Below, one piece after another: positions 1 through 64,000 of a stretch of DNA of 64,000 nucleotides. A program made the position numbers and the translations under genes. Positions within the stretch are counted from its first letter, which is position 1, and each line of letters starts with the position of its first letter. Below the pieces are notes generated by a model. It saw only the letters and a list, made by a program, of their open reading frames with translations, searched no databases and had not been told where the DNA came from. The stretch comes from Acidimicrobiia bacterium. Its GTDB lineage: Bacteria > Acidobacteriota > Vicinamibacteria > Vicinamibacterales > UBA2999. The stretch lies in NCBI GenBank assembly GCA_016871275.1, contig VFZG01000008.1, positions 1 to 64,000 of the forward strand. Reading direction: 5' to 3'.

Positions 1-144
1 GTGTCATACGACACCAGCTTCCAGCTGCCGACGACCGAAACCTGCTGCGCGTCGACGCCGCTCATTGACAGAGCCAGAACCAGGAAAGCTGCTGCGAGCA
101 TGCGACTCATGATGGGTGCGAATACTAGCACCGAGGCGGCCGAG

Positions 145-175
145 CACCTCTAGGCACTCAGGCACCCAGGCACCT
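145..175. repeat. Degenerate ~8-bp tandem repeat (GGCACYCA-like)
   Basis: cacctctaggcactcaggcacccaggcacct immediately upstream of TATAAT. Confidence 0.6.
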
Positions 176-180
176 ATAAT
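175..180 (+). promoter_or_regulatory. -10-like TATAAT 7 nt upstream of the CHRD gene ATG (leaderless geometry)
   Basis: cacctataattcccgccATG. Confidence 0.5.
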
Positions 181-187
181 TCCCGCC

Positions 188-637
188 ATGCTCCGGTCTG
201 TCGTTTTCGCCACGACCCTGGCGTTGGCTGCGTCGGCTTCGGTGTCCGCCCAGCCGCCCCAGTATCGAGCCCGCCTGTCGGTCGTGCCGCTCGATATCCC
301 CATGCAGTCGACGGTGGCCGGTGTCGGATCCGCAACCGCGACGCTGAAGGGGGGCACGCTGACCGTCATCGGCACCTTTTCCGGATTGAAGACGCCGGCG
401 ACTGTCGTTCGGGCGCACCGCAGCCCCAAGACCGGGATGCGTGGCGCGCCGATTGGCAACCTGACGGCTACCCCGGGAACCAGCGGCACCATCAGTGGCA
501 GCATTGAGTTGACGAAGGAACAGGTCGAGGACCTGTCTGCGGGACGCATCTATATTCAACTGCACAGCGAGAAGGCGCCCGACGGCAACCTGTGGGGCTG
601 GCTGCTCGCGGCAGAGAAGAACGCAGAGAAGAAGTAG
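188..637 (+). CDS. CHRD-domain secreted protein
   Basis: Signal peptide followed by a CHRD-like domain ([23 protein letters not shown]...[36 protein letters not shown]). ATG at 188 chosen over the longer ORF start at 116; TATAAT at 175-180. Confidence 0.85.
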
Positions 638-647
638 CCAGGGCCGC

Positions 648-680
648 CACAGAAGGCACAGAAGGCACGGAAGGCACAGA
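648..680. repeat. Degenerate ~9-bp tandem repeat (AGAAGGCAC-like)
   Basis: ccacagaaggcacagaaggcacggaaggcacaga. Confidence 0.7.
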
Positions 681-687
681 TCGCATC

Positions 688-2829
688 ATGACTACACGCG
701 TGCTCGCCGTTCTCACGCTCGTTCTCGGATTGTCGTTATCGCTGGCCGCCAGGCAGCCGGCGCCGGTGCCGGTCTTCACGGCCGCGCAGGCCGGCGCGGG
801 CCAGGCCGCGTATCAGGCGAGTTGCGCGAGCTGCCATCTGGCCGATCTCGCCGGGCAGAACGAGGCGCCGCAATTGGCAGGCACCAATTTCCGTCGCGCC
901 TGGGGCGCGAGGACCACCAAGGATCTGATCGAGTACATGGCCGCGACCATGCCGCCGGGGCAGCCGAGCCTCGCCGATACTGACTACGTGAATATCGCGG
1001 CCTTCATCCTCCGTGCGAATGGCGCCGGCGCGGGCGCCACGGCACTGACCGCGGCTGCCACAACGACCATTGGAACGGTGGCGACGGGGCAGGCCCCGGC
1101 AGCGCCCTCGGCCCTGCCGGCCGCAGGTGGCGACGGTGGCGGCGCGCCTCGTCCGGCCGCGGCGCAGGCATCACGCGGGCACTCGGTGCAGGGCGAGGTG
1201 AAGAACTACGTGCCGGTGACCGACGCCATGCTCAAGAACCCGCCGCCCGGCGACTGGCTGATGGCGCGCCGCAACTACCAGGCGTGGAGCTACAGCCCGC
1301 TCGAGCAGATCACTCGCGGCAACGTGCAGGAGCTGCGGCTGGCATGGAGCTGGGCGATGAACGACCTCGGCTCGAACCAGCCGATGCCGCTGGTCCACAA
1401 CGGCGTGATGTATCTGGGCAACACCGCGAACATGATGCAGGCGCTCGATGCCGCCACCGGCGATCTGATCTGGGAGCACCAGGTCGGTCCGAACTCGATT
1501 CGCGGTTTCGGCGCGGTCCGCAACACTGCCATTTACGGCGACAAGGTCTACATGGCGACCAACGATGCGCGCCTGGTGGCCTTCGATGCGCGCACCGGGA
1601 CGGTGGCGTGGGACGTCGCCATTCAGCCGGCGCGCGCCGGCTTCACCAATTCCAGCGGCCCGATCGTCGCCAACGGCAAGGTGATCCAGGGGCTGCACGG
1701 CTGCGATCGCTTCCGGCAGAACGAGCGCTGCTTCATCAGCGCCTACGACGCCAACACCGGCAAGCAGCTGTGGAAGTTCCACACGGTGGCGCGCACCGGC
1801 GAGCCCGGCGGCGATACGTGGGGCATGGTGGCCGACGTGGCTCGCGCCGGCGGCGATACGTGGATCGCCGGCAGCTACGACCCGGAGCTCGACTTGACCT
1901 ACTGGGGCGTCGCGCAGGCCAAGCCGTGGATGCCCGTCAGCCGCGGCAACAAGGTGTCGGACGCCGCGCTCTATACCGCATCGACCGTGGCCCTGCGCGT
2001 CAGCGACGGCTCGCTGGCCTGGCACTATCAGCACGCGCCGGGCGAGTCGCTCGACCTCGATGAAGTATTCGAGAGGGTCCTGGTCGACATCGGTCCCGAG
2101 CGTGATTTATTCACGATCGGCAAGCCCGGCATCCTGTGGAAGCTCGATCGCCGGACCGGCCGCTTCCTCGGTCACCGGCAGACCGTGTTCCAGAACGCCT
2201 ACGAAAAGATCGATCCCGAGAAGGGCACCCCCACGTATCGGCAGGACATCCTCGATCAGCAGCTGGACGAGTGGTTGACGGTGTGCCCGAGCACCGAAGG
2301 CGGTCACAACTGGCACGCGATGACGTATCACCCGCCGACGCGGCAGCTGATCATCCCGCTGAGCCAGTCGTGCATGGAGATCGTGCCGCGCAAAGTGGCG
2401 TTCGAAGAAGGGTCTGGTGGAACCGCCGCGGGCCGCAAGTTCTTCGAGATGCCGGTCAGCGACGGCAACGTCGGCAAGCTGGCGGCGTACGACGTCACCA
2501 GCATGAAAGAGATGTGGACGCGCGATCAGCGCGCGCCGTACCTCACCGCCGCCTTGAGCACCGCCGGCGGCGTGGTGTTCATCGGCGATCTCGATCGCTA
2601 CTTCCGCGCCATCGACGTCAAGACCGGCGAAGAGCTGTGGAAGGTGCGCCTCGAGACATCGGTGCAGGGGTTCCCGGTCACGTTCACCGCAAACGGCAAG
2701 CAGTATGTGGCGGTGACCACGGGCAATGGCGGCGGCTCGCCGCGGCTGGTGCCGCGCACCATTGCGCCGGAGATGAATCCTCCGGTCAACGGCCACACGC
2801 TCTACGTGTTCGAATTGCCGAAGCGCTGA
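688..2829 (+). CDS. PQQ-dependent dehydrogenase with N-terminal cytochrome c domain
   Basis: Signal peptide; CXXCH haem motif ([20 protein letters not shown]); PQQ beta-propeller repeats ([26 protein letters not shown]). Confidence 0.88.
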
Positions 2830-2848
2830 TGCCGTGGGTATTCGCCGA

Positions 2849-3249
2849 ATGAGACTCTCCCTTGCCGTCATCGGGCTGGTGGCGTTGTTCGCCGCACCAG
2901 CAGGTGCCCAAGGCACCTTTCCCCCGGCATCCTCCAAGAACCTGCAGGTGCTGCCAAAGAACTCGAACGCCAGCGTGGTGGTCGGCACGATGAGAGGGTT
3001 TGCAGCCAACCTCGGCGTGCGCTGCCAGTTCTGTCACGTCGGCAAGGAAGGCATGCCGCTTGATCAGTTCGACGTCGTGTCGGACGACATCCCGCAGAAG
3101 AGGACCGCCCGGACGATGCTGCGGCTCACGGAGGCGATCAACCAGCCACTCGATGCCCCGGCGTGCCTCGTGCGGCCGGCGCCGAAGCGCGCGTCACCTG
3201 CATCACGTGCCACCGCGGCAAGTCGACCCCGACGAATACCGCGCAATAG
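2849..3249 (+). pseudogene. c-type cytochrome (photosynthetic reaction-centre cytochrome c subunit-like) with a frameshift
   Basis: First haem motif CQFCHVGKEGMPLDQFDVVSDD lies in the 2834-3355 ORF frame. The second, VTCITCHRGKSTPTNTAQ*, is in another frame at about 3190-3249. Confidence 0.72.
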
Positions 3250-3280
3250 AGCGGTCTTGCGCCTGCAGGGCTGCAGGTCG

Positions 3281-5839
3281 CTACTGCCCGACGCGCACCC
3301 GGCTGGCTTGCATGACGAACGACAGCTCGCGTGGGTCGCCTGGGCGATCGGCTGATGAGGACATCGTCTCTGCGGTCAACGCCAGCTGATTGATGCCAAC
3401 CTGCGTCGCCGGCTCGCCGATCGTGAACCGGCAATCGGTCCAGGCGTCTGCCGGCACCGCACACGATCCGATCGACGCACCATTCGCCGTGGCTTGAAGC
3501 GTTGCCCCGTTGGCGCTGGCCGCCCGCAGCCGCAGCGTCAACCGGACCGGTGACTGCCGATCCATTCGCCACTGCACGACCGACTCGCGCTCGGACCAGC
3601 GGAAACGCTGCGTGCCGCCGCGCTCACCCATGTGCCAGCCCGCGCCGAAGTACGCATCACGGTCGGCAGTCACTTCGAGTGAGCCGTTGGCAGGCATCGG
3701 CGGGATCTCGGCGGCGCAGACGCGGACCGCGTTGATGTCTCCCGGCTGCAGAGTGGCGACGGCGTGCCCGGGAGCGGGCGGCATCGAGAACCTGAACACC
3801 GGCCGTGTCGCCGGCGTGGGAGCCATGACCAGTTGGGCGCCCTCGACGGCGGCCTCACCCCGTCCGGACGAAAGTCGATGACGCCACCCGCGGGTGCCGC
3901 CGCCGGTATCCAGTGCGATGGCGGCCTTGCCGCTTCCACCTTCGGCGGTCGCGAGCCAGATGCCATCGGCCAATAGACCCGTCACGGCGACCGGCTGACC
4001 CGGCCGCAATAGCTCGCAGGAACGCTCGCCTCGCAACACGTAGGGAGTCGGTGGCAGTGGCACGCCCGGCCGCTCGTCCATCGAGAACGCCCACTGCCCG
4101 ATGAGCACGCCATCGCGGTTGAAGGCCACGACCGCCAGCCCGCGATCGATCGCGGCCATGACGTCATCGCCCCACTGAATGAGCGGGCCGTCTTCGGTTG
4201 ACGATGCGACCAGGGTGCGACCCTCGGCGCCTACCACGCGCGACGTGGTCACGCCGGCGTTGTGCTGCTCGAGGATGGGGTCGCTGCCAAGCACCCACGT
4301 GATGGCGCCGTAATTCGCCGGGCGGCCGGCCGGGCGGCTTGCCGGCGGCAGCCATTCAAACGGCAGCGGCCGCCCCGAGGTGACTGCCACGATCAGCGTG
4401 CCCGCCGGCTGCTGCGATACCCAGTGTTCAAACGGCTGCTCGGCGGCCTTGGCGCGTTCGAACCGGAACCCCTGCGCACTGAGCCAGTGGGTCGCGCCTT
4501 CGAAGGCATACACCTCGAGGCCGTCCGCCAGCGCGGTCCGCACATCGTTGGCGTCGTTGTCGAGCACGCGCGGGTTGGGATCGGGCGCAATCTCTCCTGA
4601 AAAATGCATGTAGTTGACCAGACGTGCCAGCCAGTAGTTTTCGGCGACGATGGCCGACTTCGTCGGCAGCGAGGCGTAGAGCGCGCGGATGCCCGGACCT
4701 TCACCCGGTGTGCGAAGAGCCGCGATGCTCGGGTTGATCGACCGGACGTTCGTGACTGGCACCATGATTGCCAGTAATCCGACGGCGGTCAGGCGGCGGC
4801 CGGCCGGCCGGCCGGCCCGCCCGCCCTCCACGACCAGCGTCTGTAGTCCAAGAGCGGCGAGCGGCCACACCTGCACGCACACCGGTGTGATGAAACCCAC
4901 GACGTCGCCCCACAGGTTGGCGATGAAGGCCAACGTGCCTGCCGCGGCGCCGGTGATCAGCATCACCTCCGGGTTGCGCCGGCGGATGCCGATGACCATC
5001 GCGATCGCGGCCAGCACGATTGGGATTGTGCCCATGTTGACGCGAATGCCGTTGAGCAGCATCGGCACCTCGATCGCCGCGACCGTGCTCTGCGCCTGGT
5101 AGAACCGCGCCCAGGATACGTCGCGCGCAATGATGACGTCGAACACGCCCATCATCGTCGTCGCGCGGGCCTCCAGATACGGTGCGCCCTGCAGCGTGCG
5201 GATCGCGATGAAGGCGTACTGCAGGACGCCCATGACGCCGATTGCGGCCGCGGTGAGTGCGATCTTCGGCTTCAGCACGTCGCGGTTCTTGTAGACGCCG
5301 TAGGCCAGCGCCGCCGGAAGGATCCCGGAAATGGTGACGTGATTGCCAAATCCCATGGCCCACATCGCGCAGGCGGCATACAGCCGCGAGACCGCGCCGG
5401 TTTGCGCGAAGGCGATGACCCAGTAGACAGCCAGCCCCGAGAGCGCCGCGGCCAGCGTGTAGACCTCCGCGGTGATGCTGTTGCTCCACACCGGGTAACT
5501 GGTGGCGGCGGCGAGCGCCGCCGCGACGGACAGCAGTTGCGTGACGCCGAGCCGCCTGGCGGTGAGGAAGATGCACAGGCACGAGAGCGCGCCGCAGACC
5601 GCCGAGAACAGATTGATGCGATAGGCGAGCGTGCCGATTGGCAGCTTGCCGAACGCCCAGGTGGCGATCGCGTAGAACGGATAGCCGGGGGAGTGCGAGG
5701 TGCCGAGCACCTTGCCGACGAACTGGAACTTTGGAGAGTCTTCGGTGCCGCCGACGTCGGGCCTGAGCGTGACGACGAAAAACGCCAGCGTGAGGACGGC
5801 GACGGCAGCCGCGATCCTCGAGTCACGCTTACTGAGCAC
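3281..5839 (-). CDS. DUF2723 family membrane protein
   Basis: N-terminal TLRPDVGGTEDSPKFQFVGKVLGTSHSPGYPFYAI and multiple TM segments typical of DUF2723; 852 aa. Confidence 0.85.
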   Translation of the reverse strand: MLSKRDSRIAAAVAVLTLAFFVVTLRPDVGGTEDSPKFQFVGKVLGTSHSPGYPFYAIATWAFGKLPIGTLAYRINLFSAVCGALSCLCIFLTARRLGVTQLLSVAAALAAATSYPVWSNSITAEVYTLAAALSGLAVYWVIAFAQTGAVSRLYAACAMWAMGFGNHVTISGILPAALAYGVYKNRDVLKPKIALTAAAIGVMGVLQYAFIAIRTLQGAPYLEARATTMMGVFDVIIARDVSWARFYQAQSTVAAIEVPMLLNGIRVNMGTIPIVLAAIAMVIGIRRRNPEVMLITGAAAGTLAFIANLWGDVVGFITPVCVQVWPLAALGLQTLVVEGGRAGRPAGRRLTAVGLLAIMVPVTNVRSINPSIAALRTPGEGPGIRALYASLPTKSAIVAENYWLARLVNYMHFSGEIAPDPNPRVLDNDANDVRTALADGLEVYAFEGATHWLSAQGFRFERAKAAEQPFEHWVSQQPAGTLIVAVTSGRPLPFEWLPPASRPAGRPANYGAITWVLGSDPILEQHNAGVTTSRVVGAEGRTLVASSTEDGPLIQWGDDVMAAIDRGLAVVAFNRDGVLIGQWAFSMDERPGVPLPPTPYVLRGERSCELLRPGQPVAVTGLLADGIWLATAEGGSGKAAIALDTGGGTRGWRHRLSSGRGEAAVEGAQLVMAPTPATRPVFRFSMPPAPGHAVATLQPGDINAVRVCAAEIPPMPANGSLEVTADRDAYFGAGWHMGERGGTQRFRWSERESVVQWRMDRQSPVRLTLRLRAASANGATLQATANGASIGSCAVPADAWTDCRFTIGEPATQVGINQLALTAETMSSSADRPGDPRELSFVMQASRVRVGQ

Positions 5840-6977
5840 CTGATTTGCGCTTCTCGAAGTACGCAGCTCGCAAGGCGTCCACGAATCGCCGATCGACCAG
5901 TCCGCGCGCGTTGCCGCCGAAGGTCAGCTTCCAATCGGCGCGGAACTTGTCCACCGACGCGATGGTTTCCTCGTCGAAGGTCGCGACATCGCGCGTGTAG
6001 TTGGCGGCGGCCTGCTTCGCATCCGCCAGCGCCTGGTCGGCGGCCGCCGGGTTGGTCTTGCGCAGTTCCTGCATTTTCGGCGAGTTCGCGTTCATGGGCG
6101 GATCAGGGAATGCGGCCAGCGCCGGGCGCCAGTAGCCGAGCGCGTGCAGCATCCGCTTCAGTTCGACGACGTCGTCTCCGTCGATTCTGGAGAACGATCG
6201 GTAACCCAGCCGCCGCGCGGTGGTGTAGTAGATGCGCTTCATTTCGCCGACCGGCTCTTCGTGCTCGCCGACTTCGATGGCGAGCGCGATGTAATCGCCG
6301 CCGCGCCCCGGATTGTTGGGATCGGCGATCTTGATGGCCGCCGACTGGAGGCTGCCCCAGCGCGAATCGCCGCCCTTCTGCTGGCCGGCCTCGAGGGCGA
6401 GAATCATGCGTTCAGCGAGCGGCATGCCGGTGCCGGCCGTGGCCTCGAACACCGTGGCGACCGCGTCGGTGACCTCGGGGCCCACCATGATGTTGGCCTG
6501 CACGGTGTAGTTCTTGCCCTGCCTGCTGCCGGCCCAGAAGCTGTTGTTCTTGCCGGTGTGCGCGGCCGATCGGCCCTGCATGTCGATCAGCGCGAGCTGG
6601 CGCGACTCCTTCTGCTGATCGTTGGCCATCATCTGGGCCATCGCCGCGGCGGGCTCCACGCCCTTGGCCATCAGGTCCAGTCCCTCGCGTCCATACTCGA
6701 CACGCGTCGAGGCCTGGGTGCAAACCGCGCCCACGCCCGCGCGCACATGTGGCACGGCGCGGCCGACAAACGGCACGCGCGTCGTGACCGCCGCGCCCGA
6801 CTGGCCGGTGGCGGGATCGATCGCGCACAGCGAGAAGGTCGAGTACTGCGGGTCGCCGTGATGGTCGATAGTGACGCCGTCGGCGGCGCGCCCCTCGACT
6901 GTCGCAGGGCGCTGCTGCGCGACCGCGGCGGCCGCGACGCCGAGCACGATCAGGAACGCGGACACTGTTTTCATCAT
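5829..6977 (-). CDS. DUF1028 domain-containing protein (Ntn-hydrolase-like)
   Basis: STFSLCAIDPATGQSGAAVTTRVPFVGRAVPHVRAGVGAVCTQA motif of DUF1028; signal peptide from MMKTVSAF. Confidence 0.85.
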   Translation of the reverse strand: MMKTVSAFLIVLGVAAAAVAQQRPATVEGRAADGVTIDHHGDPQYSTFSLCAIDPATGQSGAAVTTRVPFVGRAVPHVRAGVGAVCTQASTRVEYGREGLDLMAKGVEPAAAMAQMMANDQQKESRQLALIDMQGRSAAHTGKNNSFWAGSRQGKNYTVQANIMVGPEVTDAVATVFEATAGTGMPLAERMILALEAGQQKGGDSRWGSLQSAAIKIADPNNPGRGGDYIALAIEVGEHEEPVGEMKRIYYTTARRLGYRSFSRIDGDDVVELKRMLHALGYWRPALAAFPDPPMNANSPKMQELRKTNPAAADQALADAKQAAANYTRDVATFDEETIASVDKFRADWKLTFGGNARGLVDRRFVDALRAAYFEKRKSGAQ

Positions 6978-8341
6978 CGCACCCAAAGACCGCGAGTGAC
7001 GGTCGGGGAACCGCACGACTCGAACCAGTCAATGCCTTCGCTGACCAGATCGAACTTCAATCCGTATTTTCCAGGGCGCGCCGGCGACGGCACGTCAATC
7101 TTCACGTCCACCGTCCGGCCTGGCCCGAGATCAACCGGCAGCCAGGCGCGCGCATGGTCGCGATCAATCACCACGCCCCGCTCGTCGGTCAGCTGGGCGC
7201 CGAGCCGGACGACCCGTCTTCCATCACCCTGGTTCGACGTGGCCCGGAAGGGCCGGCTCGAGAGGTTCCTGACCCTGGCGGTGAGCGGCACGGTGCTGGA
7301 CGCGCGCGTCATGAACGGCAGATCGGGCAGCACGGCATGCACCTCGATCTCGGCGCGCGGTGTGGCGCCGGGGATGGCATTGCCGAGGCCGCTGTTGTCC
7401 CAGATTTCGTTGCGAATCAACTGGTAGTCGGGTGCATCCGGCGCGAAGCGGCGTGAGAACGCATCCTCGGGGTGATCGGTGATCTCCCAGCACAGTCGGT
7501 CGACGCCGTACTCGCCGGCCAGCTGCCGGGCCCGGCCCATCTCTTCGTCGGAGTCGTTCCACGTGAACAGGATGTAGCGCCAGTTGACGAACGGCGCGGC
7601 GCTGCCGCTGCTGGCGCGCTCGTCGAGCAGGGCGCGCATAGCGGCGATCGCCTTGTCGAAGTTGCCGCGCTGGCGGTACTTGACGTAGTTCTCCTGCGAC
7701 GAGCCATCGATCGAGAACGTCACTTCATCGATGCCGGAGCGCGCCAGCTGCCGCACCTTCTCCTCGGTGAACGCCAGCCCGTTGGTGCTGGTGTAGAGGT
7801 AGATGTGCGGGAACTTCGTCTTGATGTACGCGCACATCTCGACGGCGCGCTTGTGCAGGAACGCCTCGCCGTAGTTGAAGAAGTCGATGCGGCCGAGCGT
7901 CGGGCCGGCTTCGTCGATCGCCTTCGTGAACAGATCGAAGTCGAGCATGCCGGCCTGGCGGGTGCGCGTGATGCCGGTTTCCGGCGCGCAGATCGCCTGG
8001 TGACAGCTGATGTTACAGGCCGCCGTGCACTCGATGTAGAGGCGGCGCGGAATCGGCGCGACGGTGAGATCGCGCTGCGGAATCGCCTGGTCCGGTCCCA
8101 TCGGCAGCTTGAGCGGGCAGTCGCCGCAGAAACTCGAGCCGCCGCTGTTGAGATCGGCGCGGAGTTGCGAGGCGACCGGGCCGGTCCAGATCCCGGCAAT
8201 GGTGGACGTGCGGGCATCGCCGAGCACGCGCTTGGCGTACGGATCGGCGCAGCCGCAGACCATGCGGCCGTCGCACAGCATGACGCCGATCTCCCATGGC
8301 CACGAACACCGGTAGCGCGTGGCCTGATAGTTGAGGGACAT
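6974..8341 (-). CDS. Radical SAM protein with N-terminal SPASM-like segment and C-terminal beta-sandwich-like tail
   Basis: CTAACNISCHQAIC and FNYGEAFLH motifs; N-terminal Cys-rich MLCDGRMVCGCADP...GDARTSTIAGIW...SSFCGDCPL; C-terminal PLTARVRNLSS...GRYGLKFDLVSEGIDWFE-like tail. Confidence 0.8.
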   Translation of the reverse strand: MSLNYQATRYRCSWPWEIGVMLCDGRMVCGCADPYAKRVLGDARTSTIAGIWTGPVASQLRADLNSGGSSFCGDCPLKLPMGPDQAIPQRDLTVAPIPRRLYIECTAACNISCHQAICAPETGITRTRQAGMLDFDLFTKAIDEAGPTLGRIDFFNYGEAFLHKRAVEMCAYIKTKFPHIYLYTSTNGLAFTEEKVRQLARSGIDEVTFSIDGSSQENYVKYRQRGNFDKAIAAMRALLDERASSGSAAPFVNWRYILFTWNDSDEEMGRARQLAGEYGVDRLCWEITDHPEDAFSRRFAPDAPDYQLIRNEIWDNSGLGNAIPGATPRAEIEVHAVLPDLPFMTRASSTVPLTARVRNLSSRPFRATSNQGDGRRVVRLGAQLTDERGVVIDRDHARAWLPVDLGPGRTVDVKIDVPSPARPGKYGLKFDLVSEGIDWFESCGSPTVTRGLWVR

Positions 8342-8613
8342 CAGCCTTCAGACTTGCCGAGCTTTCGCAGGTAGGCTTCGAGCTTGTCGTTCTCGTAGGT
8401 CACCTGGTTCAGGAACAGGCTGTCGGCGAGGATGCTGCGCCGTTCCTCGTCGGTGAGCTGATTGATCAGGTGGTTGATCTCGCGGCTCATGTCCTCGAAC
8501 GAGCGCTCGAGCTGCTTGCGCGCCGTGACCTCGTAGTACAGCGCTTCGAGCACGGCGAGCAGGTCGCCGTCGAGCACAATCTCCGCGCCAGAGGTGGTCT
8601 TGATGCTCCTCAT
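8341..8613 (-). CDS. Small charged, likely alpha-helical protein of unknown function
   Basis: 90-aa ORF, tightly packed between the radical SAM and STAS genes; coiled-coil-like composition. Confidence 0.65.
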   Translation of the reverse strand: MRSIKTTSGAEIVLDGDLLAVLEALYYEVTARKQLERSFEDMSREINHLINQLTDEERRSILADSLFLNQVTYENDKLEAYLRKLGKSEG

Positions 8614-8615
8614 GG

Positions 8616-8957
8616 TCAGCCCCCGAAGCTCGCCAGAGCCCCGGCCTCGTCCGGGAACATCTTGAGGAAGTTGTGGGCGCCGGTCATCGTCAGCATCGTC
8701 TCGACGCGCTTGTTGACGCCGGCCAGGCGCAGCTCGCCGCCGGCCGCGGCGGTCTGGCGGTAGAGGTCCATCAGGCAGCCGATGGTCGCCGAGTCGAGAT
8801 AGGTGACCTTCGAGAGATCGATCATCACCTTCTTGTCGCCGCTGCCGAGCAGGCCCATCACGGCGCCGGAGAAATCGGCGAGCAGTGGATACATCAGCCG
8901 CGTTTCGCCAACGCGAACGATGGCGACGCCTTGCGCGCGATCTGTCGTGAGATTCAT
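8616..8957 (-). CDS. STAS-domain anti-sigma factor antagonist
   Basis: VMIDLSKVTYLDSATIGCLMDLYR is the STAS signature. Confidence 0.88.
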   Translation of the reverse strand: MNLTTDRAQGVAIVRVGETRLMYPLLADFSGAVMGLLGSGDKKVMIDLSKVTYLDSATIGCLMDLYRQTAAAGGELRLAGVNKRVETMLTMTGAHNFLKMFPDEAGALASFGG

Positions 8958-8960
8958 CCG

Positions 8961-9572
8961 TTACGTCCCTTCTTCAGCTCGAATGCGTTGCACCTGCCGC
9001 GCCAGCTCGGTCCGGCCGCGGTTGATGCGTGATTTCACGGTGCCTTCCGGCAGGTTCAACTGGTCGGCAATCTCCTGGTAGGAGAGCTCCTGGATGTCGC
9101 GCTTGACCACCGCCTCGCGCAGCGTCGGCGGCAGCTCCGCCATGGCCTTGCGCAGCAGACCCACGCGATCGCGCTGTTCGAGCGCCTGGTAGGCGCTCTG
9201 GCCGCCGGCCGCGTACATCAGCTCACCGGCGTCGACGTCGCGATCGATTGTCTCGCGCTCCTTCCGGACGCTGCGGTAGTGGTCGATGCACAGGTTGCGG
9301 CTGACGCTGACCAGCCAGGTCTGGAAGTTGGCGCGGCGATCGAACGTGTGCAGCGACTTGAAGATCTTCAGCAAGATGTCCTGGGTGAGGTCCTCGGCCT
9401 CGTCGTGGCGGCCGGTGAACTTGTAGGCGATGTTGAACATCTTGCGGCGGTGCTGCCGCACGATGTCCTCCCACGCGGTCTGATCGCCGCCCAGGCAACG
9501 CTGGATCAGGGCATCGGTCGCATCGGTGGTAACGGACGAAGGGTCGAACATGTCTGGTGAAACCGGAATCAT
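8961..9572 (-). CDS. ECF-type RNA polymerase sigma factor
   Basis: Sigma region 2 (FNIAYKFTGRHDEAEDLTQDILLKIFKSLHTFDRRANFQTWLVSVSRNLCID) and region 4 (LSYQEIADQLNLPEGTVKSRINRGRTEL). Start 9572 or 9551; the 10877 ORF extension is antisense to lysA. Confidence 0.92.
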   Translation of the reverse strand: MIPVSPDMFDPSSVTTDATDALIQRCLGGDQTAWEDIVRQHRRKMFNIAYKFTGRHDEAEDLTQDILLKIFKSLHTFDRRANFQTWLVSVSRNLCIDHYRSVRKERETIDRDVDAGELMYAAGGQSAYQALEQRDRVGLLRKAMAELPPTLREAVVKRDIQELSYQEIADQLNLPEGTVKSRINRGRTELARQVQRIRAEEGT

Positions 9573-9596
9573 ACCATTCGGGACACGATAGAATTG

Positions 9597-10841
9597 ATGG
9601 CCGTGCCGCCCAGTCCCCCGGCCTCCGCCGATCTCCGTACCGCCCAGTTGAGCGACATTGCCGCGGCCGCCGGCACGCCGTGCTACGTCTACGACGCCGG
9701 CGCCATTCGCGCCGCCTACCGCACGCTCGATGCGGCGTTCGACGGCTATCCCCACGCCATTCACTACGCCCTCAAGGCCAACTCGTCGCTGGCCATCGTG
9801 CGTCTCCTGCAGGCGCTCGGCAGCCACGCCGATGCCAATTCGCCTGGTGAAATCGACGTCGCGCTGCGCTGCGGGTTTCGACCGGCGCAGATCGTCTTCA
9901 CCGGCGTCGGCAAGAGCGCCGCCGAGATCGATCGCGCGGTCGCGCTCGGGCTGCTGGCCATCAATGTCGAATCGCCCGGTGAGCTCGAGCGGATCGATCA
10001 GCGCGCCATCGCCCAGGGTGTGCGCGCGGCGGTGGCGCTGCGCGTCAATCCCGACATCGACGCCAGGAGCCACCCGCACATCTCGACCGGACTGAAGTCG
10101 AACAAGTTCGGCGTGCCCATCGAGGAAGCGCCGGCGCTGTTCCGCGAGATGGCGTCGCGCCGCGGGTTGCGGCCGGTCGGCGCGCACGTGCACATCGGCT
10201 CGCAGATCACCACGCTCGAGCCGCTCGGCCACGCCGCGGCAGCGGTCGTGGCGCTGGCGCGCGAGCTGCGCGCTGACGGCATCGAGCTGCAGCATCTCGA
10301 CATGGGCGGCGGGCTCGGCATTTCCTACGATGGCAGCGCCGTCGTGAATCCGGCGGAGTACGTGCGCGCGCTGGTGGCCGCCACGCGCGGCAGCGCCCTC
10401 ACGGTCGCCATCGAGCCGGGACGCGTGCTGGCTGGACCGGCCGGCGTGCTGCTGGCGCGGGTGGTCGACGTCAAACAGTTTCCGGGCGCCAAGCGGTTCG
10501 TCGTGCTCGATGCCGGCATGACGGAATTGATGCGGCCGGCGCTCTACAACGCCTATCACCGCATTGAACCGTTGTGCCGGCGAGACGGCGCGGAGGTCCC
10601 GACGGACATCGTGGGTCCGATTTGCGAGAGCACCGACGCCTACGCTCGTGACCGCCACTTTCCGCCGGTGGACGTCGGCGATCTCGTGGTGGTCCGCGAC
10701 GTCGGCGCCTACGGCGCGGTGATGGGGCACACCTACCTGCGGCGGCCGCTGCCTCCCGAGGTGCTGGTCGACGGCTCGGCGTGGCGCATCATCCGCCGCC
10801 GTCAAACGCTCGACGAACTGCTCGCATTGGAATCGGAATGA
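9597..10841 (+). CDS. lysA: Diaminopimelate decarboxylase
   Basis: PLP motif HYALKANSSLAI, HVHIGSQI, GGGLGI, EPGRVLAGPAG, GPICESTD. GTG at 9603 is an alternative start. Confidence 0.93.
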   Translation: MAVPPSPPASADLRTAQLSDIAAAAGTPCYVYDAGAIRAAYRTLDAAFDGYPHAIHYALKANSSLAIVRLLQALGSHADANSPGEIDVALRCGFRPAQIVFTGVGKSAAEIDRAVALGLLAINVESPGELERIDQRAIAQGVRAAVALRVNPDIDARSHPHISTGLKSNKFGVPIEEAPALFREMASRRGLRPVGAHVHIGSQITTLEPLGHAAAAVVALARELRADGIELQHLDMGGGLGISYDGSAVVNPAEYVRALVAATRGSALTVAIEPGRVLAGPAGVLLARVVDVKQFPGAKRFVVLDAGMTELMRPALYNAYHRIEPLCRRDGAEVPTDIVGPICESTDAYARDRHFPPVDVGDLVVVRDVGAYGAVMGHTYLRRPLPPEVLVDGSAWRIIRRRQTLDELLALESE

Positions 10842-11467
10842 CCGGCAGTCCATCAGGCCATCAGGCCATCGGGCCATCGGGCCATCTCATTGCATTCGAG
10901 GGACTCGATCAAAGCGGAAAGCAGACGCAGGCGGAACGATTGCTCGCAGCGTTTCGCGCCGCCGGGCGCAACGCGGAATTCCTGACCTTCCCTGCATACA
11001 CCACGGCGCTCGGCCAGGAGATCGAGCGCGCGTTGCGGGGCGAGCGGCACTACCAGCCTGACACGCTGCAACTGATCTACATTGCCAATCGCTTCGAGTT
11101 TCGCGAGCGCATGCAGGCACGGCTCGCCGCCGGGACCATGGTGGTGTGCGACCGGTATCTGGCGTCGAGCATCGCCTATGGCGAAGCGCAGGGCGTCGAC
11201 CCGCAGTGGCTGACCGACATTCAGCAGGCCTTGCCGCAGCCGTCGCTGACGCTGTTGATGGACATGTCGCCGTCGGTGTCGCTGACGCGCAAGCAGGCCG
11301 ACCGCGACAAATTCGAACGCGACATGCCGCTGCTGGAGCGGGTTCGTGACAGCTACCGCCGGCAGGCCGAAGCGCCACACTGGGCTCGCATCGACGCGGA
11401 ACAGGACAAGGACGCGGTGTCGAGGGCCGTGATCAGCGCTGTTCGATCACGACTCGGGCTGTTGTAG
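10838..11467 (+). CDS. tmk: Thymidylate kinase
   Basis: FEGLDQSGKQTQAERL P-loop, DRYLASSIAYGEAQG, ATGA overlap with lysA. The N-terminus lies in a repeat, so the start is uncertain. Confidence 0.88.
   Translation: MTGSPSGHQAIGPSGHLIAFEGLDQSGKQTQAERLLAAFRAAGRNAEFLTFPAYTTALGQEIERALRGERHYQPDTLQLIYIANRFEFRERMQARLAAGTMVVCDRYLASSIAYGEAQGVDPQWLTDIQQALPQPSLTLLMDMSPSVSLTRKQADRDKFERDMPLLERVRDSYRRQAEAPHWARIDAEQDKDAVSRAVISAVRSRLGLL
10851..10889. repeat. Degenerate ~8-bp tandem repeat (AGGCCATC-like) at the 5' end of tmk
   Basis: catcaggccatcaggccatcgggccatcgggccatctca. Confidence 0.75.
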
Positions 11468-11513
11468 CCTCGCGAGATCGCCAGCCCGGAGGCGGCGGCC
11501 GGGGCCACCCATG

Positions 11514-12173
11514 TCACTGTCGATTCACGACCCGCGCGGCGGTGATCGCCCTCACTTCCTTCACCCCCGAATGTTTCAGCACCCTGGCGCACGCGTCGAG
11601 CGTCGCGCCCGTCGTGGCCACGTCGTCGACGAGGATGGCGATCAGGGATCGGGGATCAGGAATCGGGGAGCGCGGATCAGGGGCAAATTCGAACGCGTGC
11701 CTGACGTTGGCCTGCCGCAGTTCCCTGGGCAGGTCAATCTGCGGCTTCGTGAACACGACGCGCTTGACCAGCCGTGCGACCGGCAGGCCCAATGTGCCGG
11801 CCAGGTCCTCGGCCTGGTTGAAGCCGCGCTCGAATTCGCGCCGCGGGTGAAGGGGCACCGGCACCACCACGTCGGCGCCCTCCAGCAGCGCCTCGGCGGT
11901 TGACCGCATCAACGCTCCCAGCGGCGGAGCGATCGAGCGCCGGCGCTCGTACTTGAGCGCGTGGATGATCTCCTTCATGCGCCCCTCATAGCGATCGACC
12001 GCGCAGGACCAGTCGACGCCGTCGCCGCGACGCCGATCGATCAGCCGCCGCGCGAGGCGCAGGTGCGCCCAGCAGTCGTCGCAGACGGCGCCGTTCAGCG
12101 GATGGCGCAGCCGCCGCCGGCAACCGGCACACGGCGGCTCGAAGACGGTCGAGAGAAGAACATCAAGCGATGT
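11514..12173 (-). CDS. comF: ComF family phosphoribosyltransferase-like protein
   Basis: CAGCRRRL zinc ribbon, VVPVPLHPRREFERGFNQAE, LVDDVATTGATLDACARVLK PRPP motif. 5' end uncertain; overlaps rsfS. Confidence 0.85.
   Translation of the reverse strand, partial: TSLDVLLSTVFEPPCAGCRRRLRHPLNGAVCDDCWAHLRLARRLIDRRRGDGVDWSCAVDRYEGRMKEIIHALKYERRRSIAPPLGALMRSTAEALLEGADVVVPVPLHPRREFERGFNQAEDLAGTLGLPVARLVKRVVFTKPQIDLPRELRQANVRHAFEFAPDPRSPIPDPRSLIAILVDDVATTGATLDACARVLKHSGVKEVRAITAARVVNRQ
11640..11684. repeat. GATCAGG-type 7-bp-period repeat inside comF
   Basis: gatcagggatcggggatcaggaatcggggagcgcggatcaggggc; encodes PDPRSPIPDPRSLIA on the minus strand. Confidence 0.8.
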
Positions 12174-12564
12174 CCGGATACTCGATCCGGGAGGCGCTGC
12201 CCCACAGGCGATCGAGTCCGTAGAAGTCGCGGGCGTGCTTCGAGAAGATGTGGACGACGAAATCGAAGTAGTCGAGCAGGATCCACTCGGCGCGCGCGTA
12301 GCCTTCCACCAGCGACGGACGCTGCTTGTGACCCTCGAGAACCTCTTCGACTGCGTCGGCAATGGCCTGCACCTGCCGCGGATTCGACGCCGAGCAAATC
12401 ACGAAGTAGTCGGTGAAGGCGCCGGCCTTCTTCAGGTCGAGCACCACCACGCCGGTGGCTTTCCGGTCCTGCGCCGCATCAATCGCGGCCTGCACCGCGT
12501 TCGGCACCTTGGGTGAAGTCTTCGTCTTCTTGACGGGTTTCCGCTGGCTCGTGGTCTTTGCCAT
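12163..12564 (-). CDS. rsfS: Ribosome silencing factor
   Basis: VVVLDLKKAGAFTDYFVICSASNPRQVQAIADAVEE; neighbour of nadD. Confidence 0.92.
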   Translation of the reverse strand: MAKTTSQRKPVKKTKTSPKVPNAVQAAIDAAQDRKATGVVVLDLKKAGAFTDYFVICSASNPRQVQAIADAVEEVLEGHKQRPSLVEGYARAEWILLDYFDFVVHIFSKHARDFYGLDRLWGSASRIEYPDIA

Positions 12565-12573
12565 GCAAGTTGC

Positions 12574-13236
12574 TTACCGATAGAGGCGGTGCGTCCGGAT
12601 GTAGCGCTCGACGGCATCCGGCACCAGGCCGGAGAGGCGTTCTCCGGCACGAACACGACGGCGAATTTCGGTGGAGGAGACGTCGGGGGTGTGGGCTTCG
12701 ACGACAATCACGCGTGTTTGAGCGGTTGACGGGCGGCTGAAGGCCGACGGCACTCGTGCACGCACTGAGTCTAACGTGATTCCGGGCCGGGAGACGACGA
12801 CGAAGTTGGCGAGGTCCAGGACGGCGGGGTAGCGTGACCACGTGGCAATTTCCGCAAACGCATCGGCGCCGGCAATGAAGAAAAGCTGCGTACCCTTCGA
12901 CTGGCGCAGCCCCTCGCTTCGCGATCCGCTCCGCTCGCTCAGGGCAGGCCCCCATGCCTCGCCCAATTCGAGCAGCGTGTCGTAGGTATACGACAGACCC
13001 TCGCGGTCGATCTCGACGCGCGATGCGGACCAGCCGGGGTTCGACGTCGCGGCCAGCTGGGCCATCTTAAAGCGATCTTCGGCGCTGGCGGTGGTGGGAT
13101 CGGCGCGGTGGGGCGGGATGCGGGATGGGACCAGCACCAGGTTGTGCAGCGCCAGCGCCCGCTGTGCCGCGTCGGCCGCGGCGATGTGGCCGAGATGAAT
13201 CGGATCGAACGTGCCGCCCAGTACGCCGAGTGTCAT
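12574..13236 (-). CDS. nadD: Nicotinate-nucleotide adenylyltransferase
   Basis: GVLGGTFDPIHLGHI, IPPHR, FFIAGADAFAEIATWSRYP, STEIRRRVRAG. Confidence 0.93.
   Translation of the reverse strand: MTLGVLGGTFDPIHLGHIAAADAAQRALALHNLVLVPSRIPPHRADPTTASAEDRFKMAQLAATSNPGWSASRVEIDREGLSYTYDTLLELGEAWGPALSERSGSRSEGLRQSKGTQLFFIAGADAFAEIATWSRYPAVLDLANFVVVSRPGITLDSVRARVPSAFSRPSTAQTRVIVVEAHTPDVSSTEIRRRVRAGERLSGLVPDAVERYIRTHRLYR
12892..12950. repeat. Palindrome-rich insertion inside nadD
   Basis: cccttcgactggcgcagcccctcgcttcgcgatccgctccgctcgctcagggcaggccc; encodes GPALSERSGSRSEGLRQSKG. Confidence 0.6.
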
Positions 13237-14375
13237 TGCCGGCGCTTCTTGCTCGCCTTGCCCGAGCGCAGAGGGGGCATCAGCGCCGGGTTGTAATCTC
13301 CCGGCAGCGCGCGTGCTTCTTCCTCTTCGTCCCCGAGCTCGACCGCCTCGAGCTCGGCTGCACGCGCCTTGGCGATGATCGGCCACGCCGCCTCGATCAG
13401 GTCCCTCGTGCCCTCGCCCGTCACCGCCGAGATCCTGAAGAACCTGAGCTTCAGCTTCGTCGCGCGCTTCTCGAGGGCGGTGACGCGCGTGGGGTCGTCA
13501 ATCGCGTCGATCTTGTTGGCCGCCACGAGCTGCGGCTTCTCCAGCATCTCGGGGTTGAACAGTTCCAGCTCGCGCAGAATGATGTCGAAGTCTTCGACCG
13601 GAGCGCGCCCGGACGCGCCCGATACGTCGACCAGGTGTATCAACACCTTCGTGCGCTCGACGTGGCGGAGAAACTGATGGCCCAGGCCATGCCCTTCGTG
13701 GGCGCCCTCGATCAGGCCCGGGACGTCCGCCACCACGAAGCTGCGATCGCCGCTCAACGCCACCACGCCGAGATTCGGCGTGAGCGTCGTGAACGGGTAG
13801 TCGGCAATCTTCGGCCTGGCCGCCGAGATGACCGAGATGAGCGTCGACTTGCCGGCGTTGGGGAAGCCCACCAGGCCGACGTCCGCGAGTAGTTTCAGCG
13901 TGAGATGCAGGTCGAATTCCTCGCCCGGTTCTCCCGGCTGCACCTTGCGCGGCGCGCGATTCGTGGAGGTGGCAAAGTGCGCGTTGCCCAGCCCGCCGCG
14001 GCCGCCCCTGGCCAGCAGCACGCGCTGTCCGACCGTGGTGAGGTCTGCGACTTCGATCAGCCCGCCGGTCTCGGGATCCCTCTTGTGGATCAGCGTGCCC
14101 ACCGGCACCGGGATCTCGAGGTCCTTGCCGGCGCGCCCGGTCCGCAGCGCCCCGGCGCCGTTGCCGCCGCGCTGGGCCTTGTAGTCGGGATTGAACTGGA
14201 AGTGCACGAGCGTGTTGCGATGCGGATCGGCGACCGCGTACACGGAACCGCCGCCGCCGCCGTTACCGCCGTCGGGCCCGCCGCGCGGGACGAACTTCTC
14301 ACGGCGGAAACTCAGGGAGCCGCTGCCGCCGTGTCCGGATTGAACGTGAATGTCGACTTCGTCGACGAATTGCAT
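13233..14375 (-). CDS. obgE: GTPase Obg
   Basis: FVDEVDIHVQSGHGGSGSLSFRREKFVPRGGPDGGNGGGGGSVY; GFPNAGKSTLI; DVPGLIEGAHEGHGLGHQFLRH. Confidence 0.96.
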   Translation of the reverse strand: MQFVDEVDIHVQSGHGGSGSLSFRREKFVPRGGPDGGNGGGGGSVYAVADPHRNTLVHFQFNPDYKAQRGGNGAGALRTGRAGKDLEIPVPVGTLIHKRDPETGGLIEVADLTTVGQRVLLARGGRGGLGNAHFATSTNRAPRKVQPGEPGEEFDLHLTLKLLADVGLVGFPNAGKSTLISVISAARPKIADYPFTTLTPNLGVVALSGDRSFVVADVPGLIEGAHEGHGLGHQFLRHVERTKVLIHLVDVSGASGRAPVEDFDIILRELELFNPEMLEKPQLVAANKIDAIDDPTRVTALEKRATKLKLRFFRISAVTGEGTRDLIEAAWPIIAKARAAELEAVELGDEEEEARALPGDYNPALMPPLRSGKASKKRRQ

Positions 14376-14376
14376 G

Positions 14377-14453
14377 GGGACTGGTTGCTAGCTGCTGGTT
14401 GTCGGTGGCCAGGTAGGAGACCGCACCCTGCCAACCAGCCACCAGCCACTACT
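14377..14453. repeat. CTGGTTG-type degenerate repeat with inverted arms between obgE and rpmA
   Basis: ggggactggttgctagctgctggttgtcggtggcc ... ccaaccagccaccagccactact. Confidence 0.65.
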
Positions 14454-14706
14454 CAACAGGAAGAATCGAAATGCGGCGTCCGCGCGAGCCGTGATCTTCG
14501 AACTTCACCTTGCCCGCGACCTTGGCAAACAGCGTGTCGTCCTTGCCGAGACCGACGTTGAGGCCCGGCAGGTACTTGCGACCGCGCTGGCGCACGAGAA
14601 TCGATCCGCCGGTCACGAGGTTGCCTTCAAAGCGCTTGACGCCGAGGCGCTGCGAGTTGCTGTCGCGTCCGTTGCGCGACGATCCCTGTCCTTTTTTTGT
14701 TGCCAT
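14449..14706 (-). CDS. rpmA: 50S ribosomal protein bL27
   Basis: [45 protein letters not shown]. Confidence 0.96.
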
Positions 14707-14709
14707 TGC

Positions 14710-15027
14710 TTACACCTGAATGTCGGTGATGCGGACGCGCGTGAACTGGGAGCGGTGCCCCTTGGTCCGACGGTACTGCTTGCGCCGCTTCTTCTTGAAC
14801 ACGCGAATCTTCTTGGTCTTGTCCAGTTCGCCGATCACGCCCAGCACTTTGGCGCCGGCCACGAACGGGGTGCCCGCCGTGACGTCGCCGTTGTCGTTGC
14901 TGACGAGCAGGACCTGGTCGAACGACACCTTGCCGCCCGATTCGCCGGCCCTGTGGCCGTCAATCGCGATGACGGCGCCCGGCTCGACGCGGAACTGGCG
15001 GCCTGAGGTCTGAATGATTGCAAACAC
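14710..15027 (-). CDS. rplU: 50S ribosomal protein bL21
   Basis: MFAIIQTSGRQFRVEPG...FKKKRRKQYRRTKGHRSQFTRVRI. Confidence 0.96.
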   Translation of the reverse strand: MFAIIQTSGRQFRVEPGAVIAIDGHRAGESGGKVSFDQVLLVSNDNGDVTAGTPFVAGAKVLGVIGELDKTKKIRVFKKKRRKQYRRTKGHRSQFTRVRITDIQV

Positions 15028-15070
15028 GTGGAAATCTCCCCAGTTAAAGAACTCTCAAGGATAGCACGGG

Positions 15071-15105
15071 GCAGGCCTATTGGCCTATTGGCTTACTGGC
15101 CTACC
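15071..15105. repeat. TATTGGCC-type 8-bp-period repeat downstream of the 15101-15898 gene
   Basis: gcaggcctattggcctattggcttactggcctacc. Confidence 0.75.
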
Positions 15106-15898
15106 GCAAGAGCGTGCGGGTTCCCTTTATCTTCTGTGCGCTCAACGTGTTAAGGAACGCCGGCAGGAGGCGGTCCATCAGCTCGAAGTACGAGGAGAGA
15201 GCCGGGGTCTGCTGGGTGGCGTTGTAGAGAATCTCTTCACGGAACGTCTCAGTGTGGAGGGTCTCGCCGGTCCGCCCGTCAATGAAGATGAACGTCGGGC
15301 GCAGGACGAACCCCTTGCGTTCCATATAGGTCCGGACCGGCACCACCATGCGGCGGCCGAACGAGTCGTACGACTCCTGCTCGCGCTGCACGAAGCCCGA
15401 TCGCTGCTGCGGGGCGAACAGCACCGCGCCGGTGACGATCAGCGGCTGCTGGTACTCCTCACCGATGCGCTTCCAATAGGCGACGTTGGCAAACACGTGC
15501 TGATACTGCTCGAGGTCTTTTTCGTCGTTGATGACGACCTTTGCGGGATCCTGCGGCGCCGGCGCGGCCTGCTGATCGGGCACGGGCGGCGCATCGTCGT
15601 CGCCCGAGGCCCGCTTGGCGACTTCCAGGAGCGGCAATGTGTCGGCGTCGACCACCCGCATGAGGCCTTTGTTGCGCAATTGGCTTCGCAGCAGCCGCAC
15701 CGTCTCCATGTTGGCGTCGACATCTTCATTTTCCCCGGCGATGAAGCCGGCGATGAAGATGCGCTGGAACGCCGAAGTGTCCAGCTTGGGCTGGATCGGC
15801 GTCTCGATCGGAATCTCGGTGTAGCTGCTGCACGCCGCAAGCCATGCGACGAGCATCAGGGTGAGACTAGCGCCCGTCTTTCTGAGCCACGCGGTCAT
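15101..15898 (-). CDS. Putative lipoprotein of unknown function
   Basis: Lipobox-like LMLVAWLAACSS; 265 aa; start at MTAWLRK. Confidence 0.75.
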   Translation of the reverse strand: MTAWLRKTGASLTLMLVAWLAACSSYTEIPIETPIQPKLDTSAFQRIFIAGFIAGENEDVDANMETVRLLRSQLRNKGLMRVVDADTLPLLEVAKRASGDDDAPPVPDQQAAPAPQDPAKVVINDEKDLEQYQHVFANVAYWKRIGEEYQQPLIVTGAVLFAPQQRSGFVQREQESYDSFGRRMVVPVRTYMERKGFVLRPTFIFIDGRTGETLHTETFREEILYNATQQTPALSSYFELMDRLLPAFLNTLSAQKIKGTRTLLR

Positions 15899-16223
15899 TG
15901 ATTTCCTTGAACAGGTCGTAGTTCTGCCGGACGAGCGCGTTGCCGGGGTCGAGCGCGAGCGCCTTGTCGTACGCCGCGCGGGCCTTCGCCAACTGACCCT
16001 CGTGCTCGTAGGCGACAGCGAGGTTGTTGAACGCTGCGGCGTAGGTGGGATCGATCTGGGCGGCGCGCTCCCAGCGATAGATCGCCTCTTTCCACAGACC
16101 ACGCTGCGCCACCTGGATGCCGAACTCGACTTGTTCCTTGGCCTGCCCTCGCGCATCGGCCCAGGCTGAGGGGGCCGACGCCAGGGCCAGGAACAGTGCG
16201 AGCGCCAGATGGCGGGAAGTCAC
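15867..16223 (-). CDS. TPR-repeat secreted protein
   Basis: Signal peptide plus TPR pattern (AAFNNLAVAYEHEGQLAKARAAYDKALALDPGN). Confidence 0.8.
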   Translation of the reverse strand: MTSRHLALALFLALASAPSAWADARGQAKEQVEFGIQVAQRGLWKEAIYRWERAAQIDPTYAAAFNNLAVAYEHEGQLAKARAAYDKALALDPGNALVRQNYDLFKEINDRVAQKDGR

Positions 16224-16243
16224 GGGTTTCCTACACCCACTAT

Positions 16244-16310
16244 AGATCGGGGATCAGGGATCGGGGATCAGGGAAATTCGCCCCTAATTCCTAATCCCGA
16301 TCCCTGTTAT
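16244..16310. repeat. GATCAGG-type repeat with inverted arm upstream of dprA
   Basis: gatcggggatcagggatcggggatcagggaaattcgcccctaattcctaatcccgatccctg. Confidence 0.85.
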
Positions 16311-16349
16311 CCTCATCCTGGTCAGGGGCAGCTTGCCGAGGTTCTGGCA

Positions 16350-17180
16350 ATGGACTGCATCCGTCTCGGTCATGCCGAGTACCCGCCGCTTCTGGCGGAG
16401 ATTTCCGACCCTCCAGCGTGCATTTGGACCCGTGGCGATCGCCGCGCGTTGACGGGAATTTCGGTCGCGATCATCGGTGCGCGGGCCGCGTCCCATGAAG
16501 GGCTGATCGCCGCGCGCGACATTGCGACCGACCTTGCCCGAGCCGGCGTGGTCGTGGTCAGCGGCCTGGCGAGGGGAGTCGACTCAGCCGCTCATTCGGG
16601 CGCGCTCGAGGGCGGCGGGCAGACCATCGCAGTCCTCGGCACCGGCATTGACCGCGTGTATCCGGCGGAACACGGCGATTTGGCGGAGCGAATCGCGGCA
16701 AGCGGGCTGCTCGTCACGGAGTTTCCGCCCGGCTCCCCTCCGGAGGCCTGGCACTTTCCGCGCCGCAATCGCATCATCAGCGGCCTCTCCAAAGCCATTG
16801 TCGTCGTCGAAGCCCGCGAAAAGAGCGGCTCGCTGATCACGGCCCGCCTCGCCGCCGATCAGGGCCGCGACGTGATGGCGGTTCCCGGATCCATCGTTGG
16901 CGGAAGGAACCGTGGCGCCAACGCCCTCTTGAGGGATGGGGCAAAGCTTGTAGAGTCTGCGGTCGATATTCTCCAAGAGCTTGGGTTGGATGGAGCCCCG
17001 GCACGCCGTTTCGCTGAGTGTGAAAGCGGCCAAGTTGTTGAATTTACAGTAGATGACATCGCCAGGCAGTTGCAGATTCCGGCTGGCGAGGCGCTGGCGC
17101 GCTTGCTGGACTGGGAGCTGACCGGAGAAATTCAACGGATTGGATCGGGCAGGTTCGTCCGAACACGGAGTAAGGTGTAA
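16350..17180 (+). CDS. dprA: DNA-processing protein DprA
   Basis: VVVSGLARGVDSAAHSGALEGGGQTIAVLGTGIDRVYP; GSLITARLAADQGRDVMAVPGSI. Confidence 0.93.
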   Translation: MDCIRLGHAEYPPLLAEISDPPACIWTRGDRRALTGISVAIIGARAASHEGLIAARDIATDLARAGVVVVSGLARGVDSAAHSGALEGGGQTIAVLGTGIDRVYPAEHGDLAERIAASGLLVTEFPPGSPPEAWHFPRRNRIISGLSKAIVVVEAREKSGSLITARLAADQGRDVMAVPGSIVGGRNRGANALLRDGAKLVESAVDILQELGLDGAPARRFAECESGQVVEFTVDDIARQLQIPAGEALARLLDWELTGEIQRIGSGRFVRTRSKV

Positions 17181-17187
17181 GACTCGA

Positions 17188-19911
17188 ATGGCGAAATCCG
17201 GAGTTCCTTTGGTCATCGTTGAGTCGCCCGCGAAGGCACGGACGCTGTCGCGCTTTCTCGGGAACAAGTACCGGGTCGAGGCGAGCTACGGTCACATTCG
17301 CGACCTGCCTGAGTCCGCTGCCGAAGTTCCGGACGAGATCAAGAAAAAGCCGTGGGGCCGCATGGGCGTGGACACCGACGGCGACTTCACCCCGTACTAC
17401 GTAGTTCCGGCAGACAAGAAGAAGAATGTGACCGCGCTGCGCGCGGCGATGAAGGACGCCTCGGAGCTCATTCTCGCGACCGACCCTGATCGCGAAGGGG
17501 AATCGATCAGCTGGCACCTCAAGGAACTGCTCAAGCCGAGGGTGAAGGTCCGCCGCATCGTCTTTCACGAGATCACGGAAGAGGCGGTGAAGTCGGCGCT
17601 GGCAACAGCCCACGATGTTGACGAGAACCTGGTGCGCGCGCAGGAGAGCCGCCGCATTCTCGACCGCTTGTACGGCTACACGCTGTCGCCAGTGTTGTGG
17701 AAGAAGGTCCAGACCGGATTGAGTGCCGGCCGCGTGCAGAGCGTCGCGGTGCGCCTGATCGTCGAGCGCGAGGAAGAACGCCTGGCGTTCACGACCGCCA
17801 GCTACTGGGACCTGGAAGCCAGGCTGCGCGGCGGATCGACCGAATTCACCGCCACGCTCGCCAAGGTTGGCGGCCAACGCGTCGCCACCGGCAAGGACTT
17901 CGACGCCAAGGGCCGGCTCGAATCGAACACCGTCAAGCTGCTCGGAGCGAAGGACGCGCAGGCGCTGCGGGAAACGTTGATGCGCCGGCTGCCGTGGACC
18001 GTCACGAGCGTCGAGGAAAAGCCTTTGACCCAGCGCCCGGCGCCGCCGTTCACCACGTCAACGCTGCAGCAGGAAGCGAACCGCAAGCTCGGGTTTTCGT
18101 CCGAGCGCACCATGCAGATCGCGCAGCGGCTGTTCCAGGGCATGGATCTCGGCGGCGGTGAGCTCGAAGGCGTGATCTCGTATCACCGAACCGATTCGAC
18201 CACGCTGAGCCAGAAGGCGCTGGCCGAAGCGGCCACCGCGGTCAGGGAACTGTATGGTCCCGACTACCACCACCAGCGCCAATACCAGACCAAGGTGCGC
18301 AACGCGCAGGAAGCGCACGAGGCGATTCGCCCGACGCACTTCAATCGTACGCCGGCCTCGCTCGAAAAGATCCTCGAGTCCGACGAACTGCGCGTCTACG
18401 AACTGATCTGGAAGCGCGCGGTCGCGTCGCAGATGGCCGACGCCAGGTTGCTGCGCACGTCGGTCGAAATTACGGGCGAGACGCCCGACGGGGCGCCGGC
18501 GACCTTCACCGCCAGCGGCAAGGCGATCGAGTTCCCCGGCTACCTGCGCGCCTACGTCGAGGGTTCCGACGATCCCGCGGCGGAACTCGCCGACCAGGAC
18601 ACGGTGCTGCCGAAGCTCGCCGTGGGCGACCAGGTCTGGTCGCCCGACAAACTCGACATGGACCTGATCCTGCTCTCGCTCGAGGCGAAGGGGCACGAGA
18701 CCTCGCCGCCGGCGCGCTACACCGAAGCGTCGCTGGTCAAGCGCCTCGAAGAGGAAGGGATCGGACGCCCGTCGACCTACGCGCCGACGGTGGCGACGAT
18801 TCAGCGCCGCGGCTACATCTCGCGCCAGGGCAAGGCGCTGGTGCCGAGCTTCACCGCGTTTGCGGCGACGCGCCTGCTGCGCAACCACTTCGGCGACTAC
18901 GTCGACATCGGCTTCACTGCGGAACTGGAAGAGATCCTCGACCAGATCTCCAATGGCGAGCGCGACTGGCTCGAGTTTCTCGCGGAGTTCTACCGCGGCG
19001 ACAAGAAAAAGAAGCACCCTGGCCTCGAGCACCTGGTCGAAGACAAGGGGCAGTCGATCGAGTACCCGATCATCGAGCTGGGCCGCGATCCGGAGAGCAA
19101 CCTGCCGATTCGCGTCCGCATTGGACGCTACGGCCCATTCCTGCAAATGGGGAATCAGCACGACGGCGGCCCGCGCGCGTCGTTGCCGGAGGATCTGCCG
19201 CCCGCCGACCTCACGCTCGAGAAGGCCGTTGCGCTGCTGAAGGCCAAGGCGCAGGGTCCCAAGTCGCTGGGCGTCGACCCAAGCAGCGGCCAGCACGTCT
19301 ACGTGATGCACGGCCGCTTTGGCGCCTATGTGCAGCTGGGCGAGACGCCGCAAGACCGTGACATCAAGCCCCGCCGCGCGTCGCTCGGCCGCGATCACAC
19401 CGAGGAGACGATTAGCCTCGACGTCGCGCTGAAGCTGCTGTCGCTGCCACGAGAGCTTGGCACCGCCGCCGATGGCGAGACCATCCTGGCGAACCTTGGC
19501 CGCTTCGGGCCGTACGTGAAGCACGGCTCCGAGTTCCGCTCGCTCGAGGAAACCGACGACGTCCATACCATTTCGCTGGAGCGGGCCAAGGAACTGCTCG
19601 CGCAGCCGAAGAAGTCGATGCGCCGTACCCGCCAGGCGCCGAAGGAGCTGAAGAACCTCGGCAAACATCCGGAGTCCGGCGCCGACGTCAGAATCCTCGA
19701 CGGCCGCTACGGCCCGTACGTCACCGACGGCGAGACCAACGCCTCCGTGCCGAAGGGCACGCAGGTTGAGGCCGTCACCATGGCATCGGCCGTCGAGCTG
19801 CTCAACGCCCGCGCGGGCATGGGCGGTCGCAAGGCCAGGAGGGCAAAGACCGCCAAGGCCACCGCCGCCGCCCCGAAGAAGAAAGCCGGGCCGAAGAGAC
19901 GATCGGCGTAG
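17188..19911 (+). CDS. topA: DNA topoisomerase I
   Basis: VIVESPAKARTLSRFLGNKYRVEASYGHIRDLP; TDPDREGESISWHL; SYHRTDST; glycine-rich C-terminal repeats. Confidence 0.96.
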   Translation: MAKSGVPLVIVESPAKARTLSRFLGNKYRVEASYGHIRDLPESAAEVPDEIKKKPWGRMGVDTDGDFTPYYVVPADKKKNVTALRAAMKDASELILATDPDREGESISWHLKELLKPRVKVRRIVFHEITEEAVKSALATAHDVDENLVRAQESRRILDRLYGYTLSPVLWKKVQTGLSAGRVQSVAVRLIVEREEERLAFTTASYWDLEARLRGGSTEFTATLAKVGGQRVATGKDFDAKGRLESNTVKLLGAKDAQALRETLMRRLPWTVTSVEEKPLTQRPAPPFTTSTLQQEANRKLGFSSERTMQIAQRLFQGMDLGGGELEGVISYHRTDSTTLSQKALAEAATAVRELYGPDYHHQRQYQTKVRNAQEAHEAIRPTHFNRTPASLEKILESDELRVYELIWKRAVASQMADARLLRTSVEITGETPDGAPATFTASGKAIEFPGYLRAYVEGSDDPAAELADQDTVLPKLAVGDQVWSPDKLDMDLILLSLEAKGHETSPPARYTEASLVKRLEEEGIGRPSTYAPTVATIQRRGYISRQGKALVPSFTAFAATRLLRNHFGDYVDIGFTAELEEILDQISNGERDWLEFLAEFYRGDKKKKHPGLEHLVEDKGQSIEYPIIELGRDPESNLPIRVRIGRYGPFLQMGNQHDGGPRASLPEDLPPADLTLEKAVALLKAKAQGPKSLGVDPSSGQHVYVMHGRFGAYVQLGETPQDRDIKPRRASLGRDHTEETISLDVALKLLSLPRELGTAADGETILANLGRFGPYVKHGSEFRSLEETDDVHTISLERAKELLAQPKKSMRRTRQAPKELKNLGKHPESGADVRILDGRYGPYVTDGETNASVPKGTQVEAVTMASAVELLNARAGMGGRKARRAKTAKATAAAPKKKAGPKRRSA

Positions 19912-19949
19912 CGCCCGCGTAAACTGCACCAACCGCATGACGCTTCCCG

Positions 19950-20180
19950 CCCGGTGTGGCCTTCGGCATCGGCAACATGGTGCAGGCCAACTCGGTCGCT
20001 GCCAGCCTGCAGGCGTCGTTCAACGTCACGCCCGCCGTGACCGGCGTCGTGCTGGCCGCGCTCACAGCGGTGGTGATTGTCGGCGGCATCAAGCGCATCG
20101 GCCAGTGCACTGAATACCTGGTGCCGTTCATGGCGCTGTTCTATCTCGGCGGCGGCCAGTGGAAGACCAGAACCGTGTAA
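19950..20180 (+). pseudogene. Remnant of a sodium:alanine (AGCS-type) symporter
   Basis: VAFGIGNMVQANSVAASLQASFNVTPAVTGVVLAALTAVVIVGGIKRIGQCTEYLVPFMALFYLGG resembles the AGCS core; N- and C-terminal parts absent. Confidence 0.68.
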
Positions 20181-20243
20181 AGTGAGAAGTGAGGAGCGAG
20201 AAGCGATTGCTTCTCACTCCTCACTTTCCACTTCTCACTTCTT
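20180..20243. repeat. GAGAAGT-type repeat forming a long imperfect hairpin upstream of trmFO
   Basis: aagtgagaagtgaggagcgagaagc gatt gcttctcactcctcactttccacttctcactt. Confidence 0.88.
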
Positions 20244-21593
20244 ATGGTTCACATCATCGGCGGCGGTCTGGCGGGTAGCGAGGCGGCGTGGCAGGCCGCC
20301 GAGCTGGGCGTGGACGTGACGATTCACGAAATGCGCCCGGTGCGTGCGACCGCCGTGCACCAGACCGATGGCCTTGCGGAACTGGTCTGCAGCAACTCGT
20401 TTCGCGCCGACAAGGTCGACAATGCCGTCGGCCTGATCAAGGAAGAGATGCGGCGGCTCGGATCGATCGTGATGCGATCGGCCGATGCCGCGCGCGTCCC
20501 GGCGGGCGCGGCGCTTGCCGTCGACCGTCACGTGTTCTCGGCCGCGGTGACCAGGGCGGTGCAGTCGCATCCGCGCATCCGCCTCTGGCGCGAAGAGGTG
20601 ACCGCCGTGCCGGGTCCGGAGTGGTCGCCGGTGATCATCGCGACCGGTCCGCTCACGTCCGACGCCTTGTCGCTCAGCATCCAGCAGCTGGTGGGCGAGG
20701 AGCACTTGTCGTTCTACGACGCGATCAGCCCGATCGTGCTCGCTGAATCGATCGACATGTCGAAAGTATTCCGAGCGTCCCGGTGGGGCCGCAATGTCTG
20801 GAGTCCCGAGCCGGGTGCCGCGCTCGAGCCATCGGAGGATGGTGACTACCTGAATTGCCCGATGACCAAGGACGACTACGACGCCTTCTACCAGGCGCTG
20901 GTCATCGCGGAATCAGCGACGATTCATGACTTCGACAACACCAGGTTCTTCGAAGGCTGCCTGCCGATTGAGGTGATGGCGCATCGTGGCGAGGGCACGT
21001 TGCGGTTCGGGCCGATGAAGCCGGTGGGCTTGAAAGATCCCCGGACCGGCCGGCTTCCGTACGCGGTGGTGCAGCTCCGGCAGGACACGCTGGCCGGCGA
21101 CCACTTCAGCCTGGTCGGCTTCCAGACGCAGATCAAATGGGCTGATCAGGCGCGGGTGTTGCGGATGATCCCCGGCCTCGAACACGCCGAGTTCGTGCGC
21201 TACGGCATGGTGCACCGCAACACCTACATTTGCGGGCCGAAGGTGTTGCTGCCGACCTGGCAGACCCGGCAGCGCGCCGATCTGCTGTTTGCGGGACAAG
21301 TCTCCGGCGTCGAAGGTTACGTCGAGTCGGCCGCGTCGGGACTGATCGCCGGCCGGAATGCCGCCGCGATTGCGAAAGGCGAATCGCCCCAGGCGCCGCC
21401 GCGCACGACCGCGCTCGGCGCGCTGGCGCACTACGTGTCGCACGCCGATCCCAACACCTACCAGCCGACCAACATCACCCACGGCATCATGCCGCCGCTG
21501 GCGAATCCGCCGCGCGACAAGATGCAGAAGAAGATGCAGATTGCCGAGCGGGCTCTGGCCGATCTCGATGCCTGGTCATGCGCGACCATCTGA
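20244..21593 (+). CDS. trmFO: Methylenetetrahydrofolate--tRNA-(uracil-5-)-methyltransferase
   Basis: VHIIGGGLAGSEAAWQAAELGVDVTIHEMRPVRATAVHQTDGLAELVCSNSFRADKVDNAVGLIKEEMRRL; QVSGVEGYVESAASGLIAG. Confidence 0.96.
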   Translation: MVHIIGGGLAGSEAAWQAAELGVDVTIHEMRPVRATAVHQTDGLAELVCSNSFRADKVDNAVGLIKEEMRRLGSIVMRSADAARVPAGAALAVDRHVFSAAVTRAVQSHPRIRLWREEVTAVPGPEWSPVIIATGPLTSDALSLSIQQLVGEEHLSFYDAISPIVLAESIDMSKVFRASRWGRNVWSPEPGAALEPSEDGDYLNCPMTKDDYDAFYQALVIAESATIHDFDNTRFFEGCLPIEVMAHRGEGTLRFGPMKPVGLKDPRTGRLPYAVVQLRQDTLAGDHFSLVGFQTQIKWADQARVLRMIPGLEHAEFVRYGMVHRNTYICGPKVLLPTWQTRQRADLLFAGQVSGVEGYVESAASGLIAGRNAAAIAKGESPQAPPRTTALGALAHYVSHADPNTYQPTNITHGIMPPLANPPRDKMQKKMQIAERALADLDAWSCATI

Positions 21594-22537
21594 AAGCGTT
21601 CCTGCACTACCTCGCGCTCAATCGGCACCTCTCGCCGCACACCGTACGCGCGTATGAAATCGACATTACGCAGTACCTGGCGTGGGTCGCGAGCGAGACG
21701 GGCAAGAAGATGTCACAGCTCGGGCCGGCCGACCTCGACCTGGCATCGGTCCGCGGCCACGTGACGGAGCTCAACCAGGCGGGTAAGGCGCGATCGACCG
21801 TGGCCCGCAAGCTCTCCGGGCTGCGGACGTTTGTGAAGTATCTGCGCCGCGAGGAGATTATCGAACACGATCCCGCGGCGATGGCGGTGGCCCCAAAGCG
21901 CGACCAGACGATCCCGACCCACTTGTCCGAACCGGAGATCGGGCGGCTGATCGAAACGCCGAGCACCGGCGATCCGCTCGGCCGGCGCGATCGCGCCATC
22001 CTGGAACTGTTCTATGCGTCCGGGTTGCGCCTCAGCGAGCTCGTCGCCATCGATCTCGATGACGTGAACCTGAGCGGGCGCGTGGTCCGCGTCATGGGCA
22101 AGGGCGGCAAGGAACGACTGGTGCCCTTCAATTACAGCACGCTCACGGCGGTCAAGGTGTGGATGAAGGACCGGGCGGCGATTCTCGCAGGGATCGGGGA
22201 TCAGGGATCGGGGATCAGGGGGGGGCGGAGGCGACCGAAGGTCGTCCAGAATCCCTTGTTCGTCAATTACCGCGGCACGCGGCTGACCGGCCGCTCCGTC
22301 GATCGGTTGCTGCGGCGGTATGTGGCGCAGTGCAGCACGCGCATGGGCATCAGCCCGCACGCGCTGCGCCATTCGTTTGCGACCCACTTGCTCCAGCGCG
22401 GGGCCGATTTGCGCGTTATCCAGGAGCTGCTCGGCCACGCGCGGTTGAGCACGACGCAGCGGTATACGCACGTGAACGCCGCGCAATTGATCGACGTCTA
22501 TCGCAAAGCACACCCGCGCGCGTCGAAGTCCGGGTAG
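21578..22537 (+). CDS. xerC: Tyrosine recombinase XerC-like
   Basis: N-terminal SAM-like domain; LFYASGLRLSEL, HALRHSFATHLLQRGADLRVIQELLGHARLSTTQRYTHV catalytic R-H-R-Y motifs. Confidence 0.94.
   Translation: MRDHLKAFLHYLALNRHLSPHTVRAYEIDITQYLAWVASETGKKMSQLGPADLDLASVRGHVTELNQAGKARSTVARKLSGLRTFVKYLRREEIIEHDPAAMAVAPKRDQTIPTHLSEPEIGRLIETPSTGDPLGRRDRAILELFYASGLRLSELVAIDLDDVNLSGRVVRVMGKGGKERLVPFNYSTLTAVKVWMKDRAAILAGIGDQGSGIRGGRRRPKVVQNPLFVNYRGTRLTGRSVDRLLRRYVAQCSTRMGISPHALRHSFATHLLQRGADLRVIQELLGHARLSTTQRYTHVNAAQLIDVYRKAHPRASKSG
22188..22226. repeat. GATCAGG-type repeat inside xerC
   Basis: cagggatcggggatcagggatcggggatcagggggg; encodes AGIGDQGSGIRGG. Confidence 0.85.
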
Positions 22538-22550
22538 AATCATCCGTCAG

Positions 22551-23924
22551 GTGGCCGTCACACGACTCGTCGCTCTGCTACTCCTCCTTTCGGCGTCTCC
22601 GGCTCTCGCGCAACAATCCGCGCCGCCCCAGGATCCACCGGCGAACGAACCGGTCAACCTGTTCGGTTTCACGTTCAACCAGAGCGAGCGCTACAAGTTT
22701 GGCGGCGAGTTGGTGACGGGCTGGTCGCACGACGGCGCGCAGGCCGCGCTGGGGTTCGAGAAGCAGGGCCGGGTTGGCATGGCCATCCTCAGCCTGAGCG
22801 GCCGGGTCTCCAATCGCGTTCGCTACTACGTATCGGTGAATCCGGTCAGCGAGACCGCGTCGCGCCCGGCGTGCGGCGAGCCGGACTTCTTCTTCCCGAA
22901 CGATCCCAACCTGTTCGCCGGACAGGGCCCGATCGTCAAGTGCGACGAGGAAGACGGCCTCAAGCGCGTCGACACCTACAACACCTTCTCGCTCGACTAC
23001 ATCACCCAGCAGGGCATGCTGCGCGAGGGCTACATCGACTGGGGCTTGACCAATGCCGTGGCACTGCGCGGCGGCCGTTTCATCCTGCCGATCGGCTTCG
23101 CCCCGTCGGAGGTCGGCGCCGCCACCGCGAAGGACATGGCGCGGATCACGCGCCTCAATGCCGAAGCCAACTTCGGCGTCATGCTGGCCGCGTCGGCGCG
23201 CCGCGGCGATCGCACGTGGTTCGATGCCGGCATCATGGCGGTGCTTGGCGACGGCAATCTCGAGAAGGACTACGACTGGTTCTATTTCGTCAACCGCTCG
23301 CTCGATACGAACAGCGCGCTGACGGTCGTCGCCTCGGCGCGCCTGCAGCCGGTGCGCCAGCTCGACGTGCGCGCCGCATACAAAAAGGGTTACACCGGCT
23401 CCAAGGTCGAACGCCTGCCGAGCTACTGGGCATCCAAGCGCAATGACGATGCGCTGGTGGTGAGCCTGAAAGTGTCTCCGGCGCCCTGGATCTCCGCGTT
23501 CGGTGAGTACGCGAACTACAAATGGGGCCCGTCGATCACGTCCGGAGAACTGGTGGGGATCCCAACGGTCGGTCCGATCGAGAAACCCGGCTATTTCATG
23601 GGGCTGCAACTCGACGTGCCGGTGGCCGGGAAGGTGCGGGTCGGCGGCAGCTTCACGCGCGAAGAACTGTCGCGCGACGACAGCCTGATCCAGTACCTGA
23701 CGCTGAACAACCTGCACCGCGTGTCGATGGGCAAGAAAGACCGCGCGATGATCGCGCGCGGCTTCCTGGACCTGAATCGCCTGGTGAACATCGGTTTCTT
23801 CTGGGTCGACGTGTCCAATCCGTTCCCGTGGGTCAGCGGCAGCTGGCCGGTGGCGGGTCCGGTCGCCTTTTCGGGCCGCCAGCTCGATCGCATTGGCCTG
23901 ACCGTCACGGTGCGGACGCCCTGA
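22551..23924 (+). CDS. Putative outer-membrane porin-like protein
   Basis: Signal peptide; alternating amphipathic strands; resembles phosphate-selective porin-like proteins. Confidence 0.65.
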   Translation: MAVTRLVALLLLLSASPALAQQSAPPQDPPANEPVNLFGFTFNQSERYKFGGELVTGWSHDGAQAALGFEKQGRVGMAILSLSGRVSNRVRYYVSVNPVSETASRPACGEPDFFFPNDPNLFAGQGPIVKCDEEDGLKRVDTYNTFSLDYITQQGMLREGYIDWGLTNAVALRGGRFILPIGFAPSEVGAATAKDMARITRLNAEANFGVMLAASARRGDRTWFDAGIMAVLGDGNLEKDYDWFYFVNRSLDTNSALTVVASARLQPVRQLDVRAAYKKGYTGSKVERLPSYWASKRNDDALVVSLKVSPAPWISAFGEYANYKWGPSITSGELVGIPTVGPIEKPGYFMGLQLDVPVAGKVRVGGSFTREELSRDDSLIQYLTLNNLHRVSMGKKDRAMIARGFLDLNRLVNIGFFWVDVSNPFPWVSGSWPVAGPVAFSGRQLDRIGLTVTVRTP

Positions 23925-23999
23925 AGCACGGCGGTCCGGTAAATTACTTTCATCCGTCACAGCTCGTAGCGATAATAGGCAGGCTGAAGGAGATTTTCG

Positions 24000-24623
24000 A
24001 TGACTCGTGTATTGACAGCTCTAGTATTGGCTGCGGCGCTTGCGGCTCCGGCAGCCGCCCAAACACCATCCCTGAAGAATCCAGCGTCATTGAACGAGAA
24101 GGCCCCCGCCACCTACAAAGTGCGCCTCGACACCACTGCCGGACCGGTGGTGATCCAAGTGACGCGCGACTGGTCGCCGAACGGCGCCGATCGCTTCTAC
24201 AACCTGGTCAAGAACGGCTTCTACGATGACGTCCGCTTCTTCCGCGTGCTGCACGGCTTCATGGCACAGGGGGGCATGCACGGTGACCCCGCGATTCAGC
24301 GCCTCTGGGGCCGGAACAACATTCCCGATGATCCGGTCAAGCAGAGCAACAAGCGCGGCTTCGTGACGTTCGCGAAGACCGGCGCGCCGAACTCGCGCTC
24401 GACGCAGATCTTCATCAACTACGGCGACAACGGCAACCTCGACGGCCAGGGGTTCTCGCCGTTCGGACAGGTGACCTCCGGCATGGAAGCGGTCGACAAG
24501 TTCGAGAGCTACGGCCGCAACAACGTGCCGGACCAGGGGTTGATCACGGCGGAAGGCAATGCCTACCTGCAGCGCGATTATCCAAAGCTGACCGTGATCA
24601 AGAAGGCGACGATCGAGAAGTAA
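24000..24623 (+). CDS. Cyclophilin-type peptidylprolyl isomerase
   Basis: GADRFYNLVKNGFYDDVRFFRVLHGFMAQGG...NSRSTQIFINYGDN. Confidence 0.93.
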   Translation: MTRVLTALVLAAALAAPAAAQTPSLKNPASLNEKAPATYKVRLDTTAGPVVIQVTRDWSPNGADRFYNLVKNGFYDDVRFFRVLHGFMAQGGMHGDPAIQRLWGRNNIPDDPVKQSNKRGFVTFAKTGAPNSRSTQIFINYGDNGNLDGQGFSPFGQVTSGMEAVDKFESYGRNNVPDQGLITAEGNAYLQRDYPKLTVIKKATIEK

Positions 24624-24680
24624 GACAGGCAGTCAGGCTGTCAGGCAGCCGGGCCGTCAGGCCATCGGGCCGTCAGGAGG
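24624..24680. repeat. CAGGCNGT/GGGCCGTC-type ~8-bp repeat between PPIase and GGT genes
   Basis: gacaggcagtcaggctgtcaggcagccgggccgtcaggccatcgggccgtcaggagg. Confidence 0.8.
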
Positions 24681-24684
24681 GACC

Positions 24685-26541
24685 GTGAGAGTCGTGCTAC
24701 TCGTTGCATTGCTGCTTGCGGTTCCTCTGACCGCGCAGGTTCCCGTTCAGGATCGGCAGCCGGCGGGTTCGGCGTTACGGCCCGCCGTGGCCGGTCCCAC
24801 CGGCGGCGTTTCCACCGGTCATCCGCTCACCACGGCCGCGGCGTTCGGTATCTTGTTGAAGGGCGGCAACGCGTTCGATGCCGGCGTGGCGTCGTTGATC
24901 GCCGGCGGCGTGCTCGAGCAGGATCTCTACAGCCTCGGCGGCGAGGCGCTCGTCCTGGTCTATCCGAAGACCGAGAACAAGGTCACATCGATTGTCGGCC
25001 AGGGCTGGGCGCCGAAGGCCGTGGACGTGGACTGGTACTTGTCGCGCCACAAGACGCTCGACGGCGCCGGGCTCGATCCCGCCGTCGTGCCCGGTGCGCT
25101 GCACGCCGCGCTCACCGTCCTCGAGAAGTGGGGCACGATGAGCTTCGAAGAGGTCGCCGCGCCGGGCATCGCCTACGCCGAGCACGGCTTCCCCATGCGC
25201 AACAGCACTGCGCAGGCGATCCGCCGCCAACTGAAGTTCTTCGAGGCCTGGCCTGACAACCAGAAGTACTGGTTGAAGCCGGACGGCTCGCACTACCAGC
25301 CCGGCGAAACCATCAAGCTCCCGTCGCTCGCCCGCACGCTGAAGCGGATGGTGGAGGCCGAACGCTCGGCGAAGCGACGAAGCCGCGCGGCCGGGATCGT
25401 CGCGGCGCGGGATCGCTTTTACAAAGGCGACATCGCCAACGAGATGGTGGCGTTCCTGCAAAAGCACCACGCGCCGTTCGCCACGAGCGACTTCGCCGAC
25501 TACTTCGCGCGCATCGAGGAGCCCGCCCAGGTCACCTATCGGGGCTACACCGTCTACAAGCATGGGTTCGGCAGCCAGGGCCCGGTGCTCTTGCAGGCGC
25601 TGAACATCCTCGAGAACTTCGACCTGCACGCCATGGGCTATGCGAGCGCGGACTACCTGCACACCGTCACCGAGGCACTGAAGCTGGCCTACGCCGATCG
25701 CGATTCGTTCTATGCCGACCCGGCGTTTGTGCAGGTGCCGGCTGAAGGGCTGCTCTCGAAGGCCTATGCGAAAGAGCGCGCCGCCCTGATCGACCCCAAG
25801 CGCGCGTCGACGTCGTTCATCGCCGGAGACCCGACCAAGTTCGATTCGAAGGTGAAGGAGTGGCCGTTCTGGAAGGCCAACGTGACCAACGGCGCGACGC
25901 CGCGCACGCAGAGCGGCGACGAGCTCAATGCGCCGGAGGTCGTGAAGGACACCACGCACATGGCCGTCATTGACAAGGACGGCAACATTTTCGACGTCAC
26001 GCCCAGCGGCGGGTGGGTGCCCGGCGCGGTGATTCTCGGCGACACCGGCATCGGCATGAGCGTGCGCGGCGAGCAGTTCTGGCTCGACAAGACCCGCGCC
26101 AACCAGCTCCGTCCACGCGCCCGGCCGCGCTACACCCTGACGCCGAGCATGGTGTTCAAGGGCGATACGCCGCTGATGGGCATCGGCACGCCCGGCGGCG
26201 ACAACCAGGATCAAACCATCCTGCAGGCGCTGCTCAGCATCGTCGACTTCTGGAACGACTGGTATCCCAACCTGCATGCCGCGTTCGAGCGCCCGCGCGT
26301 GCAGACCATGCATTTCTACGGCTCGTTCTGGCCGCACGATGCCGGCTTCAATCAGTTGAACGTCGAGGCCGCGATTCCCGATGCGGTCTACAACGAGCTG
26401 AAGGCGCGCGGCCACGATGTCAGCCGGCTCCGTCAGTTCGGCGTATCGGGCTGTGCGACCGCGGTGATGATCGACCCGGCGAGCGGCAATCGGATCGCCG
26501 GCGCCGACCCGCGGCGGGATTGCTACGCGATGGCGTATTAG
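24685..26541 (+). CDS. Gamma-glutamyltransferase family protein
   Basis: TTAAAFGILLKGGNAFDAGVASLI; nucleophile region DTTHMAVIDKDGNIFDVTPSGG; GGDNQDQTILQALLSIVDF. Confidence 0.9.
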   Translation: MRVVLLVALLLAVPLTAQVPVQDRQPAGSALRPAVAGPTGGVSTGHPLTTAAAFGILLKGGNAFDAGVASLIAGGVLEQDLYSLGGEALVLVYPKTENKVTSIVGQGWAPKAVDVDWYLSRHKTLDGAGLDPAVVPGALHAALTVLEKWGTMSFEEVAAPGIAYAEHGFPMRNSTAQAIRRQLKFFEAWPDNQKYWLKPDGSHYQPGETIKLPSLARTLKRMVEAERSAKRRSRAAGIVAARDRFYKGDIANEMVAFLQKHHAPFATSDFADYFARIEEPAQVTYRGYTVYKHGFGSQGPVLLQALNILENFDLHAMGYASADYLHTVTEALKLAYADRDSFYADPAFVQVPAEGLLSKAYAKERAALIDPKRASTSFIAGDPTKFDSKVKEWPFWKANVTNGATPRTQSGDELNAPEVVKDTTHMAVIDKDGNIFDVTPSGGWVPGAVILGDTGIGMSVRGEQFWLDKTRANQLRPRARPRYTLTPSMVFKGDTPLMGIGTPGGDNQDQTILQALLSIVDFWNDWYPNLHAAFERPRVQTMHFYGSFWPHDAGFNQLNVEAAIPDAVYNELKARGHDVSRLRQFGVSGCATAVMIDPASGNRIAGADPRRDCYAMAY

Positions 26542-26580
26542 CGTGCTTGGGTAGCGCTTCAGTGGATCGACCGGAGAGGA

Positions 26581-27147
26581 CTAGCGGAGTGGGAGCACGC
26601 CGGGGAACAGCAGGTCCACGAGTGATTGCCGCGAGCGCGTCGCCGGATCTAACCCGGTCGCCTGTTCGTAGCGCGCGATGACGGCGAGCGCATCCGGCTC
26701 CGACGCCTGCCCTACAGCCTCGAACTCGACACAGCGCACCGTGCGGCCGCCGCCCGTGGCCTCGTAGTACACGACCTCGCAGTCGGCGAAGTACCAGACT
26801 TCGAGCGCCTTCAGCAGCTCGCCGCGCCAGACGACGCCCATTCGCGCCGTGAAGGCGTCCACCTGGGCGGCCTGGTCGCCCTTGTGGTGCCCGAGGTCCA
26901 GGTTGATCTCGTCGCGTACCTCGGGGTCTGAGGCGAGCGCCTTGATCGTGAGCTGATGCAGTTCGCGATCGAAGCGGTGCCGCAGGATGTAGTGCTGCGC
27001 CTGCCCGTCGGCTGTCAGGCAGTAGCGATCGCGCACCTGCAGCACGGCCGTGCGCACCGGTCCCAATCGCGCGAGCGTCTGCCGGAAGGTGGCCATGTCG
27101 AAGCTGCCGTCGAGCACGAACTTGTGTTCGATCTCGGTGAAGTGCAT
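26581..27147 (-). CDS. CYTH-like domain protein
   Basis: N-terminal EIEHK fits the CYTH ExExK signature; internal ILRHRFDRELHQLTIKALASDPEVRDEINLDL. Confidence 0.65.
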   Translation of the reverse strand: MHFTEIEHKFVLDGSFDMATFRQTLARLGPVRTAVLQVRDRYCLTADGQAQHYILRHRFDRELHQLTIKALASDPEVRDEINLDLGHHKGDQAAQVDAFTARMGVVWRGELLKALEVWYFADCEVVYYEATGGGRTVRCVEFEAVGQASEPDALAVIARYEQATGLDPATRSRQSLVDLLFPGVLPLR

Positions 27148-28304
27148 CACATCCACCACTTGAAGCGGCCGTATTGTGCCACACGCGCCGCCACGCGCGG
27201 CGGGAGCTCGCGAAACGACTCGCGTGTCACGAGCACGTTGTGGGAATCGCGGCAGAGCTCGTCGAAGATGGCCCGGAGCGGCGCCACTGCCCGCGGGTCG
27301 CGGCTCTCGAGCATCAATTCGCCCAGCCGGTCGTGCGCCGCGTCTTCGAAGTTGTAGCTGCCGAAGGCCGCCCACGCGTCGTCGATGAGCACGATCTTCG
27401 AGTGCTCGCCGCGCCGGTGTTCGTAGATCCGCACGCCGGCCTCGAGCAGCCGAGGGTAACTGGCGGCGGCCGCGATCCACGCCAGGTCCGTGGCCGGCAG
27501 GGCATCCCGGTGCGAGTGGAACACCTCGACGAGCACGCCGCGACTGGCCGCGCGCAGCACGGCGTCGAGGAGCGGAGCGACGGGCTTGAAGTAGAAGCTC
27601 GTGATGCGGGCCGAGGTCTGGGCACCATCGAGCATCGCGATCATCCGCGTCGTGACGGCGTTGTCGCCGCACCAGCCGAAGGGCCCCATCCAATCCTGTG
27701 TCAGATTCGGGTTGCAGTACCAGTAGTCGAGTGCGAGGTCCGCCGGTGCCGGGTCGGCACGCGCCACGTCCGCCAGGGTCGCCAGATGCGCGTGCGGCAC
27801 CGTGCCGCCGAAGTCACGCAGGCTCTCGAGCAGCGTGGCCACGATCGGCCCGCGTACCGCCACGGCGTATTCGTTCCACTGCTCGAAGGACGTCTTGGTC
27901 AGGTTGCTGCTGCCAACGATGGCTTCACCGGCTTCGGACACCTGGATCTTCACGTGCTGGCCGCCGCCGAGGAGCCGCTGCACCTGGTGCGCCGGCGCGT
28001 AGACAGTGACTGTGGCGCCCTCGGCGCGCAGGTCAGTGAGCTCGCGGTTGGCGGCAGCTCGCTGAGCCGGAGACATCAGCACGCCACCTAGGCGCTGGCC
28101 GAACGCATCGACTAGCAGCGACACGGCGACGCCGCGGCGCTGCGCCCGCTGCAGCGCGGCGAGGATCTCAGTGCCGTAGGCATCGTGTTCGATATAGAAC
28201 GTCGAGAGATGAAGGAAGGCGCGTGCCTCGTTGATCATCGCCAGGCGGCGCTGCCATTCCGCTGCCCGGTTCCAGAGCGGCACGAGCGCGGACGCCTTCT
28301 GCAT
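27147..28304 (-). CDS. Phospholipase D-like domain protein
   Basis: Two HxK motifs: GGQHVKIQVSEAGEAIVGSSNLT and GEHSKIVLIDDAWAAFGSYNFED. Confidence 0.85.
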   Translation of the reverse strand: MQKASALVPLWNRAAEWQRRLAMINEARAFLHLSTFYIEHDAYGTEILAALQRAQRRGVAVSLLVDAFGQRLGGVLMSPAQRAAANRELTDLRAEGATVTVYAPAHQVQRLLGGGQHVKIQVSEAGEAIVGSSNLTKTSFEQWNEYAVAVRGPIVATLLESLRDFGGTVPHAHLATLADVARADPAPADLALDYWYCNPNLTQDWMGPFGWCGDNAVTTRMIAMLDGAQTSARITSFYFKPVAPLLDAVLRAASRGVLVEVFHSHRDALPATDLAWIAAAASYPRLLEAGVRIYEHRRGEHSKIVLIDDAWAAFGSYNFEDAAHDRLGELMLESRDPRAVAPLRAIFDELCRDSHNVLVTRESFRELPPRVAARVAQYGRFKWWM

Positions 28305-29035
28305 CAGAGCCGGTAGCCGCCCGCGACGTCGATGTTCTGGCCGGTGACGTAGTTGGCGTCGAGCAGGTAGTGAACGGCCTGGCCGATGTCGTCGAGTGTG
28401 CCCGAGCGGCCAAGAGGCACCCACCGGCTGATTTCGTCGGGCGCCGGCAGATCCACCGAGTTCTCGAGCTGCCCGGGCGACACCATGTTCACGCGGATCT
28501 GCTGCGGCGCGTACGCGGCGGCAAGCGCACGGGTGAGCACGAGCAGGCCGGTCTTGCTCACGTAGTAGTCGGTGCCGCGAGTGTTGGCGCGAATGCCTTC
28601 GAGCCCTGCCATGCCGATGTTGATGATGTGGCCGCGGGCCGGCATCAGCTTGAGCGCGCCGTAGCAGCAGTAGTAGGCGCCCGAGAGATTCGCGGCGATG
28701 GTGTCGTCCCACCCGTCGGGATCGAGAGCCGTCAGCGGTTGCGGGTTGTAGTTGCCGACGTTGTTCACGAGCAGATCCACGCGGCCTTCGGCGTTGCCGA
28801 TGTCGGCAAAGGCGGAAGCCACTGCGTGTTTGTCGGCCACGTCAACCTTTCGTGCGCGGGCGCGGCAACCGGTGGCGGCGATGGCCTGTTCGAGCGTGCG
28901 GGCCTCGTCGTCCGACGACCGGTAGAAGACGACGACGTCGTAACCGCGTGCGGCCAGTGACAGGCAGAGATGCCGGCCGAGCCGCCTGGCCCCGCCAGTG
29001 ACCACCGCGACGGGACGAGTGCTGGCGGCACTCAT
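28304..29035 (-). CDS. Short-chain dehydrogenase/reductase, pteridine-reductase-like
   Basis: VTGGARRLGRHLCLSLAARGYDVVVFYRSS (TGxxxRLGR); LLVNNVGNY; YYVSKTGLLVLTRALA catalytic YxxxK. Confidence 0.85.
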   Translation of the reverse strand: MSAASTRPVAVVTGGARRLGRHLCLSLAARGYDVVVFYRSSDDEARTLEQAIAATGCRARARKVDVADKHAVASAFADIGNAEGRVDLLVNNVGNYNPQPLTALDPDGWDDTIAANLSGAYYCCYGALKLMPARGHIINIGMAGLEGIRANTRGTDYYVSKTGLLVLTRALAAAYAPQQIRVNMVSPGQLENSVDLPAPDEISRWVPLGRSGTLDDIGQAVHYLLDANYVTGQNIDVAGGYRL

Positions 29036-29388
29036 CGGCGGCGCTCCACGCGTACGAACGAACAGTCGGCGGCCGGGACGGCGGCGGGTTTCCGCACTTC
29101 GATCCGTACGGCCGTCGCCACCGGCACCTCCGCGAGTAGTTGCCCCGCGGTGCGCTCAGCCATCGTCTCGATCAGCTGGAACCGCGAATCCTGCAACAGG
29201 CGGGTGACACCCGCGGCAATGCCGTCGTAGTCCACCGCATCCGCAATTGCGTCGGAGCCAGCAGGTGGGTCGAAGTCGTAGTCGAGCTCGATGTCCAGAT
29301 ACACGGTCTGCGCGGCAACACGCTCGTGCGGATAGATGCCGATGATGCAGTCGACTCGCAGGTTCTTCAGTCCGGTCGTGCCCGTCAT
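29032..29388 (-). CDS. Dihydroneopterin aldolase-like protein (FolB/FolX family)
   Basis: LKNLRVDCIIGIYPHERVAAQTVYLDIELDYDFDPPAGSDAIADAVDYDGIAAGV; MAERTAGQLL; VRIEVRKPAAV. Confidence 0.88.
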   Translation of the reverse strand: MTGTTGLKNLRVDCIIGIYPHERVAAQTVYLDIELDYDFDPPAGSDAIADAVDYDGIAAGVTRLLQDSRFQLIETMAERTAGQLLAEVPVATAVRIEVRKPAAVPAADCSFVRVERRR

Positions 29389-30170
29389 GTGGCCGAGTCC
29401 TTCCGTGCGATCCAGATCTGTTCCTCGGCCGTGGCGGCGAGAAACGGTGTGCCGTCGAAGGCACCGAGGCAGCCTTCCGCCTTGAAGCCGGTGTCGGCGA
29501 GCAGGGCGGCCGCCTGCGCGGGTGACATCCAGCTCAGTGACAGCGGGCGATAGCGGCGGCGCATCATCACGCCGTCGTCGTCGAGCAGGTCTTCCCAGGT
29601 GACGACGCGCATCGTCTGCGCGTGTGCGTCGATGAGGGACGTGACCCAGAGCAGCGCGTGATGTCCATCCGGCGTGTCGTACTCCGCACGCAGCTGCACA
29701 CGTCGCATCTCGTCGAGCCGCCCGGGTGTCATGAGGAAGTCGTCGAAGATGAAGCGCCCGCCCGGCCGCAGCTGCGTGTGGATGTGGCGCAGGGCATCGC
29801 GCTTGGCGTCGAGTGAGGTGAGGTGACCGATGCTGTGGTAGGGCAGCGCAATGAGCGCGGCCGGTTCTGGCAGCACGAAGCTGCGGAAGTCGCCCTGCAG
29901 AAGGGTGAGGCGGTTGGCCACACCGGCCTCGGCCGCGCGCGCCTGGCACAGAGCGAGCATCGCCGGCGACAGATCCACGCCGACGACGTGGCGGCCCCGC
30001 ACCGCCGCCTCCACCGCAATCCGCCCGTCGCCCACGCCGAGTTCCACCACCGAACCCTCGGCCGCGAGGTACGCCTGCACGTAGAAGGGAAGGTTGGTGT
30101 GGGTGGAGCCGGCAGTGGCCGTCCAGATGCTGTAGATGTCGGCGAAGCGCTCGTACTCCAATGCGTCCAT
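29385..30170 (-). CDS. Class I SAM-dependent methyltransferase
   Basis: VVELGVGDGRIAVEAAVRGRHVVGVDLSPAML motif I; LRHIHTQLRPGGRFIFDDF. Confidence 0.88.
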   Translation of the reverse strand: MDALEYERFADIYSIWTATAGSTHTNLPFYVQAYLAAEGSVVELGVGDGRIAVEAAVRGRHVVGVDLSPAMLALCQARAAEAGVANRLTLLQGDFRSFVLPEPAALIALPYHSIGHLTSLDAKRDALRHIHTQLRPGGRFIFDDFLMTPGRLDEMRRVQLRAEYDTPDGHHALLWVTSLIDAHAQTMRVVTWEDLLDDDGVMMRRRYRPLSLSWMSPAQAAALLADTGFKAEGCLGAFDGTPFLAATAEEQIWIARKDSAT

Positions 30171-30218
30171 TATCGCTATTGGACCACGTCCGTCGCCGCT
30201 TCGATTCACCACCGCGCA

Positions 30219-30680
30219 CTACGCGATACGGGCCCCGGACGTGTTCACGTAGACGGCGTGGAGCGATTGACTGGCCGTCATGAACAGGCGGTTGCGCCTG
30301 CTGCCGCCGAAGCACACGCTGGCGCAGGTTTCCGGCAGCCGGATCATGCCGATCGTCGCGCCGTCGGGGGCGATGACCTGCACGCCAGGCGCGCGCCCGC
30401 CCAGATGTTGCCCTCGACGTCACAGCGGATGCCGTCGGCCCCACTCGGCGCATTGGTGCCAGCAATGGTGAGTGTCGCCAGTGTGCGCGCGTTGCGCAGT
30501 GTGGTGCCGGTGACGTCGAACGCCTTGATGGCGCGCCTGCTGGCTGTGTCGGCCAGGTAGCGCGTCCTGTAGTCGGGCAAGAAGCAGAGCCCGTCAGGAC
30601 CGGTCACCTCGTCGGTGACCTTTGGAATCTCGCCCGAGCGGCCATCCGCCCGGTAGACCGCCATTGGGAGTTTCGAGTCG
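30219..30680 (-). pseudogene. SMP-30/gluconolactonase-like remnant, N-truncated and frameshifted
   Basis: VYRADGRSGEIPKVTDEVTGPDGLCFLPDYRTRYLADTASRRAIKAFDV...DGIRCDVEGNIWAGA in one frame; GVQVIAPDGATIGMIRLPETCASVCFGGSRRNRLFMTASQSLHAVYVNTSGARIA* in another. Confidence 0.72.
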
Positions 30681-31035
30681 GCCACGAGCGCCGCGGCTTG
30701 TAGTCGCGGACGGGGGGCGCCGTGACTACCAGGCAGCTGCTGACGGCGCCGCCGACGGCTTCGAGCAACCCGGCGGCCCAGAGCGCCCACGGCGCGGACG
30801 CTAGCGTAGCCACGCCATGGCTCGCCAACACCAATAGAAAGGGCGCGTCGAAGGCGAATAAGAACGACGACTGGCCACTGACCAACGCCTCGAGGTATGC
30901 GCTGGAACCCATTCGGGAGACCAGGAACATGAAGACCGGTGCCTTGAGCACCACCGCTTCCGCCTCCCGCACAAAGAAACTCGCGCCGTGCGACAGGGCT
31001 CATGGCGCCAATCATATGGCAGGCGAGTGCCGGGA

Positions 31036-32430
<1,395 letters not shown>

Positions 32431-32435
32431 GCCAA

Positions 32436-32477
32436 GCCTCTCATTCCTCATTCCTCGTTGCTTAGTCCCTAGTTCCC
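32436..32477. repeat. TCATTCC-type ~7-bp repeat between NtrC and NtrB genes
   Basis: gcctctcattcctcattcctcgttgcttagtccctagttccc. Confidence 0.7.
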
Positions 32478-33574
32478 ACCGGCAGCGTCAGGCGGAACCG
32501 GGTGCCGCGCCCGTCGGCCGTCGTCATGTCGATGCGGCCGTCGTGCGCGTCGATGATCTTGCGGACGATGGCCAGCCCCAGGCCCGAGCCCTGGGCCTTG
32601 GTGGTAAAAAACGGATTGAAGATCTTCTCCGCCACATCGTCCGGCATCCCCGGCCCGTCGTCGATGACGTCGACCAGCACGGTCGGTACCGCCGCGTGGC
32701 CGTCGGGCAGTAGCGCGCCGTCGTCGGCGCCGCGCGCCATGCGCGCCGTGATCTCGATCCGGCCGTGACCGTCGAGCGCCTCGTAGGCGTTGATCAGCAG
32801 ATTGCAGAAGACCTGCGTCAGCTGGTGCTGGTCGGCACCGAGCAGCGGCAGATCCGCCGGTATGCTCAAGTCGACGACGATGGCGCCGCGCGTGGCCTTG
32901 CCGTCGGCCAGCGCCACCGCGTTCGACACCGCGTCGGCCACCGACGTGCGATCCACCTGCAGGCGCACCGGGCGCACGAACGCCAGCACTTCCTGCACGA
33001 TCGCGTTGGCCATCTTGGCTTCGTTGATGATGTCGCCGACCAGCGCCTGCACGTCGGGGTGGTCCGGCGCCTTGCGGCGCAGCAGGCCGGCGAGCACCTC
33101 GATGCCCGCCAGCGGGTTCTTGATCTCGTGCGCCATCACCGCCGCCATCTCGCCGACGGCCGCCAGGCGATCGCGGAGCCGCTCGCGCTCCTCGATCTGC
33201 TCGACGTGGGTCAGATCTTTGAAGAACAGGGCGGCGCCCATCGGCTCGCCGTGATCGTCGCGCACCAGCGACAACGTGTAGCCGATCACCGTGCCGGTGG
33301 ACTTGAGCCTGAGTTCGGCGCGATTGGGCAGCGACTGCAGCTCGAAGGCGCCGCCCAGCACGCGAACGATGTCGGGATGTTCGTGCAGGAGATCGGCGTA
33401 GCCGGCGCCGGCCGCGTCGCCTGCCGCCAGGCGGAAGAGCCGGCGGGCCTCGTCGTTGACCAGCACGACGCCGCCCTGGCGGTCGATTGCCAGCACGCCG
33501 TTGCGCATGTTGCCCACCATGTGGCGGAAGAACTTGTCCGCGAGGCGGGAGGATGTCTCGGCAGGTTTGGGCAT
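32462..33574 (-). CDS. PAS-domain histidine kinase (NtrB-like)
   Basis: MAHEIKNPLAGIEVLAGLL H-box; VFCNLLINAYEAL N-box; DDGPGMPDDVAEKIFNPFFTTKAQGSGLGLAI. Confidence 0.94.
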   Translation of the reverse strand: MPKPAETSSRLADKFFRHMVGNMRNGVLAIDRQGGVVLVNDEARRLFRLAAGDAAGAGYADLLHEHPDIVRVLGGAFELQSLPNRAELRLKSTGTVIGYTLSLVRDDHGEPMGAALFFKDLTHVEQIEERERLRDRLAAVGEMAAVMAHEIKNPLAGIEVLAGLLRRKAPDHPDVQALVGDIINEAKMANAIVQEVLAFVRPVRLQVDRTSVADAVSNAVALADGKATRGAIVVDLSIPADLPLLGADQHQLTQVFCNLLINAYEALDGHGRIEITARMARGADDGALLPDGHAAVPTVLVDVIDDGPGMPDDVAEKIFNPFFTTKAQGSGLGLAIVRKIIDAHDGRIDMTTADGRGTRFRLTLPVGTRD

Positions 33575-33597
33575 TACCGTGTGGCCGAGCCGGGTTG

Positions 33598-33613
33598 AGC
33601 AAAGGCCGTGCCC
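33598..33613 (-). promoter_or_regulatory. Candidate sigma-54 (-24/-12) promoter upstream of the NtrB-like kinase
   Basis: Minus strand GGGCACGGCCTTTGCT versus consensus TGGCACGNNNNTTGCW; GG/GC spacing fits, one mismatch. Confidence 0.6.
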
Positions 33614-33708
33614 CGCTGGGCCGCAACGACTGAACGCTCTAAGCCGTTGCGATTACATAATTTGTATTATGCCCTGATGTGGAACTCGATAACGAAACAG
33701 TAATCGAT

Positions 33709-35679
33709 TCACGAATTTCGTAGATCGGCGAATCGCTCCAGTTCGCTTTGCAGCATTTCCCACTGGCCCAGGAGCTCACCGACTTCCCACATGAGCGACT
33801 GGTGCCGGGCGAGCACGGGCTTGGACATTTCGTGGTCGGAATAGAAGTCGGGCGCGGACATCTGCTGCTCGACGTCCTTGATGTGTTTCTCCCGCTCGGC
33901 GACCCGCGCCTCGAGCTCGGCGATACGGTCTTTGAGCGCCTTGTAAGCCCGTTCACGCTTCTTCCTCTCGGCCTGCTCACGCTTGCGGTCTTCGTAGGTC
34001 TGCTCAGACGTCGCTGCCGGTTTGGCGGCGACGGGCTTCGGGCTGCGGGCTTCGGGCTTGCGACTGGGAGTGTCCTTGGCCTGCTTGCTCCAGAGGAACG
34101 CTTCGTAGGTGCCGGGGTAGAGCGTCGCCTTGCCTTCGCCCACGTCGATGACCTTGGTCGCGAGCTTCTCGACAAAGTAGCGATCGTGCGACACGAAGAT
34201 CAGCGTGCCGCCGTACTCGACCAGCGCGTCGAGCAGCACTTCCTTGGAATCGATATCGAGGTGGTTGGTCGGTTCGTCGAGGAGCAGCGTGTTCGAGGGT
34301 CGCAGCAGCATGCGCGCCACCGCGAGTCGCGTGCGCTCGCCGCCCGACAGCACGCCGGCCTTCTTGTAGATGTCGTCGCCCGAAAACAGGAAGCCGCCGA
34401 GGATGTTGCGGATTGCCGGCACCATGGTGTGCGGCGAATCCGCGGACATGGTTTCGTAGACCGTCTTGGCCGGCTCGAGCCGCGTGGCCTCGTCTTGCGC
34501 GAAGTACTGCATCACGACCTGGTGGCCTGCGGTGCGGGTGCCGCTGCCGGGTGGCTCGTCGCCCGACAGGATGCGCATCAATGTCGATTTGCCGGCGCCG
34601 TTGTGGCCGACCAGCGCGATGCGATCGCCGCGCTCGATGTGCAGGTTCACCCGATCGAGGACGATGTTGTCCCCGTAGGCCTTGCGCACGTCCTTCAGCT
34701 CGAGCACCAGGCGGCCGCTCTTGGTGGCCGCTGGAAAGTTGAAGCGGATCTTCTTCCGCTCCGGGGGCACCTCGAGCCGCTCGACTTTGTCGAGCATCTT
34801 GATGCGGCTCTGGACCTGCGCCGCCTTGGTCGCCTGGTAGCGGAAGCGGTTGATGAACTCCTCGACGCGCTGGATTTCCTCGTCCTGGCGGCGCTTGGCT
34901 TCCTGCAGGCGCTCGAGCGCCGCCTCGCGCTGCTCGAGGTAGTTGCTGTAGTTGGTGTGGTATTCGGTGATCGTGCGGAGCGTCAGATCCGCAATGTGCG
35001 TCACCACCGCGTCCAGGAAGTATCGATCGTGCGACACCAGGATCACCGCGTGGGGATAGGCGACCAGGTATTCCTCGAGCCAGTTGCGCGCCTCCAGATC
35101 GAGATGGTTGGTCGGCTCGTCGAGCAGCAGCAGGTCCGGCTCGCTGAGCAGCAGCTTGGCCAGCGCGAGCCGCATCTGCCATCCGCCCGACAGGTGATCG
35201 GTGAGCTGTTCCTGCGCCTCGGGCTCGAAGCCCAGCCCCCGCAGCACGGTCGCCACCTTCAGTTCGATCTGGTAGCCGTCCGACAGCCTGAAGCGATCCT
35301 GGACGTCGCTGTAGCGCGCCAGCACGACGTCGTGTTCCGCCTCGTTCAGCGCCGCGTCGCCGAGCCGGGCCTCGAGCTCGTGCATCTCCGCCTTCAAGTC
35401 GAGCAGCGGCTTCAGCGCCTGGCTGGCTTCGTCACGGACGCTGCGGCCGCGGTGCGACAGGCCATCCTGCGGAAGGTAGCCGAGCGTCAGCGCATTGGGT
35501 TTCTGGATGACGCCGGAGTCCGGCTCGTCGAGCCCGGCGAGCATCTTCAGCAGCGTGGTCTTGCCGGCGCCGTTGGGTCCGCACAGGCCGACGCGGTCGC
35601 GATCGCCGACCTGCCAGGTGACATGTTCCAGCAGCGTCTTCTCGCCGAAGGCTTTTGTGACGTCTTGGAGCTGTAACAA
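33709..35679 (-). CDS. ABC-F family ATP-binding protein
   Basis: Two Walker A motifs (GPNGAGKTTLL, GHNGAGKSTLM), duplicated LSGG signatures, inter-domain linker and C-terminal coiled coil. Confidence 0.94.
   Translation of the reverse strand: MLQLQDVTKAFGEKTLLEHVTWQVGDRDRVGLCGPNGAGKTTLLKMLAGLDEPDSGVIQKPNALTLGYLPQDGLSHRGRSVRDEASQALKPLLDLKAEMHELEARLGDAALNEAEHDVVLARYSDVQDRFRLSDGYQIELKVATVLRGLGFEPEAQEQLTDHLSGGWQMRLALAKLLLSEPDLLLLDEPTNHLDLEARNWLEEYLVAYPHAVILVSHDRYFLDAVVTHIADLTLRTITEYHTNYSNYLEQREAALERLQEAKRRQDEEIQRVEEFINRFRYQATKAAQVQSRIKMLDKVERLEVPPERKKIRFNFPAATKSGRLVLELKDVRKAYGDNIVLDRVNLHIERGDRIALVGHNGAGKSTLMRILSGDEPPGSGTRTAGHQVVMQYFAQDEATRLEPAKTVYETMSADSPHTMVPAIRNILGGFLFSGDDIYKKAGVLSGGERTRLAVARMLLRPSNTLLLDEPTNHLDIDSKEVLLDALVEYGGTLIFVSHDRYFVEKLATKVIDVGEGKATLYPGTYEAFLWSKQAKDTPSRKPEARSPKPVAAKPAATSEQTYEDRKREQAERKKRERAYKALKDRIAELEARVAEREKHIKDVEQQMSAPDFYSDHEMSKPVLARHQSLMWEVGELLGQWEMLQSELERFADLRNS
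34032..34069. repeat. GGGCTTC-type repeat in the ABC-F gene (linker before C-terminal coiled coil)
   Basis: cgggcttcgggctgcgggcttcgggcttgcgactggga; encodes SRKPEARSPKP on the minus strand. Confidence 0.65.
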
Positions 35680-35776
35680 GAGGGCTTAGGGGCTTAGGGC
35701 TTGGGCTTAGGGGCGCCTAGGGGGAGAACGCTGTCCTTAAGCCCCGAGGCCCCTACCCCCTAAGCCCCTCGGCCCT
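35680..35776. repeat. TTAGGGGC-type repeat with inverted arm between ABC-F and HTH-REC genes
   Basis: agggcttaggggcttagggcttgggcttaggggcgcctaggggg ... ccttaagccccgaggcccctaccccctaagcccctcggccc. Confidence 0.85.
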
Positions 35777-36382
35777 TCATTCTCCAAGCGCGCGCGCGGC
35801 GGCCGCCAGGACCTGCGGTACGCGGAACGGCTTGGTGAGGTAACCGGCGACGCCGAGGTTCACGGCTTCGATGGCGCTCGATTCGGTGGAGAAGCCCGTG
35901 ATGATGATCACCGGCAGTTCCGGCTGCAAGCGCTTCGCTTCGCGAATCAGCGTCAAGTCGTCCATGCCCGGCATTTTCAGGTCCGCGATCAGCAGGTCGT
36001 AGTTGCCGAGGCGCAGGCGCTCGAGGGCCGCGCGACCGTCCGGTGCGGTATCGACGTCGTACTCCGCAAGGGCCAAGGTCTTCTGCAGCAGCTCGCGGAT
36101 GCTCGATTCATCGTCTACGACCAACACCCGGCTTCTCCCCTCGCGGGCCTGTGGCGGGTCGGCGACGGCCGACGCGGTGCTGCCGCGATTGGCACGTGGC
36201 CGTTGTGTGTCAAGCCATGCATCAATCTCACGTTTGCGAAACCGCCATTGGCGGCCCACCCGAACGGCGGGGATCTTCCCGGCCTTGATCAGCCGGTACA
36301 CCGTCCGAAGGTTGACTTGGAGGTAGTCCAAGATTTCTTCTGTCGTCAGGAAGACTTCGTCGTTTGGAAAATTCACGCCCAC
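35777..36382 (-). CDS. Excisionase-type HTH fused to response-regulator receiver domain
   Basis: FLTTEEILDYLQVNLRTVYRLIKAGKIPAVRVGRQWRFRKREIDAWL (HTH_17) followed by RVLVVDDESSIRELLQKTL...LIADLKMPGM...YLTKPF. Confidence 0.9.
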   Translation of the reverse strand: MGVNFPNDEVFLTTEEILDYLQVNLRTVYRLIKAGKIPAVRVGRQWRFRKREIDAWLDTQRPRANRGSTASAVADPPQAREGRSRVLVVDDESSIRELLQKTLALAEYDVDTAPDGRAALERLRLGNYDLLIADLKMPGMDDLTLIREAKRLQPELPVIIITGFSTESSAIEAVNLGVAGYLTKPFRVPQVLAAAARALGE

Positions 36383-36550
36383 CAGGTCTCTGAGCTCGGT
36401 ATCTTACTCCAGCTGTCGCACCTTCGCCCTGGTTTCACTGGCTGCGGTTCGACAGGGTTACTTTTTCTTGACCCGCCACGGCGGGTGGGCCGACTATCGG
36501 GCGGGGGCCGGAGTCTTAGGGAATAGCGAGAACGTTTCGCAAACATCCGG

Positions 36551-37141
36551 ATGGTAGCGACCGACGAGGAGCTCGTCGTCAAGTCCATGGCTGGCGACGT
36601 GGAGAGCTTCAACCAGCTCGTGTTGCGCTGGGAGCGGCCGATCTATGCCTTGGCGTACCGCGTCATTGGCCGTGATGAGGACGCGCGCGACGTTGTACAG
36701 CAAACGTTTCTCCGGGCCTTCCGGGCGCTTCCGGGGTTCAAGGGCCAGGCGAAGTTCTCATCCTGGCTCTATCGAATCGCCCTGAACCTCTGCAGGGATT
36801 GGATTCGACGGAAGAAGCGGACCCCGTTAGTGGAAATGCCCGAAGGCATCGACGTGGTCGAGCTTGCCTCGGAGCAGGGTCCTGCCGAGTCGATTGAAGA
36901 CCTCGTCGCGCGCCAGGAAATGAGCCGGATCGTGGCGGAGGGCATGAAGAAGCTGCCTGAGGAGCAACGCACGGCAATTGTGTTGAAGGAGTACCACGGC
37001 CTGACGTTCCAGGAGATTGCGGATCTGCAGGGGTGCCCGCTGAGCACCGTGAAGACGCGTTTGTACCAGGGCCTGACGGTATTGAGGCGCCACCTGGAAA
37101 GCCAGGGCATGACGAAGTTCGAGAGTGGCAAAGGACCATGA
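36551..37141 (+). CDS. ECF-type RNA polymerase sigma factor
   Basis: ALAYRVIGRDEDARDVVQQTFLRAFRALPGFKGQAKFSSWLYRIALNLCRD; LTFQEIADLQGCPLSTVKTRLYQGL. Confidence 0.94.
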   Translation: MVATDEELVVKSMAGDVESFNQLVLRWERPIYALAYRVIGRDEDARDVVQQTFLRAFRALPGFKGQAKFSSWLYRIALNLCRDWIRRKKRTPLVEMPEGIDVVELASEQGPAESIEDLVARQEMSRIVAEGMKKLPEEQRTAIVLKEYHGLTFQEIADLQGCPLSTVKTRLYQGLTVLRRHLESQGMTKFESGKGP

Positions 37142-37911
37142 GCATCAAGTTCACTTGTGACGACAAGGCGACGTTGGTCGCCTACCTGTACGGCGAGATC
37201 GATGCCGCCACGCGACAGGCCGTCGACGATCACCTGGCGCAGTGCGCGGCCTGCGCCTCGGAGGTGACGGCGCTTGGCGAGACGCGATCGGGGCTCGGCC
37301 TCTGGGCGCCGCCGGACGTGGAGCTCGACTTCCAGATCGTGAAGAAGTCGGAGCTGCCGCCGTCCAACGTGCTGCGTCCCGCGCGCTGGTGGAAGGACGT
37401 GCCCGCATGGGCACAGGCCGCCGCCGCGGTGCTGGTGGTGGCCGCCGGCCTGTCGATTGCCAACCTGCAGGTCACCTCGGGCCCGAACGGTCTGTCGGTG
37501 AGGACCGGATGGATGAGCCAGCAGCCGGTGGCCGCCGCCCTGAGCGAGCCGTTCGACGGCGCAGCCGTCGAACAGCGAGTCGAACGGGCGCTCGTGTCGC
37601 TCGAACAGCAGCTGCGCACCGAGATTCGGTCGGTCAATGCCGAGACCACCGGCACCGCGCCGCGCGGCACGGCAGACGAGGCGACCGTTCGCCGCGTCCA
37701 GCAGTTGCTGGCTGAAGCGGAACAGCGCAACCAGCGGCAGCTGGCCGCGCGCTTCGTGGAGCTGACGCGCGACCTCAACCTGCAGCGGCGCGCCGACCTG
37801 ATGAACGTCAAGCGCGTCGTCAATTCGTTCGCTGGGGCGTACGACGAACGGCTCATGCGGCAGAGCCAGATGATCAACAACGTGATCCGGGTGTCCTCGA
37901 CTCCTCAATAA
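37138..37911 (+). CDS. Anti-sigma factor with N-terminal zinc-finger-like domain
   Basis: LVAYLYGEIDAATRQAVDDHLAQCAACASEV; ATGA overlap with the upstream ECF sigma gene; single TM segment. Confidence 0.88.
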   Translation: MSIKFTCDDKATLVAYLYGEIDAATRQAVDDHLAQCAACASEVTALGETRSGLGLWAPPDVELDFQIVKKSELPPSNVLRPARWWKDVPAWAQAAAAVLVVAAGLSIANLQVTSGPNGLSVRTGWMSQQPVAAALSEPFDGAAVEQRVERALVSLEQQLRTEIRSVNAETTGTAPRGTADEATVRRVQQLLAEAEQRNQRQLAARFVELTRDLNLQRRADLMNVKRVVNSFAGAYDERLMRQSQMINNVIRVSSTPQ

Positions 37912-37915
37912 AGCC

Positions 37916-38839
37916 ATGAAGAACCTGATTTCGACATGTGTCGTTGTGTTCGCATTCGCCGCGCCGTCGATGGCGCACGATGCGCCGAACTCTTCCGAAC
38001 AGCAGATCACGGCGCCCGCCCCGCTGCCTGCGGAACCAGCCCCGCCGGCTCCGAAGCCGAGCAGCGCCGGCGACCTGCGGCATCACATCTACGTGATGGA
38101 AGGCGCGCTCGCGCGGGCGGTGGATTACGGTGCGAAGCAGCTGAATCGCGAGATTCTCGCCGTCATGCCGGGCGTGTTCATGCTCGAAGGTGAAGCGCGG
38201 GCACGCGGCGTGCATCTCGACGGCTACGGCGTGTTCTTCGACGTCCGCGTGCCGATGATGCGTCAGAGCATGGTGTGGAGTCTGCGCATGATGATGGAGC
38301 AAGACAACAGCGCCAACGAAGCGCTGATCGCCGAACTGCGAAGGACGATGCAAGGGGTCATTGACCCGGGCACCCGCGCCTCGGTGGAGAAGGCGCTGCG
38401 GCGGCTCGAACGGCAGAACGCCGCCGCGCTTCCTCGCATGGGGGGCACCGTCGCCCCAGGAGTGGTGCTTGCGGAACGGCCGTCGGTGCCTGCCGTCGGC
38501 GCGGCAACGGCGGCCGGTCTGGCGCCGGAACCGACGACGGTCCGGCCGGCGGACGCCCTGTGGGCGCACGATCCAAATCGTGCGTACACCGAGGCGGTCA
38601 CCAGCGCGCTCGTCAACGCGATGATCGACTTCAGCACGCCGATGGTGATTGGGCCCGACCAGTGGCTGACGGTTGCCGCGCGCGACGACGAGGGTCGTGA
38701 TTCGCTGGCGCCCCAGGATCCGCTGGAGGAAGTGGTCACGATGATCTACCGGATCAAGGGAAGCGACCTGCAGCTGTATCGTTCCGGCAAGATTGATCGT
38801 GACGAGGTTCGCCAGCGCGTGCAGGTGAGCCAGTTCTGA
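37916..38839 (+). CDS. Hypothetical secreted protein
   Basis: Signal peptide, Pro-rich N-terminus; directly follows the anti-sigma gene. Confidence 0.72.
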   Translation: MKNLISTCVVVFAFAAPSMAHDAPNSSEQQITAPAPLPAEPAPPAPKPSSAGDLRHHIYVMEGALARAVDYGAKQLNREILAVMPGVFMLEGEARARGVHLDGYGVFFDVRVPMMRQSMVWSLRMMMEQDNSANEALIAELRRTMQGVIDPGTRASVEKALRRLERQNAAALPRMGGTVAPGVVLAERPSVPAVGAATAAGLAPEPTTVRPADALWAHDPNRAYTEAVTSALVNAMIDFSTPMVIGPDQWLTVAARDDEGRDSLAPQDPLEEVVTMIYRIKGSDLQLYRSGKIDRDEVRQRVQVSQF

Positions 38840-38906
38840 TCGGGCCTCCGGGCCACCAGGACGAGCGGGGAACACCGGAGGGATTGTGGTGTCTTACAAT
38901 TCACCT

Positions 38907-39413
38907 ATGGCCCCTCGAATTGCCGTCCTGCTCCTGGCCTCGTTCGTGTCGATCAGCTGCGGCGCGTCCACCGACGCCGTCGCGGCGATCGAGCCCCTTG
39001 ATGTCGTCACCGGGTGGTACGACGACGGGCTCATCGAGGGCGGGAAAAACAAGCTGGTGCCCAGCGTCTCGATGAAGCTGCGGAACAAGAGCGACCGGCC
39101 GATTCGATCCATCCAAATCAACGCCATCTTCCGGCGGGTTGGCGAACAGCAAATGTGGGGCGAGCATTTCGGGTGGGCCATTCCCCGCGAGCCCGAGCTG
39201 GCCCCAGGCGCCGAGACCAAGCCGCTGGTGATGCGCTCGACGCTCGGCTACACCGGTGAGCAGGCGCGCATGCAAATGCTTCAGCACAGCCAGTTCGTCG
39301 ACGCCAAGGTGGAAATCTACCTGAAGCGCGGGTCCAAGGTCTGGGCCAAGCTGGCCGAATATCCGATTCAGCGTCAGCTGATCACGCGCCGCACCGAACC
39401 GCCGACACCTTAG
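38907..39413 (+). CDS. Putative lipoprotein of unknown function
   Basis: Lipobox-like LLASFVSISCGA; 168 aa; TACAAT 6 nt upstream of the ATG. Confidence 0.72.
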   Translation: MAPRIAVLLLASFVSISCGASTDAVAAIEPLDVVTGWYDDGLIEGGKNKLVPSVSMKLRNKSDRPIRSIQINAIFRRVGEQQMWGEHFGWAIPREPELAPGAETKPLVMRSTLGYTGEQARMQMLQHSQFVDAKVEIYLKRGSKVWAKLAEYPIQRQLITRRTEPPTP

Positions 39414-39438
39414 ACCCCGCAAAGCGCCCAGGCACCGA

Positions 39439-39444
39439 TATAAT
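39439..39444 (+). promoter_or_regulatory. -10-like TATAAT 9 nt upstream of the permease ATG
   Basis: ggcaccgatataattcgggctcgATG. Confidence 0.5.
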
Positions 39445-39453
39445 TCGGGCTCG

Positions 39454-40848
39454 ATGTCGAACCCCGCTTCGTCCACTCTCGACCGCCGCCTCGGTCCGCT
39501 CGATGGCGCGGCGATCATCGTTTCCAACGTCATCGGCGGCACGATCCTGTTTGCGCCACCCTTGATGGCCGGGCTGGTGCCCAATCCCTGGCTGTACCTC
39601 GGGTTGTGGATCGCGGGCGGCGCGCTGGCGTTTGCCGGCGCCATGGCCTATGCGGAACTGGCGGCGCTGCGGCCGAAAGCCGGCGGCGAATACGTGTATC
39701 TGGACGCCGCGTATGGCCGCGTGGCAGCGTTCCTGACCGGCTGGACGTCGTTTGTCGCCGGCTTCGCCGGCGCGATGGCGGCCAACGCGTTCTTCATTCC
39801 GATCTATCTCGCGCGGTTCGTGGCCGGCGCTGACAACCAGACGCCGATCTTCACCATCCCGCTGCCGTTCGTGCCGATCACCGTCTCCACGCACACGCTG
39901 GTCGCGCTCGCGTCGGTGTGGCTGCTCGCCATCGTGCACCTGCGCGGCGTCGGCCCGGGCCGCGTGATGATGAACGTGCTCGCCGCGTTGAAGGTGGGCG
40001 CATTCCTGTTGTTCATCGCCGCCGGCATCGCCTTCGGCACCGGATCGTTCGAAAACATCTCGACGGCGAGCGGCAGCGTGACCACGGGCAATTGGCTGTT
40101 CGCATTCATCCCGGTGATGCTCGCGTATTCGGGGTGGAACGCGTCGGCGTATGTCGCCGAAGAGATTCGCGATCCGGGCCGCAACCTGCCGCGTTCGCTG
40201 GCGATCGGCACGATCGCGGTGATCGCCGTCTATTTTGGCGTCAACGTCCTCTACCTGTATGTGTTCTCGGTTGGCGAGCTGGCGGCGTTGCAGGGCAGCG
40301 TGCTCGACGTCGTCGCCGACAAGCTGCTTGGCTCCGGCGCGGGCCACGTGATGGGCCTGGTGGGGATCGTGAGCCTGCTGGCGGGGAACAGCGCGATGAC
40401 GTTTGCCGGCCCGCGCGTGTACTTCGCCATGGCCCGCGACGGCGTGTTTTTCAAGTCTGCTTCGAAAGTCCACCCGACCTACCGCACGCCGGCCTTCGCC
40501 ATCGTTGCGCAGACGGTGTGGACCAGCCTGCTGATCCTGACGGGCAGCGGCAACGCGTTGCTGACCTACACCGGCTTCTCGATCACGCTGTTCCTGGGAG
40601 TGGCGGTGTTTGCGCTGTTCATCCTGCGTCGGCGCGAGCCCAACGCGCCGCGGCCGTTCAAGGCGATTGGCTATCCGATCGCGCCGGCGATCTTCACCGT
40701 CGCCTGCTTGGTGATTCTCGCCAACGCGCTGTACACCGACCTGGTCAAGCCGCTCACGCAGGGCGGCGCCGTCGGACCCTCGGCGTGGGGCTTGCTGGTC
40801 ATCGGACTAGGGCTGCCAATCTATTACTTCTTCGCGCGCCGGAGATGA
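39454..40848 (+). CDS. APC-family amino acid permease
   Basis: About 12 TM segments; GGTILFAPPLMAG; AYSGWNASAYVAEEIRDPGRNLPRSLAIG. Confidence 0.92.
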   Translation: MSNPASSTLDRRLGPLDGAAIIVSNVIGGTILFAPPLMAGLVPNPWLYLGLWIAGGALAFAGAMAYAELAALRPKAGGEYVYLDAAYGRVAAFLTGWTSFVAGFAGAMAANAFFIPIYLARFVAGADNQTPIFTIPLPFVPITVSTHTLVALASVWLLAIVHLRGVGPGRVMMNVLAALKVGAFLLFIAAGIAFGTGSFENISTASGSVTTGNWLFAFIPVMLAYSGWNASAYVAEEIRDPGRNLPRSLAIGTIAVIAVYFGVNVLYLYVFSVGELAALQGSVLDVVADKLLGSGAGHVMGLVGIVSLLAGNSAMTFAGPRVYFAMARDGVFFKSASKVHPTYRTPAFAIVAQTVWTSLLILTGSGNALLTYTGFSITLFLGVAVFALFILRRREPNAPRPFKAIGYPIAPAIFTVACLVILANALYTDLVKPLTQGGAVGPSAWGLLVIGLGLPIYYFFARRR

Positions 40849-40910
40849 GAAGAGAGAAGGGAGAAGCGAGAAGCGAGAAGCACTTCTGACTTCTCACTTC
40901 TCTCCCCGTC
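40844..40910. repeat. GAGAAGT/GAGAAGC-type hairpin repeat downstream of the permease
   Basis: gatgagaagagagaagggagaagcgagaagcgagaagcacttctgacttctcacttctctcccc. Confidence 0.85.
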
Positions 40911-41322
40911 AGGGTCTTGGTCTGAGGTCTTCGTGCAGCGTGATGGTGCATCCCGGCTGCACGTGCACGTCGAGTTCGAGATCCTCGTAGCCGGGCAGGT
41001 GGATCTCGATCTTGTGTCCGCCGGCCTCCAGGGGTAACGACTGGAACGTGCCGTCGAAGTCGTCCACCCATCCGCCGTAGACGCCGTAGCTCGACAAGCC
41101 GATCGATCCGTAAATCAATCCCCACGGCGCATAGCGGATCGGACTCCAGCGGTAGTAGTTGCGCGCCCAGCGGTCGTAGTATGCCGGAGGGTAGTAGCGC
41201 GGATTGCGGGCGCCGCCGATGTTGATGATGTTGACGTCGCGGCGATCGCGCGCGCCACGGCCTGCTTCTCCCTGGCGGCTCGGCCGGGCGTGCAGTTTTC
41301 TGCCGGTTCGCCTCCGGCGAGC
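40909..41322 (-). CDS. PEGA-like domain protein, possibly N-terminally truncated
   Basis: C-terminus GGWVDDFDGTFQSLPLEAGGHKIEIHLPGYEDLELDVHVQPGCTITLHEDL. No recognisable signal peptide; 5' end uncertain near hslV. Confidence 0.6.
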   Translation of the reverse strand, partial: ARRRRTGRKLHARPSRQGEAGRGARDRRDVNIINIGGARNPRYYPPAYYDRWARNYYRWSPIRYAPWGLIYGSIGLSSYGVYGGWVDDFDGTFQSLPLEAGGHKIEIHLPGYEDLELDVHVQPGCTITLHEDLRPRP

Positions 41323-41335
41323 ATAGACTAGTGTG

Positions 41336-41872
41336 ATGGAGTCGACGTTCCATGCGACCACCATCCTGGCGATACGGCGGGACGACCACGCCGTGCTGGC
41401 CGGCGACGGGCAGGTGACGCTGGGCGCTACCGTCGTCAAGCAGGGGGCGCGCAAGATCCGGCGGCTTTACAACGACCAGATCCTGGCGGGTTTCGCGGGT
41501 TCGGCAGCCGACTCGTTCGCCCTCTTTGCCAGGTTCGAGTCGAAGCTCGAGCAGTACCGCGGCAACCTCGAGCGCTCGGCGGTTGAGCTGGCCAAGGACT
41601 GGCGCACCGATCGCGCGCTGCGGCGCCTCGAGGCCATGCTGGTCGTCGTCGACCGGAAGTCGATGTTCCTGCTGTCGGGCACCGGCGATTTGATTGAGCC
41701 GGACGAAGGCATTATCGGCATCGGTTCCGGCGGCGCCTTCGCGCAGGCGGCGGCCCAAGCGCTGGCGCGCCACACCACGCTGCCGCCGCGCGAGATCGCG
41801 CAGCACGCCATGACCATCGCCTCCGAGATTTGCATCTACACCAACCGCCACCTGACGATCGAAGAACTGTAA
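41336..41872 (+). CDS. hslV: ATP-dependent protease subunit HslV
   Basis: [53 protein letters not shown]; followed by hslU. Confidence 0.96.
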
Positions 41873-43248
41873 TGTCCATCTCGTTGCCCGAGCGCACCGC
41901 GACCCGCGTGGCTTCGCTGACACCCAGAGAAATCGTCTCGGAGCTCGACAAATATGTCGTCGGGCAGTCGAAAGCGAAGCGCGCCGTGGCAATCGCCCTC
42001 CGCAACCGCATGCGCCGCCAGCAGCTGCCGGCCGATCTCGCCGAAGACGTGGCGCCGAAGAACATCCTGATGATCGGCCCCACCGGTGTCGGCAAGACGG
42101 AGATCGCGCGGCGCCTCGCGAAGCTGGCGCACTCGCCGTTCATCAAGGTGGAAGCGTCGAAGTTCACCGAGGTGGGCTATGTCGGCCGCGACGTGGAGTC
42201 GATGGTGCGGGATCTCGTCGAGCTGGCCGTCAACATGGTGCGCGAAGAGCGCATCGAAGAAGTCCGCGCGAAGGCGGAGCTCAATACCGAGGAGCGGCTG
42301 CTGGACCTGCTGTTGCCGCCGCGCCCGGCCGCGCCGGACGAGGATCCCGGACGCATTCGCGACGAGATGGGCGGCACCCGCCAGCGCATGCGCGAGCAGC
42401 TGCGTGACGGCAAGCTCGACGAACGGACGGTGGAGATCGACGTCCAGGAGAAATCGTTCCCGTCGATCGAGTTGATCACCGGGTCGTCGATGGAAGAAGT
42501 CGGCGTCAACCTGCGCGACATGATGCCCGGACTGTTCCAGGGCCGGTCGAAGCGCCGCCGCGTGACCGTGGCCGAAGCGCGCGAGCGGCTGGCCGCTGAA
42601 GAACAGCAGAAACTGATCGATATGGACGTCGTGGCCGGGGACGCGGTCGAACGCGTCGAGCAGGCCGGCATCATCTTCGTCGACGAGATCGACAAGATCG
42701 CCGGTCGCGAGGGCAGCCACGGCCCGGAAGTCAGCCGCGAAGGCGTGCAGCGCGACATCCTGCCGATCGTTGAAGGCACCACGGTCAACACCAAGCACGG
42801 CATGGTGCGCACCGATCACATCCTGTTCATCGCCGCCGGCGCGTTCCACGTGTCGAAGCCGTCGGACCTGATCCCCGAGCTGCAGGGGCGTTTCCCGATT
42901 CGCGTCGAGCTGGAGCCGCTCGGCCAGGCCGAGTTCGTGAGGATTCTCACCGAGCCGCGCAGCGCCTTGATCAAGCAGTACATCGCGCTGATGGCGACCG
43001 AGGGCGTCGACCTGCGCTTCACCGATGACGGCGTGGCGACCATCGCCGAGTTCGCGGCGCTGGTCAACGAGCACACCGAGAACATCGGCGCCCGCCGCCT
43101 GCATACCGTGATGGAGCGGCTGCTCGACGAAGTGTCGTTCGAGGCGCCGGATCTCGACGACAAGTCCATGACGATCGACGGGCCGTACGTGCGACGCATG
43201 CTGGCGGACATCGTCAAGAACGAAGACCTGTCGCGCTACATCCTCTGA
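41872..43248 (+). CDS. hslU: ATP-dependent protease ATPase subunit HslU
   Basis: [66 protein letters not shown]. Confidence 0.97.
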
Positions 43249-44708
43249 TGATCCATGCGACTATCGAGTCACGCGCCCGTCGCGCGAAGCGTTCGCGCAG
43301 GGCTGGCACGGTCGTGGTGCTGTGTCTCGTCACCCTGGCGTGCGGTAAGAAAGGGCCACCGCTGGCGCCGCTGGTGCGCGTGCCGGCGGCCGTGACCGCG
43401 GTGACGCCGCAGCGCGTTGGCGACGATGTCTACGTGTCGTTCACCGCGCCGGACACCAACGCCGACGGTCTGAAGCCGGCCTCCATCGCGGCGCTGGAGG
43501 TGTACGCCGTCACCTCGGAACGCGTGCCCCGGACCAAGAAGCAGCGTGCATTCGCCACGCTGATCGCGACGTTGCCGGTGCGGATGGCGCTTCCGCCGCC
43601 GGTGCCCGCCAATGGGTCGGCCCCGCCGCCGCTGCCGGTGCCGCCCGGCGTGGAACAGGGGGCGGCGGTGGCAGTCAAGGAAACGCTGACCGCGGCGGCA
43701 CACGTGCCGGTGGAACTGCCCGTCGACAAAGACGCCGATCCTTCGATGGTCGTGGCCGCGGAAGACGGCCCGCCGTTCGGACCGCTGGTGGCCCCGCCCC
43801 CGGCCCAGTTGCCGCGGCGTCACTACTTCGTGGTCGGTATCAGCCCCCGCGGCCGCGAGAGCACGCCCTCAACGCCGGTGTCGTTGCCGCTCGAGTCGGG
43901 AAGCTCGGCTCCAGGCCAGCCAGTGGTCGCGCACACTGTGAGCGAACTGACCATGACGTGGACGCCGCCGCCGGACGCGCGCACCGCGTCGTTGCAGTTG
44001 GCGCCCACCAGCAAGCCCGTGCCGGCCGGCGCCAATGTCACGCCTACCAACACGACTCCGGCAGTGCCGGCGGCGTTGCCGCCAATCGTCGCAAAACGGT
44101 TTGGCCTGACGTTCGAGACGCAAGCCACGCGTTACAACATCTATGATCTGTCGCCCGCATTCACACCAACAGAGTCAGGCGGGCTCCGGCAAGACCTCGC
44201 CGAGGCCGGGCCGCCGCCGGATCCCTTCGCGATCAAGCTGCCGGCGCCCATCAACCCGGCGCCGCTGCTCGCCCCCGAGTTCGTGAGCAAAGGCGTCGTG
44301 TTTGGCGTCGAACGGTGCTTTGAAGTGCGGCCGGTCGATGCCGTCTCCGGCATCACCCTGATTGGGCCGGCGTCTCCGAAGACCTGCCTCACGCCGCAAG
44401 ACACCTTCCCGCCGGCCGCGCCCCTGAACCTGGTGGCGATCGCCGGACCGGGCGTGATCAACCTGATCTGGGATCCGAACAGCGAGACCGACCTCGCCGG
44501 CTACATCGTGTTGCGCGGCGAGGCGCAGGCTGGCACACTGGGTGCGCTGCAGGCCATCACGCCCGAGCCGATCACCGTCACCTCCTATCGCGACGAAACC
44601 GTCAAGCCCGGCACGCGGTACGTGTACGCTGTGGTGGCCGTGGACACGGCGATGCCGCAGAACGTGAGCGCGCAGTCGAATCGCGCGGAAGAAACGGCCA
44701 GGCAGTAG
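43248..44708 (+). CDS. Fibronectin type III-like lipoprotein
   Basis: Lipobox CLVTLACGKKGPPLAPLVRVP; FnIII-like NLIWDPNSETDLAGYIVLRGEA...TSYRDETVKPGTRYVYAVVAVD. Confidence 0.82.
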   Translation: MIHATIESRARRAKRSRRAGTVVVLCLVTLACGKKGPPLAPLVRVPAAVTAVTPQRVGDDVYVSFTAPDTNADGLKPASIAALEVYAVTSERVPRTKKQRAFATLIATLPVRMALPPPVPANGSAPPPLPVPPGVEQGAAVAVKETLTAAAHVPVELPVDKDADPSMVVAAEDGPPFGPLVAPPPAQLPRRHYFVVGISPRGRESTPSTPVSLPLESGSSAPGQPVVAHTVSELTMTWTPPPDARTASLQLAPTSKPVPAGANVTPTNTTPAVPAALPPIVAKRFGLTFETQATRYNIYDLSPAFTPTESGGLRQDLAEAGPPPDPFAIKLPAPINPAPLLAPEFVSKGVVFGVERCFEVRPVDAVSGITLIGPASPKTCLTPQDTFPPAAPLNLVAIAGPGVINLIWDPNSETDLAGYIVLRGEAQAGTLGALQAITPEPITVTSYRDETVKPGTRYVYAVVAVDTAMPQNVSAQSNRAEETARQ

Positions 44709-44728
44709 GGCAGGCAGTCGGGGAGCAG

Positions 44729-45487
44729 ATGGATCGCATCTACAAGCTTAGGCAGGGCAGTGACGGTCGGTACGCCGTTGAGCGGGATGGGCAGCTGTTC
44801 TGGCTGACAGGCGACGTGTTCGGTCAGTACGGCGCCGGCGAGGCGGTGCCCGCCGGCTCGCATGCCTGCATGGCGCCGGTGCGGCCGTCGATCGTCGTGT
44901 GCATCGGGTTGAACTACAAGGACCACGCCGCAGAGATGAACAAGAAGCTGCCGGCCGAGCCGCTGGTGTTTCTCAAGCCGCAGAGCTCGGTGATTGGCCC
45001 GGACGATCCGATTCGTATTCCCTCGTGGGCCGGGCGCATCGAGCACGAAGCCGAGATGGCCGTCGTCATCGGGAAGCGCGCGTCCGGCGTCACGGCGGCG
45101 AATGCCATGGACTACGTGCTGGGCCTGACGTGCCTCAACGACGTGACGGCGCGAGAGCTGCAGGCCAGGGACGTCCAGTATTCGCGCGCCAAGGGTTTCG
45201 ATACCTTCTGCCCGATCGGCCCGTGCATCGCTGTTGGTCTCGATCCGTCGGCGCTTGGCATTGAGGGATCGGTCAACGGCGAGCGCCGGCACCACTCCAA
45301 CACGCGCGAGCTGATTTTCCCGGTGCCGTATCTGATCGAACACGTGACGCGCTTCATGACCCTGAACCCCGGCGACGTGATCACGACCGGCACCCCGTCC
45401 GGCGTCGGCCCGCTCACTCCCGGCGACCGCATGACGGTCACGCTCGAGGGCGTCGGCACGCTGTCCAACCCCTGCATCGCCGGATGA
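44729..45487 (+). CDS. Fumarylacetoacetate hydrolase family protein
   Basis: [68 protein letters not shown]. Confidence 0.93.
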
Positions 45488-47025
45488 ATCCCATCGATCG
45501 CCTCACCGAGCGCGAGCGGCTCGCCGAGCTGGGCGGCGGCGCGGCGCGGCTCGAGAAGCAGCACGCCCAGGGCAAGCTCACCGCGCGCGAGCGGATGACG
45601 CGACTGTTCGACGCCGGCACCTTCGAGGAAGTCGACAAGCTCGTCACCCATCGCTGCCAGGACTTCGGGATGGAGGAACAGATCATCCCGGGTGACGGCG
45701 TGGTCAGCGGGCACGGCCGGGTGCACGGCCGCGTGGTCTACGCGTTCGCGCAGGACTTCACGGTGTTCGGCGGCTCGCTGTCCGAAACCAACGCCGCCAA
45801 GATCTGCAAGGTCATGGACATGGCGGTGCGCAACGGCGCGCCGATTGTCGGCCTGAACGACTCGGGAGGGGCGCGCATCCAGGAGGGGGTGGTCTCGCTC
45901 GGCGGCTACTCCGACATCTTCCTGCGCAATACCCTGGCCTCGGGCGTCGTGCCGCAGATCTCCGCGATCATGGGGCCGTGCGCCGGCGGCGCCGTCTACT
46001 CGCCGGCCATTACCGACTTCATCGTGATGGTGAAGCAGACCAGCTACATGTTCGTCACCGGCCCCGACGTGATCAAGACCGTGACGCACGAGGACGTCAC
46101 CAAGGAAGACCTTGGCGGCGCGATGACACACAACGAGAAGAGCGGCGTCGCGCACTTCGCCGTCGAAGACGACGCAGAGTGCATCGCGCTGATTCGCGAA
46201 CTGTTGTCGTTCATGCCCGACAACAACCTCGACGATCCGCCGCGCACCGCCACCGGCGACCCGCTCGATCGCGAAGACGATGCCCTCGACGCGCTGGTGC
46301 CGGTGTCGCCCAACCAGCCGTACGACATGCTGGACCTGATCCACACCATCGCAGACGAGGGCTACTTCCTGGAAGTGCACCAGCACTATGCGAAGAACAT
46401 CGTGGTCGGCTTTGCGCGGCTTGGCGGACGCCCGGTCGGCATTGTCGCCAACCAGCCGGCCAGCCTGGCCGGCACGCTCGACATCAACGCCTCGGTGAAG
46501 GGCGCGCGGTTCGTGCGCTTCTGTGATGCCTTCAACATTCCGCTGATCACGTTCGAAGACGTGCCAGGCTTCCTGCCAGGGACGGTGCAGGAATACGGCG
46601 GCATCATCCGGCATGGCGCCAAGCTGCTGTATGCCTTCGCCGAAGCCACGGTGCCGAAGATCACCGTCATCACCCGCAAGGCCTACGGCGGCGCCTACTG
46701 CGTGATGGCGAGCAAGCACCTTCGCACCGACTTCAACTACGCGTGGCCGAGCGCGGAGATTGCCGTCATGGGGGCCGAGGGCGCCGTCAACATCCTCTAC
46801 AAGCGCGACATCGAGAAGGCCGCCGATCCCGCGGCGATGCGCGCGCAGAAGATCGCCGAGTTCCGAGACCGCTTTGCCAGCCCCTACGTCGCCGCCGAGC
46901 GTGGCTACGTCGACGAGGTGATCCTGCCGAGGATGACGCGCGCCAAGCTGGTGCAGGCGCTGGCCACGCTCGACCACAAGCGCGACAAGAACCCGCCGAA
47001 GAAGCATGGCAACATCCCGCTCTAG
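45484..47025 (+). CDS. Acyl-CoA carboxylase carboxyltransferase (beta) subunit
   Basis: [72 protein letters not shown]. Confidence 0.94.
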
Positions 47026-47040
47026 GCTGATAACGGTCCG

Positions 47041-47706
47041 TTGCCACCCCTCAGATTTGCCGCCCGCGCCGTCGTTTTCGACATCGACGGTACCATCGTC
47101 GACAACATGCACCTGCACGCCGAGGCGTTCTCGGTGTTCGCGGAGCGCCATGGGCTGCCGCCGCTGACGCCGCAGGATCGCGCCCGTCTCGATGGCCGGC
47201 GCAACAGCGAGATCTTTCCCATCCTGTTCAACCGCGAGGTGCCGCGCGAAGAGTGGCAGGCGTACGAACACGAGAAGGAAGGCCTGTACCGCGAGCTGTC
47301 CAAGGGACGCCTGTCGCCCATGAAGGGCCTGCATGCGCTGATTGATGGCCTGCGCCAATCGCAGACTCCTGTCGCGCTGGCGACCTCGGCCCCGAAACCG
47401 AACGTCGAGCACACGCTGGCCGAACTCAATCTGGCCGGCGCGTTTCCGGTGATCGTGCGCGGTGACGAAGTGGCGCACGGCAAGCCGGCGCCCGACGTGT
47501 TCCTCGAAGCGGCCCGCCGCCTTGGCGTCGATCCGGCACACTGCCTGGTCTTCGAAGATGCCCAGATGGGCATCGAGGCGGCCCAGGCGGCAGGCATGCG
47601 AGTGGTGGCCCTCACCACCAGTTTCACGGCCTCGCACTTCGCGCGGCTGGTGCCGCCGCCCTCCTTTGTCTGCGGCGACTTCGAGGAATTCCTCCGCACC
47701 GGCTAG
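47041..47706 (+). CDS. HAD-family hydrolase (phosphoglucomutase-like)
   Basis: VVFDIDGTIVDNMHLHAEAF; LATSAPKPNVEHTL; CLVFEDAQMGIEAAQAAGM. TTG start likely. Confidence 0.9.
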   Translation: MPPLRFAARAVVFDIDGTIVDNMHLHAEAFSVFAERHGLPPLTPQDRARLDGRRNSEIFPILFNREVPREEWQAYEHEKEGLYRELSKGRLSPMKGLHALIDGLRQSQTPVALATSAPKPNVEHTLAELNLAGAFPVIVRGDEVAHGKPAPDVFLEAARRLGVDPAHCLVFEDAQMGIEAAQAAGMRVVALTTSFTASHFARLVPPPSFVCGDFEEFLRTG

Positions 47707-47742
47707 GCCGCCCGGCCTTTGCGACCGGCCGCTCGCGAGGGG

Positions 47743-47768
47743 ATGCCGGCCATCCGGCTGGCCGGCAT
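47743..47768. terminator. Perfect 10-bp-stem hairpin between HAD and secreted-protein genes
   Basis: ATGCCGGCCA-tccggc-TGGCCGGCAT; no U-tract, so terminator function is uncertain. Confidence 0.5.
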
Positions 47769-47827
47769 GAACGGATCGCAGCCGACTGCCGTCTACTTTA
47801 GTCGGTTCGGATTACAAGGAGCGGTTC

Positions 47828-48271
47828 ATGAAGAGAGTTGTGACGGTGGTCGTTGCGGCGTTGCTGTGTGCGGCACAGCCGGCCGGCCTGATGGCATCGG
47901 CGGCTGAGGCGCAGGCGGGGACGGTGAAGGTCACGGTGACCTACAAGGGCAAGGGCGGCACGGTGGATGCCACGCGCAAGCTGTGGGTGTACCTGTTCGA
48001 CACGCCAAACATCGGGCCGGACTCGCAGCCGATCGTTCAGATGGCACTCGAGACGAACGGTAGCGAGGCCGTGTTCCAGAGCGTGGCCGCCGGCATCGTG
48101 TACATCGCGGTGGCGTTCGATGAAAAGGGCGCGATGGACGGCCAGGGGCCGCCTCCGCCGGGCACGCCCATCTCGATCCTGGCCGATGCCAATGGCGCCC
48201 CGCGCGGTTTGGCGCCAGGTGACAAGGCGATCGCCACGCTGACGTTCGACGACGCGATGCGAATGCAGTAA
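47828..48271 (+). CDS. Hypothetical secreted protein
   Basis: Signal peptide; 147 aa; RBS-like AAGGAG upstream of the ATG. Confidence 0.75.
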   Translation: MKRVVTVVVAALLCAAQPAGLMASAAEAQAGTVKVTVTYKGKGGTVDATRKLWVYLFDTPNIGPDSQPIVQMALETNGSEAVFQSVAAGIVYIAVAFDEKGAMDGQGPPPPGTPISILADANGAPRGLAPGDKAIATLTFDDAMRMQ

Positions 48272-48281
48272 GGCGCAATCG

Positions 48282-48316
48282 TGCCGTGGCGCGCGTGCAC
48301 CGCTCGCGCCACGGCA
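48282..48316. terminator. Perfect 12-bp-stem hairpin 3' of the 47828-48271 gene
   Basis: TGCCGTGGCGCG-cgtgcaccgct-CGCGCCACGGCA followed by a weak T-rich tail (ttgtctggttt). Confidence 0.6.
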
Positions 48317-48404
48317 TTGTCTGGTTTCCCGAAGGCACGGAATTCCCCCGCCCGCGACCGCGCGCGCCACCCGTAACTGTTAGAATCGTAAGCGGTTCGG
48401 CCCA

Positions 48405-49904
48405 ATGAAGAAGATCCTGATTGCCAACCGCGGGGAGATCGCGGTTCGTGTCATCCGGGCGTGTCGCGACATGGGCATCGCCACGGCGGCGGTGTATTCG
48501 GAGTGCGATCGCGCTGCCCTCCACGTGCGGCTCGCCGGCGAGGCATGGCCGGTCGGTCCCAGCGCGCCCCGCGAAAGCTACCTGCGGATCGACGCGATTG
48601 TCGACGCCGCGAAGCGTGCCGGGGCCGATGCCGTGCACCCGGGCTACGGCTTCCTCGCAGAGAACGAAGACTTCGCCGCGGCGTGCCGCGATGCGGGCCT
48701 GACCTTCATTGGCCCGTCGCCGGAAGCGATCAGGTTGATGGGCAGCAAGACCGCGGCGCGTCGGGTGGCGATCAAGGCCGGCGTGCCGGTGGTGCCTGGC
48801 ACCGAAGCGCCGCTGAGCGACCAGGCGTCCGATGCCGAGGTGCTGGCGGTCGCCAGGCAGATTGGTTACCCGCTCATGCTGAAGGCCGTCGCCGGCGGCG
48901 GCGGCAAAGGCATGCGGATGGTGGGGGCGGAAGCGGACCTGCCGGGTGCGCTCAGGGCGGCGCGCTCGGAAGCGCAATTCGCGTTCGGTGATGGCGCCGT
49001 GTATTTGGAGCGCCGCATTCTGGCGCCTCGTCACATCGAAGTCCAGTTGCTGGGCGATCATCACGGCACCGTGCTGCCGTTCGTCGAACGCGAGTGTTCG
49101 ATCCAGCGCCGGCACCAGAAGGTCGTCGAGGAATCGCCGTCAATGGTGGTGTCTCCGGAACTGCGCCGCCGAATGACGTCGGCGGCCGCGTCGGTCGCCC
49201 GGGGCGTTGGTTATACCAATGCCGGCACCATCGAGTTCCTGCTCGACACCGATGGCTCCTTCTACTTCCTCGAGATGAACACGCGGCTGCAGGTCGAGCA
49301 TCCGATCACCGAAATGGTGACCGGTGTCGACCTGGTGCAGTGGCAGATTCGCATTGCGCGCGGCGAGCGGCTCGATCTCGATCCGGAGGCGCTGTTGCAA
49401 CCCAGAGCGCACGCCATCGAGTGCCGCATTTACGCGGAGGACCCGGACAACAACTTCCTGCCCTCGCCCGGGCGCATCCAGGGCCTGCGCGTGCCGCAGG
49501 GGCCCGGCGTGCGCGACGACAGCGGCGCCTATGAAGGCGGCGAGGTGCCGATCTTCTACGACCCGATGATCTCGAAGCTGATCACCTGGGGCGATACCCG
49601 CGAGCACGCCATGCAGCGCATGCGGCGCGCGCTGGCCGAGTACCAGGTCCGCGGCATCCGCACCACGATTCCGTTCTTCCAGTGGATCCTGGCGGACGAG
49701 GACTTCACCGCCGGCCGGTTCGACACCGGTTTCATCGAGCGGAAGCTCGGCAAGGGGCCGTTGCAGGCGATTGAACCGACCCACGAAGACCTGGCGGCGA
49801 TGGCGGCCGCCGTGCACCTGTTCACCAGGCCGGTCACCAACGGCACCGCTGCCGCGGCTTCGAGCCGCTGGCGCGACGCCGGCCGGACGGAGGCGCGGCG
49901 ATGA
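48405..49904 (+). CDS. accC: Biotin carboxylase subunit
   Basis: KKILIANRGEIAVRVIRACRDMGI; KAVAGGGGKGMRMV; RECSIQRRHQKVVEESPS; EMNTRLQVEHPITEMVTGVDLV. Confidence 0.95.
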   Translation: MKKILIANRGEIAVRVIRACRDMGIATAAVYSECDRAALHVRLAGEAWPVGPSAPRESYLRIDAIVDAAKRAGADAVHPGYGFLAENEDFAAACRDAGLTFIGPSPEAIRLMGSKTAARRVAIKAGVPVVPGTEAPLSDQASDAEVLAVARQIGYPLMLKAVAGGGGKGMRMVGAEADLPGALRAARSEAQFAFGDGAVYLERRILAPRHIEVQLLGDHHGTVLPFVERECSIQRRHQKVVEESPSMVVSPELRRRMTSAAASVARGVGYTNAGTIEFLLDTDGSFYFLEMNTRLQVEHPITEMVTGVDLVQWQIRIARGERLDLDPEALLQPRAHAIECRIYAEDPDNNFLPSPGRIQGLRVPQGPGVRDDSGAYEGGEVPIFYDPMISKLITWGDTREHAMQRMRRALAEYQVRGIRTTIPFFQWILADEDFTAGRFDTGFIERKLGKGPLQAIEPTHEDLAAMAAAVHLFTRPVTNGTAAAASSRWRDAGRTEARR

Positions 49905-50431
49905 CGTTCGAAGTCGCGATCGGCGATCGTGTCCGCACCGTGAGCGTCGTCCGCAAGGGCGGCCTGCTGCACGTCGACCTCGACGGCCGGATGCACGTGG
50001 TGGATGCGCGGCGCGTCAACGAATCGATGGTCTCGATGCTGGTCCAGTCCGAGGGCGCCGACGCGCCCGCCACGTCGGTTGATGCGGCGTTTGCCTCGCA
50101 GAGCACCCAGGGCGACCTCGATGTGCATCTCGACGGCCGGACGATCCCGGTGGCGATCCGCCCGGCTGGTTCGTTCGGCCGTCAGAAGCAGGCGGGCCAC
50201 GGCGGCGGCGCCAGCGGCCCTCAGCGCGTCGTCGCGCCGATGCCCGGCAAGGTCGTTCGCGTGCTGGTCAAGGCCGGCGATGACGTCGCCGCGCGGCAAG
50301 GGCTCGTGGTCGTCGAAGCGATGAAGATGGAAAACGAGCTTCGCGCCGGCCGTGCCGGCCGCGTACGGGATGTCTCCGTGCGGGAGGGCCAGTCGGTCGA
50401 CGCCGGCGCCGTGCTGCTGGTCGTTGAATAG
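49901..50431 (+). CDS. Biotin/lipoyl attachment (BCCP-type) protein
   Basis: VVAPMPGKVVRVLVKAGDDVAARQGLVVVEAMKMENELRAGRAG. Confidence 0.95.
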   Translation: MTFEVAIGDRVRTVSVVRKGGLLHVDLDGRMHVVDARRVNESMVSMLVQSEGADAPATSVDAAFASQSTQGDLDVHLDGRTIPVAIRPAGSFGRQKQAGHGGGASGPQRVVAPMPGKVVRVLVKAGDDVAARQGLVVVEAMKMENELRAGRAGRVRDVSVREGQSVDAGAVLLVVE

Positions 50432-50440
50432 ATCGAGTTG

Positions 50441-53400
50441 ATGGACGAAGTCACACCTCCAGCGAGCCGTCTGGCGCGGGTGCGCGCGGCGATCGGCGCC
50501 GCGGGACGCCGGCTGTACCGCTACGGCCGGAGGTTTGCCGTGGCCATCGGTGTCGTGGTCGCGGTGCTGCTGGTGTCGCTGCTGACGATTGACCTCGGTC
50601 CGGCGGTGCGGGCGCTGGCCGAGCGCGAGGGCGGGAAGTTCCTCGAGCGCAAGATGACGATCGGCCGGCTCGGCATTCATCTGGGCAGCGGCAAGTTCGT
50701 CATCGAGAACCTGCAGATCGACGGCATGTATCCCAACGAGCCACCCTGGCTCGTGGCCAAGCGTATCGACGTCTCGCTGACGTGGAGCGCGTTGTTCCAT
50801 CGTGAGGTGCTGCTCGACTCGATCGAGATGACCGACTGGCGGATGGTGGTCGAGTCGTTCCCCGATGGCCGCCAGACATTCCCGCGCGTCACGGGGCCGC
50901 CGCGACCGCCTCGCACCGGGCCGCGGCTGCTTGTGACCACGCTCCAGCTCGTCCGCGCCCATCGCGGCGAGCTGATCGTCAACGACTATGGATCGGACTG
51001 GTACGCCGTGTGTCCCAATCTCGAGGTCGTGGTCACGAAGGCGGGCGAGTACCGGGGACAACTCAAGTACGCCGACGGCACGATCAGAATCCAGCAGTAC
51101 GAGACGATGGCAGCGGACCTGTCATCGAGCTTCAAGATCGCCGACGGCCGGCTGGTGTTCGATCGCATCGATCTGCTCACCGACGGCGCGGTCTCGAAGC
51201 TCACCGGCGTGGTGGAGCTCAATAACTGGCCCGAGCAGCTCTACCAGATCGACTCACGCGCGCAGTTTTCGAAGATGCGCGAGATTTTCTTTGCGCGAGA
51301 CACCTTTGCGCTGCACGGCGAAGGCCACTTCGTCGGCACCTTCCATTACTTTCGGGGCGGCCGCGAAGTGAAGGGCAACTTCACCAGCCCGCTGGCCGGC
51401 GTCGACGACTATCGCTTCCCGAACCTGGCGGGTTCGCTGATCTGGGTCAGGGATCGCATGGAGGTGACGCGCGCGACCGCGGACTTCTCGGGCGGCACGG
51501 CCGACTTCACCTACCTGATGGCGCCGCTCGGCAACCGCGACGTGCCGGCGCGCGCGGTGTTCGACGTCAACTATCGCGACGTCGATCTCCACGAGCTGAG
51601 CAATTTCTACCGGATGAGCGGCCTGCGCCTGGCCGGCCGCGCCAGCGGCCACAACGCGATGTCGTGGCCGCTTGGACGCTATGCCGAGCGGCGTGGATCG
51701 GGCACCGCCACGTTCACCGCCGCCGCCGATCTGCAGGGGGGGCAGCTGGCGCCGGACGCCGCCGCCAACGCGCGCGATCGCTACCTCATTGCCGGCCCCT
51801 TCAGCCGGCACACGCCGCTGACGCCGGTTCCGGTGGCGGGTCAGGTCGCCTACTCGTTCGATCCGGAGATGATGCGGTTCGAGCCCAGCCGCGTGCTCAC
51901 CGAGCACACCTACATCGAGTTCGACGGCGCCACCGCCTACGGCGAGCGCTCGAAAATGCCGTTCCGGCTGGTGAGCCGCAACTGGCAGGAGGCGGATCGG
52001 TTCCTGGCCGGCATCATGACCACGTTCGGCGCGCCGACGCGCGCCATTCCCGTCGACGGCATCGGCCGGTTCGACGGCGTGCTGCTGGGCGACTTTCGCA
52101 AGCCGCGCATCGAAGGCCGCTTCGTCGGTTCCGAGATGCTCGCCTGGGACGTCAATTGGGGTGATGTCGACGGGGATTTCGTCGTCGAGAATTCGTACGC
52201 CTACATCAGCCGCTCGTCGATCCGGAAGGACCTGTCGCGGATGGACGTGACGGGGCAGTTCGCGCTCGGCTATCCGCGCGCCGACGGCGGAGAAGAGATC
52301 GACGCCCGGATCCGCATCAGCGAGTTCCCGGTGGTGGACTTCCGCGAAGCGTTCGATCTCCAGGACTACGAAGTCGACGGCATGGCGGCCGGAGAGTTTC
52401 ACCTGACGGGCCAGTACGAGCGGCCGCACGGCTTCGGCCGCCTGGCCATATCGCGCGGCATTGCCTACGACGAGCCGTTCTCGGAAGCGACCGCAGCCCT
52501 CGATTTCTATGGCGATGGCGTGCGCCTGAATGCGATCGACCTGCGCAAGGGCGGCGGCCTGGTGACCGGCGCCGCCGACGTGAATTGGGGCGGCAGCTAC
52601 ACGTTCAGCGTCGCCGGACGCGGTATCGCCACCGACACGTTGACGCTGACGACGTTTCCCGACTATCCGCCGCTCTACGGATCGCTCGAATTCACCGCCA
52701 ACGGCGCCGGCGCGTTCGAGGAGCCGCGCTACGACGTGAAGTTCAGCGCCAGCGATCTGTTCTTCGGCGATGAGGGTGTCGGCGAGCTGACCGGCCGGCT
52801 GTCGCTGCGCGGACTGCTGCTCAGCTATGAGGTGGAGGCCGCATCGCCCCGCCTGGCCGTGTCCGGCACCGGCCGCGTCGAGTTGAACGACGAGATGGAC
52901 TCCGAGTTGTCGTTCCGTCTGCAGGATACGTCGCTCGATCCCTACCTGCGTGCCGTGCAGCCGACGTTCTCGCCGTTTGCCTCAGCCGTCGCCAGCGGCA
53001 CCATTCGCGTGGTCGGCGAGCTGTACAACCCCGATGCGTTGCGCATCGATACCAACATCGAAGCCGTCAACGTCGGCCTGCTCGACTACCGCCTCCGCAA
53101 CCAGGCACCGATCCGGCTCAGCGTCGAGCGCGAGGTGCTGCAGGTCGACGCGCTGCAGCTGGTTGGCGACGATACCGAACTCGATCTCACCGGCTCGGTC
53201 AATCTCTTCGACCAGGCGCTGACCCTGCAAGCCAACGGCGCGGCCAATCTCGCGGTGCTGCAAGGCTTCCTGCCCGACATTCGCAGTTCCGGTCGCGCCG
53301 AAGTGACGGCCCGTATTTCAGGCACGGCAGCGTCGCCGGTCGTATCCGGCCGGGCCTTGCTGGCGAATGGCCGCATGCGCAGCCTGGCGTTCCCCCACGC

Positions 53401-54562
53401 GCTCGAAGAGGTCAATGGGATCGCCTCGTTCGATGCCGACGGCGTCCGGCTGGATGGCATCACCGCGCGGCTCGGCGGCGGAGCGGTCCGCTTCGGCGGC
53501 CGCATCGGGCTCTCCGGATATCAACTGAGCGAGTTCGACGTCACCGCCAACGGCCAGGACATGAATCTCCGCTATCCCGAAGGCATGCGGTCGGTGGTCG
53601 ATGCCAGCCTGGCGCTGCAGGGGCCGGCGACCGCGCCGCTGATCACCGGCGCGGTGAACGTGAAGCGTGCCACCTGGGCGCGCGGTTTCGGAACAGCCGG
53701 CGGACTGTTCTCCGGCCTCACCGGCGGCGATCCCGCGGTGCCGACCGTCGAGGGCCAGGCAGCCCCGGCGTTCAACGTGCGGCTCGACGTGCGGTTGACC
53801 GCGCCGGCGACCTTGAACATCGACAACGATCAGGCTCGAGTCGTCGCCAGCGCCGACCTGACGATGCGCGGCACGCTCGATCGGCCGTTGGTGTTCGGCC
53901 AGGCCGAGATCGATCGCGGCGAGGTTGAGTTCGAGGGCCGCCGTTACCTCGTCACCCGCGGCACCCTGGACTTTGCCGACCCCAACCGCATTCAGCCGTT
54001 CTTCGACATCGAGGCGGAAACGCGCGTGCGCGTGCCGGGCCTGACGTATCGCGTGACCATGCGCATGGCGGGCACGATGGAGCGGATGCAGCCGCAGTTC
54101 ACGTCCGATCCGCCACTGCAGACGCTCGACATCCTCACGCTGCTGTTCAGCGACCAGGCGCCGAGTGGCGACTTCGAAGTGGCCGGCCTGCAGCGGCCGG
54201 AAGAGCGGCAGCAGCGGCTGGTGGAAGCCCGCGCCACTCGCGCGCTGACCGGCGCGCTGTCACAGGAAGTCGGCCGCGTCGTCGAGCAGACGTTTGGCGT
54301 CGACACGTTCCAGATCACGCCGTTGCTGTCGGATCCCTATCAGCAGTCGTCCACGCTGACGCTCAATCCGGCGGCGCGAGTGACGATCGGCAAACGCATC
54401 TCGAATCGCATCTTCCTGACCTACGCGCGCAGCCTGTCGTCGGCGACCAACGATCAGATCATCCTGCTCGAATTCGACGAGAGCGAGTCGTTCTCGTGGG
54501 TGCTGTCGCAGAACGAGGATCGCACCTACGCGCTCGAAGTCCGCAAGAGGCACGCCTTCTAA
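50441..54562 (+). CDS. TamB/DUF490 family translocation and assembly protein
   Basis: Very long AsmA/TamB-like protein with N-terminal TM; C-terminal RGTLDFADPNRIQPFFDIEAETRV...LTLLFSDQAPSG...NRIFLTYARSLSS. Confidence 0.9.
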   Translation: MDEVTPPASRLARVRAAIGAAGRRLYRYGRRFAVAIGVVVAVLLVSLLTIDLGPAVRALAEREGGKFLERKMTIGRLGIHLGSGKFVIENLQIDGMYPNEPPWLVAKRIDVSLTWSALFHREVLLDSIEMTDWRMVVESFPDGRQTFPRVTGPPRPPRTGPRLLVTTLQLVRAHRGELIVNDYGSDWYAVCPNLEVVVTKAGEYRGQLKYADGTIRIQQYETMAADLSSSFKIADGRLVFDRIDLLTDGAVSKLTGVVELNNWPEQLYQIDSRAQFSKMREIFFARDTFALHGEGHFVGTFHYFRGGREVKGNFTSPLAGVDDYRFPNLAGSLIWVRDRMEVTRATADFSGGTADFTYLMAPLGNRDVPARAVFDVNYRDVDLHELSNFYRMSGLRLAGRASGHNAMSWPLGRYAERRGSGTATFTAAADLQGGQLAPDAAANARDRYLIAGPFSRHTPLTPVPVAGQVAYSFDPEMMRFEPSRVLTEHTYIEFDGATAYGERSKMPFRLVSRNWQEADRFLAGIMTTFGAPTRAIPVDGIGRFDGVLLGDFRKPRIEGRFVGSEMLAWDVNWGDVDGDFVVENSYAYISRSSIRKDLSRMDVTGQFALGYPRADGGEEIDARIRISEFPVVDFREAFDLQDYEVDGMAAGEFHLTGQYERPHGFGRLAISRGIAYDEPFSEATAALDFYGDGVRLNAIDLRKGGGLVTGAADVNWGGSYTFSVAGRGIATDTLTLTTFPDYPPLYGSLEFTANGAGAFEEPRYDVKFSASDLFFGDEGVGELTGRLSLRGLLLSYEVEAASPRLAVSGTGRVELNDEMDSELSFRLQDTSLDPYLRAVQPTFSPFASAVASGTIRVVGELYNPDALRIDTNIEAVNVGLLDYRLRNQAPIRLSVEREVLQVDALQLVGDDTELDLTGSVNLFDQALTLQANGAANLAVLQGFLPDIRSSGRAEVTARISGTAASPVVSGRALLANGRMRSLAFPHALEEVNGIASFDADGVRLDGITARLGGGAVRFGGRIGLSGYQLSEFDVTANGQDMNLRYPEGMRSVVDASLALQGPATAPLITGAVNVKRATWARGFGTAGGLFSGLTGGDPAVPTVEGQAAPAFNVRLDVRLTAPATLNIDNDQARVVASADLTMRGTLDRPLVFGQAEIDRGEVEFEGRRYLVTRGTLDFADPNRIQPFFDIEAETRVRVPGLTYRVTMRMAGTMERMQPQFTSDPPLQTLDILTLLFSDQAPSGDFEVAGLQRPEERQQRLVEARATRALTGALSQEVGRVVEQTFGVDTFQITPLLSDPYQQSSTLTLNPAARVTIGKRISNRIFLTYARSLSSATNDQIILLEFDESESFSWVLSQNEDRTYALEVRKRHAF

Positions 54563-54589
54563 TGGCCGCAGCACACCCAGACACCACAC

Positions 54590-57559
54590 ATGCTTAAGGC
54601 GGCGTGCTATGCGTGCCTGCTGCTGGCGGCCGCCCCGGCGCACGCGCAACCGCTCGGCCGCATCATCACCGACGTTCGCGTCGACATGGCCGGAGTGCCG
54701 GCCGCTGACGCCGCGGTGCTCGAGCTGATCGAAACGCGGGTTGGCGAGCCGCTCGACATGCACAGCATTCGCCGCACCATCGACCACCTGGTGGGGCTCG
54801 GACGCTTCGAGGATGTGCGCGTGCTCGCCACCGCCACCGAGCCCGGCGTGTCGCTGCGCTGGCCGCTCGTGCCGGTGCGGCGCATCAGCAGGATCAGGGT
54901 CACCGGCGCCACCAGGTTGTCTGCGTCGGCCGTCCGCACCGAGCTCGCCGAGCGGTTTGGCGCGATGCCGTCCGCCAATCGCGTCAACGACATGGTCGCG
55001 CGCCTGCAGGCGTTCTATGCCGATCGCGGTTTCCCGGCGGCGGCGATCCGGCCCCGGCTGCTGGACGACGAACAGCGCCCGGAGCAGACCGAGCTGGTGA
55101 TCGACATCGAGGCCGGCGATCGCGTCACGGTGGGATCGGCCGCGGTGACCGGATCGCCGCTGGAGCCCGACGCCGACGTGCTCCGGCAACTCGGCCTGCT
55201 GCCGGGACGGCCCTTCGACCAGCCCGCCATCGATGCGCGGCTCGCGTCGTACGAGGAGTCGCTCCGCGAGCGTGGCTACTATCAGGCCAGGGTCCGGACC
55301 TCCCACCTGCCCGCCGACCAGCGGACCATGGCACTGACCATCGCGGTCGAACCCGGTCCCCGCGTACGGCTGGTGTTTGCCGGCGATCCGCTGCCAGGCG
55401 GCGACCCCGAACGCTGGGTCCCGATCCGCGCCGAACGCTCGGTGGATCAGGATCTGCTCGACGACGCCAGCCAGCGAATCGAGACCGCGTTCCGGCAGCA
55501 GGGCTATCGCAACGCGCGCGCACCCTACACGCGTGCCGAGCAGGCGGGCGAGCTGGTCATCACCTTTACGATCGACCGCGGGCCGCTGCATCGCATCGAA
55601 TCCATCGAGGTGCGCGGCAACGTCAGGATTCCGCACGCCGATCTCGCGCCGCTGCTGCAACTGAAACCCGGCGAACCCCTGGACGATCAACGCGTGTCGC
55701 TGGTCGGCAACGCGATCGCGGTGCTGTACACCGTGCGCGGCTTCACCGAAGCCGCCGTCAACCACACGCTGGAGGTCCTGCCGGAGGCCATGGCGTCGGG
55801 CCTCGCCTACCGGCCGGTGGCGATCCGGTTCACGATTGAAGAGGGCATCCAGACCATCGTCAAGGCCGTGACCTTTCAGGGGCCCGCCGCCTCGCTCGAG
55901 CAGGTGCTGCGCTCGCAGACCGGGCTGGCTGGCGGCAAGCCGTTCTACCGGGTGCAGCAGTCGGTGGATCGCGACGCCATCGCGCGCACCTACCGGAACC
56001 TTGGCTACCAATCGGCCAGGGTGACATCGCAGCTGAACTTCGAGGACCAGCGCCAGTCGGTGTCGCTGGTCTGGACCATCGAGCCGGGCGATCAGGTCAC
56101 CGTCGATCGCGTGCTGATCAACGGCGGCCTGCGCTTCAACCCCAGCCTGATCCGCCGCGAACTGCGGATTGCTGCCGGCGATCCCATGAACGACGACGCG
56201 CTGCTGGAGAGCCAGCGCAACCTCGCGTCGCTCGGCCTGTTTCGCCGCGTGCGCATCACCGAAGTGCCGCGCAGCGGGTCGCTCAGCCGGGACGTGCTGG
56301 TCGTGCTCGAAGAGGCCGACAGCACCACGATTGATTACGGCGGCGGCATTGAAGTGAGCGGCATCGGCGGCCGCGACGACGATGGCGGCGCGACCGACAA
56401 GATCGACGTCGGCCCGCGAGGTTTCTTCAGCATCAGCCGCCGCAACCTGTGGGGCAAGAACCGCTCGGTCACGCTGTTCGGACGGGTGACCGTGCGCAGC
56501 CGCGAGCCCGCGGCCAGCAACACCGACCCCACCGACACCGGCGGCTACGGCTTCAACGACTATCGCGGCGTGTTCACGTTCCGCGAACCGCGCGCCTACG
56601 GCACCAGCGGCGACGCCCAGTTCACCGCGTTCGTGGAGCAGAGCCGCCGCACCAGCTTCACGTTCAATCGCAAGGGCGTCACGACCGACTACGCCCGCCG
56701 GCTGGGCGCGTTCACGTTCACCGGCCGCTACGGCTACGACTACACGAAGATTTTCGACGACCAGATCGCGGCCGACGACCAGCTGCTGATCGATCGCCTC
56801 TTCCCGCAGGTCAAGCTGTCGAAGTTCCAGGGCGGCCTGTCGCGCGATTCGCGCGACGACGTGCTCGATCCGCAGCGCGGCGCGGTGATCGGCATCGACG
56901 GGTCGGTGGCGGCCAAGGCGTACGGTTCGGAAGTCGGATTCGTCAAGACCTTCCTGCAGGGGTTCGTCTACCGCCGCCTGCCAGGTCGCGGCGTGGTCCT
57001 CGCGGCGGGGGCGCGGCTGGGCGTGGCGGTGGGTTTCGCGCAGGAGGTGCCGCCGCCGGCCGAAATCGCCGGACGTCGCCACCGCGACGGGGAGCAGGCT
57101 CAGTCCCGTGGCGCGGGCGCGTTGCCGAACGACGGCGATCGCGCCGGCGTGTTTCCGACCGTGATTCGCGAGCTGCCGGCGAGCGAGCGGTTCTTCGCCG
57201 GCGGCGACACCACGGTTCGTGGCTTTGCGCTCGACCGGCTGGGCACCGCTCTCACCCTGGATGAGGACGGCTTTCCCAAAGGCGGAAACGGCCTGGCGAT
57301 CGTCAACCTCGAAGCACGCGCGCCGTATTGGAAGAACCTGCAGTTTGTGTGGTTCCTCGATGCCGGCAACGTGTTCGCGAAGGTGACCGACATCCGGTTG
57401 AACGAATTGCGCATGTCGAGTGGCCTGGGCTTCCGCTACCGATCGCCGATTGGGCCGCTGCGGGTCGACTGGGGCTGGAAGCTGAGCACGCGATTGCTGC
57501 TCACCGGCGGCCGCGAGCGCTCGAACGTGCTGCATATTTCGCTGGGGCAGGCGTTCTGA
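54590..57559 (+). CDS. Omp85 family outer-membrane assembly protein with POTRA domains
   Basis: Repeated POTRA-like segments (GPLHRIESIEVRGNVRI); ELPASERFFAGGDTTVRGF; C-terminal FRYRSPIGPLRVDWGW...LHISLGQAF. Confidence 0.93.
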   Translation: MLKAACYACLLLAAAPAHAQPLGRIITDVRVDMAGVPAADAAVLELIETRVGEPLDMHSIRRTIDHLVGLGRFEDVRVLATATEPGVSLRWPLVPVRRISRIRVTGATRLSASAVRTELAERFGAMPSANRVNDMVARLQAFYADRGFPAAAIRPRLLDDEQRPEQTELVIDIEAGDRVTVGSAAVTGSPLEPDADVLRQLGLLPGRPFDQPAIDARLASYEESLRERGYYQARVRTSHLPADQRTMALTIAVEPGPRVRLVFAGDPLPGGDPERWVPIRAERSVDQDLLDDASQRIETAFRQQGYRNARAPYTRAEQAGELVITFTIDRGPLHRIESIEVRGNVRIPHADLAPLLQLKPGEPLDDQRVSLVGNAIAVLYTVRGFTEAAVNHTLEVLPEAMASGLAYRPVAIRFTIEEGIQTIVKAVTFQGPAASLEQVLRSQTGLAGGKPFYRVQQSVDRDAIARTYRNLGYQSARVTSQLNFEDQRQSVSLVWTIEPGDQVTVDRVLINGGLRFNPSLIRRELRIAAGDPMNDDALLESQRNLASLGLFRRVRITEVPRSGSLSRDVLVVLEEADSTTIDYGGGIEVSGIGGRDDDGGATDKIDVGPRGFFSISRRNLWGKNRSVTLFGRVTVRSREPAASNTDPTDTGGYGFNDYRGVFTFREPRAYGTSGDAQFTAFVEQSRRTSFTFNRKGVTTDYARRLGAFTFTGRYGYDYTKIFDDQIAADDQLLIDRLFPQVKLSKFQGGLSRDSRDDVLDPQRGAVIGIDGSVAAKAYGSEVGFVKTFLQGFVYRRLPGRGVVLAAGARLGVAVGFAQEVPPPAEIAGRRHRDGEQAQSRGAGALPNDGDRAGVFPTVIRELPASERFFAGGDTTVRGFALDRLGTALTLDEDGFPKGGNGLAIVNLEARAPYWKNLQFVWFLDAGNVFAKVTDIRLNELRMSSGLGFRYRSPIGPLRVDWGWKLSTRLLLTGGRERSNVLHISLGQAF

Positions 57560-58191
57560 TGGCGCTGCTCGCTCTGCTCGTCGTGCTGATCGGGGATCAC
57601 GGATCAGGGATCAGGGAGCAGGGATTGGCCGCTCAGGAACTGCTGGACCGGACGCTGGCACTGGTCGGTGGGCAGCCAATCACATTGAGCGACGCGCGCG
57701 CCGCCATCGCCCTGGGGCTCGTCGGTGCCGGCGGATCGGCCGATCCCATCGCGGGCGTCACCGCGCAGCTGGTCGATCGCGAATTGATCCTGCGGGAGGT
57801 CCAGCGCTACGCGCCACCGACGCCGCCGGATACGGCCATCGACGCGCGACTCGATGAGGTCAGGGCCCGCTACCCGGACCGCGACGCCCTGGCGCGGGTG
57901 CTGAATGCGCACGGCCTGACAGAGGCACGGCTGCGTGCCTGGCTGCGCGATGATCTGAGGACGCAGGCCTACTTGTCGCAACGATTCGCATCAGCGAGTG
58001 CGCCGACCGACGCCGAAGTGTTGCAGGCCTATACCCGCGGCCGGGCTGAGTTCGACAAGGCGGGCAGGTCGTTCACACAGGCCGAACCGATCGTGCGCGA
58101 GCGTCTGGCCGCCGCGCGCCGCCGGGAGCTGATCGCTGACTGGGTGTCGGACCTCAGGCGGCGAACCGATGTGGTGATCCTGCAACGCTGA
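57559..58191 (+). CDS. SurA-like periplasmic chaperone fragment or homologue
   Basis: DRTLALVGGQPITLSDARAAIALGLV...QLVDRELILREVQRYAPP; ATGA overlap with Omp85 gene; no PPIase domain evident. Confidence 0.7.
   Translation: MALLALLVVLIGDHGSGIREQGLAAQELLDRTLALVGGQPITLSDARAAIALGLVGAGGSADPIAGVTAQLVDRELILREVQRYAPPTPPDTAIDARLDEVRARYPDRDALARVLNAHGLTEARLRAWLRDDLRTQAYLSQRFASASAPTDAEVLQAYTRGRAEFDKAGRSFTQAEPIVRERLAAARRRELIADWVSDLRRRTDVVILQR
57588..57625. repeat. GATCAGG-type repeat in the signal region of the SurA-like gene
   Basis: gatcggggatcacggatcagggatcagggagcaggga; encodes IGDHGSGIREQG. Confidence 0.8.
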
Positions 58192-58223
58192 CGGCCCGGC
58201 GCTGCCGGCGGCAGCCCGGCTGC

Positions 58224-58997
58224 TCACCGCAGAACAATCTTCAGCAGCTCAGCGCTGTTGAACAGCGAATGGCTCACGATCGGGCCGAGCGCGCTGCCGC
58301 GGATCAGGTACATGCTCCCCCACAGCGCCCCCAGGGCGCCGGTGATGATCGCCGCATCGTTGCCCTGCAGCGTATGCCCGAGGCCGAAGGCGATGCTGCA
58401 GATCAGCAACCCCTGCCACCGGCGGCCGAGATCGTGCGTGAAGCGATGGAGCAGGAACGCCCGCTGCAGTTCTTCACGCACGCCGCCGGCGACGATTGCG
58501 ACGAACAGGAACACCCAGACGCCGGATGGCGTGCGGAGCAGGGTCTCGAGCGGGTTGTTAGGGACGTTGTGCAGCTGGGGAGCGAAGCGCATGACGGCCG
58601 CCATCAGCACCAGCACCACGGTCAGGACGAACGGCACCGACAGCACGCCGCACGCAGCTTCGGCGAGGGCCGGGCGGCCGCCGAAGAACACGTCGAGCGG
58701 CCGTTCGCCGCGGCGTATCAGCAGCGCGACGATCAGCGTCAGCAGCATCACGGTGTCAAGCAGCGACAGCGCGAAGACGAAACGGGGCGACAGTGACTGG
58801 TCGGGGCCGGTTGGCGCCAAGCCAACGGCCATCAACAGGCCGCCGACCATGATCTGCGTCGGGTACCCGGAGCAAAGAAGTATTTCGGCCCAGATCGCGG
58901 CTGGTCTCGGTCCCAGGGCCACATACGGCACCGAATGCCCGGAACTATCACGTGGCTGAGGCGTCACCGCCCCGCTGGCTCTGTCGTCTTCCGTCAT
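58224..58997 (-). CDS. CPBP family intramembrane metalloprotease
   Basis: VAGGVREELQRAFLLHRF (EExxR-like) and IAFGLGHTLQGNDAAIITGALGALWGSMYL. Confidence 0.88.
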   Translation of the reverse strand: MTEDDRASGAVTPQPRDSSGHSVPYVALGPRPAAIWAEILLCSGYPTQIMVGGLLMAVGLAPTGPDQSLSPRFVFALSLLDTVMLLTLIVALLIRRGERPLDVFFGGRPALAEAACGVLSVPFVLTVVLVLMAAVMRFAPQLHNVPNNPLETLLRTPSGVWVFLFVAIVAGGVREELQRAFLLHRFTHDLGRRWQGLLICSIAFGLGHTLQGNDAAIITGALGALWGSMYLIRGSALGPIVSHSLFNSAELLKIVLR

Positions 58998-58998
58998 C

Positions 58999-59042
58999 TG
59001 TGATTTCTGTGCCTTCTGCGGCCCTGGGACTTCTGTGGCCGA
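58999..59042. repeat. TTCTGTGCC-type ~9-bp repeat (inverse orientation of the 648-680 type)
   Basis: ctgtgatttctgtgccttctgcggccctgggacttctgtggcc. Confidence 0.65.
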
Positions 59043-59059
59043 TGATAGATTAAAAAAGC

Positions 59060-60451
<1,392 letters not shown>

Positions 60452-60456
60452 CGGTC

Positions 60457-61923
60457 ATGCGGTTCTCTCTGAAGCAGCAGCAGGTGTTCGGCGTAACGGT
60501 GATGGTGGCGCTGATCGTCAGTGCGTTGAGCCTGCTGCACCTGGTCAACACCGCCGGCGTGCTGCTGGCCGAGAGCCGCGATCGGTTCGAGCTGTTCGGC
60601 AGCGCGGTCTATTCGCAGACCGCCGCGGCGATCGCGACGCCGGAGACCGCCTACCAGGACGTGCGCACCAGCAGGTTCGTGCAGTCGGCGCTCGAGTCGG
60701 CGCTCTACTCGCAGGACACGCTCGATGCGTCGATCGTCGACCCGGCGGGGATCGTCGTCGCGTCGAGCGATCCGGCGCAGATTGGCCGGGCCGTCGCGCG
60801 CCGGCCGCAGCTGAACGACCTGATGGCGATGAGCGGACTGGCCCGCCTGCGCGCCATTTACGCCGCGAACAACAACATCGAGTGGACCCAGCCGATGGCG
60901 CTCGGCGACCGGCCGTTCGGCGAGATTCGCATTGGCCTGACCACCGCGCTGGTGCAGCGCGACCTCAACGAGTCACTGCGGCCGTCGGCCCTCGCCGCCA
61001 GCATCGCGCTGCTGATCGCCGTCGTCACGTCACTGCTGCTCGCCCAGCTGGTGTTGCGGCCGATGCATATCATCCGCAGCAGCCTGTCGCGGCTGGGCCG
61101 CGGCGACCTTGGCGCGACGCTCGATCTCCGCGACGACGACGAGTTTCGCGAGCTGGGGGATGTGTTCGACCAGGTCAGCGCGCAGCTGAGGGCGGCATCG
61201 CCGGCGGGATTGACCCGAGCGCAACTCGCCGAGCTGTCGCGCCGCATTGCCATGGTCGGGCGCCTCACGGCCGGCGTGGCGCACGAGATGAAGAATCCGC
61301 TCAATGCGATGACCATTCATCTCGAGTTGCTGAAACAGAAACTCGCCCAGGGCAAGCCGGCGTCGATGCATGCCGACGTCATCGAGCAGGAGATTCGCCG
61401 CCTGGACGAACGCATCCAGGGCTTCCTGCGGTTCGTGCGTCCCGACGAGGTGAAGTTCGGCGCCGTGGCGCTGGCGCCGCTGCTTGGCAGCGTGCTGGAT
61501 GCCGTGCAGCTGGAAGCGCAACGCGCCAATGTGTCGATCGCGCGCCACTGCGGCGACGGCGCGCTGCTGGTGGAGGGTGATGCCGCGCAGCTGCGGGACG
61601 TGTTCCTCAACCTCGCGCAGAACGCGATCCAGGCCATGCCGAAGGGCGGGCGGCTGACGGTGTCTTGCGCAGCGCTGCCCGACCGCCGCGTGCGTGTGCG
61701 CGTCGAAGATACCGGGGTGGGCATCGCGCCCGAGAACCTCACCCGTATCTTTGAGCTCTACTACACGACCAAGGAGCGGGGGACAGGCGTAGGGTTGTCG
61801 ATGGTGTATCGCACGGTCCAGATTCACAACGGCGAGATCGACGTCGAATCCACGGTCGGGGTCGGCACGACGTTCATAGTCGTACTGCCAGCGGTGAGAC
61901 AAGAAGTGAGCAGTGAGCAGTGA
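60457..61923 (+). CDS. HAMP-domain sensor histidine kinase
   Basis: Two TM segments with sensor loop; VAHEMKNPLNAMTIHLELLK; FLNLAQNAIQAM; ERGTGVGLSMVYRTVQIHNG. Confidence 0.93.
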   Translation: MRFSLKQQQVFGVTVMVALIVSALSLLHLVNTAGVLLAESRDRFELFGSAVYSQTAAAIATPETAYQDVRTSRFVQSALESALYSQDTLDASIVDPAGIVVASSDPAQIGRAVARRPQLNDLMAMSGLARLRAIYAANNNIEWTQPMALGDRPFGEIRIGLTTALVQRDLNESLRPSALAASIALLIAVVTSLLLAQLVLRPMHIIRSSLSRLGRGDLGATLDLRDDDEFRELGDVFDQVSAQLRAASPAGLTRAQLAELSRRIAMVGRLTAGVAHEMKNPLNAMTIHLELLKQKLAQGKPASMHADVIEQEIRRLDERIQGFLRFVRPDEVKFGAVALAPLLGSVLDAVQLEAQRANVSIARHCGDGALLVEGDAAQLRDVFLNLAQNAIQAMPKGGRLTVSCAALPDRRVRVRVEDTGVGIAPENLTRIFELYYTTKERGTGVGLSMVYRTVQIHNGEIDVESTVGVGTTFIVVLPAVRQEVSSEQ

Positions 61924-61992
61924 GAAGTGAGCAGTGAGAAGTGTGCACGCTTCCTGCTTCTGACTTCTCACTTCTGACTTCTCACTTCTCCC
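61901..61992. repeat. GAGAAGT/GAGCAGT-type long hairpin repeat downstream of the histidine kinase
   Basis: aagaagtgagcagtgagcagtgagaagtgagcagtgagaagtgtgcacgcttcctgcttctgacttctcacttctgacttctcacttctccc. Confidence 0.88.
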
Positions 61993-62000
61993 TTGATAGG

Positions 62001-62543
62001 ATGAACGGCGTGCGCCTGACGGTCATCGTCCTGCTGGCGGCCTCACTCGGTGCCTGCGCCGCGAAGGCGCAGGTGCGCACCGAAGTGGCGATGCCGCTCC
62101 TCGATCCGCCACCGCCGCCGCCGCGCGTGGTGGCTGCCTACCTGCCGGAGCCCGAGCCGGTGGTGGCACCGCCGGTGGAACCGGTCGCGCCGCCCCGTGC
62201 TCCGGCGCGGCCCTCGCGCCCCGAACCGAAGCCGGAACCAGTGCCGCCTGCGCCAGACCCCGCTGGAGCCGCCGCCCGTCCCGTGCCGCCGTCGTTGACG
62301 CTCACGCCGACAGCGGGTTCTGAGGCGCAGACCGTGAACGCCATTCGCGGCTTGATGGCCCGCGCCTTGCGCGATCTCTCGCGGGTGAATGTCGCGACGC
62401 TGAACAACGATGGCCGCGCCCAGTTCGACACGGCGCGGCGCTTCATCCAGCAGGCCGAAGAGGCACTCAAGGGGCGCAACTTCGTGTTTGCGGGGAAACT
62501 CGCCGATAAGGCCGCGACCCTGGCGGCTGTTCTCGTTCGTTAG
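62001..62543 (+). CDS. Pro-rich putative lipoprotein
   Basis: Lipobox AASLGACAAK; Pro-rich middle; C-terminal AEEALKGRNFVFAGKLADKAATLAAVLVR. Confidence 0.75.
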   Translation: MNGVRLTVIVLLAASLGACAAKAQVRTEVAMPLLDPPPPPPRVVAAYLPEPEPVVAPPVEPVAPPRAPARPSRPEPKPEPVPPAPDPAGAAARPVPPSLTLTPTAGSEAQTVNAIRGLMARALRDLSRVNVATLNNDGRAQFDTARRFIQQAEEALKGRNFVFAGKLADKAATLAAVLVR

Positions 62544-62548
62544 CGCAC
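62493..62548 (+). repeat. Left copy of a 56-bp imperfect direct repeat flanking the methylase
   Basis: gggaaactcgccgataaggccgcgaccctggcggctgttctcgttcgttagcgcac; 45/56 identical (counted by eye) to 63478-63533. Confidence 0.85.
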
Positions 62549-62638
62549 GGCGCACCCCCGGGGGTCATTGACCGTGCTGCGATCAGGAGGCGCGGGTTTG
62601 CCCGTTCCAGGCCGTCGGTTAGACTGCGATTGGCGCAG

Positions 62639-63442
62639 ATGCCCGTCATCACCCGCACCCGTCCGGACGCCCTGCAGCCGCCTCTGAAATGGGCTGGCGG
62701 GAAGCGGTGGCAGGTTCCGCACATCAAGTCCTTATGGGAGCCACACGCCCATCGTCGACTGATTGAGCCGTTCGCTGGTGGTTTGGCTGTCACGCTAGGC
62801 GTGCAGCCGGAACGGGCGCTGCTCAACGATGCCAACCCACATCTGATCAACTTCTACCGCTGGCTCAAGAAGGGCCTCCGCACCTCCATTGCCATGGAGA
62901 ACGACGAAGGCCTGTTCTACCAGCACCGTGATCGGTTCAACGCGCTGGTGCGCGCCGGGGAGTCAGATTCTCGAGAGTCTGCGGCGCTGTTCTACTACTT
63001 GAATCGGACCGGTTATAACGGCCTGTGCCGCTTCAATAGCCGGGGCGATTTCAACGTCCCATTCGGGAGCTACAAGACCATCACGTATGCCAGGTCGTTC
63101 GCGGCGCACCGCGAGGCGTTTGCCGATTGGGAGTTTACGACCGGGGATTTTGCCGAGATTCCTCTCGACAGAGACGACTTCGTGTACGCCGATCCGCCGT
63201 ACGACGTGGAGTTCACGGCCTATTCGCCGGGCGGGTTCTCTTGGGACGATCAGAGGAGGACGGCGGAGCTGCTGGCCATGCACAGTGGTCCGGTGGTGCT
63301 GGTCAACCTGTCCACGCCGAGAATCGATTCGATGTACCGCAAGCTCGGCTACGAGGTGCGCTATCTCGACGCGCCCCGGCGGATCAGTTGCAATGGCAAC
63401 CGGCGCCCGGCCAGGGAAATACTCGCAACTCGCAACCTATGA
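62639..63442 (+). CDS. D12-class N6-adenine DNA methyltransferase (Dam-like)
   Basis: PPLKWAGGKRWQVPHI; IEPFAGGLAVTL; FVYADPPYDVEFTAY (DPPY); NRTGYNGLCRFNSRGDFNVPFG. Confidence 0.94.
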   Translation: MPVITRTRPDALQPPLKWAGGKRWQVPHIKSLWEPHAHRRLIEPFAGGLAVTLGVQPERALLNDANPHLINFYRWLKKGLRTSIAMENDEGLFYQHRDRFNALVRAGESDSRESAALFYYLNRTGYNGLCRFNSRGDFNVPFGSYKTITYARSFAAHREAFADWEFTTGDFAEIPLDRDDFVYADPPYDVEFTAYSPGGFSWDDQRRTAELLAMHSGPVVLVNLSTPRIDSMYRKLGYEVRYLDAPRRISCNGNRRPAREILATRNL

Positions 63443-63612
63443 CGCCGCGCTCAGTTAAGCCACGGGCGTCGGGGACCAGGAAACTCGCCGACACGTCCGC
63501 TACCATGGCGACCGTTCTCGTCCGTTGGTGCACTTCTGCGCAAACTTGCGCTATCGCGACCGTTTGGCTTGCCGAAAAATTCTCGTTAAGCGAAAATCGA
63601 GCGAATAATTAG
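63439..63612 (+). other. 57-codon ORF overlapping the methylase stop (ATGA); possibly a displaced gene end rather than a real CDS
   Basis: In-frame KLADTSATMATVLVR matches the C-terminus of the upstream lipoprotein (KLADKAATLAAVLVR*). Confidence 0.4.
63478..63533 (+). repeat. Right copy of a 56-bp imperfect direct repeat flanking the methylase
   Basis: aggaaactcgccgacacgtccgctaccatggcgaccgttctcgtccgttggtgcac. Confidence 0.85.
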
Positions 63613-63693
63613 GATCTGGCCGAAAAGCTCGATATATTGCGGACGACCTAACAAAAAAACCCAACATGTAGTGTTCTAAGTACTTGACAACAA

Positions 63694-63924
63694 ATGGTTG
63701 CAAGCGCATATTTGGCGACGCACGCGAAAACGACTCTTCGATCGCCAGGCACTCCCAGTGGCCCGGTGATTGAGCCGGATCGCAAGCACTTAACGAAGAG
63801 ATTCAGCGATTCAGGAACAAAGTCGGATCCGCGCGTATTAGCCAAATTTAAAGCGTTCGAAGTAGACAGGGCGATTGACCCTTGGGGGAGGGGTGTCGCC
63901 ATGCGGAGGAAGAAGCATGCGTGA
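63694..63924 (+). CDS. Hypothetical small protein at the start of an AT-richer tract
   Basis: 76-aa ORF; overlaps an ATG (63917) that stays open to the window end. No family recognised. A promoter-like element (63684-63712) implies the true start may be internal. Confidence 0.3.
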   Translation: MVASAYLATHAKTTLRSPGTPSGPVIEPDRKHLTKRFSDSGTKSDPRVLAKFKAFEVDRAIDPWGRGVAMRRKKHA

Positions 63925-64000
63925 AGGCGCTTCTCAGAAAGGCCTGTCGGCCTCGCCGGCCGGGCAGACAGTCAGTTCAGCATCATCCAGTTCAGAGACG

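Follow-up and report, generated by a model that had tools for sequence, protein, structure and literature searches.

A conserved, horizontally moving five-gene cassette of Vicinamibacterales with a candidate role in building a modified pterin

Which metabolic task may unite the five overlapping genes that run from position 30170 to position 26581 on the minus strand of the DNA stretch analysed here (64,000 nucleotides from a genome of the order Vicinamibacterales; hereafter the window)? All five reading frames were confirmed, and are given here in transcription order (methyltransferase, FolB, SDR, PLD, CYTH):

29385..30170, minus strand: class I SAM-dependent methyltransferase, the first gene (261 aa; Pfam Methyltransf_25, E = 1.4e-15)
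29032..29388, minus strand: FolB-type dihydroneopterin aldolase, by sequence (118 aa; PF02152 FolB, E = 1.1e-29)
28304..29035, minus strand: putative pteridine-reductase-type SDR (243 aa; Pfam adh_short_C2, E = 3.6e-46)
27147..28304, minus strand: PLD-superfamily enzyme (385 aa; PLDc_2, E = 1.5e-38)
26581..27147, minus strand: predicted CYTH / triphosphate tunnel metalloenzyme (188 aa; AF2 model with pLDDT 92.9, and Foldseek)

The compact operon with same-strand overlaps of 1–4 bp that a preliminary description had recognised is borne out at all four junctions, which read, in gene order, ATGA (4 bp), ATGA (4 bp), TGATG (1 bp) and TGATG (1 bp). The same 4/4/1/1 spacing is common to three close relatives (L019, L020 and L021), and other cassettes keep the gene order with intergenic gaps that reach ~290 bp. 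A scan for promoters and terminators found none.

About 40 more loci carry the five-gene set, in unchanged order and between unrelated flanks; they come mainly from Vicinamibacterales (Acidobacteriota), and also from alphaproteobacterial, Thiodictyon and Tanganyikabacteria MAGs. The neighbourhood is hence conserved well beyond close relatives, the limit that the preliminary description had considered damaging to its proposal, and its statement that no described system combines such genes agrees with the literature searched, in which the set was not found. Across 60 relatives, none of the 17 full-length FolB genes (in 16 genomes) lies outside the cassette, and those FolB-bearing relatives whose contig is long enough show the same order and strand with different flanking genes; FolK is encoded by 55 and FolE, above its family cut-off, by 50 of the 60. 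Because the set recurs in fixed order while its flanks differ, the neighbourhood is not due to chance, and since its occurrence is patchy and the window copy does not group with the copies from the same genus, the cassette moves horizontally; the five genes are thus a self-contained, horizontally moving module. The distance matrices of all five proteins are correlated (Mantel r 0.59–0.86, with 0 of 2000 permutations as high), a pattern that can also arise from the common ancestry of one moving block. The methyltransferase occurs in most cassettes and is missing beside FolB in some (L022, L034 and L097), and CYTH is absent from the alphaproteobacterial ones, so that neither is indispensable. 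One genome (G009) holds two copies, the second of which adjoins a divergent FolE. A virus- or plasmid-borne cassette was considered and rejected: a pattern scan found no relatives in viral contigs, and the best plasmid matches are cardiolipin-synthase-like, with ~30% identity.

The aldolase scores 103.7 bits on the Pfam FolB family PF02152 (cut-off 31.8) and passes the FolB equivalog TIGR00525 marginally (72.5 bits against a cut-off of 72.15), whereas it fails the FolX equivalog (PRK11245 model; 50.8 bits against 152); its identity with FolB of E. coli is 35%, and with FolX 24%. With the FolX score so far below the cut-off, the FolX reading of the preliminary description is not supported; judged from its sequence, the cassette protein is a FolB-type and not a FolX-type aldolase. 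The catalytic FolB residues E22, Y54, E74 and K100 (S. aureus numbering) are invariant in 17 cassette FolB proteins and, according to our alignments, also present in E. coli FolB and FolX. The cassette FolB is the sole FolB of the host genome, whose only PTPS bears the QueD motif CKYVHGH and not ExxHGH, so that the protein may serve folate synthesis in this host.

As for the SDR, the motif TGX3RXG, reported to be specific to pteridine reductases (PMC13259868, PMC1971073), is found in 58 of 59 cassette copies, the sole exception being a shortened one, and YX3K is likewise present in 58 of 59. The SDR remains under every curated equivalog cut-off, including that of its best NCBIfam model TmpR, a bifunctional dihydropteridine/dihydrofolate reductase (202.6 bits against 325), and that of the pteridine reductase PRK09135 (145.9 bits against 288); a non-discriminating PDB profile search placed FabG-like enzymes on top. 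We regard the protein as a putative reductase of the pteridine-reductase type, the motif that had first suggested this being retained across the cassettes and arguing against the alternative grouping with fatty-acid or sugar SDRs.

CYTH matches no Pfam or NCBIfam family at E 0.001, and a PDB search with its sequence profile gave no match; the fold was recognised by structure search. The best Foldseek match of its AF2 model is the Sulfolobus triphosphate tunnel metalloenzyme (TTM) 7ns9 (E = 3e-8), and the matches include TTM, ThTPase and class IV cyclase structures. Residues E5, E7, K9, R56, R58, K69, R78, E80, E141 and E143, which constitute the ExExK motif, the paired Arg/Lys and a C-terminal ExE, are invariant in CYTH, including the protein from G287, a genome of another class of the phylum. 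The protein is predicted from its model to be a triphosphate tunnel enzyme, with the fold, ExExK motif and tunnel residues of inorganic triphosphatase YgiF, thiamine triphosphatase and class IV adenylyl cyclase, but it differs from known TTMs in representing a sequence family of its own and in its genomic company. In G287, a cassette-type CYTH adjoins a FolB–cupin fusion and FolE, and at a syntenic locus of G440 and G441, both without FolB, it adjoins FolE and a PTPS with ELLHGH, ExxHGH being the PTPS-III signature (PMC5041015). FolB and PTPS-III are alternative, unrelated enzymes for one step.

Because CYTH accompanies FolE together with FolB or PTPS-III outside the cassette, we propose, from genomic context, that its candidate activity is most likely the dephosphorylation of dihydroneopterin triphosphate (DHNTP). 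Most genomes have been described as lacking the gene for the DHNTP phosphohydrolase (PMC1971073), and CYTH is a good candidate for this long-missing phosphate-removing enzyme acting on the first intermediate of the pathway. The DHNTP pyrophosphatases FolQ (Nudix) and FolQ2 (HDIG) resemble it in proposed phosphate removal from DHNTP and in clustering with FolE/FolB, but the triphosphate tunnel fold is unrelated to either; a literature search on a link between DHNTP and CYTH returned no relevant paper. PTPS-III is reported to take the triphosphate, which leaves the pairing of PTPS-III with a triphosphatase only partly explained; use of the monophosphate by PTPS-III, as suggested for some archaea, would account for it.

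The PLD protein carries two HKD-type motifs, HVKIQVSE and HSKIVLID, and its AF2 model (pLDDT 96.5) matches 7e0m in a Foldseek search (E = 3e-22) that is unable to separate lipid-acting from nucleic-acid-acting PLDs. The two motifs are shared with ClsB-type cardiolipin synthases and other PLD-fold enzymes, and identity to plasmid-borne cardiolipin synthases is 28% over 85%; unlike the ClsB type, however, the cassette enzyme has a first motif ending in E instead of D, is conserved with pterin genes and scores far below the ClsB equivalog cut-off (91.4 bits against 281). The score on the DrmC equivalog (81.4 bits) is also under its cut-off (133). Spirochaetes, Planctomycetes and Lysobacter have this PLD on its own, so that its chemistry may not be specific to pterins. 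The methyltransferase aligns as a conserved family across cassettes.

On balance, the cassette probably constitutes a branch off GTP-derived pterin metabolism that builds a reduced, modified pterin. From the set of genes, the way it is conserved as one unit, the intact catalytic motifs, the predicted TTM fold and the separate association of CYTH with FolE and FolB or PTPS-III, we infer the reactions, their order and the product as follows. The housekeeping FolE, encoded elsewhere, would provide 7,8-dihydroneopterin triphosphate, from which CYTH would strip phosphates to yield the monophosphate or free dihydroneopterin; FolB would then catalyse cleavage to 6-hydroxymethyl-dihydropterin and/or epimerisation to dihydromonapterin, and the SDR, with NADPH, would reduce the dihydropterin to a tetrahydropterin. 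The methyltransferase may add a methyl group to the latter, and the PLD-fold enzyme may form or cleave a phosphodiester on the pterin, the steps assigned to CYTH, FolB and the SDR being much better supported than these last two.

By analogy, the product would most likely belong to the methylated tetrahydropterins, a comparable compound being the 2'-O-methyl-monapterin of Agrobacterium. The PruA-dependent pterin of A. tumefaciens is proposed to be 2'-O-methylmonapterin; the PruA pathway, with 2'-O-methyl-tetrahydromonapterin as its proposed product, likewise employs an SDR pteridine reductase, and the likeness in product holds only if the cassette methyltransferase acts on a pterin. There, the methylated product was proposed from pterin profiling, and the portion of the review covered describes no dedicated FolB–methyltransferase–PLD–CYTH cassette. 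A bolder and rather improbable version is a pathway for a new cofactor or signal class, a phosphodiester-bearing methylated tetrahydropterin fed by a tunnel-fold DHNTP phosphohydrolase that would be a third unrelated FolQ solution; such a pterin could possibly be lipid-linked via a transphosphatidylating PLD enzyme.

Other readings of the cassette have to be weighed against a modified pterin. It could complete folate synthesis in genomes without FolB and FolA, CYTH and FolB supplying 6-hydroxymethyl-dihydropterin and the SDR replacing the absent dihydrofolate reductase, with the methyltransferase and the PLD enzyme as passengers or repair enzymes. This would suit the solitary FolB and QueD-type PTPS of the host, the lack of DHFR_1 in the host genome and nearly all relatives, the bifunctional nature of the TmpR model, and the trimethoprim resistance given by a soil-derived pteridine reductase similar to an Acidobacteria one (PMC8066302). 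We nevertheless consider it unlikely: 43–44 of the 60 relatives, the complete same-genus genome G007 included, keep FolE and mostly FolK with neither FolB nor the cassette, and the order therefore makes folate by another route; moreover, G009 has its two copies, the TmpR model also gives scores to further SDRs of the host genome and of non-holders, and the conserved methyltransferase and PLD are left unexplained. Still less probable is tetrahydromonapterin synthesis of the FolX/FolM kind, to which the preliminary description had pointed, here as a cofactor supply for an aromatic amino-acid hydroxylase. The FolX/FolM (and folE-folX-folM) pathway of E. coli and Pseudomonas does combine, like the cassette, where the two genes adjoin, a FolB-superfamily enzyme with a TGX3RXG SDR acting on GTP-derived dihydropterins, and epimerisation of dihydroneopterin to dihydromonapterin is a further activity of FolB enzymes (PMC1971073). 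The cassette, however, has FolB in place of FolX and three further genes that such a role leaves unexplained, and Biopterin_H (phenylalanine hydroxylase) is lacking in the host genome and present in one of 16 cassette holders; a service to phenylalanine hydroxylase was thus rejected for want of a client enzyme in the host. What endures of the earlier proposal is that the unit is conserved, is related to pterins and includes an SDR of the pteridine-reductase type, without FolX and without that client.

A light-related pterin, e.g. an antenna chromophore of photolyase or cryptochrome, is brought to mind by the BLUF, FolE and photolyase genes beside the second G009 copy, by photolyase-related genes near alphaproteobacterial cassettes and by the light-inducible folE-folX-folM of Pseudomonas mendocina (PMC9758184). 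Yet most cassettes have no light-related neighbours, and the FAD_binding_7 photolyase is absent from the host genome and most holders, for which reason a general photolyase-antenna role was rejected and this reading is very improbable, although a light-related role could still hold in some lineages. Equally remote is an anti-phage defence unit, in which a PLD nuclease would act with partners making a small molecule: the cassette is indeed patchy, discrete and horizontally moving, its PLD weakly matches DrmC, and nucleotide cyclases are among the CYTH folds, but the DrmC match is below the cut-off, no other defence gene forms a system with it (DISARM neighbours are absent), PADLOC gives no match for FolB, SDR or CYTH, and in another class the syntenic loci place CYTH among folate genes. 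A defence system was therefore rejected, the weak similarity of the PLD to DrmC being all that speaks for it in sequence.

For the preferred reading, a branch of pterin metabolism, the consequences are twofold. The enzyme that removes phosphate from DHNTP is known in few bacteria, and the company that CYTH keeps with FolE and with FolB or PTPS-III, whichever takes the next step, makes an open question of folate and pterin biosynthesis accessible to a simple assay. As a unit, the cassette points to a bacterial pterin as its predicted product; biofilm signalling, redox protection and light responses have lately been linked to pterins, and a dedicated, transferable pathway would, if true, offer a handle on a little-explored class of metabolites.

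The five genes of the cassette lie on the minus strand of the window, and their reading frames agree exactly with the place given for the operon in the preliminary description; four of the five products have a Pfam match.

30170-29385, minus strand: SAM methyltransferase, the first gene (Pfam match)
29388-29032, minus strand: FolB (Pfam match)
29035-28304, minus strand: SDR (Pfam match)
28304-27147, minus strand: PLD-fold enzyme (Pfam match)
27147-26581, minus strand: CYTH protein (predicted structure; no Pfam match)

Successive junctions, read 5' to 3' along the cassette, are ATGA, ATGA, TGATG and TGATG. Directly upstream of the methyltransferase gene is what appears from its translation to be an SMP-30/gluconolactonase-like gene (30216-31010, minus strand), decayed and with its frame broken.

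A FolB search over 60 relatives, from genus to order level, recovered 17 full-length copies in 16 genomes. The SDR and PLD genes adjoin FolB in the same order at all 17 copies, with CYTH present at 16 and the methyltransferase at 15; the one copy without CYTH, locus L030, is on a contig that ends in a rearranged duplicate. The flanks have nothing in common apart from an FMN-reductase-like gene that lies upstream of same-genus copies and of a few others. The operon is more than a chance arrangement. For every pairing among the five proteins, between-copy distances correlate (Mantel r 0.59-0.86; none of 2000 permutations as high), and the five-gene set is a real unit. The NADPH-dependent FMN reductase-like gene lies immediately upstream of the methyltransferase at L033 (6210-6782) and eight similar loci.

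Scanning GTDB species with the PLD alignment yielded 55 loci, which were annotated with profiles of the five families. The full cassette occurs mainly in Acidobacteriota and also in one Tanganyikabacteria MAG; a near-identical group of alpha- and gammaproteobacterial MAGs lacks CYTH, a Thiodictyon MAG lacks the methyltransferase, and PLD stands alone at 10 loci (Spirochaetes, Planctomycetes, Lysobacter and others). Solitary cassette-type PLD genes with unrelated neighbours were seen at L079, L082, L098, L099, L101, L102, L105, L106 and L107 (Spirochaetes, Planctomycetes, Proteobacteria). Some taxon labels among these loci, namely Bifidobacterium, Acidimicrobiia and perhaps also Gemmatimonadetes, are probably binning errors. 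When 396 genomes sampled evenly across the phylum were searched for CYTH, 15 gave a match, one of them a weak one. In the PLD tree, the window's copy groups with other genera of the family (G035 and the first copy of G009), apart from the same-genus copies (G003, G004, G005, G008), and proteobacterial copies are nested within Acidobacteriota; these placements indicate that the cassette is moved horizontally. The viral and plasmid collections searched contained no copy of it.

In the alignment, FolB residues E22, Y54, E74 and K100 show no variation. The window's protein narrowly passes the FolB equivalog cut-off, misses that of FolX by a wide margin, and is 35% identical to E. coli FolB but 24% to FolX, so the proposed FolX-type reading is not supported. 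That of a pteridine-reductase-like SDR is strengthened by TGX3RXG, reported in two papers to be diagnostic of such enzymes (PMC1971073; PMC13259868) and found in 58 of 59 copies, the remaining one being truncated; the top model is TmpR (dihydropteridine/dihydrofolate reductase), with a score under its cut-off. PLD has two HKD-type motifs, the first with E at its end; its closest named enzymes are cardiolipin synthases, and its fold matches also include PS synthase and PLD3/4 nucleases. The methyltransferase has a generic class I fold. No Pfam family was recognised in CYTH, yet this label is correct: the PDB structures that resemble the AlphaFold2 model (36 homologues, pLDDT 92.9) are triphosphate tunnel metalloenzymes, along with thiamine triphosphatase and class IV adenylyl cyclase, at a best E of 3e-8, and ExExK and other tunnel residues are invariant in the alignments.

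The phylum scan gave one strong CYTH match outside the order, in G287, a genome of another class, where CYTH lies directly downstream of that genome's only FolB and FolE is adjacent and divergent. This FolB (L176, 11841-11062) has a C-terminal extension that reads from sequence as a cupin domain, Pfam giving FolB only; cassette-type SDR, PLD and methyltransferase genes are absent from the locus. Scanning the class added two CYTH genomes, G440 and G441, with a syntenic locus and the same flanking genes: CYTH, a PTPS-family gene (2-nt gap, 4-nt overlap), then FolE. Their PTPS carries ELLHGH without the QueD cysteine, ExxHGH being the signature of PTPS-III, which bypasses FolB (PMC5041015), and neither genome contains FolB. 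CYTH is thus constant while the 6-hydroxymethyl-dihydropterin enzyme switches, and in the simplest reading its substrate would be 7,8-dihydroneopterin triphosphate, made by FolE. The enzyme for this step is FolQ (Nudix) in Lactococcus and in plants; for most genomes it was described as missing (PMC1971073). PTPS-III is thought to use the triphosphate itself, a difficulty for this reading, although the monophosphate use proposed in some archaea (PMC5041015) would fit. The CYTH family, as a candidate dihydroneopterin-triphosphate phosphohydrolase, is the strongest new element of our analysis.

The cassette FolB may contribute to folate synthesis in the window's genome, whose only PTPS has the QueD motif. 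Among the 60 relatives, FolE is convincing in 50, FolK is present in 55 and PTPS in all, hardly any have DHFR (PF00186), and FolB occurs only in cassettes; most of the order, including the complete same-genus genome G007, therefore makes folate without FolB. G007 keeps FolE and FolK but has neither FolB nor an ExxHGH PTPS, and no dihydroneopterin aldolase or dihydrofolate reductase was identified in it. A light-related use of the pterin is suggested by BLUF, FolE and photolyase genes beside the second copy in G009 and by photolyase-related genes near alphaproteobacterial cassettes, neighbours that bring to mind the folM-folE-folX operon of Pseudomonas mendocina, which is induced by light (PMC9758184); photolyase is, however, missing from the window's genome and most holders, so such a role would be at most lineage-specific. 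At L024 (G009 contig 151, 2368-3358 and 8322-9823), genes for a BLUF photoreceptor, a divergent FolE paralogue, an SRPBCC-like protein and a photolyase flank this second, divergent copy. In G006, contig 47 (L141, 644-2564) carries an SDR, a divergent FolE and BLUF in an operon-like row with no cassette, possibly a light-controlled pterin unit.

No aromatic amino-acid hydroxylase was found in the window's genome, which speaks against the FolX/FolM tetrahydromonapterin logic first proposed. The closest precedent for a product using the methyltransferase is a methylated tetrahydropterin, as in the Agrobacterium pathway, whose pterin, proposed to be 2'-O-methylmonapterin, requires the SDR PruA (PMC13259868); that PLD forms a phosphodiester or a lipid linkage is speculation. 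While FolX in the original interpretation is not supported, its pterin unit with a pteridine-reductase-type SDR is, and we lean slightly towards a dedicated accessory pterin pathway as the best explanation of the cassette.

Follow-up and report, generated by a model that had tools for sequence, protein, structure and literature searches.

An orphan Dam-family methylase gene inserted between two copies of a lipoprotein gene end in an Acidobacteriota genome

Organization of the locus

The window, a stretch of 64,000 bp at the start of contig VFZG01000008.1, contains near its end a lipoprotein gene, an orphan methylase gene and the beginning of nrdJ, all located on the forward strand, as are the parts of the locus between them. 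The lipoprotein gene (62001–62543) is intact, with the lipobox LGAC, and was the target of the insertion. It was found in 76 of 99 related genomes, including all eight sampled congeners, and had a single match in its own genome. A tandem degenerate repeat, GAGCAGTGAGAAGTGAGCAGTGAGAAGTG with an inverted counterpart CACTTCTCACTTCTGACTTCTCACTTC, was observed at 61900–62000, between a histidine kinase gene further upstream and the lipoprotein gene. The nrdJ gene, recognized by family resemblance, starts at 63917, occupies the window to its end at 64000 and runs on to contig position 66826; its product is presumably a vitamin B12-dependent ribonucleotide reductase. Housekeeping-like genes follow nrdJ on the contig. 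The nrdJ leader and promoter region (63535–63916), with TTGCCGAAAAA from 63569, is long (about 380 bp) and conserved, contains a TTGACA-like promoter and had no match in Rfam; it may hold binding sites for NrdR or other regulators.

The end of the lipoprotein gene is present twice as a 55-bp direct repeat. Copy 1 (62495–62549) is the functional gene end and comprises the last 49 bp of the gene, including the stop codon, and 6 bp past it; its translation is KLADKAATLAAVLVR followed by the stop TAG. Copy 2 (63480–63534), starting 985 bp downstream of the start of copy 1, is translated as KLADTSATMATVLVRW, with TAG replaced by TGG and the stop lost. The copies match at 45 of 55 bases (81.8%). The initial annotation had described this repeat with the same spacing, reading frames and translations, including the change of the stop to Trp, all of which hold; its length, given as 56 bp with 45 matches, was recomputed as 55 bp. 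BLAST of copy 2 against its own genome (3.96 Mb, 124 contigs) returned copy 1 with an E value of 1.7e-8 and the next match at 0.37, so that the search for further repeat copies proposed earlier ends with these two and no third one in the genome. When the two flanks were compared without gaps, the best 55-mer reached 45 matches, whereas none of 60 dinucleotide-preserving shuffles exceeded 33.

Methylase gene and nuclease stump

The segment between the copies (62550–63479) is 930 bp long and contains one gene. As first annotated, this is a single Dam-like D12 methylase: the product matched PF02086 with an E value of 2.4e-42 and TIGR00571 with 187.7 bits, above the curated cut-off of 114.85, and has an intact DPPY catalytic motif. 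It is thus an N6-adenine methyltransferase of the Dam family (D12, alpha), with DpnM (2dpm) and EcoDam as the closest solved relatives. Its coding sequence (62639–63442) probably begins at ATG 62639 rather than at TTG 62630, because relatives start there. The methylase resembles known orphan methylases of the Dam family (TIGR00571; PADLOC oMTase PDLC03729; DpnM/Dam structures 2dpm and 4rtj) in its whole-length match and in the DPPY motif. Unlike a fixed host Dam, it is patchily distributed, occupies different sites in different species and has relatives with a partner nuclease.

The window methylase ends with CCTATGACGCCGCGC and then diverges from its relatives: the start codon of a nuclease gene and three further codons follow, with nothing beyond. 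This stump of the partner restriction nuclease (63439–63450; ATGACGCCGCGC, codons MTPR) comprises the first four codons only (ATGACGCCGCG), and its start codon overlaps the methylase stop in the sequence ATGA. DNA similarity to the relatives bearing restriction-modification (R-M) systems reaches the stump and ends there, while similarity to the stump-less orphan of congener G001 stops 8 bp earlier. The filler between the stump and the displaced gene end (63451–63479) gave no identified match. The nuclease start codon also opens a fused 57-aa frame (63439–63612), MTPRSVKPRASGTR-KLADTSATMATVLVRW..., that joins the displaced end of the lipoprotein gene in the frame originally used by the gene.

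Beside the window methylase, four codons are what remains of a cognate nuclease that is intact in relatives. The search for a restriction endonuclease proposed earlier yielded this stump at 63439–63450, and a protein search of the same genome (G000) found no nuclease relative elsewhere. The insert appears to be an R-M remnant, an orphan methylase with a nuclease stump, in agreement with one of the options of the initial annotation. The methylase is probably active. The frequency of GATC in the 100 kb read indicated neither avoidance nor enrichment (ratio 0.97).

The empty site in congeners

In seven congeners (G001, G002, G003, G004, G005, G006 and G008) the lipoprotein gene is followed by the nrdJ leader with no methylase, and the distance from the lipoprotein stop to nrdJ is about 380–415 bp. 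The leader is conserved among congeners (TTGCCGAAAAACTTTCGTTAAGCGAAAATA through to the start codon), and the window aligns with it, and with the sequence following the gene end in these genomes, without a break from 63535. Therefore, copy 2 and the sequence downstream correspond to the original arrangement, and 62550–63479 is the insert. Copy 2 is thus the displaced original end of the lipoprotein gene, separated from the gene body by the inserted segment. These findings bear out the initial annotation in three respects: relatives with an empty site exist, the insertion took place at a gene terminus, and an intact end on one side faces a drifting, displaced end on the other.

A different insert, about 700 bp long, occupies the lipoprotein–nrdJ interval of the eighth congener, G007 (L013; G007:C6:15731-16840); it encodes two small Cys-rich, zinc-ribbon-like ORFs and has no gene-end repeat. 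Extra genes in this interval were also observed in G028 (3.2 kb) and G023 (1.9 kb). The interval between the two genes looks like an insertion-prone spot.

An origin of copy 2 from another, degraded lipoprotein gene, of which it would be the tail, is extremely improbable despite the protein-like end KLADTSATMATVLVR, since there is no homology upstream of copy 2 (63443–63479), the genome contains a single lipoprotein match, and congeners pass from one gene directly to the nrdJ leader; the tandem paralogue that the initial annotation named as its own refutation is excluded on the last two grounds.

Substitutions in the two copies

Most of the changes by which copy 2 differs from both copy 1 and the congeners alter the encoded amino acid (K to T, A to S, A to T). 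In copy 1 a single coding change is private, and the remaining differences are silent. The two patterns are those of a gene end under constraint (copy 1) and of one free to drift (copy 2). Three silent third-codon states (G, A and G in Gly, Lys and Ala codons) are common to both copies and occur in none of the eight congeners, and this exclusive sharing exceeds that of any other pair in the comparison. The shared silent states fit the making of one copy from the other in this lineage, and an imported copy would have to come from a very near unsampled relative; a local target duplication is therefore favoured over an imported attachment site of an integrase. The identity of the coding parts of the copies (40/49) is no higher than that of copy 1 to congener G001. 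Overall identity alone does not separate copying within the lineage from import, and the argument for the former therefore rests on the three sites.

The methylase–nuclease family in the order

About a third of the 162 genomes of the order contain close relatives of the methylase (about 60–82% identity), which lie at scattered sites. At 15 of the 52 family loci the methylase stop overlaps or abuts a frame of about 138 aa that matches the PD-(D/E)XK nuclease family PF20472 above the curated cut-off (E values of about 1e-10 to 2e-13). In many relatives the overlap has the form ATGA or GTGA, and the nuclease frame begins with MTPRNTNTGGVLEAM. With the nuclease as a query, matches were obtained in 16 genomes, and every strong one abuts a methylase of this family, which suggests that the two genes would form a compact Type II R-M system. 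Longer or internally deleted nuclease stumps were found in G005, G046, G018 and G116.

On the maximum-likelihood tree of 52 methylases, the distribution of the nuclease requires 12 changes, of which well-supported branches demand at least 7, and its clustering does not exceed that of shuffled labels. The window methylase forms a well-supported clade with the methylases of G005, G001 (contig 104) and G002. No nuclease was found beside the members of this clade as far as their contigs extend, the G002 copy being cut on its downstream side by a contig end.

The methylase family is mobile: orphan methylases of the genus occupy at least three different sites, each of which is empty in some congeners. 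Besides the one behind the lipoprotein gene in the window, the G005 methylase lies between two genes that resemble those of the HIT family and of acyl-CoA dehydrogenases, and the G001 methylase lies beside tig and tRNA-Leu. In congeners, including G000, the two neighbours of the G005 site are close together with no methylase, a clean empty counterpart to the G005 site, which itself has no long duplication, and in G000 tig and tRNA-Leu are present, also with no methylase.

Targeting of tRNA genes was considered and rejected: the G001 copy is near tRNA-Leu and some distant ones are near tRNA-Met, but most have no tRNA gene nearby and the window site has none. A phage or plasmid vehicle was likewise discarded, the closest phage proteins being 46% identical, those in IMG/VR 59% and those of plasmids under 60%; no partner nuclease was found near the methylase copies in IMG/VR.

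Among the family loci with enough flanking sequence (52 loci in all), none besides the window has a comparable unique bracket, and the 55-bp bracket is thus seen in this locus only. A duplication is therefore not a regular signature of the family. The sole other strong repeat in the family scan, a 96-bp bracket at L109 in G044, is a palindromic dispersed repeat, GGTCGACCTTGGTCGACC...GCGTCGAGCAAGCTCGACGC, that flanks a methylase copy (L109:1047-1142 and L109:2405-2499) and mimics a bracket; with 47 matches in this one 7.5-Mb genome, it was rejected as a target duplication.

Origin of the insert

The likely explanation is that a small Type II R-M unit entered the lipoprotein gene at its 3' end with duplication of the target, after which the nuclease gene was deleted and copy 2 drifted. 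The insert is absent from the orthologous site of seven congeners, both bracketing copies are homologous to the single gene end of the congeners and share private states, and the inserted genes are those of an R-M system, a methylase and a nuclease stump, with intact pairs in 15 relatives. A unit consisting of a Dam-family methylase gene and an overlapping PD-(D/E)XK nuclease gene would have come in at the gene end, with 55 bp or more of the local target being duplicated, through a staggered break with repair synthesis or through recombination of an R-M-bearing molecule at the local sequence. Copy 1 would have left the lipoprotein gene with an intact end, and the original one, copy 2, would have moved downstream to its place beside the nrdJ leader. 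Deletion of the nuclease gene after its fourth codon would have left the methylase an orphan, and copy 2, no longer coding, would have lost its stop and drifted. We infer both the duplication at the moment of insertion and this order of events. The deletion ends just before copy 2, and the duplication may therefore once have been longer. Points against this explanation are the lack of a unique bracket at the other family loci with enough flank and the chance that copy 1 could come from an unsampled sister lineage, the closest comparison genomes being other species of the genus.

Insertion of R-M genes with a long target duplication has been established by comparing the genomes of relatives (Nobusato, Uchiyama, Ohashi and Kobayashi 2000, Gene 259:99, as cited in PMC3031569 and PMC1643837). 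In the case as those papers cite it, as here, the R-M set is absent from the same site of a relative, and a direct repeat of the target flanks the insert with no transposase or integrase. That case came from two strains of Helicobacter pylori, while the present one is seen across species of an Acidobacteriota genus; unlike in the cited case, only the methylase is left here and the repeat is already 18% diverged.

Site-specific integration, the main proposal of the initial annotation, is unlikely. In this scenario, an element whose attP resembled the end of the lipoprotein gene would have recombined there (tyrosine-recombinase type), substituted its own copy for the 3' end of the gene and later lost its integrase and most of its cargo, with the methylase left between attL and attR. 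The order of intact gene end, cargo and displaced gene end matches 3'-end integration exactly, as in integrative elements with attB in gene 3' ends; the imperfect repeat and the empty site in congeners also fit. These elements differ from the 930-bp, one-gene insert in having an integrase, a larger cargo and recurrence. No integrase was found within about 40 kb of the insert, nor in the 36 kb past 64000 to which the search was extended as originally proposed; along the contig, the nearest PF00589 matches lie upstream at about 40 kb and downstream at about 61 kb. Recurrent use of an att sequence is not seen, other methylase loci of the family having no such bracket, and the 1.5-kb flanks of intact methylase–nuclease units elsewhere have no common element structure. 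What remains of the cargo corresponds exactly to an R-M unit whose nuclease is reduced to a stump, and the silent states shared by the copies are private to this lineage.

We consider quite improbable a scenario in which the methylase family is a minimal transposase-free mobile unit that still relocates after loss of the nuclease by a dedicated mechanism, with occasional long target duplications. If it were true, successive moves would account for the four orphan copies of the genus, of which at least three occupy different sites.

Homologous import is very unlikely. A donor fragment from a close relative having the methylase behind its lipoprotein gene, taken up by natural transformation or a similar route, would have recombined in the gene and been joined illegitimately at the other side, leaving two gene ends. 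This would account for a foreign single-gene segment with no mobility genes and for the 10 of 55 bases that differ between the copies. However, no sampled congener has a methylase behind the lipoprotein gene, the private silent states demand a very near donor, and the question would merely be shifted to that donor.

Implications

As a probable insertion of an R-M unit with target duplication, the locus adds a case to a kind already known; it is of value for its plainly empty site in congeners, for the stump and for belonging to a family that often loses the nuclease. The movement of R-M genes in the absence of a transposase or integrase has long been an open question, and the methylase family provides insertion sites, one of them with a readable target duplication, whose counterparts in congeners are empty. 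Within this one family, about a dozen changes in the presence of the partner nuclease fall on the tree, and the stumps are visible. In the published view, decay of complete systems is rarely the source of solitary methylases (PMC4176335). At the level of the genus and the order, although the scale of that survey differs, this methylase family is a counter-example.
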